Origin: Methanolobus profundi
GTDB taxonomy: Archaea > Halobacteriota > Methanosarcinia > Methanosarcinales > Methanosarcinaceae
NCBI RefSeq assembly: GCF_900114835.1
Contig: NZ_FOUJ01000001.1
Coordinates: 496,001-560,000, forward strand
DNA length: 64,000 bases
Direction of reading: 5' to 3'
Positions 1 to 64,000 of this stretch are shown here, piece by piece. Under the pieces are notes generated by a model. The model was not told where the DNA came from. It searched no databases and saw only the letters and a program-made list of their open reading frames with translations. How positions within the stretch are numbered: position 1 is the stretch's first letter; every line of letters starts with the position of its first letter. The translations under genes were made by a program, and so were the position numbers.

Positions 1-300
1 AAGAAAGGAGAAGGTAATGGTCTGGTCAATATTGGGAACATATACTTTACCAAAGGCAAGTTTGAAAAAGCACTGAAATACTTGGAGCGAGGAGTTGTGG
101 TTCATCGTGAGTCTGGAAGTAAGTTAGGAGAGGCAAATGGGCTAGGCAATATTGGAATAATATACTTTAAAAAAGGTGAATTTGAAAAAGCACTGAAATA
201 CTTAGAAAATGCACAAGAAATATATGATTCGATTGGTGCTCACGATTTAGGGGACAAAATGCAAAATATGATTTTGGGACTTTGCCATAATATACAATAG
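1..300 (+). CDS. TPR-repeat protein, C-terminal fragment
   Basis: The reading frame is open from base 1, so the gene begins upstream of the window and only its last 99 residues are visible. They form tandem tetratricopeptide units. The pattern GNGLVNIGNIYFTKGKFEKA, then KALKYLE, recurs 40 residues later as ANGLGNIGIIYFKKGEFEKA. The G-L-x-N-I-G...F-x-K-G core and the 40-residue period match the Kinesin-light-chain/LGN-like TPR variety common in methanosarcinal genomes. Such repeats are protein-interaction scaffolds; the partner cannot be told. The protein ends in a cap helix (YDSIGAHDLGDKMQNMILGL). It converges on pdxT with a 50-nt gap. Confidence 0.82.
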   Translation, partial: KKGEGNGLVNIGNIYFTKGKFEKALKYLERGVVVHRESGSKLGEANGLGNIGIIYFKKGEFEKALKYLENAQEIYDSIGAHDLGDKMQNMILGLCHNIQ

Positions 301-350
301 TAATAAGGCGTAAATTAAAGAACAAAAAAAGTACAGGTCCTGATGCAATA

Positions 351-944
351 TCAGAACAGCTTATCAAGGAAGTACTGGTGAACCCTTGTATCAAATGTAA
401 GTTCAGGATGGAATGCAAGTGCCAGAACATTTCCCTGTTCAGCAGCTACGATCATATCATCGATCTTTGCAAGGACTTTGACATCGTTTCCTGAATCGAT
501 TATTCCGGGTGCTCTGATGAATACTGCATTGTATGGCTCATCAAGGAATGGGAGCTCAAGTTCTGTTTCGAAGGAATCACGTTGTCTTCCGAAAGCATTC
601 CTGTTGACCTTTGTGTCCATGAGCCCGAGAAGATGCTGGTGTGTCTTTGCTACCTGCTCGTCACCGGATGTTGCCAGCAGGATAAGGCCTGCACAGGTTC
701 CCATAATTGGTTTTCCGGCTGTGTTCATATCCCTGATCTCATCTGCGATACCTTCGCGTATCAGCAATTTTCCAAGGGTTGTGCTTTCTCCGCCGGGAAG
801 TACCAGTGCATCACATTCAGGAACAATTCCTTTGTGTTTGATTGTGACAAGCTCGGCCTGTTCACCACGCTGCTCGATAGCTCTTTCAAGAGCTTCAACG
901 TGTTCGGAAACATCTCCCTGAATAGCAATAACACCAATTTTCAT
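351..944 (-). CDS. pdxT: Pyridoxal 5'-phosphate synthase glutaminase subunit PdxT
   Basis: This is the class I glutamine amidotransferase that supplies ammonia to PdxS for pyridoxal 5'-phosphate synthesis by the DXP-independent route. It has 197 residues, the family size. It begins MKIGVIAIQGD, carries the oxyanion motif PGGEST near residue 50, the nucleophile Cys84 in MGTCAGL, and the His179/Glu181 pair in FHPEL. An in-frame ATG three codons upstream exists (953), but the family start is the MKIGV methionine. It lies 50 nt downstream of pdxS on the same strand, so the two are almost certainly one operon and one heteromeric complex (family knowledge). Confidence 0.97.
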   Translation of the reverse strand: MKIGVIAIQGDVSEHVEALERAIEQRGEQAELVTIKHKGIVPECDALVLPGGESTTLGKLLIREGIADEIRDMNTAGKPIMGTCAGLILLATSGDEQVAKTHQHLLGLMDTKVNRNAFGRQRDSFETELELPFLDEPYNAVFIRAPGIIDSGNDVKVLAKIDDMIVAAEQGNVLALAFHPELTFDTRVHQYFLDKLF

Positions 945-994
945 AAAGATCACGTTTTAAGTTAAATGAATAAAAAAGAATAGTTGGGATGGGG

Positions 995-1891
995 TTACCA
1001 TCCACGGTTCTGTAAGATATCTCCTTCGGAGATGGAGTCAACACTGATGCCTTTCATACCTGCGCCGATACCCTTTGATACCTCTGCAAGCACTTTTGGA
1101 TTATCGTAGTTGTTGACAGCCTCGACAATAGCCTTTGCCATAAGTTCAGGATTCTCTGACTTGAAAATTCCTGATCCTACAAAGACACCATCAGCACCCA
1201 TGCGCATCATAAGAGCTGCATCTGCTGGTGTTGCAACACCGCCTGCTGCAAAGTTCACAACAGGAATACGCTGCATCTCTGCGGTTTCCATAACAAGTTC
1301 TATTGGAGCTTCGATCTCACGTGCAACAGCGATGAGCTCTTCCTTGCTCATACCCTTTAACATGCGGATCTCGCCAAGGATCTGCTTCATGTGCTTGACA
1401 GCTTCACTGACATCACCGGTTCCAGCTTCACCCTTTGTACGGATCATTGCAGCACCTTCATTAATTCTGCGAAGTGCTTCACCAAGGTTCCTTGCACCAC
1501 AAACGAATGGTACAGTGAACTCGGTCTTGTCAATGTGGTAGCTGTTGTCAGCTGGTGTGAGTACTTCAGACTCATCGACCATGTCAACACCAAGTGATTC
1601 TAAGATCTCAGCTTCTACAAAGTGGCCGATACGTGCCTTACCCATGACCGGGATCGTGACAGCATCGATTATATCTGCAACGATCTGTGGATCGGCCATT
1701 CTGGCAACTCCGCCTTCCTTTCTGATGTCAGCAGGTACAGCCTGAAGTGCCATAACAGCAACAGCCCCTGCTTCTTCTGCGATCTTTGCCTGTTCCGGGT
1801 TAACAACGTCCATAATTACGCCACCCTTCTGCATCTTTGCAAAGCCGCGTTTGATAAGCTCTGTACCGTGTCTTAATTTCTCGAGTTCCAT
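995..1891 (-). CDS. pdxS: Pyridoxal 5'-phosphate synthase lyase subunit PdxS
   Basis: A (beta/alpha)8-barrel synthase that makes PLP from ribose 5-phosphate (or ribulose 5-phosphate), glyceraldehyde 3-phosphate and ammonia from PdxT. It has 298 residues, full length. The two catalytic lysines are visible: Lys85 in [10 protein letters not shown] and Lys153 in [10 protein letters not shown], matching Lys81 and Lys149 of the Bacillus enzyme. The phosphate-binding glycines ([14 protein letters not shown] and [12 protein letters not shown]) are intact. It is first in a two-gene operon with pdxT. The 85 nt separating it from the gyrA stop is AT-rich and probably holds its promoter. Confidence 0.98.
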
Positions 1892-1976
1892 AATATCATC
1901 CTGAATTGAATTTACGAATTTTATGCCTTAGCTACTCAGATTACTAGATAAAGTTAATGCTTAAAAGCATTTACAT

Positions 1977-4487
1977 CTATTCTTCATCCGGTCTTATTCT
2001 TGCCACGCCAACCACTTTGTCGCTGGCACGGACATTCATTATCTTTACACCCTGTGTGTTTCTGCCCTGGACACGCACATCCTTTGCAGGAATACGAATA
2101 ATGATGCCTTCGGAGCTGGTAAGCATGATGTCATCGTCATCATTTACTGCTTTCACATTGATCACCGGTCCATTACGCAGACTTGTTACTATGGTTATAA
2201 CACCACGTCCTCCTCTGTGCATTGATCTGTATTCACTGAACTCTGTTCTCTTACCAAATCCATTCTCGGTCACTGTAAGCAGTGATGCGTTCTCATCAAC
2301 AACATCCAGGCTCACTACCATATCCCCGTCTTCAAGGTTCATTCCACGAACTCCCTTGGCACTACGTCCCATCATACGGACCTCTTCTTCAGAGAATCTG
2401 ATAGCCTTTCCGTGTCTTGAGACCATTACCATGTCCCTGGAACCATCTGTCAGTGCGACATTCACAAGTTCATCATCTTCAACAAGGTTTATGGCGATGA
2501 TGCCCTTCTTACGTGGGTTGCTGAAATCGGAGAGCTGGCTCTTCTTCACAGTACCTGTACGAGTTGCCATAAAGAGATATTCATCCTCCTTGAATTCGCT
2601 CACAGGTATCATTGCTGTTACAAGTTCGCCCTCTCCAAGTTCGAGCAGGTTCACAATAGCTTTGCCACGTGCCTGTCTGCTGCCTTCAGGTATCTCATAG
2701 ACCTTACGCCAGTGTACACGACCCATGTTGGTGAAGAACATTATATAATCATGGGTAGAGGCAACAAAGATGTCCACCACGAAATCCTCGTCCTTGGTGT
2801 CCATTCCGATCACGCCTTTTCCGCCTCTGTGCTGTTTGGAATATGTATCAACAGGAAGTCTCTTGATGTAACCACTGTTAGTGATGGTCACTACCATTTC
2901 CCCTTCAGGGATCAGATCCTCATCTTCGAGCTCTTCGACAGATGACTTTATAGCCGTTCTACGTTCGTCACCGAAACGTTCCCTCAGGTCTGCCAGTTCA
3001 TCTCTAATGATACTATATTTCCTTTCATCGCTCTCGATGATCGCCTTGTATTCAGTTATCTGCTTGAGCAGTTCATTATATTCATCATCGATCTTCTGTC
3101 TTTCAAGACCGGTGAGCTTCTGAAGGCGCATATCAAGGATAGCCTTTGCCTGTACTTCATCAAGTCCGAACTTTGAGATGAGCCCTTCTCTTGCTTCTTC
3201 AACATTCTGCGAAGAACGTATGAGTGAAATGACCTCGTCCAGATGGTCAAGAGCTATCTTTAAACCTTTGAGTATGTGAGCCCTGTCCTCTGCCTTCTTC
3301 AGAAGGAACTGTGTACGTTTAAGGATAACATCGATACGATGGTCCAGATAGATACGCAGGATCTGTTTCAGGTTCAACTCTCTTGGTACATCATCTACAA
3401 GTGCCAGATTGATAATACCAAAAGTTGTCTGCATCTGTGTATGTTTATAGAGCTGGTTCAGTACTACATTTGCGTTGGTACCCCGTGTCAGTTCTATGAC
3501 AACACGAATACCCTCACGATCAGATTCATCACGCAGGTCTGAAACACCAATGACCCTCTTTTCCCTTACAAGGGCTGCGATATCCTCAATGAGCTTTGCC
3601 TTGTTTACCTGATATGGAAGTTCGGAGACAATTATTCTATACTTGTCCTTTTTCATCTCCTCTATCTCAGCAACAGCTCTGATCTGAACCCTGCCACGAC
3701 CTGTCTCGTAGGCTGACTTGATCCCATGCTTGCCCATTATAGTGGCACCTGTTGGGAAATCCGGTCCCTTTACAGCTGTCATGAGCTCGGGAATTGTCAC
3801 ATCAGGGTTCTCGATCATCATCATGGTCGCATCGATGACCTCGGTAAGATTGTGAGGTGCCATGTTAGTGGCCATACCCACAGCAATACCCGTGGAACCG
3901 TTGATAAGCAGGTTCGGTAGTTTTGCCGGAAGAACGACTGGTTCTTCAAGTGAACCGTCGTAGTTGGGACGTGTTGCAATGGTCTCCTTATCGATATCAA
4001 GGAGCATCTCATCACATATCTTATCCATACGCACTTCAGTGTAACGCATAGCTGCAGCGGAGTCCCCGTCAATTGAACCGAAGTTACCCTGTCCGTCTAT
4101 GAATGGATATCTCAATGAGAAATCCTGTACCATTCTTACAAGTGAATCATACACAGCAGTATCGCCATGCGGGTGGTATTTACCAAGAACGTCTCCCACT
4201 ACACGGGCAGACTTCTTGTACGCTTTGTCATAGGTTATGCCGCCCTCTTTCATTGCATAGAGGATCCTACGGTGAACTGGTTTGAGTCCATCTTTTGCAT
4301 CAGGCAGTGCACGGCTTACAATTACACTCATGGCATAGTCCATGAATGATTTTTTCATCTCATCTTCAATGAGGATAGGGACTATTTTTTCGCCGGTATC
4401 TGTTGGCTGGATATCAAAAGGAACTTCATCTTCCGGTGTATCTGGATCATTGTCCTGGATATTTTCATTATCAATATTATCTGCCAT
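1977..4487 (-). CDS. gyrA: DNA gyrase subunit A
   Basis: Breakage-reunion subunit of DNA gyrase, which introduces negative supercoils as an A2B2 complex with GyrB. It has 836 residues. After an acidic 35-residue N-terminal extension come the winged-helix 5Y-CAP domain with YHPHGDT, the active-site Tyr149 in [10 protein letters not shown], the coiled-coil arm, and a C-terminal beta-pinwheel. The GyrA box appears as QHRGGKG, which supports gyrase rather than topo IV function. It follows gyrB by 11 nt in one operon. Gyrase in methanogenic archaea is regarded as an ancient bacterial acquisition (established knowledge). Confidence 0.98.
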
Positions 4488-4498
4488 TTTTTATCACC

Positions 4499-6403
<1,905 letters not shown>

Positions 6404-6646
6404 TTAAATACAACTCCGTGAAAAATTCATAATGATCACATAAATAATGTTTAATTGAATATATCTAAAACGTACACTAAACAGTCTCTCTAAAATACAG
6501 TCTAAGAAATGTTTGTTTTAAATCTCTCGGTTCTTATTTTCCGTTCAAAACTTACGGCATCTAGTATGCATTCATGCTTATTAAATGTTTATATAAAATT
6601 GATTGAAAAAAGTTAGGAATATAACTATTTACTACTATTTTTTCGC
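6404..6646. other. Intergenic region upstream of gyrB
   Basis: AT-rich, with no convincing ORF. It must contain the gyrB promoter, read toward lower coordinates. Several TATA-like stretches (for example around 6440-6470) are possible, but I cannot pick one with confidence. Confidence 0.5.
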
Positions 6647-6690
6647 CAGATAATAAGAGGTATTTCTGGTTCAGGTCCCCTTATTATCTG
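6647..6690. repeat. 11-bp inverted repeat over the 3' end of the zinc-ribbon gene
   Basis: CAGATAATAAG (6647-6657) and CTTATTATCTG (6680-6690) are perfect complements separated by 22 nt. Two further G-C pairs form inside after one mismatch. The repeat spans the stop codon at 6671-6673. On the minus strand it would form a 3'-end hairpin but is followed by A-rich, not U-rich, sequence. On the plus strand a short T-rich stretch follows. It is probably a transcript-end or protective hairpin; the role is inferred. Confidence 0.55.
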
Positions 6691-7045
6691 CAATTTTGTT
6701 CCGGGACCTGATATCTCCACGTTTAAGTATGTACCACGGCATCCCAATTATCCACGCAAGGAACACGAACAGTGCCCAAAGTCCGGGACGTTCAGAGCCT
6801 ATCTTTTGTGCATCAACATAGACAAGGAATACACTTCCAAGGAATACCAGAACGAACAAAGGTGGAAATAGCAACGAGACAAGTCCGACTATGAACACTA
6901 TCACGAACGTACTGTCACTATGCATTTCCGGTGATCTTTCAGATGCTTTTGCCAGATATGCGATCATCTCCTCTGATCTCGCCCCGCAACTGCTGCAATA
7001 AGCAGTTCCTTCTGGTATCTTTTCACCACATTGTCTGCAATACAT
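6671..7045 (-). CDS. Zinc-ribbon membrane protein
   Basis: A small membrane protein of 124 residues from the ATG giving MYCRQCGEKIPEG; an in-frame start six codons upstream (7063) is less likely because the zinc ribbon normally sits at the very N-terminus. The ribbon is CRQC...CSSC. Two hydrophobic segments follow (about residues 50-75 and 90-108), and the tail is basic. The architecture matches the widespread zinc_ribbon_2 plus TM proteins of unknown function. No enzymatic motif is visible. It lies 35 nt downstream of the next minus-strand gene and may be cotranscribed with it. Confidence 0.8.
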   Translation of the reverse strand: MYCRQCGEKIPEGTAYCSSCGARSEEMIAYLAKASERSPEMHSDSTFVIVFIVGLVSLLFPPLFVLVFLGSVFLVYVDAQKIGSERPGLWALFVFLAWIIGMPWYILKRGDIRSRNKIADNKGT

Positions 7046-7080
7046 TATGATCACTTTCTGCATGGAAGAATTGTCAACAT

Positions 7081-7851
7081 CTATTTTCTTTTCAGACCAG
7101 GATGATTCGGACTAATATCCATCACCTGTCCACTTAATTCCTGCATCACCCTGTCCAGCAGATCATCGATCTCCTCAACTTCTTCCTCATTGATCATGGA
7201 TGAATAGATATCTCTTATAGCCATAAGACTGGCAACTGCCAGAGCAAGGGAAATGGACAGCACATCAACAGTTACTTCTTCACGATAATCGAAATCACCG
7301 ATCGCTCTTTTTATTCCCGGATGTGCTGCATTTGAGATGAGTATATAGAAGTCGTCGACCTGTTCTTTCTTATCGCCTGTATAAAGGACCTCACGTATCC
7401 TTGATGGTCTGAGCCAGTGATGCCTGTTCTTCAGTTCTCTTTCCTCGTCCTCTGTAAGAGTACCAAGCTGCTGTTTATGGAAAATGTATGCCTCCCTGTC
7501 GGTCATGTGAAGCAGGTACATCTGTGTGATTCCTTCAAAAACTGTTCTCAGGTTCAGGTAAGCAGGATTGTTCAGGCCGATACATGCTAATTTGTAGGCT
7601 GCTATCAGATTGTGGTTATTTCGCTCGAAGAGTACCGGTATTATCGACCCAGGACCCTCGGGATGTTTACCTGTTCTTTTGAACTCATCAACAAACCCGG
7701 CATTAAGAACCGTCGTAAGGTGGAACAACAACTCGATCGAATCCTGTAAGATGTCCAGCTTGGCAGCGTGTTCCCTGAAGATGATCTCTTTCCTGTAGAG
7801 AAAGGTTGATTCAATGTCGTTGTAGTCACGTCGTGTTTTGCCGGGGTGCAT
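7081..7851 (-). CDS. Hypothetical helical protein (DUF5677-like?)
   Basis: 256 residues, soluble and predicted mostly helical, with no signal peptide or clear membrane span. The core NPAYLNLRTVFEGITQMYLL followed by a conserved-looking H/K/Q-rich helix and RHHWLRPSRIREVL recalls DUF5677/DUF6988-type proteins, in which an R-x-x-x-E motif sits on the first core helix. That resemblance is by eye only. The C-terminus is acidic (NEEEVEEIDDLLDRVMQEL). I do not know its function. The start ATG at 7851 follows an AAGGA-like element. Confidence 0.72.
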   Translation of the reverse strand: MHPGKTRRDYNDIESTFLYRKEIIFREHAAKLDILQDSIELLFHLTTVLNAGFVDEFKRTGKHPEGPGSIIPVLFERNNHNLIAAYKLACIGLNNPAYLNLRTVFEGITQMYLLHMTDREAYIFHKQQLGTLTEDEERELKNRHHWLRPSRIREVLYTGDKKEQVDDFYILISNAAHPGIKRAIGDFDYREEVTVDVLSISLALAVASLMAIRDIYSSMINEEEVEEIDDLLDRVMQELSGQVMDISPNHPGLKRK

Positions 7852-8053
7852 GGTGGTGGTCCTTGGTTTGTTGCTTTTTCTGTGGGTATGACATGTATAT
7901 TGTTTTCGTTATTGCTAGTCATGTAAGTAAACGTTATTATATTTGTTATTAATATGGTAGTTTTACACAGCAAAATTAATAATAGTTTTATTTTTGTGAC
8001 AAAAATAATTATGTAGAGTATATATTTCTACATGAAAATGAGAAGATTTTGTC

Positions 8054-8084
8054 AGTAAATGATTGTAAATTGTAATCATTTACT
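8054..8084. repeat. 11-bp inverted repeat at the WD40 gene stop codon
   Basis: AGTAAATGATT (8054-8064) and AATCATTTACT (8074-8084) are perfect complements with a 9-nt spacer. The right arm contains the stop codon of the minus-strand WD40 gene. The hairpin would sit exactly at the mRNA 3' end. There is no long U-tract after it on the minus strand, so a terminator role is plausible but not proved. Confidence 0.55.
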
Positions 8085-9336
8085 CATAATAAGCATCCAA
8101 AATCTCTTCAAAATCATAGATGAAGACCATTCCTGATTTGTAATCAAATTGTTCAGCATACTGTGAGCCTCTCTTTGCATTCAATGCTAGCACAAGATAT
8201 TTGCCATCGTCTGAAAATGTACCTGCTGAAAAAGATCGGGTAAAATTAAGTTTTAAACTTCTGCTACTCACAATTTTTCTTTTTGAATCAGTATCCCATA
8301 TGATCAATCTGGCAAAATCCATGCTCATGATGTATTTTCCATCCCTTGACAGTGCAGTGGAGTAAGGCGGAAGTTCCAATCCTCTCAGGCGGTACATTTC
8401 CTCATAAGAGCTCCCATCCCAGACTATTACTTCACTGAGACCCAAACTACCTGCAGCAAGGATTTTCCCATCATCGGAGAACTGAAGATCAGCAACCGCC
8501 CTTTCCTCTAAAGTTCTGACAATATCCCCACTTTCAAGATCAAAGAAAACTATTCTGTCAGGGTTGATACTATTGGCAAAACTTGCAACCAGATATTTTC
8601 CATCAGGCGTGAATGTGATCGAGGTTGCTTTGTAATTGTCACTTGTAATTGAATTCACCACTTCACCAGTTTCAATATCCCAGAAAGTTATTGTGCATCT
8701 CTCGGGGTCTGCAGTCATTTCTGTACAGGCAGCATAGATAGTTTCGTCCGGGGAAATAGCAGTATCTTCTATAAAAATATCGTTTATCTGATGCGTCCTG
8801 AAAGTTCTGCTGGCAACACCTATGCTGTGTGTCATGTTGTAAAGTGTCAGATGTGACGCTGGAATTTCATCATACGCCCAGGATTCGTCGTTATTGGAAC
8901 CTACTAGGTAATAGTTACCAGTCATAGAAAATTCAGTGTCTATAATGTTGCGATGTGGTTCATGATCTTCTACCGTAGCACTGCTTCCATCATTCATCAC
9001 GTGATATCCATAGAAATCGTCACCATCTTTAGTATCCCAGAAATTGACTGTACGTCCTGTACTACTTATAACAAACTTCCCATCAGGAGATATATCGATA
9101 TTTTCCACGCCACTTCCCTCTACATAGGATGTCTTAAAAGGTTCAAACTCTTCAAGTGATTTAGGAGGAGAAACAAAATCATATATGAATGCTATAAACT
9201 CGGGAATTATGGGTAACTCATCAAGTGTTTTTTCAGTGGAGGTGAAATCCCAGGCACCTGCGATGATTCCTGGTAACAGGGACATTATGACTAACAACGA
9301 AATAATCATGCTAAGGGCTTTTTTCTTTTCTGGCAT
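8080..9336 (-). CDS. Secreted or membrane-anchored WD40-repeat protein
   Basis: 418 residues. An N-terminal hydrophobic segment after a lysine-rich start (MPEKKKALSMIISLLVIMSL) acts as signal or anchor. The remainder is a run of beta-propeller blades with recurring SPDGKFVISS, TPDGKYLVAS, SDDGKILAAG, SRDGKYIMS and SDDGKYLVLA turns, each followed by a W-D- or F-D-type strand end. About seven blades fit, enough for one closed propeller. Such proteins are usually extracytoplasmic interaction platforms; the partner is unknown. It is divergent from the DUF2115-like gene across a 278-nt gap. Confidence 0.85.
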   Translation of the reverse strand: MPEKKKALSMIISLLVIMSLLPGIIAGAWDFTSTEKTLDELPIIPEFIAFIYDFVSPPKSLEEFEPFKTSYVEGSGVENIDISPDGKFVISSTGRTVNFWDTKDGDDFYGYHVMNDGSSATVEDHEPHRNIIDTEFSMTGNYYLVGSNNDESWAYDEIPASHLTLYNMTHSIGVASRTFRTHQINDIFIEDTAISPDETIYAACTEMTADPERCTITFWDIETGEVVNSITSDNYKATSITFTPDGKYLVASFANSINPDRIVFFDLESGDIVRTLEERAVADLQFSDDGKILAAGSLGLSEVIVWDGSSYEEMYRLRGLELPPYSTALSRDGKYIMSMDFARLIIWDTDSKRKIVSSRSLKLNFTRSFSAGTFSDDGKYLVLALNAKRGSQYAEQFDYKSGMVFIYDFEEILDAYYE

Positions 9337-9448
9337 GGTGATAAACTCAAAAGTTGTTGATCAATTGTAGATAGGTTCATGAACATTAAAATCTTATGTA
9401 AATAGATATTTAATGTAAACTGATTATATTTATTTTATTGTGCATTTG

Positions 9449-9533
9449 ATTGAAGTTGGACTTAAAATGGAAATGAATTACTTCATTTTCAATGGTAAAA
9501 CTTCAATTTAGTATAACTGATTTATTGAAGTTT
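9449..9533 (+). promoter_or_regulatory. Three-part ATTGAAGTT repeat: alternative hairpins or operator
   Basis: Three arms are visible: ATTGAAGTT (9449-9457), AACTTCAAT (9499-9507) and ATTGAAGTT (9524-9532). Arm 2 can pair perfectly with arm 1 (9 bp, 41-nt loop) or with arm 3 (10 bp including flanking bases, 16-nt loop). The arm 2-3 hairpin is followed by T-rich sequence (9534-9550). A TATA-like TTATATTT at 9425-9432 lies about 20 nt before arm 1. This resembles an anti-terminator/terminator switch in the leader of the gene at 9615. Three copies of a DNA operator would also explain it. Confidence 0.45.
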
Positions 9534-9614
9534 GTATTTCATTCTTTTTCCTATTACATTCCCCTCCACTGAATAAACACTTATGTACTTTCACCCAAGA
9601 TTATTCCTAACACC

Positions 9615-10109
9615 ATGAACCGCTCAGACCTTCTAACCGAACTCAAAAAAGAGACTCGCTATATCTCCAACGAAGACCTGAGCCTTGCCAGAGCAGCCAT
9701 CATGGAAGCTGTGGAACACGTCCCGGAGCCATACAAGACGATATATTCATCGGATTATTTCACTTTCCTTTACGAGAACTTCCTCAGGTTGAAAGGACAT
9801 AGGGATGCCGGGATCGAAGAAGAACTTGATCAGGAGGAATATGGCTCCCTTCTGAATAGCATAAAGGACAAAAGTTATTCTGAGGACAGAAAAAGGGAAG
9901 CTCTGACCAGATTCACAACTCTTGTACTTGCTTATCTTGTCTTCATAGTTAAAGAGCCGCTGCATCCGGTCGGGATGGTCTTTCCGGGTGGTATGAGGAT
10001 AACTCAGAAGGAAATGCATTATTATTGTCCTGTAAAGGATAAGCAGGCAGAGACCAATATATCATTCTGTGAGTTCTGCATCTGTAAGGACAATTCTGAA
10101 CTGGAATGA
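9615..10109 (+). CDS. DUF2115-family (UPF0305) protein
   Basis: A soluble archaeal protein of 164 residues whose overall pattern I associate with DUF2115: a helical N-terminal two thirds, then the PLHPVGMVFPGG...YYCPVKDKQ block and a cysteine cluster near the end (C-x-F-C-x-C-x-FC-x-C-like spacing, residues about 140-158). The four cysteines could bind a metal or an Fe-S cluster, but no function is established for the family. The C-terminus is complete. The upstream leader holds the unusual three-arm repeat at 9449-9533. It converges on the NapH-like gene. Confidence 0.75.
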   Translation: MNRSDLLTELKKETRYISNEDLSLARAAIMEAVEHVPEPYKTIYSSDYFTFLYENFLRLKGHRDAGIEEELDQEEYGSLLNSIKDKSYSEDRKREALTRFTTLVLAYLVFIVKEPLHPVGMVFPGGMRITQKEMHYYCPVKDKQAETNISFCEFCICKDNSELE

Positions 10110-10333
10110 CAAATTGAATAATTTGAATAACTTTACCGATCCCGAAGGGTCCGGCGAAGCCAGCATTTTCCCACAAGATTAAAAAATAAGCTGTATATTC
10201 CCAGATTTTTAGTATAGCTTCTTTGAAGAAGAGTAGGGACGTGCCGCCTTCGGCGTATGGTTATTTTGTTTTTAGATTAGAAATGGCTTTTCTATCTGAA
10301 AAATAAAAATAGAAAAAAGTGCCTGAATCTGGT
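10110..10333. other. Convergent intergenic region with short GC-rich hairpins
   Basis: No ORF. It holds CTTCTTTGAAGAAG (10218-10231) as a near-perfect palindrome, and CGCC-ttc-GGCG (10245-10255), a short GC-rich hairpin that stands out in AT-rich DNA. The second is followed by T-rich TTATTTTGTTTTT on the plus strand. It may end the transcript of the upstream plus-strand gene. Confidence 0.4.
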
Positions 10334-10957
10334 TCAGGCTTTGAATGCCAGTGCCTTTGTTGGACATGCTGTGATGCATCTTCCGCACTTGATACAGTCT
10401 GGCTTATCATTGTTGGTGTGGACATCGAGCTGCATTGGGCAGACCTTCTCACACTTGTTACAGTTGATGCACTTTGATTCATCTGTCCTGAGCTGGTATT
10501 TCTTACCACCGATCAGGTTCTGGACGGTTCCCATTGGACAGAAGGTACACCATGTACGTGGGCTGATGCCTGCACCTGTGACCAGTGCGATGGTTGTTGT
10601 AACAAGGCACATGATAACAAAGACCATACCGATCTGGTTGATCAGCCCCTGGGTGCTGAGGAGTCTGTAACCCATGAATCCCATCATAAGCATGAAGATA
10701 GGTATCCTGACCCAGTAGCTTCTGAGGATCGCTGGTATCTTTTTATTGCGTGTTATTTTCCCTACCCAGAAATCATTGAAACTTCCTCTGGGACAGAGAT
10801 TTCCGCAGAACCATCTTCCCCGGGAGATACTTGTTATAAGTAGCGTTGCGAATACGAGCAGCAGGAAATAGCCCAGAAGTGGGAACCAGAGTCCTGCAAT
10901 TGATACAATAATAACGAGAATTCCAAGGTATGGAGTAATTTTTAGCACATTTATCAC
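10334..10957 (-). CDS. NapH/MauN-type polyferredoxin membrane protein
   Basis: A 207-residue integral membrane iron-sulfur protein. Hydrophobic spans cover roughly residues 10-45, 75-92 and 97-118. Cysteine motifs are CGNLCPRGSF and CTFCPMGT, the paired Cx3CP-like motifs of NapH/YccM proteins, followed by two C-terminal [4Fe-4S] ferredoxin motifs, CINCNKCEKVCP and CIKCGRCITACP. The family passes electrons at the membrane; the donor and acceptor here are unknown. The adjacent HTH gene (11013-11375), on the same strand and 55 nt upstream, is likely its regulator and may be cotranscribed. Confidence 0.88.
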   Translation of the reverse strand: MINVLKITPYLGILVIIVSIAGLWFPLLGYFLLLVFATLLITSISRGRWFCGNLCPRGSFNDFWVGKITRNKKIPAILRSYWVRIPIFMLMMGFMGYRLLSTQGLINQIGMVFVIMCLVTTTIALVTGAGISPRTWCTFCPMGTVQNLIGGKKYQLRTDESKCINCNKCEKVCPMQLDVHTNNDKPDCIKCGRCITACPTKALAFKA

Positions 10958-11012
10958 CCTTTTTGTTTTTCTTTATGAATTGTAAGTGGTATTTTGTAAA
11001 TAAGGACCGGTC

Positions 11013-11375
11013 TCACTGGTTCTCATCCGCCCATGACCGGAGTTCGCTGTCAACCCTCTTGACCCAGCTGTTGACTATCTCCATGATAAGTTCGTGGATG
11101 TCCTTCTTGCTGCGGATCTTGTAGACGAAGAAGTATCCACCGCCGTCCATGTTGTTCTGGGAACGGATGAGTATCTTCCTTTCAAAGAGTTTCTTTACAC
11201 TCCTCTGTACTGTTGAGAGGTTAAGTCCGAGTTCCTCTGCTATTGTTTCTGTCGTAAGCCAGTCCTGTCCGTATTGCAGGAAGTACTTCAATATCTGAAG
11301 TTCGGCTTTCGTAAGGTTCAAACCACACTTGATCACAGCTTCGATCTCAAACTCTTTACAGGCAAAATCTACCAT
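11013..11375 (-). CDS. Winged-helix transcriptional regulator (TrmB/MarR-like)
   Basis: 120 residues. The central winged helix reads LTKAELQILKYFLQYG, then TTETIAEELGLNLSTVQRSV as the recognition unit, then a beta wing GGGYFFVYKI. The C-terminal helix probably dimerises. There is no sensor domain; Cys6 and Cys17 at the N-terminus could be redox-active, which is speculative. The start ATG follows a strong GGAGGTATCAA Shine-Dalgarno. Three AGTACT copies surround its own TATA box (see 11397-11471), suggesting autoregulation. The neighbouring ferredoxin gene is the likely target. Confidence 0.85.
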   Translation of the reverse strand: MVDFACKEFEIEAVIKCGLNLTKAELQILKYFLQYGQDWLTTETIAEELGLNLSTVQRSVKKLFERKILIRSQNNMDGGGYFFVYKIRSKKDIHELIMEIVNSWVKRVDSELRSWADENQ

Positions 11376-11394
11376 TTGATACCTCCATTATTCG

Positions 11395-11471
11395 ACAGTA
11401 CTGTACTAAAGCAGCAGCTGTATATAAAGGGTTTCAAGTACTGCAGATTATTGCAAAAAAACAGAAGTACT
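11395..11471 (-). promoter_or_regulatory. Promoter with three AGTACT sites before the HTH gene
   Basis: On the minus strand TTTATATA (plus coordinates 11421-11428) is a good TATA box about 25 nt from the 10-bp palindrome ACAGTACTGT (11395-11404), which would cover the transcription start. Two more AGTACT cores lie upstream of the TATA box at 11437-11442 and 11466-11471. A core at the start site plus upstream copies fits repression by a dimeric winged-helix protein, probably the one encoded just downstream. Confidence 0.55.
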
Positions 11472-11493
11472 AAAAAAAGAATTGAAATGGAAC

Positions 11494-14309
<2,816 letters not shown>

Positions 14310-14328
14310 TTACCTAATTGTCTTTTCA

Positions 14329-14362
14329 TTATATATAGTTTCGCATAATTCACAAAGTGAAT
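14329..14362 (-). promoter_or_regulatory. metYX promoter with adjacent inverted repeat
   Basis: On the minus strand ACTATATATAAT (plus 14329-14340) is a strong TATA box. Just upstream of it sits ATTCAC-aaa-GTGAAT (14348-14362), a perfect 6-bp inverted repeat, which could be a regulator site. The predicted start lies near 14307, giving a leader of about 40 nt before metY. Confidence 0.5.
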
Positions 14363-14457
14363 ATTACTTGCAGTTATTATTATGATTTATTGCTTCAGGT
14401 GATATTGCACAACCTCCGGTACTCGATGAACGTTTTTAATGATCACAGTAATGGATA

Positions 14458-14522
14458 CTGCCCGATCAATGGTCTAAGGATCGTACATGCAGTGAGAACT
14501 GCATATGCTCATTCCTTTTTTT
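14458..14522 (+). ncRNA. Candidate small RNA with two hairpins and U-tract
   Basis: Hairpin 1 is CGATC (14463-14467) with GATCG (14479-14483). Hairpin 2 is ATGCAGT (14487-14493), loop gaga, ACTGCAT (14498-14504). A run of seven T ends it (about 14516-14522). A TATA-like TTTTTAAT at 14433-14440 lies about 26 nt upstream of hairpin 1. No plus-strand gene lies upstream that would need a terminator. The region lies between metY and the GTPase gene, both on the minus strand. Confidence 0.35.
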
Positions 14523-14533
14523 GTAAAGAATAA

Positions 14534-15127
14534 CTACTCAAGAAGCATTTTCAGGAATGACTCATCTCTGGCCACTGGGCACTCAAGGACCTTTGCATTT
14601 GTATTGAGTTCCAGGATCATCTTCCTGACATCTGCAATATGCTCTTTCTTATCGAGCTCTATCATATCGATACAGATGATCTCTGCACCTTCAAGTTGCT
14701 TCCTGGCATATTCGATAAGCTGGTCTGAACTTGTTTCGGCTTCAGTTGAATTCACAACTACTATTGCAGGAAGTAGTTCTGTATCGGGAAGTGCCATTCT
14801 TTCAAGGTCTGCCTTGAGCTTATGCGGAAGCACGGTCTCTTCGGTCTCAATGAATACTGTATCAGGGGAGGATTCTTCCTGCAACATCAGCAGATTGCTT
14901 CTGATATCAGTATCAAGGGAGCATGGTATACAGACACTGTTAACCTCTTTTGTACTGATGCCAAGGTCAGAGAGCGTCTTTTCATCATAATCTACTTCTC
15001 CTGTCTCCTGCACAATAACACCTATCTTCTCCCCATTGGAAGTAAGGTACTTTGCAAGATCGAGTATCAATGTTGTTTTACCGCTATCTGTTGGTCCGCC
15101 TATGATGCTTACTTTCATATTCGACAT
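14534..15127 (-). CDS. G3E-like (CobW/HypB/UreG) P-loop GTPase
   Basis: 197 residues. Walker A is GGPTDSGKTTLI at residues 10-21. The segment VNSVCIPCSLDTDIRSNL, with a CxxC, aligns with the metal-binding CxCC/CPC loop of G3E GTPases such as HypB. FIETEETVLP is the likely Walker B region and VVVNSTEAE may be a degenerate NKxD. G3E proteins deliver Ni, Co or Zn to metalloenzymes using GTP. A methanogen has many nickel and cobalt clients, but nothing nearby identifies the target. The start could be either methionine of MSNMKVSIIG. Confidence 0.75.
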   Translation of the reverse strand: MSNMKVSIIGGPTDSGKTTLILDLAKYLTSNGEKIGVIVQETGEVDYDEKTLSDLGISTKEVNSVCIPCSLDTDIRSNLLMLQEESSPDTVFIETEETVLPHKLKADLERMALPDTELLPAIVVVNSTEAETSSDQLIEYARKQLEGAEIICIDMIELDKKEHIADVRKMILELNTNAKVLECPVARDESFLKMLLE

Positions 15128-15192
15128 CCTCTTACATTATTAAGTATGAGAATTCCCACATAACACACTTAATTATTATTTTCTCTCTGTAC

Positions 15193-17844
15193 CTATATAT
15201 CGTTACCTCTGCCAAGGGGGGATATCGGTATTCTGAATGTGAACTTGCTGCCTTTATCAGTTTCACTTTCGACCCAGATGGTCCCGTTCTGCATTTTCAG
15301 ATATTCCTTTACTAGCACCAGTCCAAGGCCTGCACCGCCAAATCTTCGTGTATTGGATCCATCCACCTGTACGAAAGGGTCGAATATCCTTTCCCTGTCC
15401 TTTTCAGCGATCCCTATTCCGGTATCGGTAACAGATACCTGTATGTCATCATCCCGTATTCCCGCCTCAATACTTACAGTTCCATTCTTTGGGGTAAATT
15501 TCAGGGCGTTCTCTACAAGATTATACAATATCTCTCTGAACTTGTCTACATCGGCTGTTATCTCTGCTATTTCATCGTGAACATGTACGTTGACAGTTAT
15601 CCTCTTCTTTCTGGCCAGTAGTCGTGTTCCATCGACAACCTTCTCAATGATCTTCCCTGGTTCAAAGGAAGTGAATCTAAGTCCCATACCATCTGATTCT
15701 ATCTGTGCCAGATCAAGCATATTGTTTATCAGGTTCAACAATTTGTATCCTGCGTTGTTGATTATCTGGATGTACTTTCTCTGTTCGGTTGTAAGGTCTC
15801 CGATATTCAGATCGATAAGGACATCGGAATAACCAATTACAGAGTTCAATGGGGTTCTCAGTTCATGGTTCATGTTTGCAAGCAATTCATTTTTACAGCG
15901 GTTTGCATCCTCAGCTGCTATCCTTGCAAGTAGCATCTGTTCCTCTGTACGCTTCCTTTCGGTTATATCCACAAGTGTTCCAATAGCCCTGTTATTTCCT
16001 TTATTGTCACTGAATGTTGCTCCCTTTGCCTGTATCCATATCCAGTCACCTGACTTTGAGCTCATCCTGATCTCAAAGTTGAATGGATCGCCTTTCTTTA
16101 CAGATCCGATGATCTTAGGCATTATTTCCTTCCTGTCATCGGGGTGCATGATCTCTTCCCATTTTTCAAGGGACATGGGGAATTCATTGTCTTCATACCC
16201 AAGCATCTTGTAAGATATTGAACTAAAGTAGAATTCATTATTTTCAAGGTCCCAATCCCAGAATCCATGCTCAGCCACGGTCATTGCAAGCTCAAGTCTT
16301 TCCTCACTGTCTTTCATGGCTTTTTCTGCGACCACATTCTTGGTTATGTCTCTGGTAGTTCCATGTAATGCGATGGGATTTCCGCTATCATCGGTCAGTA
16401 CTTTCCCGATGATCTCTACAGGGACCTTCTCTCCATTTTTGTTCAATGCCTCTGCCTGGAAACGGATCCCTGGAAAATCTGCAGGTTTCTCTATTCCCAT
16501 CTGTATATATCCCATCATCCTGTTGATGTCATCTTCCTCAAAATGGTCAACTAGTCTGGACCCGATCCATTCTTCAGGTGTGAACCCAAGCATTGGGTAT
16601 ATCGCAGGGTTAACATAGGTGAATACAAGGTCAATGTCCATCATCCATATGCAATCAAGTGTATTCTCAGCAAGCAGTCGGTATAGCTCTTCACTTTTCT
16701 TCATTGCTTTTTCAGCTATTTTTCTCTCAGTTATGTCGATAAGTGAGCTCATGTATGCTATTGGTTCATTTTCTTTATTTCTGATGATGCTTGTTGAAAG
16801 CCAGATCGGGAAGGTGCTGCCATCCTTTCTTTTGGCCAGCATCTCAGCCTTGAAACCATGCTGAGGTGCCATTTCCAGTATCTCTCTTCTGTTGCTTTCA
16901 GCATCAAAGAAGTCCTCTGGTCTCATGCCAAGGACTTCTTCTTTTTTATCGAATCCCCACATCTTCAGGACAGCCTTGTTCACATAATATATCCTGCCAT
17001 CCCGGTCCACCAGAGCAATGCCATCAACACTGCATTCTATGGCCTGATCTTTGATCTTCAGTTCTTCCTCTACCTTTATGGCTTTGCTAATATCAAGGGT
17101 GTATCCTACCATCCCGGCTGGTCTATTGGTCCTGTCCCTGACAACCCATAAAGAAAGCGAACCAATGAATGTTTTCCCGTCCTTGCGTTTCAAACGTACT
17201 TTTTTATGCAGCTGCTCGTTGGTTATCAGAGGACTGATTATTTCATCATTGAGCATCTGGAGGTCGCTGTCAAGATAAACAATTGATATGTGCTGGCCCA
17301 AAGCTTCCCTTGCATTGTAACCGAATATCTTTTCAGCTCCGTTGTTCCAGCTTGTGATGATACCTTCCATGTCTGTAGAAATGACTGAATATGGGGACTG
17401 CTCTATTATCTGGGAAAGGAACCGAAGTGAGTCGAACGTTTGCTTGTTCTCTAAAAGTGTATCTCTTTTCTTAACAGCCTCTTTTATGGCAAAAGGTAGC
17501 CGATTTATGCGTTCCTTTAATATGTAGTCACTTGCTCCGGCTTTCATAGCATCTGTTATGATCTCTTCGTTGGCCGCTCCTGTAAGTATCAAAAAAGGGA
17601 CAGTAGCATCATATGTCAGCGTTATTTCCAGAGCTCTCATGCCATCAAATTCAGGTAGTATATAATCTGAGATGACAATGTCTGGCTTGAAGTCATATAA
17701 TCCTCTCAGGAATTCATCTTCTGTCTCAGCAAGATACGATTCAAAAGTGATGCCACTACTTTGTATCTTCCTTTTTGCCAGTTCCAGGTCTTCTGGCATA
17801 TCCTCTATGAACAGTATTTTCAATACCTGGTCTTGCATCATCAT
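15193..17844 (-). CDS. Receiver-PAS histidine kinase hybrid
   Basis: A cytoplasmic kinase of 883 residues. It starts with a receiver domain (about 8-125) having acidic residues EDMPED, phospho-acceptor Asp in DIVISDYILPEFDG, and the lysine in SDYILKERI. Four PAS/PAC modules follow (about 140-645), each ending in DITERK-like linkers. The HisKA H-box is NHELRTPLNSVIGYSD. The HATPase has NLVENALKFTP, DTGIGIAEKDRERIFDPF and GGAGLGLVLVKEYL. No transmembrane segment is present, so signals must be soluble (redox, gas, small molecule). No separate response regulator is encoded nearby. Confidence 0.92.
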   Translation of the reverse strand: MMMQDQVLKILFIEDMPEDLELAKRKIQSSGITFESYLAETEDEFLRGLYDFKPDIVISDYILPEFDGMRALEITLTYDATVPFLILTGAANEEIITDAMKAGASDYILKERINRLPFAIKEAVKKRDTLLENKQTFDSLRFLSQIIEQSPYSVISTDMEGIITSWNNGAEKIFGYNAREALGQHISIVYLDSDLQMLNDEIISPLITNEQLHKKVRLKRKDGKTFIGSLSLWVVRDRTNRPAGMVGYTLDISKAIKVEEELKIKDQAIECSVDGIALVDRDGRIYYVNKAVLKMWGFDKKEEVLGMRPEDFFDAESNRREILEMAPQHGFKAEMLAKRKDGSTFPIWLSTSIIRNKENEPIAYMSSLIDITERKIAEKAMKKSEELYRLLAENTLDCIWMMDIDLVFTYVNPAIYPMLGFTPEEWIGSRLVDHFEEDDINRMMGYIQMGIEKPADFPGIRFQAEALNKNGEKVPVEIIGKVLTDDSGNPIALHGTTRDITKNVVAEKAMKDSEERLELAMTVAEHGFWDWDLENNEFYFSSISYKMLGYEDNEFPMSLEKWEEIMHPDDRKEIMPKIIGSVKKGDPFNFEIRMSSKSGDWIWIQAKGATFSDNKGNNRAIGTLVDITERKRTEEQMLLARIAAEDANRCKNELLANMNHELRTPLNSVIGYSDVLIDLNIGDLTTEQRKYIQIINNAGYKLLNLINNMLDLAQIESDGMGLRFTSFEPGKIIEKVVDGTRLLARKKRITVNVHVHDEIAEITADVDKFREILYNLVENALKFTPKNGTVSIEAGIRDDDIQVSVTDTGIGIAEKDRERIFDPFVQVDGSNTRRFGGAGLGLVLVKEYLKMQNGTIWVESETDKGSKFTFRIPISPLGRGNDI

Positions 17845-18135
17845 GTCTACCCTTCAAGGCGAACCACTCATGATCACCTTCAACTCCCACTTTCTACAGT
17901 TCTACATTAATTTGCAGTTAATGGACAACCCACTACAATTGTCACTGCCTGATGGTCTGAAGTAGAAACTGTTACTCTTTATATTATGATGTGTTCCTAT
18001 TAAATAAACTTACAGGTGTTCATCTTATTGATGAGGAACAAAAATAAGACCGTATAAGACCATAGGGCTTGGCAAGATCATCTTCCTTCGATGTGTTATT
18101 TCCTGCAGGAAAGGGATATATCAGTCGATCAGGAC
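17845..18135. other. Intergenic region between kinase and VWA operon end
   Basis: 291 nt without an ORF. It contains a 7-bp pair, TTTCTAC (17891-17897) with GTAGAAA (17962-17968), around a 64-nt loop, extended by CA/TG after one mismatch. A 7-bp match at this spacing is expected by chance. No clear terminator or further gene is seen. Confidence 0.4.
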
Positions 18136-20586
18136 CTATGTCCTGATCTCCTGCTCAAGTTTCTTCATCTCTTTTATTTCCCTTATCCTTCTAAGGATGA
18201 CCTCGCCGAGGAATATGATAAGGGCAGCCAGCAGGAAGTAGATCTTCTGGCTGACACTGTCGCGTACAAGCTTCTCGGAATTACCCTGTGCTTCTTCCAA
18301 AAGGTTATTCCTTGCCTGGTTCACTGTATATGTGCTTCCACCATATGCCTTGATGAGTGATGGAAGTTCCTCGTTAAGTCCGACGTCACGGTATTCAAGT
18401 GCATAGTTCACTGCAACAGGATAACCGGAGAGGTCATGTATACCAATTGACCCGGGATCGATGACAGCTTCATAGACATTTGTTCCGGTGAGTGAAAGAT
18501 CGACCTCATCATCATCCAGTTTCAGTGTAGGGATACCTTCGTCATACATTGTGAGCTCGATCGTCACAGGGGTTCCATACCATGTGTCCTCTGCTTCGAC
18601 AACAGCACCTGTCTCCTCTCTTGGATTGCCGATCACCCAGTTAACAGTGGATGATATGAGCTTTGAATTGTTGCCGGAATACATCTGTGTGGCCCACATA
18701 TTATCTCCACCCTGTCCGTTATCGGTTGTAAAGGCTGCTACTCTTCCAAGACCGTATCTCCATGTTGTGAGGACCGGTTTTCCTGTACTTGTGATGATGA
18801 GTCTGTCGGCTCCGGCTTTTGGAGTAACGTCATTATATCCTGTGATGCTGCCTTCAACATCAATGTTCTTTGTGATGAAATGCCTGGTATTGTATTCGAT
18901 GAGCGGGAAGGTTCCAGCTTCAGTTTCTTCTTCCTCCTCACTTGCAGGTTCAAGGTCTTCGAATTGTATATTTGCCCTTTCTTCCTGATCAATGTGGAAG
19001 TAGACTCCTCCTACCTCATCCATCAATGTTTCTGCATAGAACTTAGCATAGTCATCTGTCTGTGATGGTGCACTTGACCTGATATGCACATAATAGAGAT
19101 TAACTCCCCTGTCCACAATATCCTGTGCGATCTCAAGGCTGTCATCATATGATTGTTCAATACCACCATCTGAAATGATGATTATTTCAAGTTCTCCTGA
19201 TTCACCTTCCAGCCATTCCTCAGCTATTGCAAGACCCTGATCGAGTGATGTTTCACTTGTAGATCCTGGTGTAAGTGTCTGGATACTATCTTCCAGCATT
19301 TCAAGATTGGAAGCTGTTCCAAGGAAAAGAAGTCCTCCTGAAACATCCATTCCTTCACTTCCAAAGGCAATGACTCCGAGGTATGCATCTCTGAGATCAT
19401 CATTGTTCAATATGAAAAGGGCATTCCCAAGTATATCATCAAGTGTCTGATGGGCAGAAGTACTCTGTGAGATGTCCAGAACGAGTACAATGTTCCTGCC
19501 TCCACTCCAGTCTGTTGGCGTTGAGACCACGGGCAGGATCTCCTCAATAGGTGAATCAAGATAGTCACCAAAATTGTATGAGCCATCTCCACCGACTACA
19601 ACGATTCCTCTTCCATCGTTGAGATAGTCCTTTAGTTCCTGTACTTCATCCTCTGTGAATGAGTTGGCATGAGTGTTGTCAATGACTATTGCCTTCTTGT
19701 CATCTATATTATTGAGCTCTCCTGAAGATGATACATCGTAGAGGTTAAAAAGTATGTCCCCGAGTGGTGAATCTGTATCAAGACCTATAGTACGTATGTC
19801 CGATTTTGGAATTGTATAGATGGACTTGTAGAACACATTGTTGATATCATCTACATCAGAGCTTGATGGTGTTATAACTGCTTTAAGTGTGTGTGCTCCA
19901 AGCTTAGAGAATGTTACCTGTGGTACGATTATCCTCTTCTCACGTTCTGTCTGTGTGACCCTTCCACTTCTGATGAGTGTATCATCACTGTAAAGTTCGT
20001 AGCTGTATGAGACTTCCTCTTCGATCGCCTGTGAAACCACTATCTCGTACTGGTTCTCATTCTTGTATGTGACAGTCTTGTCACCTTCTATCTGCACGCT
20101 CAGGTCATTCTCCTCAAGGTCTGGCTGTACAAGATAGACGGTTGTACCAGTTTCTTGTGCGAATTGAAGAGCGTCTTCAAGTTCCTCTCCTGAATTGCTG
20201 TTACCATCTGTGACAAGCACTATCTGGTTCTCGCCAGTGGAATATTGTACGATGGCATCTCCCAGTGCAGTGCTCTCTCCGGTGATCTTCACAAGTGATG
20301 TAGGTGTCTTGGATGTCAGTGCTTCGTACAGTTCAGCTGATGTCTCGTTCTCGAACAGCTCCATACTGTCGGTCTCGTCCGAGATTATCACAAGGTCCGG
20401 GTTGTCATCGCTTGTGACCCTTGGTACTAGTGTGAAAGGTGAGGCCAGAGCTATTACAAGAAGTACCGCAACAAGTATGCGTGAAATTATAAGTCCTTTC
20501 CTTGCCCCTTTTTTCATGAGGAAGAGGCCTGCAATTATCACAGGTATGATAAGTACAAGCATTTCGATGTTCTCGAACTGTACCAT
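18136..20586 (-). CDS. Large VWA / GAT-like membrane protein of the MoxR operon
   Basis: 816 residues. Two N-terminal spans (LVLIIPVIIAGLFLM and ISRILVAVLLVIALASPF) precede an extracytoplasmic region. That region has a class I GAT-like fold (IDNTHANSFTEDEVQELKDY, GIVVVGGDGSYNFGDYLD) and a von Willebrand A domain with the MIDAS-like motif VLDISQSTS and later IIISDGGIEQS. A final span (FLLAALIIFLGEVILR) is followed by a basic tail. The start overlaps the previous stop as TGATG, so coupling is likely. MoxR-linked VWA proteins usually help metal-cofactor insertion or complex assembly; the client is unknown. Confidence 0.88.
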   Translation of the reverse strand: MVQFENIEMLVLIIPVIIAGLFLMKKGARKGLIISRILVAVLLVIALASPFTLVPRVTSDDNPDLVIISDETDSMELFENETSAELYEALTSKTPTSLVKITGESTALGDAIVQYSTGENQIVLVTDGNSNSGEELEDALQFAQETGTTVYLVQPDLEENDLSVQIEGDKTVTYKNENQYEIVVSQAIEEEVSYSYELYSDDTLIRSGRVTQTEREKRIIVPQVTFSKLGAHTLKAVITPSSSDVDDINNVFYKSIYTIPKSDIRTIGLDTDSPLGDILFNLYDVSSSGELNNIDDKKAIVIDNTHANSFTEDEVQELKDYLNDGRGIVVVGGDGSYNFGDYLDSPIEEILPVVSTPTDWSGGRNIVLVLDISQSTSAHQTLDDILGNALFILNNDDLRDAYLGVIAFGSEGMDVSGGLLFLGTASNLEMLEDSIQTLTPGSTSETSLDQGLAIAEEWLEGESGELEIIIISDGGIEQSYDDSLEIAQDIVDRGVNLYYVHIRSSAPSQTDDYAKFYAETLMDEVGGVYFHIDQEERANIQFEDLEPASEEEEETEAGTFPLIEYNTRHFITKNIDVEGSITGYNDVTPKAGADRLIITSTGKPVLTTWRYGLGRVAAFTTDNGQGGDNMWATQMYSGNNSKLISSTVNWVIGNPREETGAVVEAEDTWYGTPVTIELTMYDEGIPTLKLDDDEVDLSLTGTNVYEAVIDPGSIGIHDLSGYPVAVNYALEYRDVGLNEELPSLIKAYGGSTYTVNQARNNLLEEAQGNSEKLVRDSVSQKIYFLLAALIIFLGEVILRRIREIKEMKKLEQEIRT

Positions 20587-22460
20587 CAGAGCTCACCTCT
20601 CTTCTTTATTATAAGCAGTTCAAGTATCACCAGTGCGAAAACAATGATTATCATGTAAGTATCCAGATAGTTCTTTGCTGTGTAGGAGCTTGCACGTACG
20701 ATGCTTGGTTCATTGTCTGCCTGTGCACGTTCTATGACATCATCTCCTTCAAGGCTGGTATCAGATTCCTTGTCATTGTACAGGTTCACAGCTATCTCCT
20801 TTCCAGCTACCTGATAGACACCGCTCTGGTCATAAAGTACACGACTCACGGTCTCTGTACCGGAAGGCGTTGTAATATCCTGTTCTTTTGCAAGTGCTGA
20901 GATAGTTCCTGTCTTGAGATTATATTCCTGTACACTGCCAGTACCGCCGAGCCAGCCTGCAAGCTTGAACCAGAATACAGGATACTCAGGTAAGTTGTGG
21001 AAATTGTTCCATGCATCTTCTCCTGTGAGGTCATTGATGCCGAAGTACACAACCGTGCCGTCACCAACTGAACCATAGACCAGGATCGGTACATCTTCTT
21101 CAGTAGCTACAAGGGTAGTTGAGTCTATCCTGCCGGTCACGTTGAGGTACTGATACATGGCAACCTCTTCGTACTTTATATCCTCACTGAGCCTTGTTTC
21201 CTGTACTACTTCAAGGGTAATGCCGTCTTCTGCTTCTTCAACTGCTAGTGGTCTGACAGGAAGCAGTTCCTGTAGCTCTGTCTGAGCATTTTCAGATGAT
21301 AGTGCTTCACTGGCAATGAATACAGCTCTTCCGCCACTGTTCAGATAGTTGCTGAGGGTCGTTATTTCATTGCTTGCAAGTGACCTTTCCTTGTTGGCAA
21401 TTACAATTATACTATAATCAGACAGGTCATCAGGTATCCCTTCAAGTTGTTTGAGATCGATATTAGGTATGAGTGAAAGTGCCACCTGTGATGGCAGTTT
21501 GTCGGTATCTGTTACATAGAGCAACTGCCTGTCAGATATTCTTGGGATGGATATGTAGGCGATGTTATCTGCCGAAAGGCTGTCATCATCAGTTAGCCTT
21601 ACTTCGGTAATTCCAGTTCCAAGATTCTCAAGCTTAAGTTGCTTTGTGGATCTTGCAGGAATAGTAAGAGAAACCGTATTCGTCTTACCGCTATCAAGGT
21701 TCTCTATCTCCAGATCTACTATCTGTCTGCTGTTGTAATAGTTCTTGACAACTCCTGTGTATGTATAACTGCCATCTACAGCTTCGATACTACCTTGAAT
21801 GAATCCTACATTGTCAGCATCGTCGCCAACGAGGACGAACTGTACCGTAAGGCCATATGATTCTGCAAGTTTCAGAGCATTTACCGGATCATCTCCGTTC
21901 CAGCTGGCAAAGTCAGAGATAACTATAAGATTGCCACCCTCGTCAGAAAGCATTCGCATTCCTGCTGAAACAGCACTTGATATATCTGCTACTGTTGCCT
22001 TTGCTTCCAGCGACTCCAATGCATTGTAGGCAGCTTCCGAACCTTCACCTTCAAGCACCGTTACTGGTGTGCTTTCTGCAAGGATTATACTGTTCTTTTT
22101 GCTGACGTAGTCTTCTGCCTTTGATATTGCATCGTCGAACCTGTCATTGGTCTGCATACTTGCAGATGAATCTATTATAAGTACGGTGTGCTCTCCACTG
22201 AGTGCTTCCTGTGTATCGAGATATGGTGCTGCTACAGCAAGTGCAAGGAGTATCAGCACAAGTAGCTGTATCAGGAAAAGTGGGTCCTTGATAAGTTTTG
22301 TAATGGATGTGTAGAAACGTTTCTTCTCTTCCTTGATGTCAAGAAGGAACATAAGTGAAGGTACCTGCACCTGAAGTGGTTTTGGTCTGAGCAGGTATAA
22401 TATTATAAGTGGGATAATGCTTGCAAGGGCTGCAAGTGCAAGAGGTGTCTCGAAAGGCAT
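20586..22460 (-). CDS. BatA-like VWA membrane protein
   Basis: 624 residues. The N-terminus is the BatA-type region: a span (LALAALASIIPLIILYLL), RPKPLQVQVPSLMFL, and a second span (LIQLLVLILLALAVAAP). A VWA domain follows with MIDAS motif IIDSSASMQTND and later LIVISDFASWNGDD. Beta-rich and GAT-like segments come next, and a last span (YMIIIVFALVILELLI) leads to a KKRGEL tail. It starts directly after the DUF58 stop (TAAATG) and ends on the start of the next gene, so the whole set is tightly coupled. Confidence 0.9.
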   Translation of the reverse strand: MPFETPLALAALASIIPLIILYLLRPKPLQVQVPSLMFLLDIKEEKKRFYTSITKLIKDPLFLIQLLVLILLALAVAAPYLDTQEALSGEHTVLIIDSSASMQTNDRFDDAISKAEDYVSKKNSIILAESTPVTVLEGEGSEAAYNALESLEAKATVADISSAVSAGMRMLSDEGGNLIVISDFASWNGDDPVNALKLAESYGLTVQFVLVGDDADNVGFIQGSIEAVDGSYTYTGVVKNYYNSRQIVDLEIENLDSGKTNTVSLTIPARSTKQLKLENLGTGITEVRLTDDDSLSADNIAYISIPRISDRQLLYVTDTDKLPSQVALSLIPNIDLKQLEGIPDDLSDYSIIVIANKERSLASNEITTLSNYLNSGGRAVFIASEALSSENAQTELQELLPVRPLAVEEAEDGITLEVVQETRLSEDIKYEEVAMYQYLNVTGRIDSTTLVATEEDVPILVYGSVGDGTVVYFGINDLTGEDAWNNFHNLPEYPVFWFKLAGWLGGTGSVQEYNLKTGTISALAKEQDITTPSGTETVSRVLYDQSGVYQVAGKEIAVNLYNDKESDTSLEGDDVIERAQADNEPSIVRASSYTAKNYLDTYMIIIVFALVILELLIIKKRGEL

Positions 22461-23345
22461 TTACCATTTCCTCCTGCTGATGGTGTGGAAGAAAGCATCG
22501 AATATCGGGATGTCAGTTGTGAACGTGTAGAACTCAGCACCAACCTTGCTGCAGGTGTCACTGATATGGTTGATATGTTCCTCAAGCTTCTCCTGATATT
22601 GACTTTTGAGATCTTCGCTGATGTATGTGTCCAGCTTAATGCCGGATTCAAGGTCGATAAGCCTGCTGTGGCCATGTATCGCAAGTGAGCTTTCTGTTTT
22701 GTCAAGTACCTGTACAAGTATCAGGTCATGGTCTGCAAAACGATAGATGGCTGATTCTATCTCCTTGGGGTCCTGAAGGAAGTCTGAAACAATAATTACA
22801 AGTGAACGTGAGTGTATGGCCTTCCCATAGACAACGGTACATTCGTTGATCTCTGTCTTCCCGCCAACCTTTGCGGTCTCAAGTCTCTCAATGGTGTTGA
22901 GGAGGTATTTCCTTCCTCTTCTTGGCTTTGTGATATCGACTTCCTCTGAGAATGTAGATATGGCGAACTTATCATTGTCCTTGGTAACAAGATAGGCAAA
23001 ACCGGCTGCAAGCATTGTTGCATACTCGAACTTGCTGGGGTCCTTTCCACCAGTATAATCCATACTCTTACTGGAATCCAGAAGTATATGTGTCGTCAGG
23101 GACTTGTCTTCCTCGAACTGACGGACATAGAGTTTCTCAGACCTTGCATATGCTTTCCAGTCGATGGACCTGAGCTCATCTCCCTGGTTATATGTTCTGT
23201 AGCCTATGGTGTCCAGTCCTTTTCCACTATGGATGGAGCGTCTGCTACCAGCGTATGCAGTTGATACTCTTTTCCTTACCATAAAGGTAAAACGATCAAG
23301 CTGTCTGAAGAATTCAACATCGATGTTATGTCTCTTGTCGCTCAT
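22461..23345 (-). CDS. DUF58 protein, MoxR-associated
   Basis: 294 residues from the ATG giving MSDKRHNIDVEFF. A TTG at 23384 would add 13 residues, lacks a Shine-Dalgarno, and is less consistent with the family N-terminus. The DUF58 core is HSGKGLDTIGYRTYNQGDEL followed by RSIDWKAYARSEKLYVRQFE, then a VWA-like half (ILLDSSKSMDYTG, VIIVSDFLQDP). In MoxR operons the DUF58 protein sits between the AAA+ ATPase and the membrane VWA proteins, and is thought to be an adaptor of the chaperone complex (family inference). Confidence 0.9.
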   Translation of the reverse strand: MSDKRHNIDVEFFRQLDRFTFMVRKRVSTAYAGSRRSIHSGKGLDTIGYRTYNQGDELRSIDWKAYARSEKLYVRQFEEDKSLTTHILLDSSKSMDYTGGKDPSKFEYATMLAAGFAYLVTKDNDKFAISTFSEEVDITKPRRGRKYLLNTIERLETAKVGGKTEINECTVVYGKAIHSRSLVIIVSDFLQDPKEIESAIYRFADHDLILVQVLDKTESSLAIHGHSRLIDLESGIKLDTYISEDLKSQYQEKLEEHINHISDTCSKVGAEFYTFTTDIPIFDAFFHTISRRKW

Positions 23346-23385
23346 TGCAAGTGCCCTGCTTGAGTTACCTGGCAAATATGCCAAT

Positions 23386-24357
23386 TTATTTTATCTTCTC
23401 AAGTATGCTCTTAATTACCTGGTCGGTGCTTGCTCCCCTTCTTTCTGCTTCGAAGGTAAGCACGACCCTGTGCCTGAGCACCGGATATGCCATTGCATCG
23501 ATATCTTCTGCACTGACAAAATTACGTCCCTGTATCAATGCACGTGCCTTTGCTGCAAGAATAAGTCCGATAGAAGCTCTTGGAGATGCACCGTATTCGA
23601 TGTATTCGCTCTTGATACGTGTTGACATGACTATCTGTATTGCCCTGTTCCTTATGTCATCGGCAACAGGTACGTCCCTTGTAAGTCTCTGAAGGTCAAG
23701 TAGTGTATTCTTATTGACCACCTTGCCGACTGTAGGCATTATGGACTTAGTATAACGGTTAACGATCTCGATCTCGTCCTCATAGCTAGGGTAGTCTACC
23801 AGGATCTTGAGCAGGAACCTGTCAAGCTGTGCCTCAGGGAGTGGGAATGTTCCTTCCATCTCGATCGGGTTCTGGGTTGCAAGGATGAAGAACGGCTGTT
23901 CAAGGATGAAAGTGTCGTTACCGACAGTGATCTGTTTCTCCTGCATAGCTTCAAGTAATGCTGACTGTGTCTTTGGTGAAGCACGGTTTATCTCATCAGC
24001 AAGTACTATGTTGGCAAATATTGGTCCCGGCTCGAACTTGAACTCCTTATGTCCGTTACTTTCCTCTATTATATGTGTTCCTGTGATATCTGCAGGCATA
24101 AGGTCAGGTGTACACTGTATCCTGCTGAAGTTCAGGTCCATTGATTTTGATATGGTGGATATTGTAAGTGTCTTTCCAAGACCAGGGTTACTTTCTACCA
24201 GTGCATGTCCGTTACAGAGTATCGAAATGATTATCTGTTCCACTGAATCTTTCTGGCCGACTACTACTTTTCCGATCTCATTGAAAAGTGATGCGAACAT
24301 ATCGCCAGCCATTTTGTATGTTTGGGACAGGTCTCTTGAATTAAGGTCGCTAGCCAT
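23386..24357 (-). CDS. MoxR-family AAA+ ATPase
   Basis: 323 residues, the family size. Walker A is ESNPGLGKTLTI, Walker B is IVLADEINRASPKTQ, sensor 1 lies in FILATQNPIEMEGTFPLPEA, and the C-terminal lid has GASPRASIGLILAAKARA. MoxR ATPases act with VWA proteins as chaperones that insert cofactors or assemble complexes. This is the first gene of a four-gene operon and has its own TATA box just upstream. The ATG follows a GGAG Shine-Dalgarno. Confidence 0.95.
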   Translation of the reverse strand: MASDLNSRDLSQTYKMAGDMFASLFNEIGKVVVGQKDSVEQIIISILCNGHALVESNPGLGKTLTISTISKSMDLNFSRIQCTPDLMPADITGTHIIEESNGHKEFKFEPGPIFANIVLADEINRASPKTQSALLEAMQEKQITVGNDTFILEQPFFILATQNPIEMEGTFPLPEAQLDRFLLKILVDYPSYEDEIEIVNRYTKSIMPTVGKVVNKNTLLDLQRLTRDVPVADDIRNRAIQIVMSTRIKSEYIEYGASPRASIGLILAAKARALIQGRNFVSAEDIDAMAYPVLRHRVVLTFEAERRGASTDQVIKSILEKIK

Positions 24358-24382
24358 CTATTATCTCCTTTATCTTTGTCCT

Positions 24383-24415
24383 GTGAATGTAATTGATGAA
24401 TGTGAATTATATATT
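24383..24415 (-). promoter_or_regulatory. moxR operon promoter
   Basis: On the minus strand AATATATAAT (plus 24406-24415) is a good TATA box. The predicted start is near 24383, giving a leader of about 26 nt to the moxR ATG, with AAGGAGATAATAG carrying the Shine-Dalgarno. This separates the operon from the upstream membrane gene. Confidence 0.5.
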
Positions 24416-24423
24416 TTCATGAT

Positions 24424-25317
24424 CTAGTTGTTAGCCATTTCCTCGAAATAGGACTTGATCACGCTTTCATAGCCTTCAGGCAATTCTTCGTAATATGATT
24501 GTGATGAGATTATACTTATCTCATAAGCTGAGGATCGTTCAAAATCCGTATCCTCTTCTTCGGCATCTTCCTGGTTACTGAATCCGATCCCGCTTCCGGC
24601 CGGAAGTGTCAGGTCCACTTCGGTCCCTTCGACCACAATGATCGCCGTTTCACCTGTCAGGTTCTCTGTACCTGTATTTCCTGCTTCGTTCTCTTCATCA
24701 TCCAATACAACGAAGTCATCCGGATTTTCATTATCATTGCCGGCAAGGTCATTGATAACATCTGCAAGATCATCAGGAGTGAATCCAGTGGTGCGGACAT
24801 CATTATCAACAACATAGACCAGCGTTGCGCTGGAAACAAGTATGATAATAAGTCCGAAAATAACTTTTCCTTTAACAAGAAGTGCAGATGAAGCAACCTG
24901 TTTTACTTTAAGGGACACTGAGTCGAGCAGGTCACTGACTATCAGGTTCTCAGTGGTAGCATTATCATAAGCTGTTCTGAGCTTTTCATGCAGTTCCGGA
25001 TATTTTTCCTCAATAAGGAACAATGCTCTTTTCCTGTCATCACGTAAGTGTCTCAGGAATGTTATTATTATAGATACAAAAGATGCGATAAGTGTCAGTG
25101 CAACGGTCTCAAAAGCAATGTTCATTCCCAGTATGTCATATGATGTACCTGCCTTTACCTCAAAATTGCTCAGGTACTGGAATATCTGGTCCACACCGAT
25201 ATAGAACAACAACAGATACAGAATGATAGCCGTTCCTACAAGATCGAGAAGTTTGTAGATCCTGCGGTAACGCTTAAGTGCTGCTTCCTGTTTTTTTACG
25301 AAATCCCTTACATCCAT
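24424..25317 (-). CDS. Membrane protein upstream of MoxR operon (DUF7502-like?)
   Basis: About 297 residues from an ATG with a GGTG element; a TTG at 25356 would add 13. Hydrophobic spans occur near residues 23-42, 60-80 and 155-175. A charged helical block (RHLRDDRKRALFLIEEKYP) lies between spans 2 and 3. The region after span 3 is very acidic and outside the membrane (NDNENPDDFVVLDDEENEAG). It resembles membrane proteins found beside MoxR operons in haloarchaea and methanogens (DUF7502 is my best guess). It is probably part of the same assembly system. Confidence 0.7.
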   Translation of the reverse strand: MDVRDFVKKQEAALKRYRRIYKLLDLVGTAIILYLLLFYIGVDQIFQYLSNFEVKAGTSYDILGMNIAFETVALTLIASFVSIIITFLRHLRDDRKRALFLIEEKYPELHEKLRTAYDNATTENLIVSDLLDSVSLKVKQVASSALLVKGKVIFGLIIILVSSATLVYVVDNDVRTTGFTPDDLADVINDLAGNDNENPDDFVVLDDEENEAGNTGTENLTGETAIIVVEGTEVDLTLPAGSGIGFSNQEDAEEEDTDFERSSAYEISIISSQSYYEELPEGYESVIKSYFEEMANN

Positions 25318-25361
25318 GGTGGCACCGCTTGTACTATTCTTTAAGGTATTTTCCAAAGCTT

Positions 25362-26234
25362 CTAATTCGACTCACAATGGGAGTCGAATTCAGGGTATGA
25401 ACCCAGCATTTTTAACATCCCGACTTGCGGCTCAATATTATATATAGCATCTTTTATAATTGCATCGCTTATATTTCCTTCGAAGTCGATGTAGAACACA
25501 TAATCCCCAAGTACCTTCTTCGAAGGTCTTGATTCTATTCTTGTAAGATTGATATTGCTCTTTGCGAACTCGCCCAGTATGGAATAAAGTGCACCGGGAC
25601 GGTCACGGTCGAGATATACTATAATAGAGGTCTTATAGGCAATATCCGGATCATCACTTTTTAGTTTGTCTTTAAGTTCGTCATCATCGAGCTTTGTGAT
25701 AACAACAAACCGAGTGTGGTTATGCTTGCGGTCCTGTATATCAGGCATTACAATATTAAGACCATAAACCTCTGCAGTATCAGGTGAAGCAATAGCAGCC
25801 ATCTCCTCGAATTCGGTGGAAAGCTTCGCTGCATGGGATGTGCTTCCAGTTGTCCTGAGCTCAGCATCCGGGAAATGTTCCTTCAGGGAATGGCGACACT
25901 GACCGATACCCTGTGGATGAGAAAGTATGATCTTTATGTCCTCTTTCTTTCCTCTGGAAAGCAGACAATGTTCAATTGTGACAACGGTCTCTCCTATAAT
26001 ATGTGCTTCTCCTTCCATCAGCATATCCATGGTGACCCCTACCGATCCCTCGATAGAATTCTCCATAGGGACCACACCGATGTCGCATCCCCCATCTTCC
26101 AGCAGGAAGAAGACATCCTGTATGTCTGCACAATATTCAAGAACTGCCTCATTCTCCAGTTCCTTCTTTTCTATCCATTGCCTTGCAGCTTTCTCAGTAT
26201 AGGTTCCTTTAGGGCCAAGTACACCAATTATCAT
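25362..26234 (-). CDS. pheA: Prephenate dehydratase
   Basis: Converts prephenate to phenylpyruvate in phenylalanine synthesis. 290 residues from the ATG giving MIIGVLGPKGTYTEKAA, which has a GGGGA element just upstream; a TTG at 26246 would add four. The periplasmic-binding-like catalytic domain has GVVPMENSIEGSVG and the catalytic threonine region in HNHTRFVVI. The C-terminal ACT domain starts at about residue 205 (TSIIVYLDRDRPGALYSILG, then LTRIESRPSKK, the Phe-binding ESRP motif), so feedback inhibition by phenylalanine is expected. Confidence 0.95.
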   Translation of the reverse strand: MIIGVLGPKGTYTEKAARQWIEKKELENEAVLEYCADIQDVFFLLEDGGCDIGVVPMENSIEGSVGVTMDMLMEGEAHIIGETVVTIEHCLLSRGKKEDIKIILSHPQGIGQCRHSLKEHFPDAELRTTGSTSHAAKLSTEFEEMAAIASPDTAEVYGLNIVMPDIQDRKHNHTRFVVITKLDDDELKDKLKSDDPDIAYKTSIIVYLDRDRPGALYSILGEFAKSNINLTRIESRPSKKVLGDYVFYIDFEGNISDAIIKDAIYNIEPQVGMLKMLGSYPEFDSHCESN

Positions 26235-26270
26235 TCTGTTCCCCAATAACTGTAAATTAAAAAAATCTTT

Positions 26271-27455
26271 TCATCCCTGGACTTCAAGTGCTTTCTCTAT
26301 CTTTTTCTCAATATCACTATGCCTGTTGTTCAATAGTGTAATATTCTTCTCAGCATCGAGCAGTGTTTTGATATAAACATCATCCTTTTCATCAGGAAGG
26401 GATGTGATATCAGGAAGGTTCTTCAGCTCCTGTATCTCGGGTTTGATCTCATCTTCTTTGAGAGCCAGGATGGCAAGTTGTTCTTTGAGCTCATTACGTT
26501 TGCTCTCATCGACTATGCTCTTGATATTTTCTTCCATGGTCTTCCTGCGTGATGAGAGTGAGTCTGACGTCTTGTATATCCTGTCAAGCATCTGTGCCAT
26601 GATCGCTTTATCGAATATTATCTCCTCGGTCTTTACCTCCGGTTCAGGTTCCTTCCTGTCCTTGTCCTCGAATATATCCTTTGGTGGCATGCATACGTAG
26701 TCCTCGCTGAACACTCTCTGGTTCATATATGTCGGCGAGACTATCTCTATATCGGAATCATGAAGTGAATCAATGACCTTCTTCTTGAAGTCAGAACGTG
26801 CCGTTATGATACCTTCTATGTCTTTGAGCAAGCCTCCGACCTTGTAACTAATGGAGAAATCCCCGAGCTTTTCAACGTGAACAAAAGGATTCTCTAAGCC
26901 TGCTTTTTCTGCTGCCTGTAGTAAACTTTTCTCGATATCCTTGCGGGATACATTGTAACCCAGAGAAACGCTTGTAGTTATGATGGTCCCTGATGACCTG
27001 ATGGTCTTGAGGGGTTTTGATACAAGCGTCAGGTTAGGTATTGTAATAAGGTCCCTGTCAACGGACTGTATCTGCGTGTGCAGGAAATATATCTCAGTGA
27101 CCCTTCCAAAGGTACTATCCGTCTTAATAAAATCCCCAACCTTGAAAGGATGTATCAGACGAAGCATGATCCCTGCCATTGCATTTGCCACAAAAGTTGT
27201 GGATGAGAATGCGATAATAGCACCGATAACTATACTGACAAAAGTGAGTACAAGGTTCTTATCTTCAACATCGATAGGCAGGGTGAAGACAATAAAAAGT
27301 ATTCCTATAACGAAAATAGCAACGAAGATTAACTGCTGTATTATTCTCTCTCTTGCAAAAAGGTTCCTCTTCCTGAACAGGAAATCAAATAAAAGCACCA
27401 GCAAGAGAGTGATCACCAATGATATCATGCTTGGTATGAATAGCTCTATGTCCAT
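26271..27455 (-). CDS. MscS-family mechanosensitive channel
   Basis: A small-conductance mechanosensitive channel of 394 residues. Three hydrophobic spans cover about 8-30, 42-62 and 70-98. The pore-lining third helix continues into AGIMLRLIHPFKVGDFIKTD, followed by the beta domain with GRVTEIYFLHTQIQSVDRD and TIPNLTLVSKP, the MscS signature. A C-terminal extension of about 130 residues is charged and coiled-coil (SSRRKTMEENIKSIVDESKR), longer than in E. coli MscS. The start has GGAGAGAAGAC before ATG. It is upstream of pheA by 24 nt and may be cotranscribed. Confidence 0.92.
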   Translation of the reverse strand: MDIELFIPSMISLVITLLLVLLFDFLFRKRNLFARERIIQQLIFVAIFVIGILFIVFTLPIDVEDKNLVLTFVSIVIGAIIAFSSTTFVANAMAGIMLRLIHPFKVGDFIKTDSTFGRVTEIYFLHTQIQSVDRDLITIPNLTLVSKPLKTIRSSGTIITTSVSLGYNVSRKDIEKSLLQAAEKAGLENPFVHVEKLGDFSISYKVGGLLKDIEGIITARSDFKKKVIDSLHDSDIEIVSPTYMNQRVFSEDYVCMPPKDIFEDKDRKEPEPEVKTEEIIFDKAIMAQMLDRIYKTSDSLSSRRKTMEENIKSIVDESKRNELKEQLAILALKEDEIKPEIQELKNLPDITSLPDEKDDVYIKTLLDAEKNITLLNNRHSDIEKKIEKALEVQG

Positions 27456-27522
27456 GTCTTCTCTCCTGTTATCTTCCCGGATACTTACTAAATAATGATA
27501 ATCTCATAATATATATAATGTG

Positions 27523-27567
27523 GATCAGATGTGATCTCTCTGAGCAAAGACTGATAATTATCTGATC
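27523..27567. repeat. 8-bp inverted repeat at the deaminase 3' end
   Basis: GATCAGAT (27523-27530) and ATCTGATC (27560-27567) are perfect complements with a 29-nt loop. The right arm covers the deaminase stop codon. It lies beside the mscS TATA region (about 27507-27517). Either a 3'-end hairpin or a regulatory site is possible. Confidence 0.4.
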
Positions 27568-28042
27568 AGTACATCTGTTTGTCACTCTTCTCAGACCATT
27601 CCCTGAGAAGTTCGAGACATTTTTCCCTGTCCGTATTGATCAGCTCAAGTTCCACTTCCTTTTCTTCTCCACGGATATATCTGTAAAACAGACTGTCATC
27701 AAAACCAATATCTGCCACATCATCTTTGTCAGATCCATAATACACGGTCCTGATGCGTGCCCAGTAGATGGCTGCAAGGCACATTGGACATGGCTGTGAG
27801 CTTGTGTAGATAACACAATCTGAAAGGTCGAACCTCTCCAGAGTAGCAGATGCTTCCCTGATGGCAAGTATCTCTGCATGGGCTGTCGGGTCGTTGGTTC
27901 TCAGTACTTCATTGTGTGTTCTTGATAGTATCTTCCCATCTTTCACCACAATTGCTCCGAAAGGTCCTCCGTGGTTATGCCTCATTCCCTTGCGTGCTTC
28001 ATCGATAGCCATTTCCATGAAGTTGTTCATGGACAATATCAT
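27566..28042 (-). CDS. Guanine-deaminase-like nucleoside deaminase
   Basis: A zinc cytidine/deoxycytidylate deaminase-fold enzyme of 158 residues. The zinc motifs are HAEILAIREA (His and the catalytic Glu) and PCPMCLAAIYW (two Cys). The AIYWAR stretch and the C-terminal GFDDSLFYRYI resemble GuaD of Bacillus subtilis more than TadA, so deamination of guanine to xanthine is the best guess; a tRNA adenosine deaminase role is less likely. The start could be either ATG of MILSMNNFMEM. It is divergent from the DUF4405 gene across 392 nt. Confidence 0.88.
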   Translation of the reverse strand: MILSMNNFMEMAIDEARKGMRHNHGGPFGAIVVKDGKILSRTHNEVLRTNDPTAHAEILAIREASATLERFDLSDCVIYTSSQPCPMCLAAIYWARIRTVYYGSDKDDVADIGFDDSLFYRYIRGEEKEVELELINTDREKCLELLREWSEKSDKQMY

Positions 28043-28226
28043 TGTCTATTTGTTTTTAAGTGCAGTGGTATCATTCATTGAAAATGGCACATATGCAGGA
28101 TATGAAGCTTTATCTCTGCTTTATACGTCTACAGATCAAATTATGAGCTTTTGATGTGATTTTAAAACTTTGAACAACTTGTATTCATAATTAAAGCTTT
28201 ATTATCACTTTTTAATTGTAAGTATC

Positions 28227-28353
28227 TTTATATTTGCAGTTTCGAATCTGGGAAGTGTGAAGATCACATGGACGATACCACCAACCAACGTTACCACCAC
28301 AAACCATCATCACCGTACCACCATACATGTCGTACACCAACATGTGATCTCAC
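28227..28353 (+). ncRNA. Candidate RNA A: terminal-stem RNA with C/A-rich loop
   Basis: TATA-like TTTATATT (28227-28234) is centred 26-27 nt before GTG-a-AGATCACATG (28257-28270). This arm pairs with CATGTGATCT-CAC (28341-28353): 10 perfect pairs, one bulge, three more. The 70-nt loop has almost no G and carries repeated ACCACC and GTACCACC. TTTTATT follows the 3' arm. The predicted RNA is about 97 nt, with its 5' end at the stem base. It may be a free small RNA or the leader of the DUF4405 gene 82 nt downstream. A 35-codon His-rich ORF (28268-28375) overlaps but lacks a clear ribosome site. Confidence 0.5.
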
Positions 28354-28434
28354 TTTTATTCATATCATAAACTGATCAATATCCGCAATTACAGGAAACA
28401 GAAAAGAAATAGCATAAAAAAAGGAGTTGGAAAA

Positions 28435-28752
28435 ATGAAGAAAAATACACTCAATTATATAGTGGACCTCCCACTATTGGCACAGTCTGTCATAGTAAGC
28501 GTTACAGGAGTTGTCCTGATGTATGGAAGCCATGGAACAAGTTTCCTTGGATTTGACAGCAGGGAGTTACTCCACATGCATGAACAGATAGGTATCCTGA
28601 TGGTTGCTTTCTCACTTATACATGTAGTATTGCACTGGAAGTGGATGGCATGCACAACAAAGAACTTCCTTACAGGTAAGAGCGTTTCATCTGCAACCAG
28701 TAAGAACGGATCATTTGTACAATGTGAAGTAGCAACTCCGGTTGAAGACTAA
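28435..28752 (+). CDS. Small DUF4405-like membrane protein
   Basis: 105 residues. Two hydrophobic helices (about 12-32 and 48-68) are separated by a loop. Histidines fall on helix 2 and its ends (LLHMHEQIG, LIHVVLHWKW), in the style of DUF4405 and cytochrome b561-like heme ligands. The last third is polar with two cysteines. An AAGGAG Shine-Dalgarno lies 9 nt before the ATG. A membrane electron-transfer role with heme is a guess from the histidine pattern. The leader contains candidate RNA A. A strong terminator follows. Confidence 0.7.
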   Translation: MKKNTLNYIVDLPLLAQSVIVSVTGVVLMYGSHGTSFLGFDSRELLHMHEQIGILMVAFSLIHVVLHWKWMACTTKNFLTGKSVSSATSKNGSFVQCEVATPVED

Positions 28753-28785
28753 ATTTACCAATTAACCTTTTAATGTATTCAGGTC

Positions 28786-28821
28786 GATGTCTGGTCTTCC
28801 AGACATCCTAATTCTATTTTT
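28786..28821 (+). terminator. Strong hairpin terminator after DUF4405 gene
   Basis: GATGTCTGG (28786-28794), loop tctt, CCAGACATC (28799-28807): nine perfect pairs followed within 10 nt by a run of T (28816-28821). The preceding TAATGTATTCAGGTCGAT matches the sequence at 41096-41113 at 17 of 18 bases. Confidence 0.75.
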
Positions 28822-28883
28822 CAGGGTACCATAAAGCTATTTATCCCTTAGTGCGTTTTTCTGTATAATATAGAGGTAGAACA

Positions 28884-30404
28884 ATGCAGCTAAAAGTACA
28901 GCCTATTGATATCAAGGTCGGCAAATACAAAGTGGTTCTGAATACCATCGATGCCAAGGAACTTGGAGTGAATGAAGGAGACAGGGTCAGGATAAAGGAT
29001 CACACCATCCTCACGGCGATTGTTGATTTTACAGAGGATATGATAGCTCCGGGAATGGTAGGACTGTATCATGAAGTTCAGGAACAGCTTCAGAAGGAAT
29101 GGACCGAGACTGTGGAGGTCGAGCCTGCAGATAAACCGAAGTCTGCCCGAATCATCAGGAAAGTGATGGATGGTCATAAGCTGGAGAGGGATGAGGTATA
29201 TGAGCTTGTGAAGGACATAGTTGAGGAGAATCTCAATGACATCGAACTTGCTGCTTTCCTCACTGCTACTTATATTAAAGACATGACCGAAGATGAGACC
29301 GAATGGCTCACCAAGGCAATGATCGAGACCGGTGAACGTATAGAGTTCAGCACCTCACCTATCATGGACAAGCATTCGATCGGTGGTGTTCCTGGTAACA
29401 AGATCTCACTTCTTATTGTTCCTATCGTCGCAGCCAATGGTCTTCTCATCCCTAAGACAAGTTCCCGTGCTATAACCGGTGCAGGAGGTACCGCAGATCT
29501 CATGGAGATCCTTGCTCCTGTGGAATTCACAGCTAAGCAGATAAAAGAGATGACCGAGAAGGTCGGTGGAGTAATAGTATGGGGAGGTGCAACGAATATC
29601 GCACCTGCTGATGATAAGCTAATAAGGATAGAGTATCCTCTTTCTATCGACCCTCACTGCCAGTTGTTGGCATCCATTCTTGCTAAAAAGGGTGCTGTAG
29701 GTGCCCAGAAGGTTGTAATGGACCTTCCTACAGGCGCAGGTACGAAATTACCGGATGTAAAGTCCGCAAGAAAACTCGCCAGGGATCTCATAAGTCTTGG
29801 AGAACGCCTTGGAATGGATGTGGATTGTGCTCTTACCTATGGTGCATCTCCGGTAGGAAGGACAGTTGGTCCTGCACTTGAGGTCATAGAGGCTCTTAAG
29901 GTCCTTGAAACAATGGAAGGCCCTAACAGTCTTATTGAGAAGAGTGCTGTCCTTGCTGGTATGCTGCTTGAGATGGGCGGAGCGGCTGCAAAAGGACAGG
30001 GACGTGAACTTGCCCTTGAAACATTGAAGAACGGCAAGGCTCTGGCAAAGTTCAAGGAGATCATAGAGATACAGGGTGGCAATCCCAATGTGACCCATAA
30101 GGACATTCCAGTGGGTCAGTTCACAGCAGAACTTACTGCACCGACCAATGGTTATATTCTTGAGTTCCACAACAAACGTATCGTGCAGATCGCAAGGCTT
30201 GCAGGTGCACCAAATGATAAGGGTGCAGGTGTCAGGATACACAAAAAGCGTGGTGAATCCGTTGAAGAAGGTAAACCTGTCCTGACCATCTATGCTGAGA
30301 AGGAAGAAAAGCTTGCAGAAGCTATCAAGAATGCAAGGGAAGATATACCAATAGTCGTGGAAGGTATGCTTCTTGAGAAGGTAGCTGACATAACCGAAGT
30401 CTGA
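28884..30404 (+). CDS. AMP phosphorylase
   Basis: Phosphorolyses AMP (also CMP, UMP) to ribose 1,5-bisphosphate and base, the entry step of the archaeal nucleotide-salvage pathway toward form III RuBisCO (family knowledge). 506 residues, full length. The first 85 residues are the archaeal-specific N-terminal domain. The thymidine-phosphorylase-like core has the phosphate loop KHSIGGVPGNKISLL and TSSRAITGAGGTADLMEIL. The C-terminal domain has VRIHKKRGESVEEGKPVLTI. Neither R15P isomerase nor RuBisCO is in this window. trm56 starts 5 nt after the stop. Confidence 0.95.
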   Translation: MQLKVQPIDIKVGKYKVVLNTIDAKELGVNEGDRVRIKDHTILTAIVDFTEDMIAPGMVGLYHEVQEQLQKEWTETVEVEPADKPKSARIIRKVMDGHKLERDEVYELVKDIVEENLNDIELAAFLTATYIKDMTEDETEWLTKAMIETGERIEFSTSPIMDKHSIGGVPGNKISLLIVPIVAANGLLIPKTSSRAITGAGGTADLMEILAPVEFTAKQIKEMTEKVGGVIVWGGATNIAPADDKLIRIEYPLSIDPHCQLLASILAKKGAVGAQKVVMDLPTGAGTKLPDVKSARKLARDLISLGERLGMDVDCALTYGASPVGRTVGPALEVIEALKVLETMEGPNSLIEKSAVLAGMLLEMGGAAAKGQGRELALETLKNGKALAKFKEIIEIQGGNPNVTHKDIPVGQFTAELTAPTNGYILEFHNKRIVQIARLAGAPNDKGAGVRIHKKRGESVEEGKPVLTIYAEKEEKLAEAIKNAREDIPIVVEGMLLEKVADITEV

Positions 30405-30409
30405 TCGAT

Positions 30410-30940
30410 ATGCCAAAAGAGATAGTAATTCTAAGACTTGGTCATCGTCCTCAGAGGGATAAGAGGATAACCACTCATGTGGGTCTGACCGCCAGGGCCT
30501 TTGGTGCAAAGGGTATGCTCCTTGCATCGGAGGACCAGAAACTTGCTGACAACATAGCCGACGTTTCAACGAGATGGGGAGGCAATTTCTATGTTGAGAA
30601 TAACGTCAGCTGGAAAGCAGAGATAAATAAGTGGAAAGATGCTGGTGGAAAGGTCTGCCATCTGTCAATGTATGGCATCAACCTCCCTGATGCTGTCCCT
30701 GAAATAAAGGAATGCGAGAAGCTCATGGTTGTCGTAGGTGCTGAGAAAGTGCCTTTTGAGATCTATGAGATGGCCGACTGGAATGTTGCAGTAGGTAATC
30801 AGCCACATTCAGAGGTTGCTGCTGTTGCAGTAACGCTTGACAGGATAGCTGAGACCGACCATCTTCGCGATGAGTTCGAAGGCGGGGAATTGACAATAGT
30901 TCCTGAGAAATGTGGCAAGAAGGTCATTGATAACAGGTAA
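30410..30940 (+). CDS. trm56: tRNA (cytidine(56)-2'-O)-methyltransferase
   Basis: SPOUT-class enzyme that methylates the 2'-OH of C56 in the T-loop of archaeal tRNAs. 176 residues, the family size. It opens with VILRLGHRPQRDKRITTHVGLTARAFGAKG, the Trm56 signature start. The knot region is KLMVVVGAEKVPFEIYEMAD followed by NVAVGNQPHSEVAAVAVTLD. It is 5 nt downstream of the AMP phosphorylase gene, so the two are cotranscribed. It converges on the small acidic protein gene at 30957. Confidence 0.95.
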   Translation: MPKEIVILRLGHRPQRDKRITTHVGLTARAFGAKGMLLASEDQKLADNIADVSTRWGGNFYVENNVSWKAEINKWKDAGGKVCHLSMYGINLPDAVPEIKECEKLMVVVGAEKVPFEIYEMADWNVAVGNQPHSEVAAVAVTLDRIAETDHLRDEFEGGELTIVPEKCGKKVIDNR

Positions 30941-30956
30941 AGGTCAGTTTAAAATA

Positions 30957-31139
30957 TTATTCTTCAGGGTCCCTTTTCACCGAGGGTCCCCTGTATATCC
31001 TTCTTCTTTCATAGTCACCATAACCACGATGTTTTGGATCCTCTCTTCTCTTCAGATGCTTTTCGAACAATTCCTCAAGCTCATCCTCATCGATCTCTTC
31101 ATCGCTTAGCTTGTTATGTTCTTCTTTTTCTGCTGGCAT
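30957..31139 (-). CDS. Small charged hypothetical protein
   Basis: 60 residues from ATG at 31139; a TTG at 31157 overlapping the upstream stop as TTGA would add six and could mark translational coupling. The N-terminal half is acidic (DEEIDEDELEELFEKHLKR), probably one helix; the C-terminal half is basic and Arg/Tyr-rich (RGYGDYERRRIYRGPSVKR). I see no known fold. It follows the Nif3-like gene on the same strand and is likely in its operon. Confidence 0.6.
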   Translation of the reverse strand: MPAEKEEHNKLSDEEIDEDELEELFEKHLKRREDPKHRGYGDYERRRIYRGPSVKRDPEE

Positions 31140-31153
31140 ACTGATCAGTTCTA

Positions 31154-31894
31154 TCAAAGAGTTCTTATGAGTGGGTCATGGTCGATGAATTCAACATCAA
31201 GCTTAAGCTTTTCAGCAAGTACAGGACACAGTTCTTCCATTCCTGGATTCTCTGTAGCATAGTGCGTTGCATCCACCAGCAACATATCACTATAGGAACG
31301 TATTATATCATGTTTTATTTCTGATGAGATGTAGGCATCTGCTCCATATTCTCTTGCTGTTTCAATGTACTCTGACCTGAAACCGCTTCCTCCGAATACC
31401 ATTACAGTGCTTATCTCTTCTTTATTCCCTGTGTATTGTATGTGTGTGTTCAGGCTTTTTGAGACATGATTGACAAATGTATCTTTAGAACACGGACTTA
31501 TCTTCCCTATCCTTCCGATAGGTGTTTCCTGTATATCTGACAATCCTAATCTGTTGGCAAGGGCATCGTTGATCCCTCCTTTTGCCTTATCGAAGTTAGT
31601 GTGCATGGAGTACAATGAGATATCATTGTCAAGTGCTATCTTCAGGCTGTCTGCCAGTTTCCTGTCGATGCAATTGATCGAATGGAAAATAAGTGTGTGA
31701 TGAGTTATAAGAAGGTCTGCATCTATCATAGCAGCTCTGTTCAATACATATTCAGTTGGGTCAAGTGCCACAGCTATCTTTTTGACATCATTCTGAAGAT
31801 CAAGTGTAAGGCCTATCCTTCCAATATCGAATTCTTCTGCAAGCTCGGGAGGTGCTATCTCTTCAAGGACCGGGATGACGTCTTTCAAATGCAT
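31154..31894 (-). CDS. Nif3-like dinuclear metal-centre protein
   Basis: 246 residues, the short form without the PII-like insert. The metal ligands of the Nif3/YbgI family are visible: DADLLITHHTLIFH near residue 60, SMHTNFDKAKGGIND near 97, and late DATHYATENPGMEEL. Members are annotated as GTP cyclohydrolase type 2 homologues, but the true reaction is unsettled. The ORF is complete. It is divergent from the KaiC-like gene; the 182-nt gap is AT-rich and holds both promoters. Confidence 0.9.
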   Translation of the reverse strand: MHLKDVIPVLEEIAPPELAEEFDIGRIGLTLDLQNDVKKIAVALDPTEYVLNRAAMIDADLLITHHTLIFHSINCIDRKLADSLKIALDNDISLYSMHTNFDKAKGGINDALANRLGLSDIQETPIGRIGKISPCSKDTFVNHVSKSLNTHIQYTGNKEEISTVMVFGGSGFRSEYIETAREYGADAYISSEIKHDIIRSYSDMLLVDATHYATENPGMEELCPVLAEKLKLDVEFIDHDPLIRTL

Positions 31895-32076
31895 AAAAAA
31901 TGGATAAATTCTAACCGATTTGAATCTGTCGGGAACATACTCTCGCGACGCATATTTATTAACTGACTATTATTTTATTTATGTGTATACAATCGAAGCA
32001 TTCAAATAGGTGCACAGTATAATTATAAATGATTATTATATTATAGACGGTATTATTAAATAGTCGAGGATAGGTC

Positions 32077-32820
32077 ATGAGGATAAAGACAGGTATAGAA
32101 GGTTTTGACGAACTGGTTCAGGGAGGTCTGCTTGCAGAGCGTGTATATCTGGTAAGTGGTCCGCCAGGCAGCGGCAAAACAACATTCTGTGTCCAGTATC
32201 TGGCCCATGGTGCGGCTCTTGGTGAAGTTGGACTTTATGTGACCTTACTTGAAAGTCCGCAGAATATCATCGATGACATGTCCAATTACTCGATGAACGT
32301 ACTCACTCTCATCAAGATGAAAAAACTGCTTTTTGCAGACCTTGGTCCCAGAATGGAATACGGGTACATGGATGAGATGAGCGAGTACATAACTCCCGAT
32401 TATGAGGTAGCTACATCTGCACCTGAACGCGAGGCCCCTTCTCCTTCAATGGTATTTCGGGAAATTGCTGCCTACGTTGCGGAATACAATGTCAAAAGGC
32501 TGGTCATCGATTCAGTATCTGCAATAAGGTTCACTACAAGAGATCTCTCCCTTCAGGAAAAGGAGATGAGTCGTTTTATAAGGAACCTCAAGAAGCTAGG
32601 ATGCACTACTATATTGATATCAGAGATGACCGATCCAAGTGCTTACTCCACTGAACAATTCGCTGCGCATGGCGTGATCTTCATGCATAATTTCCTCTAT
32701 GATAAGACCATGACCCGCGCATTGCAGGTTATCAAAATGAGGGGTACAAAACATGATTGTAACATGCGTGAAGTAGGTTTTAGTGAACAGGGACTTGTTG
32801 TCAGTGGCTTCCTTGAATGA
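32077..32820 (+). CDS. KaiC-like RecA-superfamily ATPase
   Basis: A single KaiC domain of 247 residues. It begins IKTGIEGFDELVQGGLLAER, the KaiC start, then Walker A SGPPGSGKTTFCVQYL; Walker B is in VKRLVIDSVSAIRF, and the C-terminus has ALQVIKMRGTKHD. The family includes archaeal regulators linked to motility and signalling; a kinase or autophosphorylation role cannot be assumed because only one domain is present. The next gene starts 12 nt downstream, so the products are likely partners. Confidence 0.9.
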   Translation: MRIKTGIEGFDELVQGGLLAERVYLVSGPPGSGKTTFCVQYLAHGAALGEVGLYVTLLESPQNIIDDMSNYSMNVLTLIKMKKLLFADLGPRMEYGYMDEMSEYITPDYEVATSAPEREAPSPSMVFREIAAYVAEYNVKRLVIDSVSAIRFTTRDLSLQEKEMSRFIRNLKKLGCTTILISEMTDPSAYSTEQFAAHGVIFMHNFLYDKTMTRALQVIKMRGTKHDCNMREVGFSEQGLVVSGFLE

Positions 32821-32832
32821 CGGTGTTCATCA

Positions 32833-33336
32833 ATGGTAAGATTTTTCACAAAAAAGGAAGAGAAGACCCAGCTTACCGATGCCGAGGTTGCTGAGCTTAC
32901 AAAGAATGCCTATGATCTTGGCTTCGAGGTAGGCTACCATAAGCATTCAGAACTTGGTTGGGTAAGTGAAAGATATTCTATGCTGGAGGATCTTGCTAAA
33001 GAGGCTGGATTTGGAACACTTGTCAAGGAGAAATATACAAAAGGTAAGGAAGAAGGGTTAAAGGCAAAAGAAAGGGATATGCATGCCGGTCTCTCGAAAA
33101 AAGAGGCTGAAAAAGAGCGAAATCAGGCTAAAGGTGAGTATGGAGCACTTGCATTATCTGGAGATAAGGAAAGGCTCATTGAATCTGGATATGGTAACTT
33201 CCTTAGCAATGAACACTCTGCCGGTATGATCCAGCGTCCTTCTTTGATGAACCTTCCGGATGCAACATCCAGGATAAAGGCAATTGATCGACCATCCCAG
33301 TTACAGGGATTTAAACCTCTCTTTCCTAAGAGCTAA
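32833..33336 (+). CDS. Hypothetical protein paired with KaiC-like ATPase
   Basis: 167 residues, soluble, strongly charged. A central helical stretch (KEEGLKAKERDMHAGLSKKEAEKERNQ) suggests a coiled coil. The N-terminal half (TKNAYDLGFEVGYHKHSELG) resembles short archaeal proteins that accompany KaiC ATPases, but I cannot name a family. The Pro-rich C-terminal third (QRPSLMNLPDATSRIKAIDR) is probably disordered. Tight spacing to the ATPase suggests it is an adaptor or substrate. Confidence 0.75.
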   Translation: MVRFFTKKEEKTQLTDAEVAELTKNAYDLGFEVGYHKHSELGWVSERYSMLEDLAKEAGFGTLVKEKYTKGKEEGLKAKERDMHAGLSKKEAEKERNQAKGEYGALALSGDKERLIESGYGNFLSNEHSAGMIQRPSLMNLPDATSRIKAIDRPSQLQGFKPLFPKS

Positions 33337-33360
33337 TATCTATTAATAATATAACTAAGT

Positions 33361-34989
33361 ATGTCTGTGATGTCTATGTTCAAAAAAAATCTCTTTTATC
33401 TGTTATGCATCGTCTTTGTCATTCTTATCTTCAGTACTTCTGCATCTGCATATGATTTGGATGATATCGAGTGGAGTGATAGTAAAGCGACAAGTGGTAC
33501 CCTTCATTGGGGTGGTACCCTCAAGTTGGATGATTACACTATAAAGGCAGAGGACTTTGATGAAGGAGGCTTTGTCAGCATAGGTATCTATCGAAATGGA
33601 GTTCTTGAGGATAAGTCTCCTGTTCAGTCAGGGAATGGCTTTGAGTTCCGTGATACAGAATATGGCGATGATATACGTATATTTATAAAATCTATGGACC
33701 TGAACATCGATGAATGGACAGGCAATATGGAAGATCCAACTGCCGTAGTGGAAGTATATGAAAGGGGTATACCTGAAATGGACATCACCATCGAGACCGA
33801 GGATGATGAGTATGATCCAAGAACGGTTGCATATCAATACATAGAAGCTACCATTGATATCCAGAATGAAGGCGATGCCAAGGCATTCGATATGGATGTG
33901 ATCATCGATGCCGATGGAATGGAGCTTGCAGACGGGAAACTGAAATACAATTATGTTTCTGTAGATGAAGATGAAGTGCTTGATACCATAGATGTTAAGT
34001 TTGAGATCCCTCATTACTGGGAAGAGACAGATGTTGATCTTACAATAACAACACTGTCCGAGGATATCAATGGTGAGATCCTTGAGGATACTGAAACAAA
34101 GACCATTACAATAGAACCTGTCGTTGAACTTATGATCACCAAGACAGTTACTGAAGAGATATACATGGATGAAACGGCCCATGTTTCTGTCAGTATATGG
34201 AACAATGGTATCTATAGTCTAAGTTCTGTAAAGGTCAGTAATACAGTTACAGGCGATCTTGAGATGCAGGATAGTCAGGATAACGAAGTGACACTTTCCT
34301 TTAATTCAAAGGAAACTAAGGCCAAGATATTCGAGTATACTCTGAAGCCAACAAAGACCGGCAAGTTCACGATTCCTGCAGCAACTGCTACTTTTACTGC
34401 TCCTGATGGAGAAACATATACTTTTACGGCCGATAAGCCAACTATACAGATAAACGGTCCTGATATTGTTATCACTAAAACAGTAAGTCCGGAAACTATC
34501 AATATGGGTGATGAGGTGACTGTAAAGGTCACTGTTAAGAATCAGGGTAACAGGGACGCCAGCGTTGAAACAACTGAGACTATACCTGATGGTGTCACTT
34601 TTATCAGCGGTGATCTGACCTTTGATGATGTGGCTGCAGATGGGAAATCATATTCATACTCATACAAGATACAGATCGATGATGCAGGAGAACTGAAGCT
34701 TCCTGAAACGACTGCTACCTTCATAGATATGGAAGCTTATAAGGGTGAAAAGATATCGAACACTCCTGTGATAACAGTGGTAGATCCTAACGCAGTGGCA
34801 GAGGAAAGTTCATCATCAAGTAGCAGCAGCAGTTCCAGTACTTCTGATCAACAGAGTAGTAGTTCTACAAGTGATGTAAGTACTGAGACAGAATATGAGG
34901 ATGACAGGGTCCAGCCGGGATTCGAAGCAAGCTTCATGATCATGGCACTTTTCGCAGTTTATTTTGTATCCAGACGCAGAGACAGGTAA
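33361..34989 (+). CDS. Surface protein with CARDB/DUF11 domains and PGF-CTERM anchor
   Basis: 542 residues. A signal peptide (FYLLCIVFVILIFSTSASA) leads into a novel N-terminal domain (DLDDIEWSDSKATSGTLHWG...) and three Ig-like COG1361-type modules, with ITKTVTEEIYMDE and ITKTVSPETINMGDEVTVKV. A Ser-rich linker (about 475-510) precedes PGFEASFMIMALFAVYFVSR and a basic end: a classic PGF-CTERM signal, expected to be cut by archaeosortase A and lipid-linked at the cell surface. A paralogue follows directly. Confidence 0.88.
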   Translation: MSVMSMFKKNLFYLLCIVFVILIFSTSASAYDLDDIEWSDSKATSGTLHWGGTLKLDDYTIKAEDFDEGGFVSIGIYRNGVLEDKSPVQSGNGFEFRDTEYGDDIRIFIKSMDLNIDEWTGNMEDPTAVVEVYERGIPEMDITIETEDDEYDPRTVAYQYIEATIDIQNEGDAKAFDMDVIIDADGMELADGKLKYNYVSVDEDEVLDTIDVKFEIPHYWEETDVDLTITTLSEDINGEILEDTETKTITIEPVVELMITKTVTEEIYMDETAHVSVSIWNNGIYSLSSVKVSNTVTGDLEMQDSQDNEVTLSFNSKETKAKIFEYTLKPTKTGKFTIPAATATFTAPDGETYTFTADKPTIQINGPDIVITKTVSPETINMGDEVTVKVTVKNQGNRDASVETTETIPDGVTFISGDLTFDDVAADGKSYSYSYKIQIDDAGELKLPETTATFIDMEAYKGEKISNTPVITVVDPNAVAEESSSSSSSSSSSTSDQQSSSSTSDVSTETEYEDDRVQPGFEASFMIMALFAVYFVSRRRDR

Positions 34990-34996
34990 GTACCCG

Positions 34997-36289
34997 ATGT
35001 GGCAGAGAATATTCCTGTTCATAGGACTGACTGTGCTGTTCATGAGCTTCTGCATTGTGGCAGGTGCACAGTCAGATATTGAATGGCTTGATGCAGAGGA
35101 GTATACACTTTATTGGGGAGATGAGATCAACCATAGTGGTTATTTGATAACTGCATCTGATTTTTCTCCAGCCAAGGCATTTGATACTGAGAATGACTAT
35201 GTGATGCTTTCAATAGAAAGTGTCTATGGGGATTCATGGGGAGCTATACTTGCCAATAATACGGGTGGGATATCTAACAATACGGTCCTTGATGACAGGC
35301 TGAATATAACAGCTGTTGAGATAATAACAGGCAATGATATCCCGTCACCCTATACTACTATAAGTGTGATGATATCGAATTCCACCGGTTCCTTACCAGA
35401 GATCGTATCCTGGATGGATGCTAATTTTGAGTTCGCTGATTCTAATAGTGCTGAGGTCTACATTGATGAAAGGGCTTATTTCTCAGTTGAAATGAAAAAT
35501 CTTGGAAGTGATCCTTATGACAGTGTTTCGGTTATCAGGGAACTTCCTACTGAACTTGTGCTTGATCCGGATTCCGATCCAGCATGGAATGTCTCCCTTG
35601 ACCCTTATGAGAAAAAGAAACTGGAATTTTCCATTAAGGCATTAAGACCAGGAACTTATGATATTACCGGGACCTTGATATCTGTCGAGCATAATGGAAG
35701 GATACATTCTACAATGCTGAACAATTCCACTCTGGAGGTTCATGGTCCTTACATAAATGTGAGTAAATCCCTTTCCAATAGAACTGTTGATCTCAATGGC
35801 TATGTGAATGTAACTATTGATATAGTGAATGAAGGGGACAGGGCAGCTCATGTTACAGTTTCTGATCAGTTACCTGTGGGTGCTGTTCTTCTAGAAGGGA
35901 ATACAGGTATAAGTCGTGTACTTCAGGCGGAGGATAGTATCTCGCTGAGCTATTCAATGCGTATGGATAGGGCAGGAGATGTTGTTGTTCCTTCAGTTCA
36001 GGCAAAATTTGTTGATTCAAAGGAATATGAGGGGACAGTGCATTCCAAAAAGTTCCTCCTGCAGGTCCGGGACCCGAATGAAGAGATAACAGATATGTAT
36101 GAAGAGGAGTACTCGGATGATCTCTATGATGAAACATCAGATGTATCCGATGTATCCGATGATACTGTCCCTGTTGAAGAGGCAGCTACTACCGAGGTCG
36201 AAGAGGACCATGGAAGATTACAGTTCCTCTATGATATCCTGAATTCGATAACAGAATTCCTGAGCAATACCAAAGACAAAATACTATGA
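34997..36289 (+). CDS. Secreted paralogue of the PGF-CTERM protein
   Basis: 430 residues from ATG at 34997 (MWQRIFLFIGLTVLFMSFCI, a signal peptide), 8 nt after the previous stop. The N-terminal domain matches the preceding protein (DIEWLDAEEYTLYWGDEINH versus DIEWSDSKATSGTLHWG), then two Ig-like repeats (KNLGSDPYDSVSV, ISKSLSNRTVDLNGYVNV-like). The C-terminus is acidic (EEEYSDDLYDETSDVSDVSD) and ends in an amphipathic helix with no PGF motif or membrane span, so it may be retained by its sister protein. A tandem duplication with loss of the anchor is inferred. Confidence 0.82.
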   Translation: MWQRIFLFIGLTVLFMSFCIVAGAQSDIEWLDAEEYTLYWGDEINHSGYLITASDFSPAKAFDTENDYVMLSIESVYGDSWGAILANNTGGISNNTVLDDRLNITAVEIITGNDIPSPYTTISVMISNSTGSLPEIVSWMDANFEFADSNSAEVYIDERAYFSVEMKNLGSDPYDSVSVIRELPTELVLDPDSDPAWNVSLDPYEKKKLEFSIKALRPGTYDITGTLISVEHNGRIHSTMLNNSTLEVHGPYINVSKSLSNRTVDLNGYVNVTIDIVNEGDRAAHVTVSDQLPVGAVLLEGNTGISRVLQAEDSISLSYSMRMDRAGDVVVPSVQAKFVDSKEYEGTVHSKKFLLQVRDPNEEITDMYEEEYSDDLYDETSDVSDVSDDTVPVEEAATTEVEEDHGRLQFLYDILNSITEFLSNTKDKIL

Positions 36290-36339
36290 ATCTCATTGCA
36301 TCAATTAAAACACAGATCATCATTCTATTTATGTGATCA

Positions 36340-37350
36340 ATGGAAGTTCCTATGACCCGATCCAATAAACATGAGAATGGCAATAATTCTACCCTTATCC
36401 TTACCCATGGGGATTCCGATGGGGTATGTTCAGGTGCAATTGCAAAAAGTGCATATCCTGATTCTGATATCTATTTCACTTCTCCGATCGGGATAGTGGA
36501 TGAGCTTAGCCTTGCTGAGGGATATAAGAATGTCATAATATGTGACATCGCAGTTGATGAAAGTAAATGTACGGAGCTTTTCACGCGTCTTTATGAGATA
36601 GCAGATAATGCTAACCTTCTGTATATCGATCATCATCCTCTGCCAAAGAAATGTATAGGTGCTGACTGGTTACATCATGATCTGACAGTATGTTCATCAG
36701 AACTTACCTATAAGGTTCTTGAAAAAAGGCTTAGCAGGGACATGCGTCGTGTGGCTATATATGGTGCTATTGGAGATTACTACGATGGAACTCCTTCTGT
36801 TAAGGAGTGGCTTCGTGACTGGGATAAGAGAAGTCTGTTCTTCCAGGCAGGGACGCTTATACAGGCACTTATCTATTCAGGAAGGAACTATGATTTCAAG
36901 AGGAAGCTGGTAATTCCTCTTTCACATGACAAGATACCTACGGAAATACCAAATGTTCTCAAATATGCTAAAGAGGGTGCAGAACTTGAGGAAAAACTTC
37001 GTATCCATGTGAAGCATGAGGTCAGGACGCTCAAGAATCTTGCATATGTAGTGGACCCCAATGGTTATATGTCAAAATCAGCTATATATGCTGCTTCTTA
37101 TGGGCGAAGGGATATAGGGCTTTCAGCAGAGTTCAGACATAGGAAGAATGTTTATGATATGAGCTTCCGTTCACGGGATTCTGTGGACCTGAACTTGTTG
37201 TTACGACGGATAGCTCCACAGTTCGGTGGCAGTGGCGGAGGCCATGCAGCGGCAGCAGGAGCAAGGATCCCAAAAGATTCTTTTGATGACTTCCTTCATG
37301 CGCTTGACAGGGCCATTGGAGAGGAAAAAAGTAAGGTTAAAGTTGATTAA
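36340..37350 (+). CDS. DHH-family phosphoesterase
   Basis: 336 residues. Motif I is LTHGDSDGVCSGAIA (HxDxDG), later IICDIAVDES and the DHH motif LLYIDHHPLP. The C-terminal DHHA1 half has GSGGGHAAAAGARIP. These are RecJ/NrnA-like manganese phosphodiesterases acting on single-stranded DNA, short oligonucleotides or cyclic dinucleotides; archaeal RecJ-like proteins can associate with GINS, but this one is unassigned. engB begins 1 nt after the stop, so the two are cotranscribed. Confidence 0.9.
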   Translation: MEVPMTRSNKHENGNNSTLILTHGDSDGVCSGAIAKSAYPDSDIYFTSPIGIVDELSLAEGYKNVIICDIAVDESKCTELFTRLYEIADNANLLYIDHHPLPKKCIGADWLHHDLTVCSSELTYKVLEKRLSRDMRRVAIYGAIGDYYDGTPSVKEWLRDWDKRSLFFQAGTLIQALIYSGRNYDFKRKLVIPLSHDKIPTEIPNVLKYAKEGAELEEKLRIHVKHEVRTLKNLAYVVDPNGYMSKSAIYAASYGRRDIGLSAEFRHRKNVYDMSFRSRDSVDLNLLLRRIAPQFGGSGGGHAAAAGARIPKDSFDDFLHALDRAIGEEKSKVKVD

Positions 37351-37351
37351 A

Positions 37352-37978
37352 ATGGCGAAAAAGGTCAATGAACTTGAAGGTGTGAACTACGAAGTACTTT
37401 TTGCAGGCAGATCCAATGTCGGCAAATCCTCTATTATCAGAGGTATCACAGGGAAGAATGTCAAAGTGGGTAAACGCCCGGGTGTGACATTGAAACCAAC
37501 TCATATACGTAATTCAGATCTAGTGGTGACCGATCTTCCGGGATTCGGTTTTATGAGCGGTGTTAAGGACCGCAAACAGGATATTGTGAAGGACCAGATA
37601 GTTCGCTATATCGAACAGAATGCTGACAGGATAAGTATTGCTGTACTGGTGATCGATGGTGCTGTTTTCCTTGACGTTGTGAAGAGATGGGAAGAAAGGA
37701 ATGAGATACCTATTGATATTGAACTGTTCGAGTTGTTCCGGGAGCTTGGCGTAGATACTATACTTGCTGTTAACAAGACAGATAAGATAAAGGATTCTGA
37801 GCTAAATGAGACCCTTGATGGTATATGCGATAAGTTGGGCATGCTGCCTCCATGGAAGCAGTGGCTTGATTCTGTAGCTCCTGTATGTGCTAAAAAAGGT
37901 GACCTCAAATCCCTGAAGGCACTTATCAGACAACGTCTGCATGCAGCAAAAAGGGATGACCTGTTCAGGTATTTCTGA
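37352..37978 (+). CDS. engB: Ribosome-biogenesis GTPase EngB
   Basis: TrmE-Era-EngB-family GTPase of 208 residues. ATG at 37352 gives MAKKVNELEGVNYEVLF; the longer frame inside the DHH gene has no ribosome site. G1 is AGRSNVGKSSII, G2 region GVTLKP, G3 DLPGFGFM, G4 NKTDK. Archaeal EngB homologues are thought to act in large-subunit assembly by analogy with YsxC/YihA. It is complete, and ends 41 nt before the convergent radical SAM gene. Confidence 0.93.
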   Translation: MAKKVNELEGVNYEVLFAGRSNVGKSSIIRGITGKNVKVGKRPGVTLKPTHIRNSDLVVTDLPGFGFMSGVKDRKQDIVKDQIVRYIEQNADRISIAVLVIDGAVFLDVVKRWEERNEIPIDIELFELFRELGVDTILAVNKTDKIKDSELNETLDGICDKLGMLPPWKQWLDSVAPVCAKKGDLKSLKALIRQRLHAAKRDDLFRYF

Positions 37979-38019
37979 GAACCGTAGTTCTAAGTTTTAT
38001 AGATAAGTATTTTCTTAAC

Positions 38020-38637
38020 TTATCTCACTCTGAAAGAAGCACCGATCCCGGTTGCTATACTTTCACATTTTTCGATGTCAATGTCATTGTCACCGACAAC
38101 TGTCATTCGTGTTTTTATCCCCAATCGTACCGAACTTTTTGCGAAATCCAGCATTGCAGCATAGGATCCTATAAATGCAGGTTTACAGAGTTCGTTGTAC
38201 CGCTCTTCAGACTCTGCATTGAGGCTTATTGATACATCATCAAGTCCTGCAGCTTTGAGTTCTGCTACAACATCTCTTCCGGGATTCATAAGAGCTGCAT
38301 GACCATTGGTGTCAAGCCTGACAATGATACCTTTATCGTGTAGCCACTTCGTTATGTGAAGGACGGTGTCAAAACGGCATGTTGGTTCACCAAAACCTGT
38401 GAAGACAACTTCATTATACCTTTTGAGATCATGGCTTTCAAGGTCCCCGATGATCTCTTCTTCAGTAGGTTCTCTTGAAAGGCGGAGATCATAGCCGTAT
38501 ACTCCATCACATAGATCCCTTATGCAGAAAACACAATTTGCACTGCATTGATTGGTTATGTTCAGATAAAGGTTCCCGAATGCCTCGTAGCTTATTGTTC
38601 CTTTGAACATTGGAATGCTGTTATCATTGTCCGGCAT
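38020..38637 (-). CDS. TatD-associated radical SAM protein
   Basis: 205 residues, shorter than most radical SAM enzymes. The cluster motif is CSANCVFCIR (Cx3CxxC) at about residue 33. GFGEPTCRFDTVLHI is the SAM-binding GGEP equivalent, and RLDTNGHAA and DVSISLNAESEERYNEL match TIGR04038-type proteins that sit beside or fuse with TatD nucleases. No TatD gene is next to it here, so the partner must be elsewhere. The reaction is unknown. A 28-nt gap separates it from the upstream GGCT gene. Confidence 0.85.
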   Translation of the reverse strand: MPDNDNSIPMFKGTISYEAFGNLYLNITNQCSANCVFCIRDLCDGVYGYDLRLSREPTEEEIIGDLESHDLKRYNEVVFTGFGEPTCRFDTVLHITKWLHDKGIIVRLDTNGHAALMNPGRDVVAELKAAGLDDVSISLNAESEERYNELCKPAFIGSYAAMLDFAKSSVRLGIKTRMTVVGDNDIDIEKCESIATGIGASFRVR

Positions 38638-38665
38638 TTATTTTCTCCCTTTCCTATTTTACCCG

Positions 38666-39025
38666 TTAATTATGCCTTTTCCAGTTTCCGTCAGTGATCA
38701 CATGATATTCCAGAGGTGGTATCTTTCTCAGGAAATACATCAGTGCCTTTAACCCTGTCTCAAGTTCCACTTCTTCACGGAAGTACCAGCTTCCTTCATA
38801 AGCATCGAGCTTTTCGAGTGTTTGCTGGTCAATATCATAGACCTCTCCATATATTGGTGATGAAGTTGCTTTTGGGACCTCATCTTTGATCACTCCCGGG
38901 AAGCGTCCAAGGTCGAGCATGGTGTATGATATTTTAGTCCTTGTTGAACAGATGAACTCTGAACCTTTCAATAAGAAATGATTAGGGTCGCTTCTTTTAA
39001 GTGTTCCGTAGACGAAGATGTACAT
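38666..39025 (-). CDS. Gamma-glutamylcyclotransferase-fold protein
   Basis: 119 residues. It begins IFVYGTLKRSDPNHFLL, the substrate loop, and carries the catalytic glutamate in KLDAYEGSWYFREEV. The GGCT/AIG2 family makes 5-oxoproline from gamma-glutamyl amines; the archaeal substrate is unknown (gamma-glutamyl amino acids or repair of modified peptides are guesses). The start directly abuts the geranylgeranyl reductase stop, so they are cotranscribed. Confidence 0.9.
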   Translation of the reverse strand: MYIFVYGTLKRSDPNHFLLKGSEFICSTRTKISYTMLDLGRFPGVIKDEVPKATSSPIYGEVYDIDQQTLEKLDAYEGSWYFREEVELETGLKALMYFLRKIPPLEYHVITDGNWKRHN

Positions 39026-40228
39026 TTAACTGAGTCCCACGTTCAGTTTCATTAGTGTCTTTTTCACCGGATCTGGTAATTGACCACACTGTATGGCTTT
39101 CATTTGTTCCGGAGTTATCATTTTGATAGCTGTGGACATAAGCCTGTCGGAGAGCATGAGCTTGTCCATTAGTTTGCGGACGTAGACTGCGGTCTTGATC
39201 TCAAGTCCCATCTGCTGTCTCCATCTGGTCTCATATTCCCTTAGCTGACATTTGCCTGCAAGGAACTCTGCTGCAGTTTCACCTGCAAGTTTTCCTCCGA
39301 CCATTGCAGTGGATATACCTCCTCCGTTGGTGGCTATTATGTGACCTGCAGCGTCTCCTGCTATGAGCGTGTTGTGGGATGCAGTTACTTTTGGCGCTCC
39401 GCCTACCGGAACAAGTCCTGCGACCACGGAAGTTATGGATGCACCACTTAGCTTCTCGCTTGCGATCGGGTGCTCGTACATGAAACGTTCGAGATAATCC
39501 CTTGCACAGAGATGTTCTTCAAAGAGTGCTTCTCTGATACCTACTCCTATGTTGGCGGTATCTCCACCCTGGGATATGATCCATGCATATCCTCCGGGGA
39601 CGTAATCCTTGCCGAAGTACATCTCAACAGCTTCTTTGTCGATGTCAACACCGCTGAGTTCGTATTCAAAGGCAGTACCTGTTCCCATGGGGTCGATATC
39701 CCTTAGCATGTTGTTTGCTTTTGCAATTATGGAATTAGGTCCGTCAGCTCCGATGATGACCTTTCCTTCTACTTCGAACTCACCGAATGCGCCGTCCATG
39801 AAGAGTTTAGTATCGTTGACCTCAGTGACGTTCGTTCCTACAAGGAGCTCTGCACCTGCTCTGGCTGCTTCTTTTGCAAGGTGCTTGTCAAAACGTCTTC
39901 TGTCAATTGCATCGGCATCGACCTCGAAGCCCTTGGAATAGCCGTTAGGTGCTATGAATCGCTGGTATGAGGCTGTAGCGTGTATGCAGTCCGATGGTAT
40001 CTCTTCGAGTGTTACCGGGAGCTCTGCACTGGGTACAAGTTCCTGAAGTACAGGATAGTGTGGAAGGAACCCTCCACATTGTAATGGCACTCCGATATCC
40101 TTTTTCTTTTCGACCAGAAGCACTGACATGTCTTTCTGTGCTGCGTACATTGCTGCTGTGGAACCTGCCGGGCCTGCGCCGACAACGATGATATCATATG
40201 AGTCTTCAGGTGTCATGGTGATTTCCAT
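39026..40228 (-). CDS. Geranylgeranyl reductase family flavoprotein
   Basis: 400 residues. The N-terminal Rossmann fold reads YDIIVVGAGPAGSTAAMYAA and binds FAD. GADGPNSIIAKA and LIAGDAAGHIIATNGGGIST are the other FAD contacts. Family members saturate the isoprenoid double bonds of archaeal membrane lipids (digeranylgeranylglycerophospholipid reductase) or of quinone side chains. Several paralogues are usual in methanogens, so the exact substrate is open. The start could be either ATG of MEITMTPEDSYD. It is followed without a gap by the GGCT gene. Confidence 0.9.
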   Translation of the reverse strand: MEITMTPEDSYDIIVVGAGPAGSTAAMYAAQKDMSVLLVEKKKDIGVPLQCGGFLPHYPVLQELVPSAELPVTLEEIPSDCIHATASYQRFIAPNGYSKGFEVDADAIDRRRFDKHLAKEAARAGAELLVGTNVTEVNDTKLFMDGAFGEFEVEGKVIIGADGPNSIIAKANNMLRDIDPMGTGTAFEYELSGVDIDKEAVEMYFGKDYVPGGYAWIISQGGDTANIGVGIREALFEEHLCARDYLERFMYEHPIASEKLSGASITSVVAGLVPVGGAPKVTASHNTLIAGDAAGHIIATNGGGISTAMVGGKLAGETAAEFLAGKCQLREYETRWRQQMGLEIKTAVYVRKLMDKLMLSDRLMSTAIKMITPEQMKAIQCGQLPDPVKKTLMKLNVGLS

Positions 40229-40345
40229 TATTTTGTTTTTCAGATGGAGGTGTGCCTTGTTTTTTGACCGGTGATCATTTCAATGGTCTTCTGACCTTTT
40301 ACACAGAATACATTCTATTAAATATATCTAACTATCATATATTAG

Positions 40346-41098
40346 ATGGTGAGAGATATGATACGTGAGCACAGGAATAATGTCTGGGTAGTACGTACGG
40401 GGTATTGTGGTCAACAGGAAACAACATGTCTTGAAAGGGGTTTTATCTCATTCGATCCGAACCTTCATGTTATGGACCTTTTCGGGAATGAGCTCATGGA
40501 TATGAAACAGAGGCCACAGAGTTATAAAAGGTACCTTCATTTCGGGGATAAATACAGGGACTTCGATCAGAAGTTCAGAAAAGAGTTCGAAGATGCTATT
40601 AAGGATATAGATTATTCTGCTGACCGGCCGGAAATGATGAAGAAGATGCAGCGCCTCAATGGGAAATTGAAGAAGTTCGACGAGGAGGTCAAGCAGTTCG
40701 ATGCTACAATGCGGAAATTCGATGAGTTCGAAAGGAAAGAGCAGATGAAAAAGGCTTTGCTGACAAGGCTCAGTTCTCCTCCGATGGCGATGCTTGATAC
40801 CTGGGCTAAGGATATGATGCATTTTGTGACCGATATAAAGACATATGATATCGTATTGCTGCCGATAATGTGCGAGAAGAGGGTGGCTGTTGGAAGGGTT
40901 CGGGAACCTTATCAATATCGTGAAGGTAAAGGTATCCTGAGCCATAGCAGAAGGGTTGATTGGCATGATACCAGGGTTCCTTTTGAGAATATGTTCTTTG
41001 GTTTTGATGATATACTTAAGTCTGAGTCACTTATCACGCTTCTTGAAGGAGATGACCGGGAGTTCGGTCTGGGGATCGTTGTAGATAATACATTCTAA
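40346..41098 (+). CDS. COG4127-like N-terminal domain protein with coiled-coil insert
   Basis: 250 residues. NNVWVVRTGYCGQQETTCLE...GFISFD and, near the end, AVGRVREPYQYREGKG...SHSRRVDWHDTRVP match by eye the two halves of the N-terminal domain of COG4127 (Mrr-cat-type) restriction-like proteins. That domain normally runs W-x-VR-x-G to R-x-V-x-W in one block. Here about 110 charged helical residues (KMQRLNGKLKKFDEEVKQFD) separate the halves. No nuclease domain follows. A nucleic-acid or modified-base binding role is possible; the resemblance needs testing. A terminator follows. Confidence 0.65.
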   Translation: MVRDMIREHRNNVWVVRTGYCGQQETTCLERGFISFDPNLHVMDLFGNELMDMKQRPQSYKRYLHFGDKYRDFDQKFRKEFEDAIKDIDYSADRPEMMKKMQRLNGKLKKFDEEVKQFDATMRKFDEFERKEQMKKALLTRLSSPPMAMLDTWAKDMMHFVTDIKTYDIVLLPIMCEKRVAVGRVREPYQYREGKGILSHSRRVDWHDTRVPFENMFFGFDDILKSESLITLLEGDDREFGLGIVVDNTF

Positions 41099-41103
41099 TG
41101 TTT

Positions 41104-41137
41104 TCAGGTCGATCCTGATCTTTTCTAACCTTTTTTT
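41104..41137 (+). terminator. Terminator after the COG4127-like gene
   Basis: TCAGG (41104-41108), loop tcgat, CCTGA (41114-41118), followed by TCTTTTCTAACC and seven T (41131-41137). Confidence 0.6.
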
Positions 41138-41256
41138 CTGTCCTGGTGGCAAAAGATTCTTAAAGACATATGAGTATAGCGAGCAGGTAATTCAATTCAT
41201 AGGTCTTATACTAAGATCTTACTATTAATCAAGTAAATTATATCGAGTTGGTCGAT

Positions 41257-42006
41257 TTGGCAATTGAGAAAGGCGATTTCATAAAAATTAACTATACCGG
41301 TAAGTTCAATGAAGGACAGATCTTCGACACTACCGATGAACAGCTTGCAAAAGACAATGGCATCTACAACCCACGTGGCGTTTATGGTGGAGATGTTGTG
41401 ATCGTTGGCTCCGGTCACACTATTAAGGGCCTTGATGAGGATTTTGTAGGTAAGGATGTAGGCTACAATGGTACTGTTACCATTGCACCGGAAATGGCAT
41501 TCGGACCACACAACCCTGCTCTTGTCCAGACAGTTTCAGTTACAAAGCTCAAGGAACAGCTCGGTGACCAGAGACCATACCCTGGAATGCCTGTTGAACT
41601 TGACGGAAGGCGTGGAGTTATCTCCCAGGTCATTGGACGCAGAATACGTGTAGACCTCAACCATGCACTTGCTGGTAAGGAAGTCGAGTACGAGTACACT
41701 ATCGTAGAGAAGATCGAGGACAAGGTCGCTAAGGCACAGGGTCTGCTCTCACTCTACACTGGTATGCCAGAGATCGAGATCGAGGTAACTGATGACCTTA
41801 TCAGGATCTACACTCCTATTGAGCTTGGATTCAACCAGAGATGGCTCGTATCAAAGCTCACAATCGCAGGTGAACTTATCGACAAGCTTGGTGTTCCAAA
41901 CCTTGAATACGTCGAGAAGCACCCATACGTTCCTGAGACAGCAGAAGTGCCTGAGGCAACCGAAGCTCCTGCAGAGGACGAAGAAGCTGAAGCAACAGAG
42001 GAATAA
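41257..42006 (+). CDS. FKBP-type peptidyl-prolyl isomerase, long archaeal form
   Basis: 249 residues from TTG at 41257 (AIEKGDFIKINYTGKFNEGQ, the family start); a TTG at 41248 would add three. The FKBP domain has VVIVGSGHTIKGLDEDFVG and APEMAFGPHN, with an insert-in-flap (IF) domain (KEQLGDQRPYPGMPVELDG). About 80 extra residues (KAQGLLSLYTGMPEIEIEVT) form the C-terminal domain found in archaeal 26-30 kDa FKBPs. The tail is acidic (EDEEAEATEE). It is a cytosolic folding helper with chaperone activity (family knowledge). tRNA-Ser follows. Confidence 0.92.
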   Translation: MAIEKGDFIKINYTGKFNEGQIFDTTDEQLAKDNGIYNPRGVYGGDVVIVGSGHTIKGLDEDFVGKDVGYNGTVTIAPEMAFGPHNPALVQTVSVTKLKEQLGDQRPYPGMPVELDGRRGVISQVIGRRIRVDLNHALAGKEVEYEYTIVEKIEDKVAKAQGLLSLYTGMPEIEIEVTDDLIRIYTPIELGFNQRWLVSKLTIAGELIDKLGVPNLEYVEKHPYVPETAEVPEATEAPAEDEEAEATEE

Positions 42007-42111
42007 TATTCCTCTTTTCACTTCACTTTACATTTCACTTATAAATTCAACTCATATCTCTCTTCATAACCATTGACAAATACTGTCAACATCGGTTTTG
42101 AATCAAAACCC

Positions 42112-42119
42112 TTATATCT
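42112..42119 (+). promoter_or_regulatory. TATA box of tRNA-Ser
   Basis: TTATATCT centred 26-27 nt before about 42142, which would give a leader of about 7 nt before the mature tRNA at 42149. Confidence 0.5.
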
Positions 42120-42148
42120 TAGGTCGTTATTTAGATATCATCCGACAT

Positions 42149-42234
42149 GCTGAGGTAGCCAAGTGGACTACGGCGCCGGTCTTGAAAACCGGTAGTGCTA
42201 ACGCGCTGCAAGAGTTCGAATCTCTTCCTCAGCG
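42149..42234 (+). tRNA. tRNA-Ser (anticodon TGA)
   Basis: 86 nt with a long variable arm, as expected for serine. The acceptor stem GCTGAGG (42149-42155) pairs with CCTCAGC (42227-42233); the discriminator is G, typical of Ser. The anticodon loop CTTGAAA between CCGGT and ACCGG gives anticodon TGA. The T-loop is GTTCGAATC. CCA is not encoded. A run of seven T (42243-42249) follows and should end transcription. Confidence 0.96.
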
Positions 42235-42383
42235 TCGATATCTTTTTTTAATTAATTTGTTTGTCATCAATACATTCTTGTTTATGTGCTGAATGGAAAT
42301 ACGTTTCCTTCAATAATGATGGCTATCGGCATTAAAGTACAAATATAACGGGTATAAAAAGATTATACAAGAATTATGTAGTC

Positions 42384-42395
42384 TTACTATAGTAA
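42384..42395. repeat. 12-bp palindrome TTACTATAGTAA
   Basis: A perfect palindrome in the convergent gap between tRNA-Ser and the CrtC-like gene. A protein-binding site is possible, but chance is not excluded in AT-rich DNA. Confidence 0.35.
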
Positions 42396-42409
42396 AAAAG
42401 ACCATAATT

Positions 42410-42437
42410 AAAAAAAGTGAGAAGACGTAGTGTCTTC
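42410..42437 (-). terminator. Terminator of the CrtC-like gene
   Basis: Read on the minus strand, GAAGAC (from 42437), loop actac, GTCTTC (to 42421), spacer tcac, then seven T (plus-strand A 42410-42416). It is a compact hairpin and U-tract 19 nt downstream of the stop codon. Confidence 0.7.
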
Positions 42438-42455
42438 CCGAATCTTTCATTCATA

Positions 42456-43562
42456 TTAGAACTTAGCTGCATATTCCAGGAATCCACCTGCCACAAAGGA
42501 AACAGGTTTTCCATCTATGACTCCCTCTACCTCATACTCTCCAATGATTTCCCATATGATTAAATAACCTGGGTCTAGAGGTGTAAGGGGTATTGGAAGT
42601 GGTACGGGCTGTTTAGCAGTAAACGTGATGTTGACCCAGTCCCCATCATCAGAAGTAGCATTGATGACCGTTTGTCTTGGATATTCAGCTGGAACCGGGA
42701 GGAAGAGGTAATCTGGTGCACTTACCAAAGAATGGCTGATCTGCACATCAGCATCATTAAAACTCGCAGCTACTTTCTTGTTCTTCCACACGTTCAGCAC
42801 AGAACTCATGGAGTCAGTATGGGTACTATTGGTGACGTTTCCAAAACTAATTGAATATGTGCCAACATCATTTCCTTGCTGATTTTTCTTTGTCTGGCTG
42901 ACCTGCCCCCAGTCCCATCCGACGGAAGCCCAGTTCCAGAAACCCCAGTTGTGGTCATGATAGCCTCTTGCGTTCTTCAAAGTGTAGGTTTTTTCGCCGA
43001 CAGTAAGTGTGCCATCTACATTCATTTTTGATGAAGCCACCAGCCAGCTCATAGAACCCGATCCTGGTAATGACTCAGCATCTAATTGTACTGGTTCCAC
43101 CATTGGCTTGAAAATCGCATCAAAAACCGCATTTCCATCACCGGATTCTGCATAGACATGGTATCCTTGTGGAGTTAGCTCGACCCAGCTTTTATTTATT
43201 CTAACATTTGGCGTATCCTCTGAAAACGCAGTATCAGTTATTGGATAAAGCTCGACTGATGCACCCGGGATTATTCCTTTATTATAACCCAAAAAAACCT
43301 GGGCATAACTGTAGCCGGTAGAAACACCTCCGTTCAGTTTTAGCGTTGTCACAATTTCCAGACCCTGCTCTTCATCAATCACATTGAAATAATGCCATTC
43401 GTTGTAGAACAGGTTATATTGGTATTCATTTGCGTGAAAAACATCTCTTTCTGATAACTCCCCTATCAGACTGTTACCCTGGCCTGCAAGGGCCACGCTT
43501 GAACTTGCTGAGAACAGCAATATTGCGATTAATACTAAATTTATTATTGATCTTCTATACAT
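42456..43562 (-). CDS. Secreted CrtC/AttH-type lipocalin-like protein
   Basis: 368 residues with a signal peptide (LVLIAILLFSASSSVALAG). The body has the AttH/CrtC pattern: FYNEWHYFNVID near 52, SMSWLVASSKMNVDGTLTV, and the hallmark ARGYHDHNWGFWNWA (H-D/x-H-x-W) near 195-210. The family includes carotenoid 1,2-hydratase and secreted hydrolase-like proteins built of two lipocalin halves. A carotenoid substrate is not implied in a methanogen; hydration of an unsaturated lipid is an untested idea. GGGAG lies upstream of the ATG, and a terminator follows. Confidence 0.82.
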   Translation of the reverse strand: MYRRSIINLVLIAILLFSASSSVALAGQGNSLIGELSERDVFHANEYQYNLFYNEWHYFNVIDEEQGLEIVTTLKLNGGVSTGYSYAQVFLGYNKGIIPGASVELYPITDTAFSEDTPNVRINKSWVELTPQGYHVYAESGDGNAVFDAIFKPMVEPVQLDAESLPGSGSMSWLVASSKMNVDGTLTVGEKTYTLKNARGYHDHNWGFWNWASVGWDWGQVSQTKKNQQGNDVGTYSISFGNVTNSTHTDSMSSVLNVWKNKKVAASFNDADVQISHSLVSAPDYLFLPVPAEYPRQTVINATSDDGDWVNITFTAKQPVPLPIPLTPLDPGYLIIWEIIGEYEVEGVIDGKPVSFVAGGFLEYAAKF

Positions 43563-43783
43563 TCACACACTCCCTAGTCACAAATAATTGCAATGTGATA
43601 TTTGATCTCAATTCTATAAAGTGCCTTTGCAAAAAAGAGATGTATATTATGATAATCGATATCATGAGGCGTATCAAGTCACAGTGGGGATAATTTATTT
43701 CGAAAGAACTACATAGTATCATCTTAAAACAAGATGTCTTCACGTCAACTTTGATCAAGCATACATGGAGATTATGATCAGGA

Positions 43784-44548
43784 TTATCTATTAACTGGCT
43801 TTACTTTCCCTTTCAAGGACTGAAGATGTTTCCTTGCAGCTTCAGCCTTTGCTTTCCTGACCTGGGTTGCTTTTCCTGTAGATACTATGGAATCATGTAT
43901 TTCCAGTCCAACAGTGAACATCTTGCAATGGCCCGGGCCGGTTTCTTCGATAATGGGATAATTGATGTTGTCTTCACCGTATATATCCTGTACTTTGCCG
44001 ACCGGATTTGAATGTGGTACTTTTTCCAGGGCGCTTTCGATATCAAAGTACTTGTAGACAAACTCTCTGGCTCTAGGTAAGCCCTGATCAAGATAGATAG
44101 CTCCAATGAGTGCTTCGATAACATCATCGAATATATCTTCAACACTATCCAGATAGCCGTAGATGATGTACTTTTCCAGCTCCAGTTTTTGTGCTACCGG
44201 AACCAGACCTTCATTCTCGACCAACACGATCTTAACAGTAGTTAGTGCAGCTTCTATTGACAGGTCGTTGGACCTTGCATATTCCTCGATCTCTTTGTGA
44301 TGGTAAAAAAAGTCACCAATAATAAGGTCTAATACAAGGTCTCCCAGATTTTCCAGCTTATTGTAATCAGCATTTTCAAGATGGTTCTTTTGAATGAAAG
44401 CTTTCATTTTTCGCTTATTGCCGCTATAAAATGAACCATGCGTCAAAGCTTCTGTCAAAATGCTTTTGTTCTTAAATTCAAAACCAATGATCTTCTGGAA
44501 TTCTTCTAGCTGATCTAGACTTACAGTTAGGTCTTCATTTACTTTCAT
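43784..44548 (-). CDS. rnc: Ribonuclease III
   Basis: Double-strand-specific endoribonuclease of 254 residues. The RNase III domain has ALTHGSFYSGN, the signature NKLENLGDLVLDLIIG (catalytic Glu and Asp) and DDVIEALIGAIYLDQGL (Asp and Glu), so all four catalytic acids are present. The C-terminal dsRNA-binding domain (about 180-250) ends QVRKAKAEAARKHLQSLKG. It is full-length and not decayed. RNase III is scattered in archaea and probably bacterial by descent (established view). A 19-bp hairpin lies about 400 nt upstream (44953-45005). Confidence 0.92.
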   Translation of the reverse strand: MKVNEDLTVSLDQLEEFQKIIGFEFKNKSILTEALTHGSFYSGNKRKMKAFIQKNHLENADYNKLENLGDLVLDLIIGDFFYHHKEIEEYARSNDLSIEAALTTVKIVLVENEGLVPVAQKLELEKYIIYGYLDSVEDIFDDVIEALIGAIYLDQGLPRAREFVYKYFDIESALEKVPHSNPVGKVQDIYGEDNINYPIIEETGPGHCKMFTVGLEIHDSIVSTGKATQVRKAKAEAARKHLQSLKGKVKPVNR

Positions 44549-44813
44549 CTCAGATCCTCATTATGTTCGTGTTCTTATATTTTCTTTAGCAAATACATAG
44601 GCGATCAGCACTGAAATTATCCACGAAACTCATATTCAATGTATTCTTAAAATAATTCCAATGATAGAACAAGGTATGAAAATGCCCTTATGTTTGTACT
44701 TTAACAGCCTCACTTTCATCAGTGAACTTGTTCAAATAAATATATCATCATAATGATGCTCATTATATATTCTACTGTACATATATTAATATAGTAGAAA
44801 AAAGTAGTAGTAA
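44549..44813. other. rnc upstream region
   Basis: AT-rich, no ORF. It should contain the nearest rnc promoter (minus strand). A 13-nt palindrome-like CATCAT-a-ATGATG (about 44746-44758) and CTACT/AGTAG arms (44772-44796) are visible, with multiple TATA-like tracts. Confidence 0.4.
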
Positions 44814-44848
44814 TTGTGGCACGAACTGCCAGGCAGTACATGTCACAA
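44814..44848 (-). terminator. Hairpin followed by U-tract on the minus strand
   Basis: TTGTG (44814-44818) pairs with CACAA (44844-44848), and inside lie ACTG/CAGT arms (44825-44837). On the minus strand the hairpin is followed by TTACTACTACTTTTTT, so it could end a minus-strand RNA that starts near 45050. Confidence 0.4.
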
Positions 44849-44859
44849 AAAAACGATTC

Positions 44860-44919
44860 GGTGGTACGATATGAGAATCATTCATATTTGGTGGTACAAT
44901 ATGGAACTCATCCGAACTC
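44860..44919. repeat. Imperfect 30-nt tandem repeat with GGTGGTAC core
   Basis: GGTGGTACGATATGAGAATCAT (44860-44881) recurs as GGTGGTACAATATGGAACTCAT (44890-44911). The first copy contains GGTGGTACG, the exact complement of CGTACCACC in candidate RNA A (28314-28322). The second contains TGGTACAAT, the exact complement of ATTGTACCA in candidate RNA B (62481-62489). There are only two copies, so this is not a CRISPR. Confidence 0.6.
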
Positions 44920-44952
44920 TCTCTGGTAGAAAAACGTAAGGAATTGGATTGC

Positions 44953-45005
44953 ATGGAAATGCTGCAAGATGTCTTCCCTCTCCATCTTGACATCAGCATT
45001 TCCAT
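44953..45005. repeat. 19-bp hairpin upstream of rnc
   Basis: ATGGAAATGCTG (44953-44964) pairs with CAGCATTTCCAT (44994-45005), and CAAGATG (44965-44971) pairs with CATCTTG (44983-44989), leaving a 4-nt bulge (acat) and an 11-nt pyrimidine loop on the plus strand. The two adjacent perfect stems give 19 pairs, far beyond chance. It could be a leader element of rnc (minus) or part of a small RNA on either strand. Confidence 0.65.
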
Positions 45006-45071
45006 TCTCCTGAGAAAAAAAGTATGAGTGGTAAGGGAGTGGGGGTAACTCTCTTTTATCATTCTATCTTT

Positions 45072-45083
45072 AAAGCTAGCTTT
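45072..45083. repeat. 12-bp palindrome AAAGCTAGCTTT at the hydrolase promoter
   Basis: A perfect palindrome that abuts the TATA-like element of the lipoprotein hydrolase. It is a candidate operator; no regulator is identified. Confidence 0.4.
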
Positions 45084-45111
45084 TTTATAACTTAATTATA
45101 ATTTATATTTA

Positions 45112-45936
45112 ATGAAGGGAATAATAACTCTTATTTTTCAATTACTAATTGCGACTATTGTATTCTCAGGTTGCATAGGGACCCAACCTGAGAACATATC
45201 ATACGGCCAGCCAGATACATCAACTAACTACGGTTCTATAGTTGAGACCCCTGTAAAATATGCTTCTGCCAATGACATCGAGATCGGATACAGGGAATTT
45301 GGTTCAGGGGACCCTATTGTAATGATCATGCCATTTGCCGGAACAATGGACATGGTCAATGATACTTTTGTCAGTGAACTGGCAGGCAGTTACAGGGTCA
45401 TCCTCTTCGATAATCGGGGAATGGGTTATTCATCGAACAATAATGGAACATTCTCTCTTTCTCTTTTTGTCAACGATACTGCAGGCCTGATGGATGAGCT
45501 TGATCTACCTTCAGCACATATATTCGGATCTTCCATGGGTGCATCCATAGCTCAGGAACTGGCAGTTGAGCATCCTGAAAAAGTTGACACCTTGATACTT
45601 TCATCGGCAACTTACAGTCTTGATATTTCCCAGACCGATGTCCTCAAAGCTAAACTTCAGGCTATATCTTCCGATCCTGAAGCAAACCCGGTGCTTCAAA
45701 AGTATGCAAAAGCAAATCTGGAGTGGAACGGCACTTATGAACAACTTCCTGATATTCAGAACAAGGTACTACTCCTGACAGGTACTGAAGACCTGCTCAC
45801 ACCTGTGGATATCTCTCTGGAAATGGTAGAAATGATCCCGGACGCACAGCTCGTTCGGTTTGATGGCGTAGGACATTGTGGGGAGCAGGACCTTGGTGCT
45901 GAATATGCGGACAGGATACTGGTATTCCTTTCATAG
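45112..45936 (+). CDS. Lipoprotein alpha/beta hydrolase
   Basis: 274 residues. The signal peptide ends in a lipobox (ATIVFSGCIGTQ), so the protein is likely lipid-anchored outside the membrane. The triad is visible: nucleophile serine in FGSSMGASIAQELA, aspartate in LLTGTEDLLTP, histidine in GVGHCGEQD. The oxyanion region is IVMIMPFAGTMDM. The substrate is unknown. There is no Shine-Dalgarno, and a TATA-like TTTTTATAA at about 45081-45090 lies about 26 nt before the ATG, so a leaderless transcript is probable. Confidence 0.88.
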   Translation: MKGIITLIFQLLIATIVFSGCIGTQPENISYGQPDTSTNYGSIVETPVKYASANDIEIGYREFGSGDPIVMIMPFAGTMDMVNDTFVSELAGSYRVILFDNRGMGYSSNNNGTFSLSLFVNDTAGLMDELDLPSAHIFGSSMGASIAQELAVEHPEKVDTLILSSATYSLDISQTDVLKAKLQAISSDPEANPVLQKYAKANLEWNGTYEQLPDIQNKVLLLTGTEDLLTPVDISLEMVEMIPDAQLVRFDGVGHCGEQDLGAEYADRILVFLS

Positions 45937-45986
45937 GATGGCCTAAGAGCAGTTCCAAAGGCTGGATAACAAAGGGTGAACTGTTT

Positions 45987-46817
45987 CTAATACAGGGCCA
46001 CTCTTTCCTTACTGCCGAATGTAGATGGCAGAGTAAAATCTGCTGTTGCTGAAGCGCCTGCTTCAGGTGTCATGACCAGATTGACCGTTGCACGTGGGGA
46101 TAGGTCGAGCTGGGATGTTGTCTGAGCCACACCATTGTCCACTCTTGCATCTATCAGATATCTGTATTGGTTGTCTGATACCTCTGACAGGGTTCCAACG
46201 TAGATGACAATGACATCACCAGATGTGATCACGGGATTCATCACGCTGAATGAATTATCGTCATCCCGTACTTTATCTGCTATATAGTAGGTGCGTTGAT
46301 TTACAACAAATTCACCATCATTCTGGCTTAAAAAATCGAAAAGGAGCTCTCTGTCCCTTGTAGCGTTACCAAGGCCATAGTCTCCCATTGCTCCCGAGTC
46401 AATTACTCCATCAGAATCGATGCTCCTAAGAGTATTTTCATTTCCAGCATATACCAGGTCATTTGTTATGTATCCATCTGAGATCGTGAGTATAACCTGA
46501 TTCAGGTCCACTGCTTCACTGGCAGCATTCAGTCCGATGGTCAATTTGAGTGCATCTATTGTAGAGGACAAATTGGAATCTGTGTTCTTTGCTCTGAATC
46601 CCTCTATCTGTTGTATCTGGAGATTCGATGATACCTCTTTGGATGCTTCCTTGCCTGTAGACATGGCATCTTGTTGCAATACACCCGAAGTCTGGATAAG
46701 GACCGAAGCTGCTACAGCTGCAACAAGTACCATAGCAATAAAGATGATCAAAGTTCCTATTCCTATCTGTCCTTCAGTTGAAGATAATTTTCTTTTAGTA
46801 GCAGCTGAAACACGCAT
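45987..46817 (-). CDS. Archaellin (flagellin)
   Basis: A filament subunit of the archaellum, 276 residues. The short basic leader ends at EGQ, followed by [20 protein letters not shown], the class III signal helix cut by FlaK and built into the filament core. The remainder is a Ser/Thr- and Asn-rich beta domain with [20 protein letters not shown], the typical archaellin C-terminal half. No other arl/fla genes are nearby, so this is an isolated copy. GGTGA precedes the ATG. A convergent gap separates it from the hydrolase, with CAGTTC/GAACTG arms at 45950-45983. Confidence 0.9.
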
Positions 46818-46895
46818 ATGGTCACCATTTCTGTTGTTGAGGATATGCTAATATCTGTGAACACTATTAATATATTATTTATAAAATTGTTCTTT

Positions 46896-46911
46896 ATGTA
46901 TATAAAGTCTT
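46896..46911 (-). promoter_or_regulatory. Likely archaellin promoter
   Basis: The minus strand carries CTTTATATAC here, a good TATA box. It implies a start near 46876 and a leader of about 60 nt. Further AT-rich boxes (46870-46890) could also serve. Confidence 0.4.
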
Positions 46912-47063
46912 ATGTTTATTTTGGTTACTTTTCCGTATCCTGTTAAAGCATACAGTCATATGGACATTTTTCTTTATTTCTTCCAGTCAGAAAGTTGATG
47001 AAAATAGTTGATTAGTTTAAACGATACGTCCATAGTAATATTACTCTAAATAATATAACTATA

Positions 47064-47175
47064 TTTATATAGTATTAACATCTCAATAAAATTGAGGTAT
47101 CTGGTTCGCTGTTGTTCTTTACCTGGTATTTTACCCACTCCCCCAAAATCCGTGCGAATTCAGGCAGATACCTCA
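47064..47175 (+). ncRNA. Candidate RNA D: terminal-stem RNA with C-rich loop
   Basis: TTTATATA (47064-47071) is centred 25-26 nt before TGAGGTATCTG (47093-47103), which pairs perfectly with CAGATACCTCA (47165-47175). Inside, GTTCGC (47104-47109) pairs with GCGAAT (47154-47159), leaving a 5-nt 3' bulge. The remaining 44-nt loop contains TTTACCCACTCCCCCAAAATCC. ATTTGTTACC follows. The predicted RNA is about 83 nt. No gene starts within 300 nt downstream on the plus strand, which favours a free RNA. Confidence 0.5.
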
Positions 47176-47339
47176 TATTTGTTACCTGTATCTGGTCTTG
47201 TCTATTAGGTCACATCGTATGTTCTTCATCTCATTCGTAGCAAACACCTGGAATTTGTGAAACCTTTTTGTTAAATCTCACAGCTGCACACAAAAAAAGT
47301 GATTAAGACCCTGTTTTTACTGCATATCAAATAGGAACA
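47176..47339. other. Non-coding segment between candidate RNA D and the next transcript
   Basis: I see no ORF or convincing structure in this 164-nt segment. It contains A- and T-runs (CACAAAAAAAG at 47290, CTTTTTG at 47265). Confidence 0.4.
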
Positions 47340-47347
47340 TTTATATA
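47340..47347 (+). promoter_or_regulatory. TATA box of the small-ORF transcript
   Basis: TTTATATA, giving a predicted start near 47370. A second TATA-like tract (AATAATATTTTAG, 47385-47397) would start transcription near 47416, at the base of a GTAGGAAC/GTTCC-t-TAC hairpin (47414-47421 with 47447-47455). Confidence 0.45.
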
Positions 47348-47499
47348 GAGCTATTTTGTAAAATTACTCATAAGCACTAATAAACAATAATATTTTAGGG
47401 CTGAGTATAGAACGTAGGAACAGCGTTAAAATTCAGGTATGGTGCAGTTCCTTACAGAAAAACAAGGTACAAAAAAAGATTATAAGCGGAGGGGCACTC

Positions 47500-47580
47500 A
47501 TGCGTATTCTCATAGCTCTATTCATATACACTATACTGAACATGAAAAAGCTGTTTGGTCATAAGGCCAGACACGCATAA
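47500..47580 (+). CDS. Small ORF, 26-residue membrane-like peptide
   Basis: MRILIALFIYTILNMKKLFG then HKARHA: a hydrophobic N-terminal helix of about 13 residues and a basic tail. The ATG follows a strong GGAGGGG Shine-Dalgarno at good spacing, unusual for this window. The ORF lies in a transcript bounded by a TATA box (47340) and a hairpin terminator (47714-47776). The size and charge resemble small membrane regulators or toxin-like peptides, but no homologue is known to me. It is immediately followed by a hairpin (ATGGCCG...CGG-t-CCAT, 47581-47602). Confidence 0.5.
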   Translation: MRILIALFIYTILNMKKLFGHKARHA

Positions 47581-47713
47581 ATGGCCGTATATCGCGGTCC
47601 ATCTTCAGGGAAAATAAACTTCTCTATACATCTGGAGCCTGTACAGTATCAGGCTTCATGTCACAATATATGGAATATCAATATTCTCATATGATGGACT
47701 GTTAAATAGTGCA
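47581..47713 (+). other. Structured 3' region of the small-ORF transcript
   Basis: Two hairpins can be drawn: ATGGCCG with CGG-t-CCAT (47581-47602), and AGCCTG (47636-47641) with CAGGCT (47650-47655). No ORF. Confidence 0.4.
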
Positions 47714-47776
47714 GCAGCTAATGCAGGATGAAATGTTCATTTCTTGCAAGCTGCAAATAATTTTCTTTTTTCTTTA
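47714..47776 (+). terminator. Long hairpin terminator
   Basis: GCAGC (47714-47718) pairs with GCTGC (47750-47754), TGCA (47722-47725) with TGCA (47745-47748), and GAAATG (47730-47735) with CATTTC (47738-47743). The T-rich TTTTCTTTTTTCTTT (47761-47775) follows. It ends the plus-strand transcript just before the convergent zinc-ribbon gene. Confidence 0.65.
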
Positions 47777-47808
47777 GTCGATCAGATGACCTTTTGTATC
47801 CTGATAGT

Positions 47809-47943
47809 TCAATCGAGTAGAGATATTGGATCGAATCTCACTGTTCCTAAGTTCGTCCAGTAGCCACATGTTCTGCAAAACTGCACATGTTCGTTCTCGT
47901 TCAATTCTGAATTACATTCAGGACATTTTTCTAGTTTCATCAT
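47809..47943 (-). CDS. Small zinc-ribbon protein
   Basis: 44 residues: MMKLEKCPECNSELNENEHV then QFCRTCGYWTNLGTVRFDPI. Two C-x2-C knuckles form one zinc ribbon. The start at 47943 is preceded by CTGGGGT, an acceptable ribosome site; an upstream in-frame ATG at 48015 would add a poorly conserved-looking stretch. Such mini zinc ribbons are common in methanogens and may bind nucleic acid or protein. It is isolated between the small-ORF transcript and candidate RNA E. Confidence 0.7.
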   Translation of the reverse strand: MMKLEKCPECNSELNENEHVQFCRTCGYWTNLGTVRFDPISLLD

Positions 47944-48276
47944 TGTTTTTACCCCAGCGTCTAAGTTTCTCATGCCTCCACAAGCATGATGAATATACAG
48001 CCACGATCCATGCATATCTTTCTTATATTGCAGGATATGCAGTTTTGATATCCAAAGCTGATGTTGGACTTTCCCACTAAACTAATTAAAGTTGAAACTA
48101 ATACTATTTAAATATTTTACATGGGGACACATGTATTATCTATCTAACTAAAGCTTATTTATCTCTGTGTTTACTTTCTTTTTATATTGTATATGTTATG
48201 TACTCCTGTAGCTCACGGTTTACATGTCAGGATCGATCATAAAAACTTAAATAATATTCTGATGATCAATGGTCAG

Positions 48277-48357
48277 AGGCACGGTGACATGCAAAAGAGT
48301 ATGTCTTTGGCGGGAACTCGCATACCAACCAAAAATTACAGAGGGGTGCACGTGCCT
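48277..48357 (+). ncRNA. Candidate RNA E: terminal-stem RNA
   Basis: A TATA-like TTAAATAA (48247-48254) is centred 26-27 nt before AGGCACG (48277-48283), which pairs with CGTGCCT (48351-48357) around a 67-nt loop. Internal arms are GACAT/ATGTC and TTTGG/CCAAA. The loop holds CATACCAACCA (48321-48331), the same 11-mer as in candidate RNA B (62488-62498). T-rich sequence follows. The 7-bp closing stem alone could be chance; the shared 11-mer and promoter spacing raise the odds. It may be the leader of the beta-helix gene 190 nt downstream. Confidence 0.35.
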
Positions 48358-48549
48358 TTTGTATTCTTTCATTTTACATTGTATATGATAATATAATATC
48401 TGTTCTGGTTGTATACAAATCCCATTATCCGTAGTAAGTAGTAAACGAGCCCTGAAGATCCCTATCGGTCAATAATGATAAGCTGTATTTTATAATAACT
48501 CTTATATAACGATGTGTACATACACTTTAGATATGGATGGGATGATAAT

Positions 48550-51500
48550 ATGTTACTAACAAAAGCAAATATCAAAAAAATAATACTCTTCTTATTTATC
48601 ACTATACTATTTTCAGGTACAGTTTCAGCAGCAACGCTCACAGTAGGTTCAGGTGAGTCATACACAACAATTTCCAGTGCAATAACTGCCGCATCTCCAG
48701 ATGACATAATTATTGTAAAGGACGGTACGTATTCAGAGAATCCTGTCATCAATAAGTCTCTTACAATCACTTCTGAGAACGGGGCTGCAAGTACTATCAT
48801 CCGCACTCCTGCTAGCAATAGGGATGTAGTTCAGATAACATCCGATAACGTAACTCTCTCCGGTTTTACGATCAAGGATGCCACATCAAATGGATTTTCA
48901 GGAGTGAAGATATCCTTGAACTCTAGTTGTACGATATCGGACAATCTATTTACAAATAATTATCGTGGTCTTTACCTGACCGGTTCCAGTAATAATAGTA
49001 TATACAATAACAATCTAAGTAGTAATTCATATTATGGTATCTACACTATTTCTTCAAGTTATTATAACACGTTATGGAACAATACAATAAGTGGCAGTCA
49101 ATATGGTTTCTTCATAGGTTCTTCCAGCTATAGCAATTTGACAGATAACATCGCATATTCTAATATTTATGGTATCTTCCTGTCTTCTTCAGGGAATAGT
49201 GACCTTATCAATAATACTGCATACTCTAACAGTTATTATGGTATCTACCTGGCTGCTTCAGGGAACAGTAACCTTACTAACAATACTGCATACTCAAATA
49301 GTCATGGTATATATCTTGATTCTTCGGGTTCCTGTATACTGGTTAATAATACTATGAACTCCAATAGTAATAATTTTGGAGTTGATGGTTCTTCTGCTTC
49401 TCATTACTCAAATAATGTAGATACAAGTAACCTTGTTAACAGCAAACCTATCTATTACTGGGTAAGTCAGTCCGACGCACAGATCCCTGCAGATGCAGGT
49501 CAGGTCTGTGTGGCAAGCTCCACGAATATCTCTGTTGTTGACCTTGTTCTTTCCAGAGGATATGATGATGTTCTTTTCGCATATACTGACAACTCGACCA
49601 TAGACAATGTTACTGTGTCAATTGGTACCAATGGTATCCGTTTGTATGATTCCGAGTACAATGATGTGTCCAATATAACAGCATCATCAAAGACGAATGG
49701 TATTTTCCTTGATGACTATAATTCATTCAACAACATAATGAACAATAATTTTACTTCAGGGAATAACTATGGTATACATTTACAGACCTCAACCAACAAC
49801 AATGTATCCAATAACAGTATCAATAGCGGCACATACGGTATATTCATCTTCAATTCAGGAAGCAATACATTTGAAAACAACTCAATGACCTCAAATACCT
49901 ATAATTTCGGAGTTGACGGTGCATCACTGGACCATTACATAAATTATGTCAATACCAGCAATCTTGTTGACAGCAAGCCGATATATTACTGGATGAATGT
50001 ATCCGATGTTCAGTTGCCTGCTGATTCCGGGCAGATATGTGTGATCAATTCCACTAATATCACTGTAAGGGATATGAGCTTGTCAGATGGTTATGATAGC
50101 ATTCTGTTCGCATATACTGACAACTCGACCATAGATAATGTGACAGTTGTAGATGGTTATAACGGTATTCGTTTGTTCGATTCCGATTATAACGATCTGA
50201 CCAACATTACCAGCTACAGTAGTATAAGGGGAATATTCCTGGATGAGTCCAATTCTTTCAATAATCTAAATGATAATGATGTCTCTTCCAATAGCAATGG
50301 TATTATTCTGTATTCTTCAACAGACAATGAGATATTCGACAATACTGTATATTCCAATACTTATGGTATCTATCTTTACACTTCAAGTAATGAGAACAAT
50401 GTTTCCAGCAACAATGTAACAGGGAACAGTAATACTGGTATCTATCTTTCATCTTCAGATACGAATGACATGATAAACAATACTGTTTCCTCCAATCCTA
50501 CCGGTATCTATCTTTACAATTCATGTGACTACAATAATGTCACGAACAATGACCTGACGAGCAACAACAACAATGGTATTTACTTATATTCCTCTGGCAA
50601 CTACAATGTTCTGAGCAATAATAACATCAGTTCCAGTTCCTATGGTATCTATCTTTATGCTTCTTCGAGGTTCAACGAGATAACTGATAATATCCTTAGT
50701 TCCAATAATAACGGTATCTACATACATTCATCATGCAGTTATAATGATATACTTGATAATGAGATATCAGGCAGTACTAATTATGCTATCTATGTCAATT
50801 ATTATTCCGCCAGTAATGAGATAACGAACAATACTATCAATAGCAATGTGCGTGGTATAAGGATCGAGACCTCGAATTCCAATACTTTGGATAGTAATGT
50901 GATCACTGACAATACGAATGAGGGGGTCTACCTTTATTCATATAATAGTTATCAGTGCAACTATAACACCCTGGTAGACAATACAATTACAGGCAATCGT
51001 GATGGTGTAATGCTTTATCTGAGTTCCAGCTCCATATATACAGGTAGCTGTGATTATAGTAATATCACTCAGAACAATATAAGTGACAATACAAGATATG
51101 GTATCTATTCCTATTCACAATATTCTGATAATACATGTGACTACAGCTCCATAACTGATAATATCATCAATAGTAACTCTGACCATGGTATCTATCTCAT
51201 AGAGAACTGGCATGTGACCCTTGACAATAATACTGTCAGCTATAACTCTGATTATGGTGTCTATGTGGATGTCTGTGAGGATTATACACTTTCGGATAAC
51301 ACTCTGAACAACAATACTGTTGGTATCTATGACAACAGTTCAGGTAACAGTACCATATCATCGAACTTTGCTGTAGGGAACAGTCTTCATGGCCTGTACT
51401 CGAACGATTCTCTGGATCTGGCGATCACTGACCAGTCGTTCATCAATGACTCACTTCTGTTGTCATTCAATATCAATGGTTCAGAGACCAGTCTGAACGG

Positions 51501-52452
51501 AAATGAGAGCGATACTACCAGTTTCACAGGAAAGGTGAATGCATTTGGATACCTATCTATCAATTCTTCACAGAACATGAGCATTACGTTCTCATACAAC
51601 AATTCTTCTTTGAGCAGTACGCAAGAGTCAACACTTGATCTTTACAGATCGAGCGGTGGTAACTGGACAGTGGTGAATGATACCTCTCTTAATACAACTA
51701 CCAATACTATAATTGGCAATCTCACAGAGTTCAGCAGATTCGGTATCTTCTATGATGATGGATCATCCGGATCATCTGATGATCCAGCTGATAGTCCTTC
51801 CGAAACACTTGATGATGGTTCAGTTCCTGTATTGCTCCGTTCACAGACAAGGATCACCACATATCTTTCATTAGGTAAGAATGGTGAGGTAAGCAGTGAT
51901 ACTGTTGCCAAATCCCCTGACTCCACAACTACAGTGACCCTGTTCAAGGGAACAATAGCCGTCAGTCCTGAAGGAACTGCTGTTGGAAAGATAACTGTGA
52001 ACAGATTACCATCTACACCGGTTGCTGCACCTCCTGGAGTGGTCGACTCCGGTATATGTGTTGATTTCGGACCTTCAGGTACTTCTTTCAACAAAGAGGT
52101 CATGATCACAATAGACTTTGACCCTGAAGAGTTTTCAAAGGACCATGATCCTGTGATCTACACTTATTCTGAAGATGGTGAGTGGATCGCCCTTGAAACA
52201 ACTGTTGACTGGGAGAATGGAAGAGCTAGTGCCTTTACAACACACTTCTCCGTATACGCTCTCTTTGGTGTTGAAAAAAGCGAAGAGGTAATTGAAGAGG
52301 TCCCTGAGGTCATAGAGGAACCTGTTGCTGTTGTGGAAGAACTTGCTGATGAGGGTGGCTCAGGTTATCTGTACCTGATCCTTGGATTAGCAGTGATCGT
52401 CATTGCATCAATATTTGTAATGAAAGGTCAAAAGGGCAGAAAAGGGCTCTAA
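48550..52452 (+). CDS. Giant NosD-type beta-helix surface protein
   Basis: 1,300 residues from ATG at 48550 (MLLTKANIKKIILFLFITIL, signal peptide; an upstream ATG at 48514 adds 12 less likely residues). TLTVGSGESYTTISSAITAA starts a right-handed parallel beta-helix whose rungs recur as N-N-T-x-Y-S-N-x-Y-G-I-Y-L. A 175-residue unit (SKPIYYWVSQSDAQIPADAG ... NNVTVSIGTNGIRLYDSEYN) occurs twice. After residue 1000 come Ig-like and PGF-pre-PGF-type domains (VSPEGTAVGKITVNRLPST). It ends in an acidic linker and one membrane span (LYLILGLAVIVIASIFVM). It is probably a cell-surface or biofilm adhesin. Confidence 0.9.
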   Translation: MLLTKANIKKIILFLFITILFSGTVSAATLTVGSGESYTTISSAITAASPDDIIIVKDGTYSENPVINKSLTITSENGAASTIIRTPASNRDVVQITSDNVTLSGFTIKDATSNGFSGVKISLNSSCTISDNLFTNNYRGLYLTGSSNNSIYNNNLSSNSYYGIYTISSSYYNTLWNNTISGSQYGFFIGSSSYSNLTDNIAYSNIYGIFLSSSGNSDLINNTAYSNSYYGIYLAASGNSNLTNNTAYSNSHGIYLDSSGSCILVNNTMNSNSNNFGVDGSSASHYSNNVDTSNLVNSKPIYYWVSQSDAQIPADAGQVCVASSTNISVVDLVLSRGYDDVLFAYTDNSTIDNVTVSIGTNGIRLYDSEYNDVSNITASSKTNGIFLDDYNSFNNIMNNNFTSGNNYGIHLQTSTNNNVSNNSINSGTYGIFIFNSGSNTFENNSMTSNTYNFGVDGASLDHYINYVNTSNLVDSKPIYYWMNVSDVQLPADSGQICVINSTNITVRDMSLSDGYDSILFAYTDNSTIDNVTVVDGYNGIRLFDSDYNDLTNITSYSSIRGIFLDESNSFNNLNDNDVSSNSNGIILYSSTDNEIFDNTVYSNTYGIYLYTSSNENNVSSNNVTGNSNTGIYLSSSDTNDMINNTVSSNPTGIYLYNSCDYNNVTNNDLTSNNNNGIYLYSSGNYNVLSNNNISSSSYGIYLYASSRFNEITDNILSSNNNGIYIHSSCSYNDILDNEISGSTNYAIYVNYYSASNEITNNTINSNVRGIRIETSNSNTLDSNVITDNTNEGVYLYSYNSYQCNYNTLVDNTITGNRDGVMLYLSSSSIYTGSCDYSNITQNNISDNTRYGIYSYSQYSDNTCDYSSITDNIINSNSDHGIYLIENWHVTLDNNTVSYNSDYGVYVDVCEDYTLSDNTLNNNTVGIYDNSSGNSTISSNFAVGNSLHGLYSNDSLDLAITDQSFINDSLLLSFNINGSETSLNGNESDTTSFTGKVNAFGYLSINSSQNMSITFSYNNSSLSSTQESTLDLYRSSGGNWTVVNDTSLNTTTNTIIGNLTEFSRFGIFYDDGSSGSSDDPADSPSETLDDGSVPVLLRSQTRITTYLSLGKNGEVSSDTVAKSPDSTTTVTLFKGTIAVSPEGTAVGKITVNRLPSTPVAAPPGVVDSGICVDFGPSGTSFNKEVMITIDFDPEEFSKDHDPVIYTYSEDGEWIALETTVDWENGRASAFTTHFSVYALFGVEKSEEVIEEVPEVIEEPVAVVEELADEGGSGYLYLILGLAVIVIASIFVMKGQKGRKGL

Positions 52453-52518
52453 TCCCTTATTCTGTTTTTATAACATATTCTATTACTTTATTTGAATCTA
52501 TGGTTCAAATGTTAACAA

Positions 52519-52555
52519 TGTTCATGTTTTTCGGTATATTTCAAAATCATGAACA
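52519..52555 (+). terminator. Probable terminator after the beta-helix gene
   Basis: TGTTCATG (52519-52526) pairs perfectly with CATGAACA (52548-52555) over a 21-nt loop, followed by TGCTTCTTTTATA. The T-run is short, so confidence is moderate. TTTATATA (52563-52570) just after it is the TATA box of the next gene. Confidence 0.5.
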
Positions 52556-52644
52556 TGCTTCTTTTATATATCGACATAATTATTCTCTATTACTACAACG
52601 ATCGTATTCCAGAGCGATCAGTGTAACATAAAGTGGGACCGAAC

Positions 52645-53490
52645 ATGAGCGAGGAACTTTTCTACCAGAATCAACTCCAGAACCTTGAGGACATCAAGGC
52701 TACATACTTCAGTCAGCTTGATGAAGTTGAGAAGAAGCGTGCTGAGATCGCTTTGAAGAAGGAGCAGATAAAAGCTGACGAATCCCTTGTAATTGAAGAA
52801 TACCATAAGATCCGTGAAGCTAAAAAGCTGATCGCAGTTGAATATGAAAAGCTTGTATCCAAGAACGATGAGCTAAAGATCGCAAAGAAGGAATACGAGA
52901 AAAAGCGTGTTGACTTCTTAAAGCTTGAAACCGAACTTAGCACACGGATGGATAGGTATGACATCAATAAAGCGTCCCTTCAAAAAAGGAATTGTGACCA
53001 ATACAGAGTTCTGCGTGCACAGTTCGAGCAGGAACTAGCTCTTAGTAAAAAACAAAAAAGGCTCGACAGGACCAAGATAAGGCTCGACTCAAAGGCAAGG
53101 GACATTGCTGCACAAAAGAAAGAGATCGCTTCCGGTGAGATGGATGTCGATATTGAGATAGAGAAGATCGAACGCAAACGTGAGTACATCAAGTATCTTC
53201 AGGAAACCCTTTCTGCAAAAGAACAGGCTTTCTCATCCCGTGAAAATGAACTTGTCGAACTACAGCAAAAGACTGAAGAAGAGATCGGCAAGCAGGTAAC
53301 TATTCACAAACAGCAGTTGAACATAATCAAGAAGGATGCCAGGATCGAACAACAACTGGCATATATCAAGATCCTTGAGGATGATGTTTTTGAGCTCAAG
53401 AGCAAACTTGAGGAATCTAACAAGCAACTCAGTAACATGAGGCTCTATTCAAGGATATTCGAGCAGAATCAGGAAATTCTTGTAAGTTGA
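52645..53490 (+). CDS. Long coiled-coil protein
   Basis: 281 residues from ATG at 52645 (MSEELFYQNQLQNLEDIK); a GTG at 52633 adds four. Almost the whole chain is charged heptad helix (VEKKRAEIALKKEQIKADES, IEIEKIERKREYIKYLQETL), with very few Gly or Pro. No membrane span, no catalytic motif. Cytoskeletal, tethering or signalling-scaffold roles are all possible; I do not recognise a family. It is convergent with the large PAS kinase and has its own TATA box (52563-52570). Confidence 0.78.
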   Translation: MSEELFYQNQLQNLEDIKATYFSQLDEVEKKRAEIALKKEQIKADESLVIEEYHKIREAKKLIAVEYEKLVSKNDELKIAKKEYEKKRVDFLKLETELSTRMDRYDINKASLQKRNCDQYRVLRAQFEQELALSKKQKRLDRTKIRLDSKARDIAAQKKEIASGEMDVDIEIEKIERKREYIKYLQETLSAKEQAFSSRENELVELQQKTEEEIGKQVTIHKQQLNIIKKDARIEQQLAYIKILEDDVFELKSKLEESNKQLSNMRLYSRIFEQNQEILVS

Positions 53491-53532
53491 TAGTGATATC
53501 ACATATCAACTTCAAGTATATCTTTTTTAGTT

Positions 53533-56500
53533 TTAGTTTCTATTCTTATCCTGGGTACCGATAGTGAACGTAAAGGTGCTACCTTTTCCTTCCTCACTTT
53601 CAAGCCATATTTTACCATCATGCATTTCCACGAACTGTCTGACAAGTGCCAGTCCCAGACCTGTACCTCCATACCTCCTTTTACTTGAGGCATCTACCTG
53701 GGTGAAGGGGTCGAATATGTCTTCCTGTTTCTCTTTTGGGATCCCGATACCTGTGTCAGAAACAGAGAACTCTATATTTCCATCATAATTCCTGACCTTG
53801 ATGGAAACATTTCCATTATCGGGAGTGAACTTAATGGCATTGCTGAGCAAATTTAACATTATCTGCTGTAACTTCATTTTATCAGCAAATACTTCATCAT
53901 CATCTATCTCATTGATCATTCTGACTTCGATATTCTTTTTTCCTGCAAGAGGCAACATAGACTCCTGTACCTCTTTCAACACTTTTGAGGTATTGAATCT
54001 CTCAAGTTTAAGCTCCATTTTACCGGCTTCTATCTTTGAGATGTCCAGAATGTCATTTATCAGTTCAAGGAGATGTTTTCCACTTTTATTTATGTGTTCA
54101 ATATAACCGAGCTGCTTTTCACTAAGGTCACCTTTCATAGTTGTTCCAAGTATGTCTGAAAACCCTATTACAGCAGTTAGTGGTGTTCGTAGTTCATGGC
54201 TCATATTGGCAAGGAACTCCGACTTGATACGACTGTTATCCTCTGCCAGCATTTTAGCTTCGAGCAAAGAGAGTTCCGCTTTCTTCTTTTCAGTGATGTC
54301 GCTTGCAAATACGATATAACGGTCATCTGATAGTTTTGTAGCGTCTCTTCTGATCCAGGCTACAGTTCCATCCTTATGTTTCATTAGAAGCTCAGATGAT
54401 GTGAAGCCTGTGAGCTTTAGCTCATCGAAACTCTGGCCTGCTTTCATCAATGACTCCGGTGCTATAAGATCAGTTATGCTCAGTTTAGTAAGCTCATCTT
54501 CTTCATATCCGGTAAGTTCACAGGCTGTCCGGTTGACCTCAAGATAGTTCCCATCATGGTCCATAATAAAAATACCGTATGGAGCATTTTCGATATAGTT
54601 CCTGAACTTCCTTTCGCTCTCAAGCAGGAAACCTTCCGCCTGTTTGCGTTCAGTAATATCGTGATAGTTCAGTAATATACCTTTTATCGCAGGTTCGTGC
54701 AAGAGATTAGTGATCGTATATTCGATCCATTTATAATCTCCGTCTTTGCAGCGATATCTGACCTCTGAATTATATATGGCCCCTGGGATAGTAACGAACA
54801 CAGGATATCCCGTCTTTATCAGTTCCAGTTCTTCAGGATGGATATTATCCCACATGTAATTGCCGACAAGTTCTTCTGGTTTCCATCCGAACAATTTTTC
54901 CACATTCGGGCTTTTGTACCTATTGATCCCTGTATCATCGATGATGGCTATCACATCGGTACTGTTGGCGATCATGGCCCTTTGCCTCTCTTCATTCTCA
55001 AGGATACTGTCCACGGCTTCTTTTCGCTCCGTTATATCGCGATAATTGAAGAGAATTCCTTTAATGGCCGGTTCATCGATCAGATTGGTGCCTATGAACT
55101 CTATCCACTTATACGTTCCATCTTTGCAAAGGTATCTGGTGGTTGTATTGAGGTTCGACCCCGGCATATTCGCAAGGTTGACAAAATCGATCTGCAATCT
55201 TTCTTTGTCATCAGGATGGATATTATCAAGAACCGGATTTCCGATAACATCTTCTGGTTCCCAGCCGAACCATTTCCTGATGTTAGGACTTTTGTATCTT
55301 ATTATCCCCTTTGCATCTACAATAGCAATGACATCTGCAATGTTAGCTATCATTGCACTCTGCTTTTCTTCACTTTCCCTCAGGGATCGTTCTGCTTCCT
55401 TTTGATCAGTTATATCTCTGAACTCAACAACCCTTACCTGCTTTCCTTTGTAAGGAATGTTCCTGGCTTCCAGTCTGACCGGATACTCTGTACCGTCTTT
55501 TCGAAGTCCTATGGCTTCATACGCTTCTTCATAGCCTGCACATATGTTGCTCATTACAAGGTCTCTTGAACCTTCTGCAATGAGTAGCAGTCCATTCATT
55601 CCTATTAGTTCCTCTACAGAATAACCAGATATTTCGGAGAGCCCCAGGTTACAGTCAAGTATCACACCTTTGTCATGGATGGTTATACCACCAAAAGATG
55701 AGTTGTGAAGCGCTTTGAATCTCTCTTCACTTTCTCTTAGTTCATCTTCTGCTTTTTTCTCTTCGGTAATGTCCCTGAATTCAACGGATCTGATCATCTT
55801 TCCTTTGTAAGGGATGTTCTTTGCATTTATTCTGACCGGATACTCTGTTCCATCTTTTCGGAGTCCTATGGCTTCGTATGGTTCTTCATAACCTGCCTGC
55901 ATATTCCTTACGATCTTATCTCTGCAACGTTCAGCTATGAGGAGTGTTCCATCCATTCCTATTAGTTCTTCAACTGTGTAACCGGATATTTCAGAGAGAC
56001 CCAGATTAGAGTCAATAATGATCCCATCCTGGTGTATGAAAATACCACCAAAAGATGCATTGTGGAGTGCTTTGAATCTCTCTTCACTTTCTTTCAGTGC
56101 AATATCTGCTTCTTTTCTTTCTGTTATGTCGTGGTAGTTGATGAGAATACCATTTATATGTGGTTCATTGAGCAGGTTCTTAGCAGTGTATTCTACCCAT
56201 TTGTACTCTCCATTCTTGCAACGGAATCTCCCTTCAGAAGTGATCATGGAGCCAGGTTCACGGACGACTCCTTCAAAATCGTTCATAACATTTTCAAGAT
56301 CATCTGGGTGGACTATTCTCCATACCGATTCCCCAATAGCATCTTCCTGTGTCCATCCAAACCATTTTTCTAAAGTAGAACTTCCATATTTGTTAATGCC
56401 ATCTTTATCCACAATTGCGATCACATCAGCAATGTTAGCTATCATTGCACTGTGTTTTGCTTCACTTTCTTCAAGCGCTTTATATGCTTCTTTTTGCTCT

Positions 56501-57630
56501 GTAATATCTCTTATTTCAGTGACCCTTAGCTGCTTTCCATTATATGGGAGATTCTTTGCATGTACTCTTATAGGATACTCTGTTCCGTCCTTTCGTAGTC
56601 CAACAGCCTCATATGGTTCTTCATGATCAGATGCCAATTTTTCCAGGATGATATTCTTAGATCCTTTAGTGACAAGTATGAATCCATCTTTTCCGATAAG
56701 TTCTTCTTTTGAATATCCACTCATGTCGTATAATCCCTGATTGCAGTCAAGTATTGTACCTTTGTCGTGAATGAGTATCCCGCCGAAAGTCGCATTGTGC
56801 AGGATCTTGAATCTCTCTTCGCTTTCCTTCAGTTCATCTTCTGATCTTTTGTGATATATTGCTTCGCCGATACCATCAGCTATGATCTCAAGTAGCTTTA
56901 TATCATCTTCATGCCATTCCCTGGCTTCTTCACAATCATCGAACCCTATAAAACCCCAGAGTTCCTGGCCTGCAAATATTGGAAGTATGAGTACTGAAAG
57001 AATATCCTGATCAGCAAGAATGGTCTTTTCAGGTTCATCAAGATCTTCAACTAGATGTGCAAAGTGGTGTCTTGATTCCAGAGCACGAAGTACTGATGGT
57101 GCTCCTTTGCTGTATGGAAGACGCTGAAGTTCCGGGTTATCTATCTGTGCTTCAATACCATGTGATGCTACTTCAGCTATCTGTGACATGTAAAGTCCCA
57201 GCTCATCATCGTATCCATTCATGAAAATATATGATCTGCTGCTCTTTACGGTCCTGTCTATTACTTTGAGGATACGGGGCAGTATATTCTCGATACTGTT
57301 CTTCTCGAGAAGGATGTGCATACACTCCGCTGTTGCCATCTCATAGTCCAATCTTTTCTCCAGTAGTAGTTCAGTATCCTGAAGGTTCATCCGGGATTCA
57401 TTGAGTTGTCTTACACGTGGATCCAGATATAGGTAAAGAAGTGACCCAGTAACGAATACAAAAACTCCTCCTTTATAGGTTTGCAGTTCCATATATAGTT
57501 CTATATCTGATATGAAAAATGCAAGTATCCTGTCGGAGAACATGATCCACATACTTGCGAGTGCTGCATATATGATGGTTACTTTAAAAGCCAGCATTTT
57601 GTTTTCCTTGCTATTGGTCTTGATGCTCAT
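53533..57630 (-). CDS. Seven-PAS membrane histidine kinase
   Basis: 1,365 residues. Two N-terminal spans (FKVTIIYAALASMWIMF and YKGGVFVFVTGSLLYLYL), then a GAF domain (about 105-265), seven PAS modules, and the kinase core: H-box MSHELRTPLTAVIGFSD, NLLSNAIKFTPDNG, DTGIGIPKEKQEDIFDPF, GGTGLGLALVRQF. The PAS modules fall into two families by sequence, a (F-G-G-I, LRKDGTEYP) and b (MIANIADVIAIVD), in order a b a a b b c, with module 3/4 and 5/6 nearly duplicate. No response regulator is adjacent. Confidence 0.93.
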   Translation of the reverse strand: MSIKTNSKENKMLAFKVTIIYAALASMWIMFSDRILAFFISDIELYMELQTYKGGVFVFVTGSLLYLYLDPRVRQLNESRMNLQDTELLLEKRLDYEMATAECMHILLEKNSIENILPRILKVIDRTVKSSRSYIFMNGYDDELGLYMSQIAEVASHGIEAQIDNPELQRLPYSKGAPSVLRALESRHHFAHLVEDLDEPEKTILADQDILSVLILPIFAGQELWGFIGFDDCEEAREWHEDDIKLLEIIADGIGEAIYHKRSEDELKESEERFKILHNATFGGILIHDKGTILDCNQGLYDMSGYSKEELIGKDGFILVTKGSKNIILEKLASDHEEPYEAVGLRKDGTEYPIRVHAKNLPYNGKQLRVTEIRDITEQKEAYKALEESEAKHSAMIANIADVIAIVDKDGINKYGSSTLEKWFGWTQEDAIGESVWRIVHPDDLENVMNDFEGVVREPGSMITSEGRFRCKNGEYKWVEYTAKNLLNEPHINGILINYHDITERKEADIALKESEERFKALHNASFGGIFIHQDGIIIDSNLGLSEISGYTVEELIGMDGTLLIAERCRDKIVRNMQAGYEEPYEAIGLRKDGTEYPVRINAKNIPYKGKMIRSVEFRDITEEKKAEDELRESEERFKALHNSSFGGITIHDKGVILDCNLGLSEISGYSVEELIGMNGLLLIAEGSRDLVMSNICAGYEEAYEAIGLRKDGTEYPVRLEARNIPYKGKQVRVVEFRDITDQKEAERSLRESEEKQSAMIANIADVIAIVDAKGIIRYKSPNIRKWFGWEPEDVIGNPVLDNIHPDDKERLQIDFVNLANMPGSNLNTTTRYLCKDGTYKWIEFIGTNLIDEPAIKGILFNYRDITERKEAVDSILENEERQRAMIANSTDVIAIIDDTGINRYKSPNVEKLFGWKPEELVGNYMWDNIHPEELELIKTGYPVFVTIPGAIYNSEVRYRCKDGDYKWIEYTITNLLHEPAIKGILLNYHDITERKQAEGFLLESERKFRNYIENAPYGIFIMDHDGNYLEVNRTACELTGYEEDELTKLSITDLIAPESLMKAGQSFDELKLTGFTSSELLMKHKDGTVAWIRRDATKLSDDRYIVFASDITEKKKAELSLLEAKMLAEDNSRIKSEFLANMSHELRTPLTAVIGFSDILGTTMKGDLSEKQLGYIEHINKSGKHLLELINDILDISKIEAGKMELKLERFNTSKVLKEVQESMLPLAGKKNIEVRMINEIDDDEVFADKMKLQQIMLNLLSNAIKFTPDNGNVSIKVRNYDGNIEFSVSDTGIGIPKEKQEDIFDPFTQVDASSKRRYGGTGLGLALVRQFVEMHDGKIWLESEEGKGSTFTFTIGTQDKNRN

Positions 57631-57923
57631 GGTAAGGTTCTCGGTTTTGTGTGAGCTGTTGCCGGGATATATCAGGCATTTTTCAGAAATGTATAGGTCC
57701 TGGATCCTGGGTTCAATAGAATATTTGTATACTTCATTATTTTTAAATTAAGTTTCTTCATAGTATGTCCTGATCATTTTATGAATATACTATGAATGCA
57801 GTTTATTTATGTCGCATTTTCTATTATAAATCACTAGTTTATATATTTAACATCTGTGTACTTTCGTATCTGTTACACTAATCTACACTCAAAAACTTTA
57901 AGCTGGTTTGGAAGATATACGGA
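57631..57923. other. Divergent promoter region with 10-bp inverted repeat
   Basis: 293 nt between the divergent kinase and LysE genes, no ORF. TTCATAGTAT (57757-57766) and ATACTATGAA (57787-57796) are perfect complements with a 20-nt spacer, suggestive of an operator or hairpin. GGAG (57921-57924) is the ribosome site of the LysE gene. Confidence 0.5.
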
Positions 57924-57929
57924 GTGGAT

Positions 57930-58562
57930 ATGAATGGAAGCTATGAATTTCTTTTAATGGGTATATTCCTTGGTTTTGCTGCAGGTATCTCTCCCGGACC
58001 ACTTATGGCAATGACCATCTCTGAGACATTGCAACATGGTTCAAGGGAAGGTTTCAAGGTTGCTGTTTCCCCGTTGATAACAGATGTCCTTATAGTTTCA
58101 GTTATCCTGCTCATCCTTCTCAATTTAAAAAGTCAGGAGATAGCTATTGCTTTTATAAGCCTGGCAGGTGCATTATATCTTATACATCTCGGAATATCCT
58201 CGCTCAGGACTGGGAATAATGGTCTTGATATTATCACTGGAAAAAAGGATTCGCTGAAGAAGGGCATTCTGGCCAATTTCCTGAGTCCGCATCCCTACCT
58301 GTTCTGGATCACGATAGGTGGTCCTGTTCTTTTTCAGGCTCTGGATGTTGCTATGCTGGCACCTGTTCTTTTTGTTCTCGGATTCTATATTTTTCTTGTA
58401 GGATCAAAGATCATGATAGCATTACTTGTAGGCAGGTCAAGGTCCTTTCTGAAGAACAATTATTATCTCTACACTATACGTGGTATGGGTTTTGTGTATT
58501 TTGTTTTCGCTCTTATTTTCATTGAGCAAGGTCTGGAGCTATTGGGTTTGCCTATACTGTAA
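57930..58562 (+). CDS. LysE-family transporter
   Basis: 210 residues from ATG at 57930, which has GGAG 5 nt upstream; a GTG at 57924 overlaps that site and is unlikely. Six hydrophobic segments are spread over the chain. The N-terminal GIFLGFAAGISPGPLMAMTI holds the family motif GxxPGP, and ANFLSPHPYLFWITIGG is the second conserved block. LysE/RhtB proteins export amino acids or related compounds; the substrate cannot be read from sequence. Confidence 0.9.
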   Translation: MNGSYEFLLMGIFLGFAAGISPGPLMAMTISETLQHGSREGFKVAVSPLITDVLIVSVILLILLNLKSQEIAIAFISLAGALYLIHLGISSLRTGNNGLDIITGKKDSLKKGILANFLSPHPYLFWITIGGPVLFQALDVAMLAPVLFVLGFYIFLVGSKIMIALLVGRSRSFLKNNYYLYTIRGMGFVYFVFALIFIEQGLELLGLPIL

Positions 58563-58651
58563 TGTGAAATGCATGAAGGATTTAATGTAAAATAATAATA
58601 GAGTGAAGGGAAGTGCAGAATGTATCTGCACATTGATCTCTATTGATAATT

Positions 58652-59413
58652 TCAGGATATCACAATACCGTATTTTGCAAAGACCTTTGCGAATGCAAGT
58701 CTGAGAGATTCAGCATCCTGCTGTACAAGTGTGGAATTTCCTGTTGCTACAGAGTCGTCAAGCACTTCAATTGCAGTATCAACAGTTGCAAGTGACTGGT
58801 TGTAGTTGCTGTCTGCACTTTCAGGCATTGTCGCATTCTTAACGTCCTGCCACTGTTCTTCCAATGTGGGGATATAGGAAGCAACCAATTCAGTATCATT
58901 GGCATTTGCAGCAGTAATAGCTTCTTCCATTGTCATGTGGAACATTGTAAGATGGTCTCCCATATGCAGGACATTGTTCCTTTCATGAAGGCCAAAGAAC
59001 AGGTCTCTCATGGGTTCAAGAGCATCATGAGCACTTTCAATATCATTCTCATCAAGCATCTCTTGTGAATATTCTGCTATCAAAACTGCCCTTTTTATCT
59101 CGCTCTGCCAGTTCTTATCATTGGCATACATCTCGGGAGGTGCTTCTCCATATGTGTCTGATACGTAGGTGAGCTTGTTGACCAGTTCATCAATAGACGA
59201 TCTGGATGCTGACACATTCTTCTGACTTGTTGATACAAGGGCTTTTACATAGGCTGTATTCGCTTCTGCCATGACCTCAGTGAATTCCGTTTCATTCACA
59301 ACCATGTCAGTAGTTGTTATATCTTCATTTTCTGTCCCTTCATCCATGCACCCTGATATAATGACAAGTGATAGTGTAAGAAGTAAGCATATTGACAGCA
59401 TCTTTAGTTTCAT
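58652..59413 (-). CDS. Hypothetical lipoprotein, helical
   Basis: 253 residues. The signal peptide ends in a lipobox (LVIISGCMDEG), so it is lipid-anchored outside. The mature part is all-helical with repeated Glu/Asp/Ala-rich segments (ANTAYVKALVSTSQKNVSAS, VASYIPTLEEQWQDVKNATM), in the style of four-helix solute-sensing or metal-binding domains. Histidines cluster in NVLHMGDHLTMFHMTMEEA, which could bind metal or heme. No homologue is named. The leader includes candidate RNA G (59487-59560). Confidence 0.72.
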   Translation of the reverse strand: MKLKMLSICLLLTLSLVIISGCMDEGTENEDITTTDMVVNETEFTEVMAEANTAYVKALVSTSQKNVSASRSSIDELVNKLTYVSDTYGEAPPEMYANDKNWQSEIKRAVLIAEYSQEMLDENDIESAHDALEPMRDLFFGLHERNNVLHMGDHLTMFHMTMEEAITAANANDTELVASYIPTLEEQWQDVKNATMPESADSNYNQSLATVDTAIEVLDDSVATGNSTLVQQDAESLRLAFAKVFAKYGIVIS

Positions 59414-59486
59414 ATTTTATTACCTGAAAAAACAAGTTCGTATACTGATATAATACTTTGGAGGAGCAATTCGCTTTTCAGTAATT

Positions 59487-59560
59487 ATTCTGAGGTGTGG
59501 GTACCGCTTTAGACGGGCGGGAAAAGCTAGGAGGATTCAGAATGAGTCACACCCCAGAAT
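59487..59560 (-). ncRNA. Candidate RNA G: terminal-stem leader with CCTCCT loop
   Basis: Plus-strand ATTCTG-a-GGTGTG (59487-59499) faces CACACC-c-CAGAAT (59548-59560), 12 pairs with one mismatch. Read on the minus strand, the loop of 48 nt includes AATCCTCCTAG and CCCGCCCG; CCTCCT is complementary to a Shine-Dalgarno. A TATA-like ATTAAATATAAT (59585-59596 on plus) is centred about 30 nt before the 5' arm. The lipoprotein ATG lies 73 nt downstream. ATTCTG can alternatively pair with a second CAGAAT at 59538-59543. Confidence 0.4.
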
Positions 59561-59632
59561 TAACTTTCACTATCCAGATGTGATATTATATTTAATACTT
59601 TTAATAATTTATGGTGTATATATAAATGTGAT

Positions 59633-59989
59633 TCACTTGACTTCGCATCTTTGGTCCATATACTCAATTCCCCACTGGCACAAGGCTTCAAGCACAGGAA
59701 TGATCGTTCTTCCAAAATCTGTCAGTGAGTACTCGACACGCGGCGGTATCTCAGGATACATCTCTCGTCTGACAAGTCCGTCTTCCTCTAGTTCCCTGAG
59801 TTGTTTTGTAAGCATTCTCGGGGATATCCCGGGTAATGCCTGCTGAAGTGAATTATAACGTAATACTTCCTCTTTCAACTGCCAGAGGATGAGTGGTTTC
59901 CATTTACCACCTATGACACCAAGTGTAGCTTCTACGGGACAACAGTATTGTTTCTCATTCTTACTAGTCGTTTTTTTCTCAGTTACCAT
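59633..59989 (-). CDS. HxlR-family transcriptional regulator
   Basis: 118 residues with a winged helix: CPVEATLGVIGGKWKPLILW, then EVLRYNSLQQALPGISPRML and KQLRELEEDGLVRRE, and the wing PPRVEYSLTDFGRTI. Two Cys (CCPV) near the N-terminus of the core may sense redox or electrophiles, as in related regulators. It is divergent from the Isf-like gene across 133 nt, a frequent HxlR arrangement, so it likely controls that gene. ACTATA (60000-60005) and TATAGT (60049-60054) flank the shared promoter. Confidence 0.92.
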   Translation of the reverse strand: MVTEKKTTSKNEKQYCCPVEATLGVIGGKWKPLILWQLKEEVLRYNSLQQALPGISPRMLTKQLRELEEDGLVRREMYPEIPPRVEYSLTDFGRTIIPVLEALCQWGIEYMDQRCEVK

Positions 59990-60122
59990 ATTTTACCTTA
60001 CTATACTTTTTGTTAGTTCCTATCAAAAATGAGTGTATGGGATATAAATATAGTGAGTTAACATCTACCTTTTTAATATTTTATGTTGATTTACAATTCA
60101 TAAACTAAAGGAAATGGTCTAA

Positions 60123-60677
60123 ATGAAAGTAGTAGGTTTTGTAGGAAGTCCAAGAAAGAACGGTAATACCGATGTACTAGTACAGCAGGTCCTTGACGGA
60201 GCTGTAGAAGCAGGGGCAGATGTGGAGAAGTTCTACATCAATGAAATGAACATAAAAGGTTGCCAGGGATGCACATACTGCAGGGAGGTCGATGGCTGTA
60301 AATTGAAAGATGACATGTCACAAGTATATGATGCCCTTAAAAATGCAGATGGTTTCGTATTTGGATCCCCTATCTATTTCTTCCAGTTCACAAGTCAGAT
60401 GCGTCAGGTGATCGACCGTTGTTGGGCACTTGTAAATCCTGATTTCACATCACGCATTGAAGCTGGAAAGAAGGCTATTATAGTCAGTGCGCAGGGAAAT
60501 CCTGAACCTGATGCTTTCAAGGGAGTATTTGAAGAGTTCACCCAGGTCCTTCAGATGTTCGGAATGGATGTAAAAGGCACTTTCGTTGATGTCGGTCATC
60601 ATGCTCCTGGTGAAGCAAAAGAGAATGCTGAGCTTATGGAACAGGCAAAGACCGCAGGTATTGAATTATTCAAGTGA
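60123..60677 (+). CDS. Isf-like iron-sulfur flavoprotein
   Basis: 184 residues with a flavodoxin/NADPH-FMN reductase fold: VGFVGSPRKNGNTDVLVQQV binds FMN phosphate, FVFGSPIYFFQFTSQMRQVI is the second FMN loop. GCQGCTYCREVDGC gives the C-x2-C-x2-C-x5-C motif, the compact [4Fe-4S] site of Isf from methanogens. These proteins move electrons between ferredoxin and O2, quinone or peroxide and help in oxidative-stress defence (family knowledge). It is controlled, by context, by the divergent HxlR gene. A strong terminator follows. Confidence 0.9.
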   Translation: MKVVGFVGSPRKNGNTDVLVQQVLDGAVEAGADVEKFYINEMNIKGCQGCTYCREVDGCKLKDDMSQVYDALKNADGFVFGSPIYFFQFTSQMRQVIDRCWALVNPDFTSRIEAGKKAIIVSAQGNPEPDAFKGVFEEFTQVLQMFGMDVKGTFVDVGHHAPGEAKENAELMEQAKTAGIELFK

Positions 60678-60687
60678 TCATAATGTA

Positions 60688-60736
60688 TACGAGCATGCAC
60701 ATAATGCATGTTCGTACCATTCTGAAACTCTTTTTT
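60688..60736 (+). terminator. Terminator after the Isf-like gene
   Basis: TACGAGCATGCA (60688-60699), loop cataa, TGCATGTTCGTA (60705-60716): 12 pairs including one G-U. Six T follow at 60731-60736. Confidence 0.65.
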
Positions 60737-60743
60737 GTACGAT

Positions 60744-61778
60744 CTAGACAACAGATGAAACATTCCGGTCGTTGTCATTCGTTATAATGAACTCCGCATA
60801 GACCGGATAATGGTCAGATACAGCTATGGTCTGTTCATAGTCCAGTCCGTATTCAGTATCATACCTGAACACGCCTGCATCTCCGGTGAAGTCGGATGTA
60901 TCTGTCAGGATGATGCGGTCATATGTTCTGTTCGTCGTCTTAGTAGTGGTGTCCAGATCATCACTGATGATCCATTGATATGCATCAAGGTCACTGGTAC
61001 CGTCCTCATCAAAATATGAACCATCTGCGTTCAGGTCTCCAAGGATCATGAAGTCCTCTTCATCAGGATATAGCTCCTGTGCATAGGAAAGTGCATCATC
61101 AAGGTAATTGATCTCTTCTGTTGCTTCGTCAGGGTCGGTGTGTATGACCATCATAACTGCATCGAAGTTCCCCGTAACAGAACTAAAGGCCATGATATAT
61201 GGTTCCCGGTGGAAAGGGTCTGTATCTTCCGGCTCAGGATATGTCTGTGGTTCCCCGTCTATCTGAACTGTCTGCGTATTGAATATGTAAGCGTATTGCT
61301 CTTTTGAGGATGTCCTTCCAAGTCTTTCACTTACTACATAGCTGTATTCATGATCATCTGAGTTGACAAGTTCCACCAGGGATGGGAGGGCTGTTTGCGA
61401 TGCGTCACGTATCTCTTGTATGGCAACGATGTCATAGGTGCGGATGATCTCAGCCAGTACTTCCATTACCTCGGGTTTTGATGCCTTGGTGACCCCGAAT
61501 ACCTGGATGTTGAAAGCACCTATACGTAAATTATCGATGTCAACGACAGAAGGCTCTGGAACAGGAGCCTGTCCTATTGTGGTATTCTGATAATTCTCAG
61601 TTTCATCCTGAACCGAGGCAAGTACAGTTTCATTATTTATACTATCGTTCTTCTCAGTGTTCCCGATAATATCTACGGTTCTGTTGTCAGTGTTATCCTC
61701 TTCTGTAGAGGATATACATCCTGCTGTGAAACCTGTTATCAATAAAATTCCAATAAGTAAAATAATTGCTTTTTGCAT
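60744..61778 (-). CDS. Secreted endonuclease/exonuclease/phosphatase lipoprotein
   Basis: 344 residues from ATG at 61778, which follows AAAGGAG; an upstream ATG (61814) adds 12 unlikely residues. Signal peptide and lipobox: LLITGFTAGCISS. The EEP domain shows GAFNIQVFG (Asn), VAIQEIRDAS (catalytic Glu), MILGDLNADGSY (Asp-x-Asn) and AVSDHYPVYAEF (Asp-His), all catalytic residues of DNase I-like enzymes. A Thr/Asn-rich linker joins lipid anchor and enzyme. It is likely an extracellular nuclease or phosphodiesterase for DNA scavenging. Confidence 0.9.
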   Translation of the reverse strand: MQKAIILLIGILLITGFTAGCISSTEEDNTDNRTVDIIGNTEKNDSINNETVLASVQDETENYQNTTIGQAPVPEPSVVDIDNLRIGAFNIQVFGVTKASKPEVMEVLAEIIRTYDIVAIQEIRDASQTALPSLVELVNSDDHEYSYVVSERLGRTSSKEQYAYIFNTQTVQIDGEPQTYPEPEDTDPFHREPYIMAFSSVTGNFDAVMMVIHTDPDEATEEINYLDDALSYAQELYPDEEDFMILGDLNADGSYFDEDGTSDLDAYQWIISDDLDTTTKTTNRTYDRIILTDTSDFTGDAGVFRYDTEYGLDYEQTIAVSDHYPVYAEFIITNDNDRNVSSVV

Positions 61779-61908
61779 CGTATGATACTCCTTTTGAATA
61801 TCATCCCTTTGCATGCAGTTGATTTATACTTATAGTATGTCTATTGCAATTGTTTTTGATATTTATGGTATATTTTTATAAATAATATTAAAAATAGGTA
61901 AGTGTAAT

Positions 61909-61954
61909 GTGTAGGACGATCCCTGTGATCAGGGTCAGTCGCTTATCTCTACAT
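61909..61954. repeat. Stem-loop CCCT/AGGG between nuclease and Cys-rich genes
   Basis: CCCT-gtgatc-AGGG (61921-61934) sits inside GAC/GTC (61915-61917 and 61938-61940) and GTGTAG/CTACAT arms (61909-61914, 61949-61954). On the minus strand it lies just downstream of the Cys-rich gene and is followed by T-rich sequence, so a terminator is plausible. Confidence 0.4.
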
Positions 61955-61977
61955 AACAGAAAGTGATTGTAAACTCT

Positions 61978-62205
61978 TTATCCGGTTACTTCGGTATCCT
62001 GCATATTCTCTGATGCGGTCAGTGTTGCTCTTGTTACCGGGCAATCCTCTGGCATTATTCCATCAGTGGGGATCACTGGTGTGGGATTCATCATTTCAGG
62101 ATGTCCACAATAGTAAGCGGTTCCAACTCTTGCTCTTCCCTGTACTCCTGCACATTTCGAAAATAGGGGAATATGTTTTCTATAGTTGCATTTTGAGCAG
62201 TTCAT
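61978..62205 (-). CDS. Small Cys-rich protein
   Basis: 75 residues: CSKCNYRKHI at the start, then a SKCAGVQ, YYCGHPEM and DCPVTR pattern, giving five further-spaced cysteines suited to zinc or Fe-S binding. The C-terminal 20 residues are polar. The family is unknown to me, though similar short Cys-rich proteins are found in methanogens. GGACGAG upstream may serve as ribosome site. The gene is complete and isolated. Confidence 0.68.
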   Translation of the reverse strand: MNCSKCNYRKHIPLFSKCAGVQGRARVGTAYYCGHPEMMNPTPVIPTDGIMPEDCPVTRATLTASENMQDTEVTG

Positions 62206-62412
62206 TTTTCTCGTCCTTGTTTTTCACAACCATATGATTGGAATGTTCTTATATTAGATCATTATCTTCTCAGAAACCGAGATTGATATTTAATAGAAAT
62301 ATATTTATTTTTGAATTAAATGATTATATGTATTTGATCATATTTATGCCGATCGCTTTAGACTTCTATTTATATATTATTGTGTATATTTTTTAGATTT
62401 AGGCTGGCATAT
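62206..62412. other. AT-rich intergenic segment
   Basis: No ORF. It contains several TATA-like tracts and the promoter of the Cys-rich gene; nothing further recognised. Confidence 0.4.
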
Positions 62413-62530
62413 TTTATATAGTATGCAGATAAATAAGTAAATGGTAAAAGGGGAGCTAATATTACCACCACCATCTCATTATTGTACCATACCAACCAGT
62501 TTTTCATATTTTGAGAACACGGGGCTCCCC
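62413..62530 (+). ncRNA. Candidate RNA B: terminal-stem RNA with C/A-rich loop
   Basis: TTTATATA (62413-62420) is centred about 33 nt before GGGGAGC (62450-62456), which pairs with GCTCCCC (62524-62530), a GC-only-rich 7-bp stem that stands out in AT-rich DNA. The 67-nt loop begins TAATATTACCACCACCATCT and carries GTACCATACCAACC and CATACCAACCA. TCTCA (62474-62478) can pair with TGAGA (62511-62515). TACTTTTAACC follows. The predicted RNA is 81-88 nt. The downstream gene (62615) has its own TATA-like box, favouring a free RNA. Confidence 0.5.
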
Positions 62531-62614
62531 GATTACTTTTAACCAATACTTTTTCTGCATGACGGCCAAAAATATAAAATCATATGGAGTTCTTCTTCAT
62601 GTCGGGGATCGATA

Positions 62615-63046
62615 ATGGAAAAAAATCTTTCTTATGCTTTACTGATCATTACTGTTGGTATACTTATAGGTTTCAGCGGGAATATCTGGTCATGTGGACC
62701 TGTTCAGGTAGAAGGTCTACTGGTAGTGGAAGGGGTTTCATCTATGGGTCTTGCAGAGAATAACAGTTCTGTCACCATTTACACGTACGAGTTCACTCTC
62801 TATAACAGTGGGCAGGAAGATGTCTATGTAACATCAGTTGAGCCGATACTGGCCGATAGTCCCTATATTCTCACCTCACAGGATTCTGTGCTTCAGGATA
62901 TCAATGGGTATGTGGAAGCAGGTTCATCTATGAATGTAGGAGGTACTGTTGAGCTCTTTACAGAAGGTATGTCCAAGGAAGAGATCATGGACCTTGAACC
63001 CATAGTAAATGTGCGTGTATCTTCAACAGAAACTATGCCTATTTGA
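62615..63046 (+). CDS. Hypothetical secreted or membrane-anchored protein
   Basis: 143 residues. One N-terminal hydrophobic segment (SYALLIITVGILIGFSG) is a signal or anchor. The remainder is a beta-rich domain (YTYEFTLYNSGQEDVYVTSV, YVEAGSSMNVGGTVELF) resembling archaeal Ig-like or DUF11 modules outside the membrane. The family is not recognised. GGGGATCGATA before ATG is a weak ribosome site. Candidate RNA B ends 84 nt upstream. A GACCT/AGGTC hairpin with T-rich tail (63058-63090) probably ends its transcript. Confidence 0.68.
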   Translation: MEKNLSYALLIITVGILIGFSGNIWSCGPVQVEGLLVVEGVSSMGLAENNSSVTIYTYEFTLYNSGQEDVYVTSVEPILADSPYILTSQDSVLQDINGYVEAGSSMNVGGTVELFTEGMSKEEIMDLEPIVNVRVSSTETMPI

Positions 63047-63057
63047 GCTATGATGCT

Positions 63058-63090
63058 GACCTGTGATCCTTAAGGTCTTTATTGTCATTT
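63058..63090 (+). terminator. Probable terminator
   Basis: GACCT (63058-63062) and AGGTC (63073-63077) with TTTATTGTCATTTTATC following. The stem is short, so this is moderate at best. Confidence 0.4.
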
Positions 63091-63184
63091 TATCTTGTTC
63101 TCGAACAGTCATCTGGCGAAAAAGTGAATGACCATGGATATATAATTAAATGTCATAAGGCCTATTATACGCGCAGGTGTTAAA

Positions 63185-63640
63185 ATGAAGCTTGAACAGA
63201 ATGATAAGGATAAGGTAGTATCAATAGTGGCATCACGCTATTTCTCAGAACAGGGTTGGAAATGGGTCGATCTTAACTCCGAGATATCAAAGATACACAA
63301 GGCATATGATGACCTGAAAGATCAGTATGCTGCTTATCCTTATATGAGCAGGGACTGGTATGTAAGTAATTCTGCTAACAAGAGCATCCATATGTGTGAA
63401 AGCTGGGATGATCTGAGCAGTCTTGTGGAATTCCTCGATGCTTTTGGCGAGCACTTCGATTTCCTTGTGAAGGATACAAAGAAATCACTGTGCATAGCAA
63501 GCACTGATGGATATCTGACGCCTGAACAGAAAACTGCTATATCAACTGCACGCCGATCAAGGTACAATGTATTTGTATTCAGGGTCGATGTACCTGATGA
63601 TATCGAGTTCGAGCTTATGCAGATAGGCGGAGGCATGTAA
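63185..63640 (+). CDS. Hypothetical soluble protein
   Basis: 151 residues, no signal or span, mixed alpha/beta. AGGTG in GCAGGTGTTAAA before the ATG is a good ribosome site, and GGATATATAATTAAATG (63134-63150) provides a TATA box with a start near 63170. The C-terminal third (VFVFRVDVPDDIEFELMQIG) is a beta-alpha unit with a preceding basic turn (ARRSRYNV). I do not recognise the family; the aromatic-rich N-terminal half (YFSEQGWKWVDLN) may bind a ligand. Confidence 0.7.
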   Translation: MKLEQNDKDKVVSIVASRYFSEQGWKWVDLNSEISKIHKAYDDLKDQYAAYPYMSRDWYVSNSANKSIHMCESWDDLSSLVEFLDAFGEHFDFLVKDTKKSLCIASTDGYLTPEQKTAISTARRSRYNVFVFRVDVPDDIEFELMQIGGGM

Positions 63641-63695
63641 TTACTGCTTCATCCATCGAAACATTCATATCTTGTGTGTACTATTTCGGCCTACT

Positions 63696-63703
63696 TTTAT
63701 ATA
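63696..63703 (+). promoter_or_regulatory. TATA box of hppA
   Basis: TTTATATA, giving a predicted start near 63726 and a leader of about 120 nt before the hppA ATG at 63847. A second AT-rich tract (63811-63822) is too close to the ATG. GAGAGGAG precedes the ATG. Confidence 0.5.
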
Positions 63704-63846
63704 GTATATATCTGTATTATACCCGACGTGGTTACAATTATGTAGCAGGCCGTAATGTAAGCGACATGTTACTTCATTAATGATTACAAAATCGGATCGA
63801 TCAAAAATCGCATTTAAATAAACTATAATTTGAGAGGAGTTTTAAT

Positions 63847-64000
63847 ATGGAATCTTTAATTTATCTTGCCCCTCTTGCTGGTCTTATTAGTCTGGTATTC
63901 GCCGGCATCTTTGCGCGCAGTGTCCTCAAAGAGGATGCAGGCTCAGAGAAGATGCAGGAGATAGCAGGTGCCGTCCAGGAAGGTGCGATGGCATACTTGA
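63847..64000 (+). CDS. hppA: Membrane-bound ion-pumping pyrophosphatase (5' end)
   Basis: The first 51 codons only; the gene continues past the window. MESLIYLAPLAGLISLVFAG is the first membrane helix, and SEKMQEIAGAVQEGAMAYL is the conserved first cytoplasmic loop of H+- or Na+-pumping pyrophosphatases. The enzyme couples hydrolysis of PPi from biosynthesis to ion export. Whether it pumps H+ or Na+ and needs K+ depends on residues outside the window. Confidence 0.9.
   Translation, partial: MESLIYLAPLAGLISLVFAGIFARSVLKEDAGSEKMQEIAGAVQEGAMAYL

Follow-up and report, generated by a model that had tools for sequence, protein, structure and literature searches.

Small RNAs of archaea mostly have no known partners, and a few described systems can be set beside the locus analysed here. 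In Methanosarcina mazei, sRNA154, sRNA162 and sRNA41 are regulators that act through exposed loops or regions which base-pair (PMC5867862, PMC3510493). In Methanolobus psychrophilus R15, one report describes nine mutually conserved sRNAs that are induced by cold and preceded by a 'cold box' motif, as well as long mRNA leaders that are common and linked to mRNA stability (PMC5378194).

Our locus lies in a window of 64,000 nucleotides (the whole stretch of DNA that was analysed) from Methanolobus profundi. At positions 28257–28353 of its + strand a preliminary description had proposed a 97-nt small RNA, here called RNA A. Judged by comparison among genomes, RNA A is a real conserved structured RNA element of Methanolobus. 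Its likeness to the M. mazei RNAs lies in the exposed-loop pairing that we propose for it. It differs from them in that no Rfam family matches RNA A at gathering or relaxed thresholds (E up to 10), and in that its loop motif is absent from all 31 genomes of group g7, which we take to be Methanosarcina. RNA A has an upstream box (TAAAGCTTTA) different from the TCATCATAATGATG-type box of a second RNA family, X, which resembles the cold-box sRNAs. The features of the locus are the following.

28104–28113, + strand: distal copy of the upstream box (GAAGCTTTAT), aligning with AATAAAGCTTTATA in homologous promoters
28192–28201, + strand: palindromic promoter box TAAAGCTTTA, probable regulator site, conserved in the alignment
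28220–28234, + strand: BRE/TATA promoter AAGTATCTTTATATT, near-invariant, 39–40 nt from the stem in 20 copies
28250–28257, + strand: predicted transcription start region, placed by TATA spacing
28257–28270, + strand: 5' arm of the closing stem, 12 consensus pairs
28271–28340, + strand: G-poor, C/A-rich loop with repeated (G)UACCACC, three TACCACC copies
28314–28322, + strand: loop site CGUACCACC, perfectly complementary over 9 nt to GGUGGUACG of RNA X
28330–28339, + strand: second loop motif UCGUACACCA (in many homologues CAUAUCGUACACCA)
28341–28353, + strand: 3' arm of the closing stem, 12 consensus pairs
28354–28434, + strand: A-rich, G-poor spacer without TATA, with Shine-Dalgarno AAGGAG at its end
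28435–28752, + strand: small membrane protein gene with DUF4405 (PF14358, E 1.8e-9), downstream of RNA A

The closing stem joins AGATCACATG (28261–28270) to CATGTGATCT (28341–28350), with GTG/CAC added past one bulged A. The loop that this perfect stem keeps open has the composition C 40%, A 37%, T 14%, G 9% and contains several GUACCACC copies. TTTTATT follows directly 3' of the stem from 28354, and TTTATATT at 28227–28234 is centred ~26.5 nt before 28257. Stem, bulge, G-poor loop, TATA and TTTTATT are all present where the preliminary description had placed them. Its further claim, that a 10-bp match is unlikely by chance in 392 nt, has to be softened to mildly unusual, as dinucleotide shuffling of the 392-nt intergenic region around RNA A gave a perfect arm of this length or longer in 7 of 200 cases. 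Together with a fold z-score of −2.25, this makes the single-sequence structure weakly significant. Since the stem alone is mildly unusual, the reality of RNA A is settled by conservation and not by the structure of a single sequence.

Sequence comparison establishes the module, its stem and its promoter as conserved. DNA search found homologues of RNA A in 13 of the 27 Methanolobus genomes (G011 is counted here, with a copy split over two contigs, both parts of which were read). Two further diverged copies, in G023 and G006, stand at the same place before DUF4405 and were read directly and matched by the covariance model. In 15 Methanolobus genomes RNA A precedes the orthologous DUF4405 gene, and wherever a close DUF4405 orthologue is present RNA A is present as well (15/15). 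In six of these 15 genomes a further copy precedes a VTC-domain gene (PF09359, E 1.9e-52); in the window's own genome the second copy, with 76% identity over 161 nt including the promoter, is a paralogue ~70 kb away in front of the VTC-domain gene. The loop is G-poor in the homologous copies seen.

The consensus of 20 copies is a single 12-bp closing stem, with 99.1% of stem cells paired. Two-sided changes occur at 4 of its 12 pairs (A-U to G-C, G-C to A-U and U-A to C-G), a level that none of 500 shuffles reached, and slid versions of the stem gave 0 such pairs. Moreover, stem cells in the 20 copies include 11 G-U/U-G against 1 A-C on the + strand, and the + strand is the likely RNA because those 11 cells would read as A-C mismatches on the other strand. 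The arms do form a palindrome in the DNA, and most copies have an ATG in the 5' arm, features that would suit an operator or inverted repeat acting as DNA, or a short coding frame opened by this ATG. Either reading is highly improbable, as G-U is tolerated on one strand only (11 versus 1), indels are not multiples of three and the ATG is lost in G023 and G006; these indels, which break the frame, and the missing ATG rule out a conserved peptide. A minus-strand C/D-box RNA, with a TGATGA-like string, was also considered and rejected, as it showed no CTGA box and the G-U asymmetry favours the + strand.

Every aligned copy has AAGTAT(C/G)TTTATATT, or a close variant, 39–40 nt before the stem. In a pattern search, TAAAGCTTTA together with TTATATT at a fixed distance was found in 10 of 27 genomes, nearly always at RNA A loci, and this near confinement suggests a dedicated regulator at the TAAAGCTTTA box. 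The exact box is altered or absent in the diverged copies of G023, G006, G008 and G014. Stem covariation, including the paired substitutions that the preliminary description had named as a check, the G-U asymmetry and the conserved TATA together support the earlier view of a structured + strand RNA with an exposed C/A loop and its own promoter.

A free, stand-alone form of 97 nt had also been proposed. Spacers between stem and start codon are ~60–150 nt long among RNA A copies (one of them, at L043, being measured to an internal ATG only). No TATA-like string occurs in 18 of 20 spacers, and the remaining two have one at most 26 nt from the start codon. In the window, a weak T-run lies 3' of the stem, and the gene is co-directional and without its own TATA. 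In G001 (L098, G001:C1:823870) the VTC promoter keeps AAAGCTTTAT and AAGTATGCTTATATT while the RNA module is degenerate, so this promoter seems to serve the VTC gene. Because the spacers have no consistent TATA and the G001 promoter is retained before the VTC gene, RNA A is probably part of an mRNA 5' leader rather than just a free sRNA of 97 nt; the leader may also give a short form, by processing or termination. VTC-type spacers seem to hold a second hairpin, ATCGTCT/AGACGAT, as read by eye.

The absence of a consistent promoter from the spacer would also suit a leader acting in cis only, whose terminal stem would protect the 5' end of the mRNA or govern DUF4405 or VTC translation without any partner RNA, and the long leaders tied to mRNA stability in M. 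psychrophilus (PMC5378194) would agree with it. We consider a purely cis-acting leader rather unlikely, though, because the module and the gene part company. In G007 the DUF4405 gene has several stops and RNA A is intact, and in G001 RNA A is lost beside an intact VTC gene; hence, the RNA module is kept or lost independently of the gene. A second RNA family that conserves the exact complement of the shared loop motif, described below, also speaks against it. Pairing of the loop with the Shine-Dalgarno site of the downstream gene was rejected, as the matching loop bases are not conserved among copies.

Pairing of the loop with ribosome sites, the mechanism put forward in the preliminary description, was not borne out. 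AUCACC in the RNA A loop mimics the 3' end of 16S rRNA, and among 6-mers upstream of starts GGTGAT ranks second in frequency. Over the start regions of 703 predicted genes on one contig, duplex energies of the RNA A loop were no better than those of shuffled loops (top-10 mean −32.4 versus −28.0 to −34.1), and because shuffled loops score equally the mechanism is unsupported beyond composition. A free trans-acting sRNA whose loop masks ribosome-binding sites could draw on its AUCACC and ACCACC strings and on the commonness of GGTGAT, and related RNAs of types S and D and from g8 do appear stand-alone. It is nonetheless unlikely, in view of these energies, of the lack of a clear terminator after the stem in most copies, and of the co-directional gene that comes next in every copy.

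Sequence comparison establishes that GUACCACC in the RNA A loop is part of a motif, CAUAUCGUACCACCA (the C-motif), common to other stem-closed RNAs in related genera, and weak covariance-model matches include RNAs of RNA A architecture with other stem sequences. The 27 Methanolobus genomes contain 62 instances of the pattern ATATCGTAC(N)ACCA, versus 3 of the reversed pattern; elsewhere ATATCGTAC(N)ACCA occurs 17 times in 11 g3 genomes, 18 times in 8 g8 genomes and 6 times in 6 g14 genomes, with 0 in the 31 g7 genomes. Stems of at least 8 bp enclose 42 of 52 unique fetched motif sites, versus 14.8 expected with shuffled flanks. The main types are S (GAGCAAGGTC...GACCTTGCTC), D (GGCCGGGTT...ATCCGGCC) and A/B (RNA A). 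RNA A is placed among them by a CAUAUCGUACCACCA-like sequence in a stem-closed G-poor loop, its copies having AUAUCGUACACCA or UGUCGUACACCA, plus GUACCACCA. C-motif RNAs that differ in their stems gave no joint alignment from which a generic covariance model could be built. A de novo scan of 858 kb for inverted repeats with C-rich loops gave 20 matches versus 12 in a shuffle, and since this is not significant alone, its matches were used as evidence only if conserved. The window holds another RNA of this kind.

62450–62530, + strand: RNA C, conserved stem-closed RNA with UUACCACCACC

RNA C, with ACCACC loops of a related kind, is conserved in 16 of the 27 Methanolobus genomes. It has a GGGGAGC/GCTCCCC stem with an inner TCTCA/TGAGA pairing, and lies ~85 nt before an ORF at 62615 that has no Pfam match.

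Several other arrangements were seen during the survey. At ~822.6 kb of G000:C7 (L145 reverse strand, plus coordinates 4607–4756), two consecutive stem-closed C-rich hairpins follow a TATA-like promoter; the second stem has 15 pairs, and these hairpins were found in G000 only. L197 (G089:C1:986300-989900) holds four clustered S-type RNAs, each under a promoter of its own, and three of these lie 363 nt apart. On the reverse strand of L081 (1507–1887, G099), two tandem paralogous RNAs have stems differing by a compensatory C-G to U-A change (GACCAG/CTGGTC versus GATCAG/CTGATC). L204/L223 (G099:C3:~431.4 kb) carries GCAGCTTTCATATCGTACCACCA in tandem without a closing stem, resembling a multi-site decoy. 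In L078 (G138:C223) a 645-bp unit is present about nine times, possibly as an assembly artefact; each unit contains a C-rich RNA closed by a stem, GAAGATCACATT, similar to the RNA A stem.

Some motif matches without a stem proved to be the reverse complement of the C-motif inside another RNA, that of family X. The copy in the window has the following features.

44745–44794, + strand: RNA X promoter, TCATCATAATGATG box and TACATATATTAATATAG
44805–45050 (limits approximate), + strand: RNA X, window copy of the multi-copy structured RNA family
44859–44874, + strand: first GGUGGUACGAUAUG site of RNA X, complementary to the shared loop motif
44889–44904, + strand: second GGUGGUAC site of RNA X

Members of family X combine a TCATCATAATGATG-type box and a TATATATT-type promoter with an RNA of ~250 nt, and parts of the family match in 27 of 27 Methanolobus genomes, often at several places. 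The complementary motif (GGUGGUACGAUAUG), likewise established by sequence comparison, is the best-conserved segment of the X RNAs (GGTGGTACGATATG); in a 10-copy alignment that is otherwise 53% identical, the best-conserved stretch reads CCATNCGGTGGTACGATATGG. In the consensus fold this segment sits in a small CCAU/AUGG hairpin, and some copies have a shortened or altered complement segment. G098, of another genus, has GGTGGTACGATAT downstream of a TATA-like string. RNA X (44745–45050, + strand) adjoins a divergent gene (43784–44548, − strand) for an RNase III-type protein with a dsRNA-binding domain (PF14622/PF00636/PF00035), which, to our knowledge, is unusual in archaea; a protein of this type beside RNA X could act on RNA duplexes.

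One motif in several unrelated stems, across genera, might also be explained by a protein common to all C-motif RNAs, the complement in X being of other origin. We hold a protein-binding hub to be improbable, as it leaves the 14-nt complement unexplained as the most conserved part of X.

Pairing between RNA A and X was evaluated by several measures. In the window, A and X share a perfect 9-nt complement, CGUACCACC/GGUGGUACG; the strongest complementarity, 14 nt, is between X and S-type RNAs, not RNA A. Against dinucleotide shuffles, the energy of A loops with the X motif gave p ≤0.07 in 18 of 20 copies (0.045 for the window copy), the weakest being G022_B (p 0.11) and G006 (p 0.49); because RNA A copies are related, these p values are not independent and are supportive only. 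As raw values without shuffled control, the co-fold gain was 19.4 kcal/mol for window A with X versus 9.7 for S with X. Predicted accessibility is mostly unpaired for the A loop sites and 0.3–0.63 unpaired for the X motif sites. A C/A-rich loop also matches G-rich sites easily, and against a pairing model stands, too, that DUF4405 and VTC have no obvious common pathway.

With some hesitation, and at a little less than even confidence, we favour a leader RNA module whose C-motif loop pairs with X, as docking site and/or decoy. According to this model, RNA A's own TATA promoter would give a DUF4405 mRNA leader with the RNA A module at its 5' end, and the perfect closing stem would display a loop with several GUACCACC copies. 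Base-pairing would join this loop (CAUAUCGUACCACCA) to the GGUGGUACG segments that the multi-copy 'G-motif' RNAs, X, carry. As a docking site, RNA A would let X control the downstream mRNA; as a decoy, it would titrate X, alternatively or additionally. Transcript extent, pairing of A with X and the direction of regulation are what we infer here.

Bacterial antisense or kissing-loop pairs and sRNA sponges are likewise made of two RNAs with short complementary segments, one of them multi-copy. Unlike these, the present case has several unrelated stem-closed RNAs and mRNA leaders with one motif, and its pairing is predicted. We know of no such set with one common motif in archaea. Family X occurs at three places in genome G026, near 594292, 212728 and 2065370; we take this genome to be M. 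psychrophilus R15, and RNA A was not found in it. The nine mutually conserved cold-box sRNAs of this species of the same genus, with their common motif upstream of the promoters (PMC5378194), resemble X, which is multi-copy and has a conserved box, and family X may be the cold-box sRNA family.

More widely, we give close to an even chance, on the lower side, to a two-sided network in the methylotrophic Methanosarcinaceae other than Methanosarcina, in which CAUAUCGUACCACCA RNAs and leaders face a multi-copy, possibly cold-induced family of exact complements, and which would amount to wide RNA–RNA control. The data point to an RNA-to-RNA control network undescribed in archaea. A leader RNA, a loop motif that recurs in several genera and a multi-copy family bearing its exact complement make a concrete and testable pair of candidate partners, and this pair offers a possible meaning for the abundant cold-induced sRNAs of Methanolobus.
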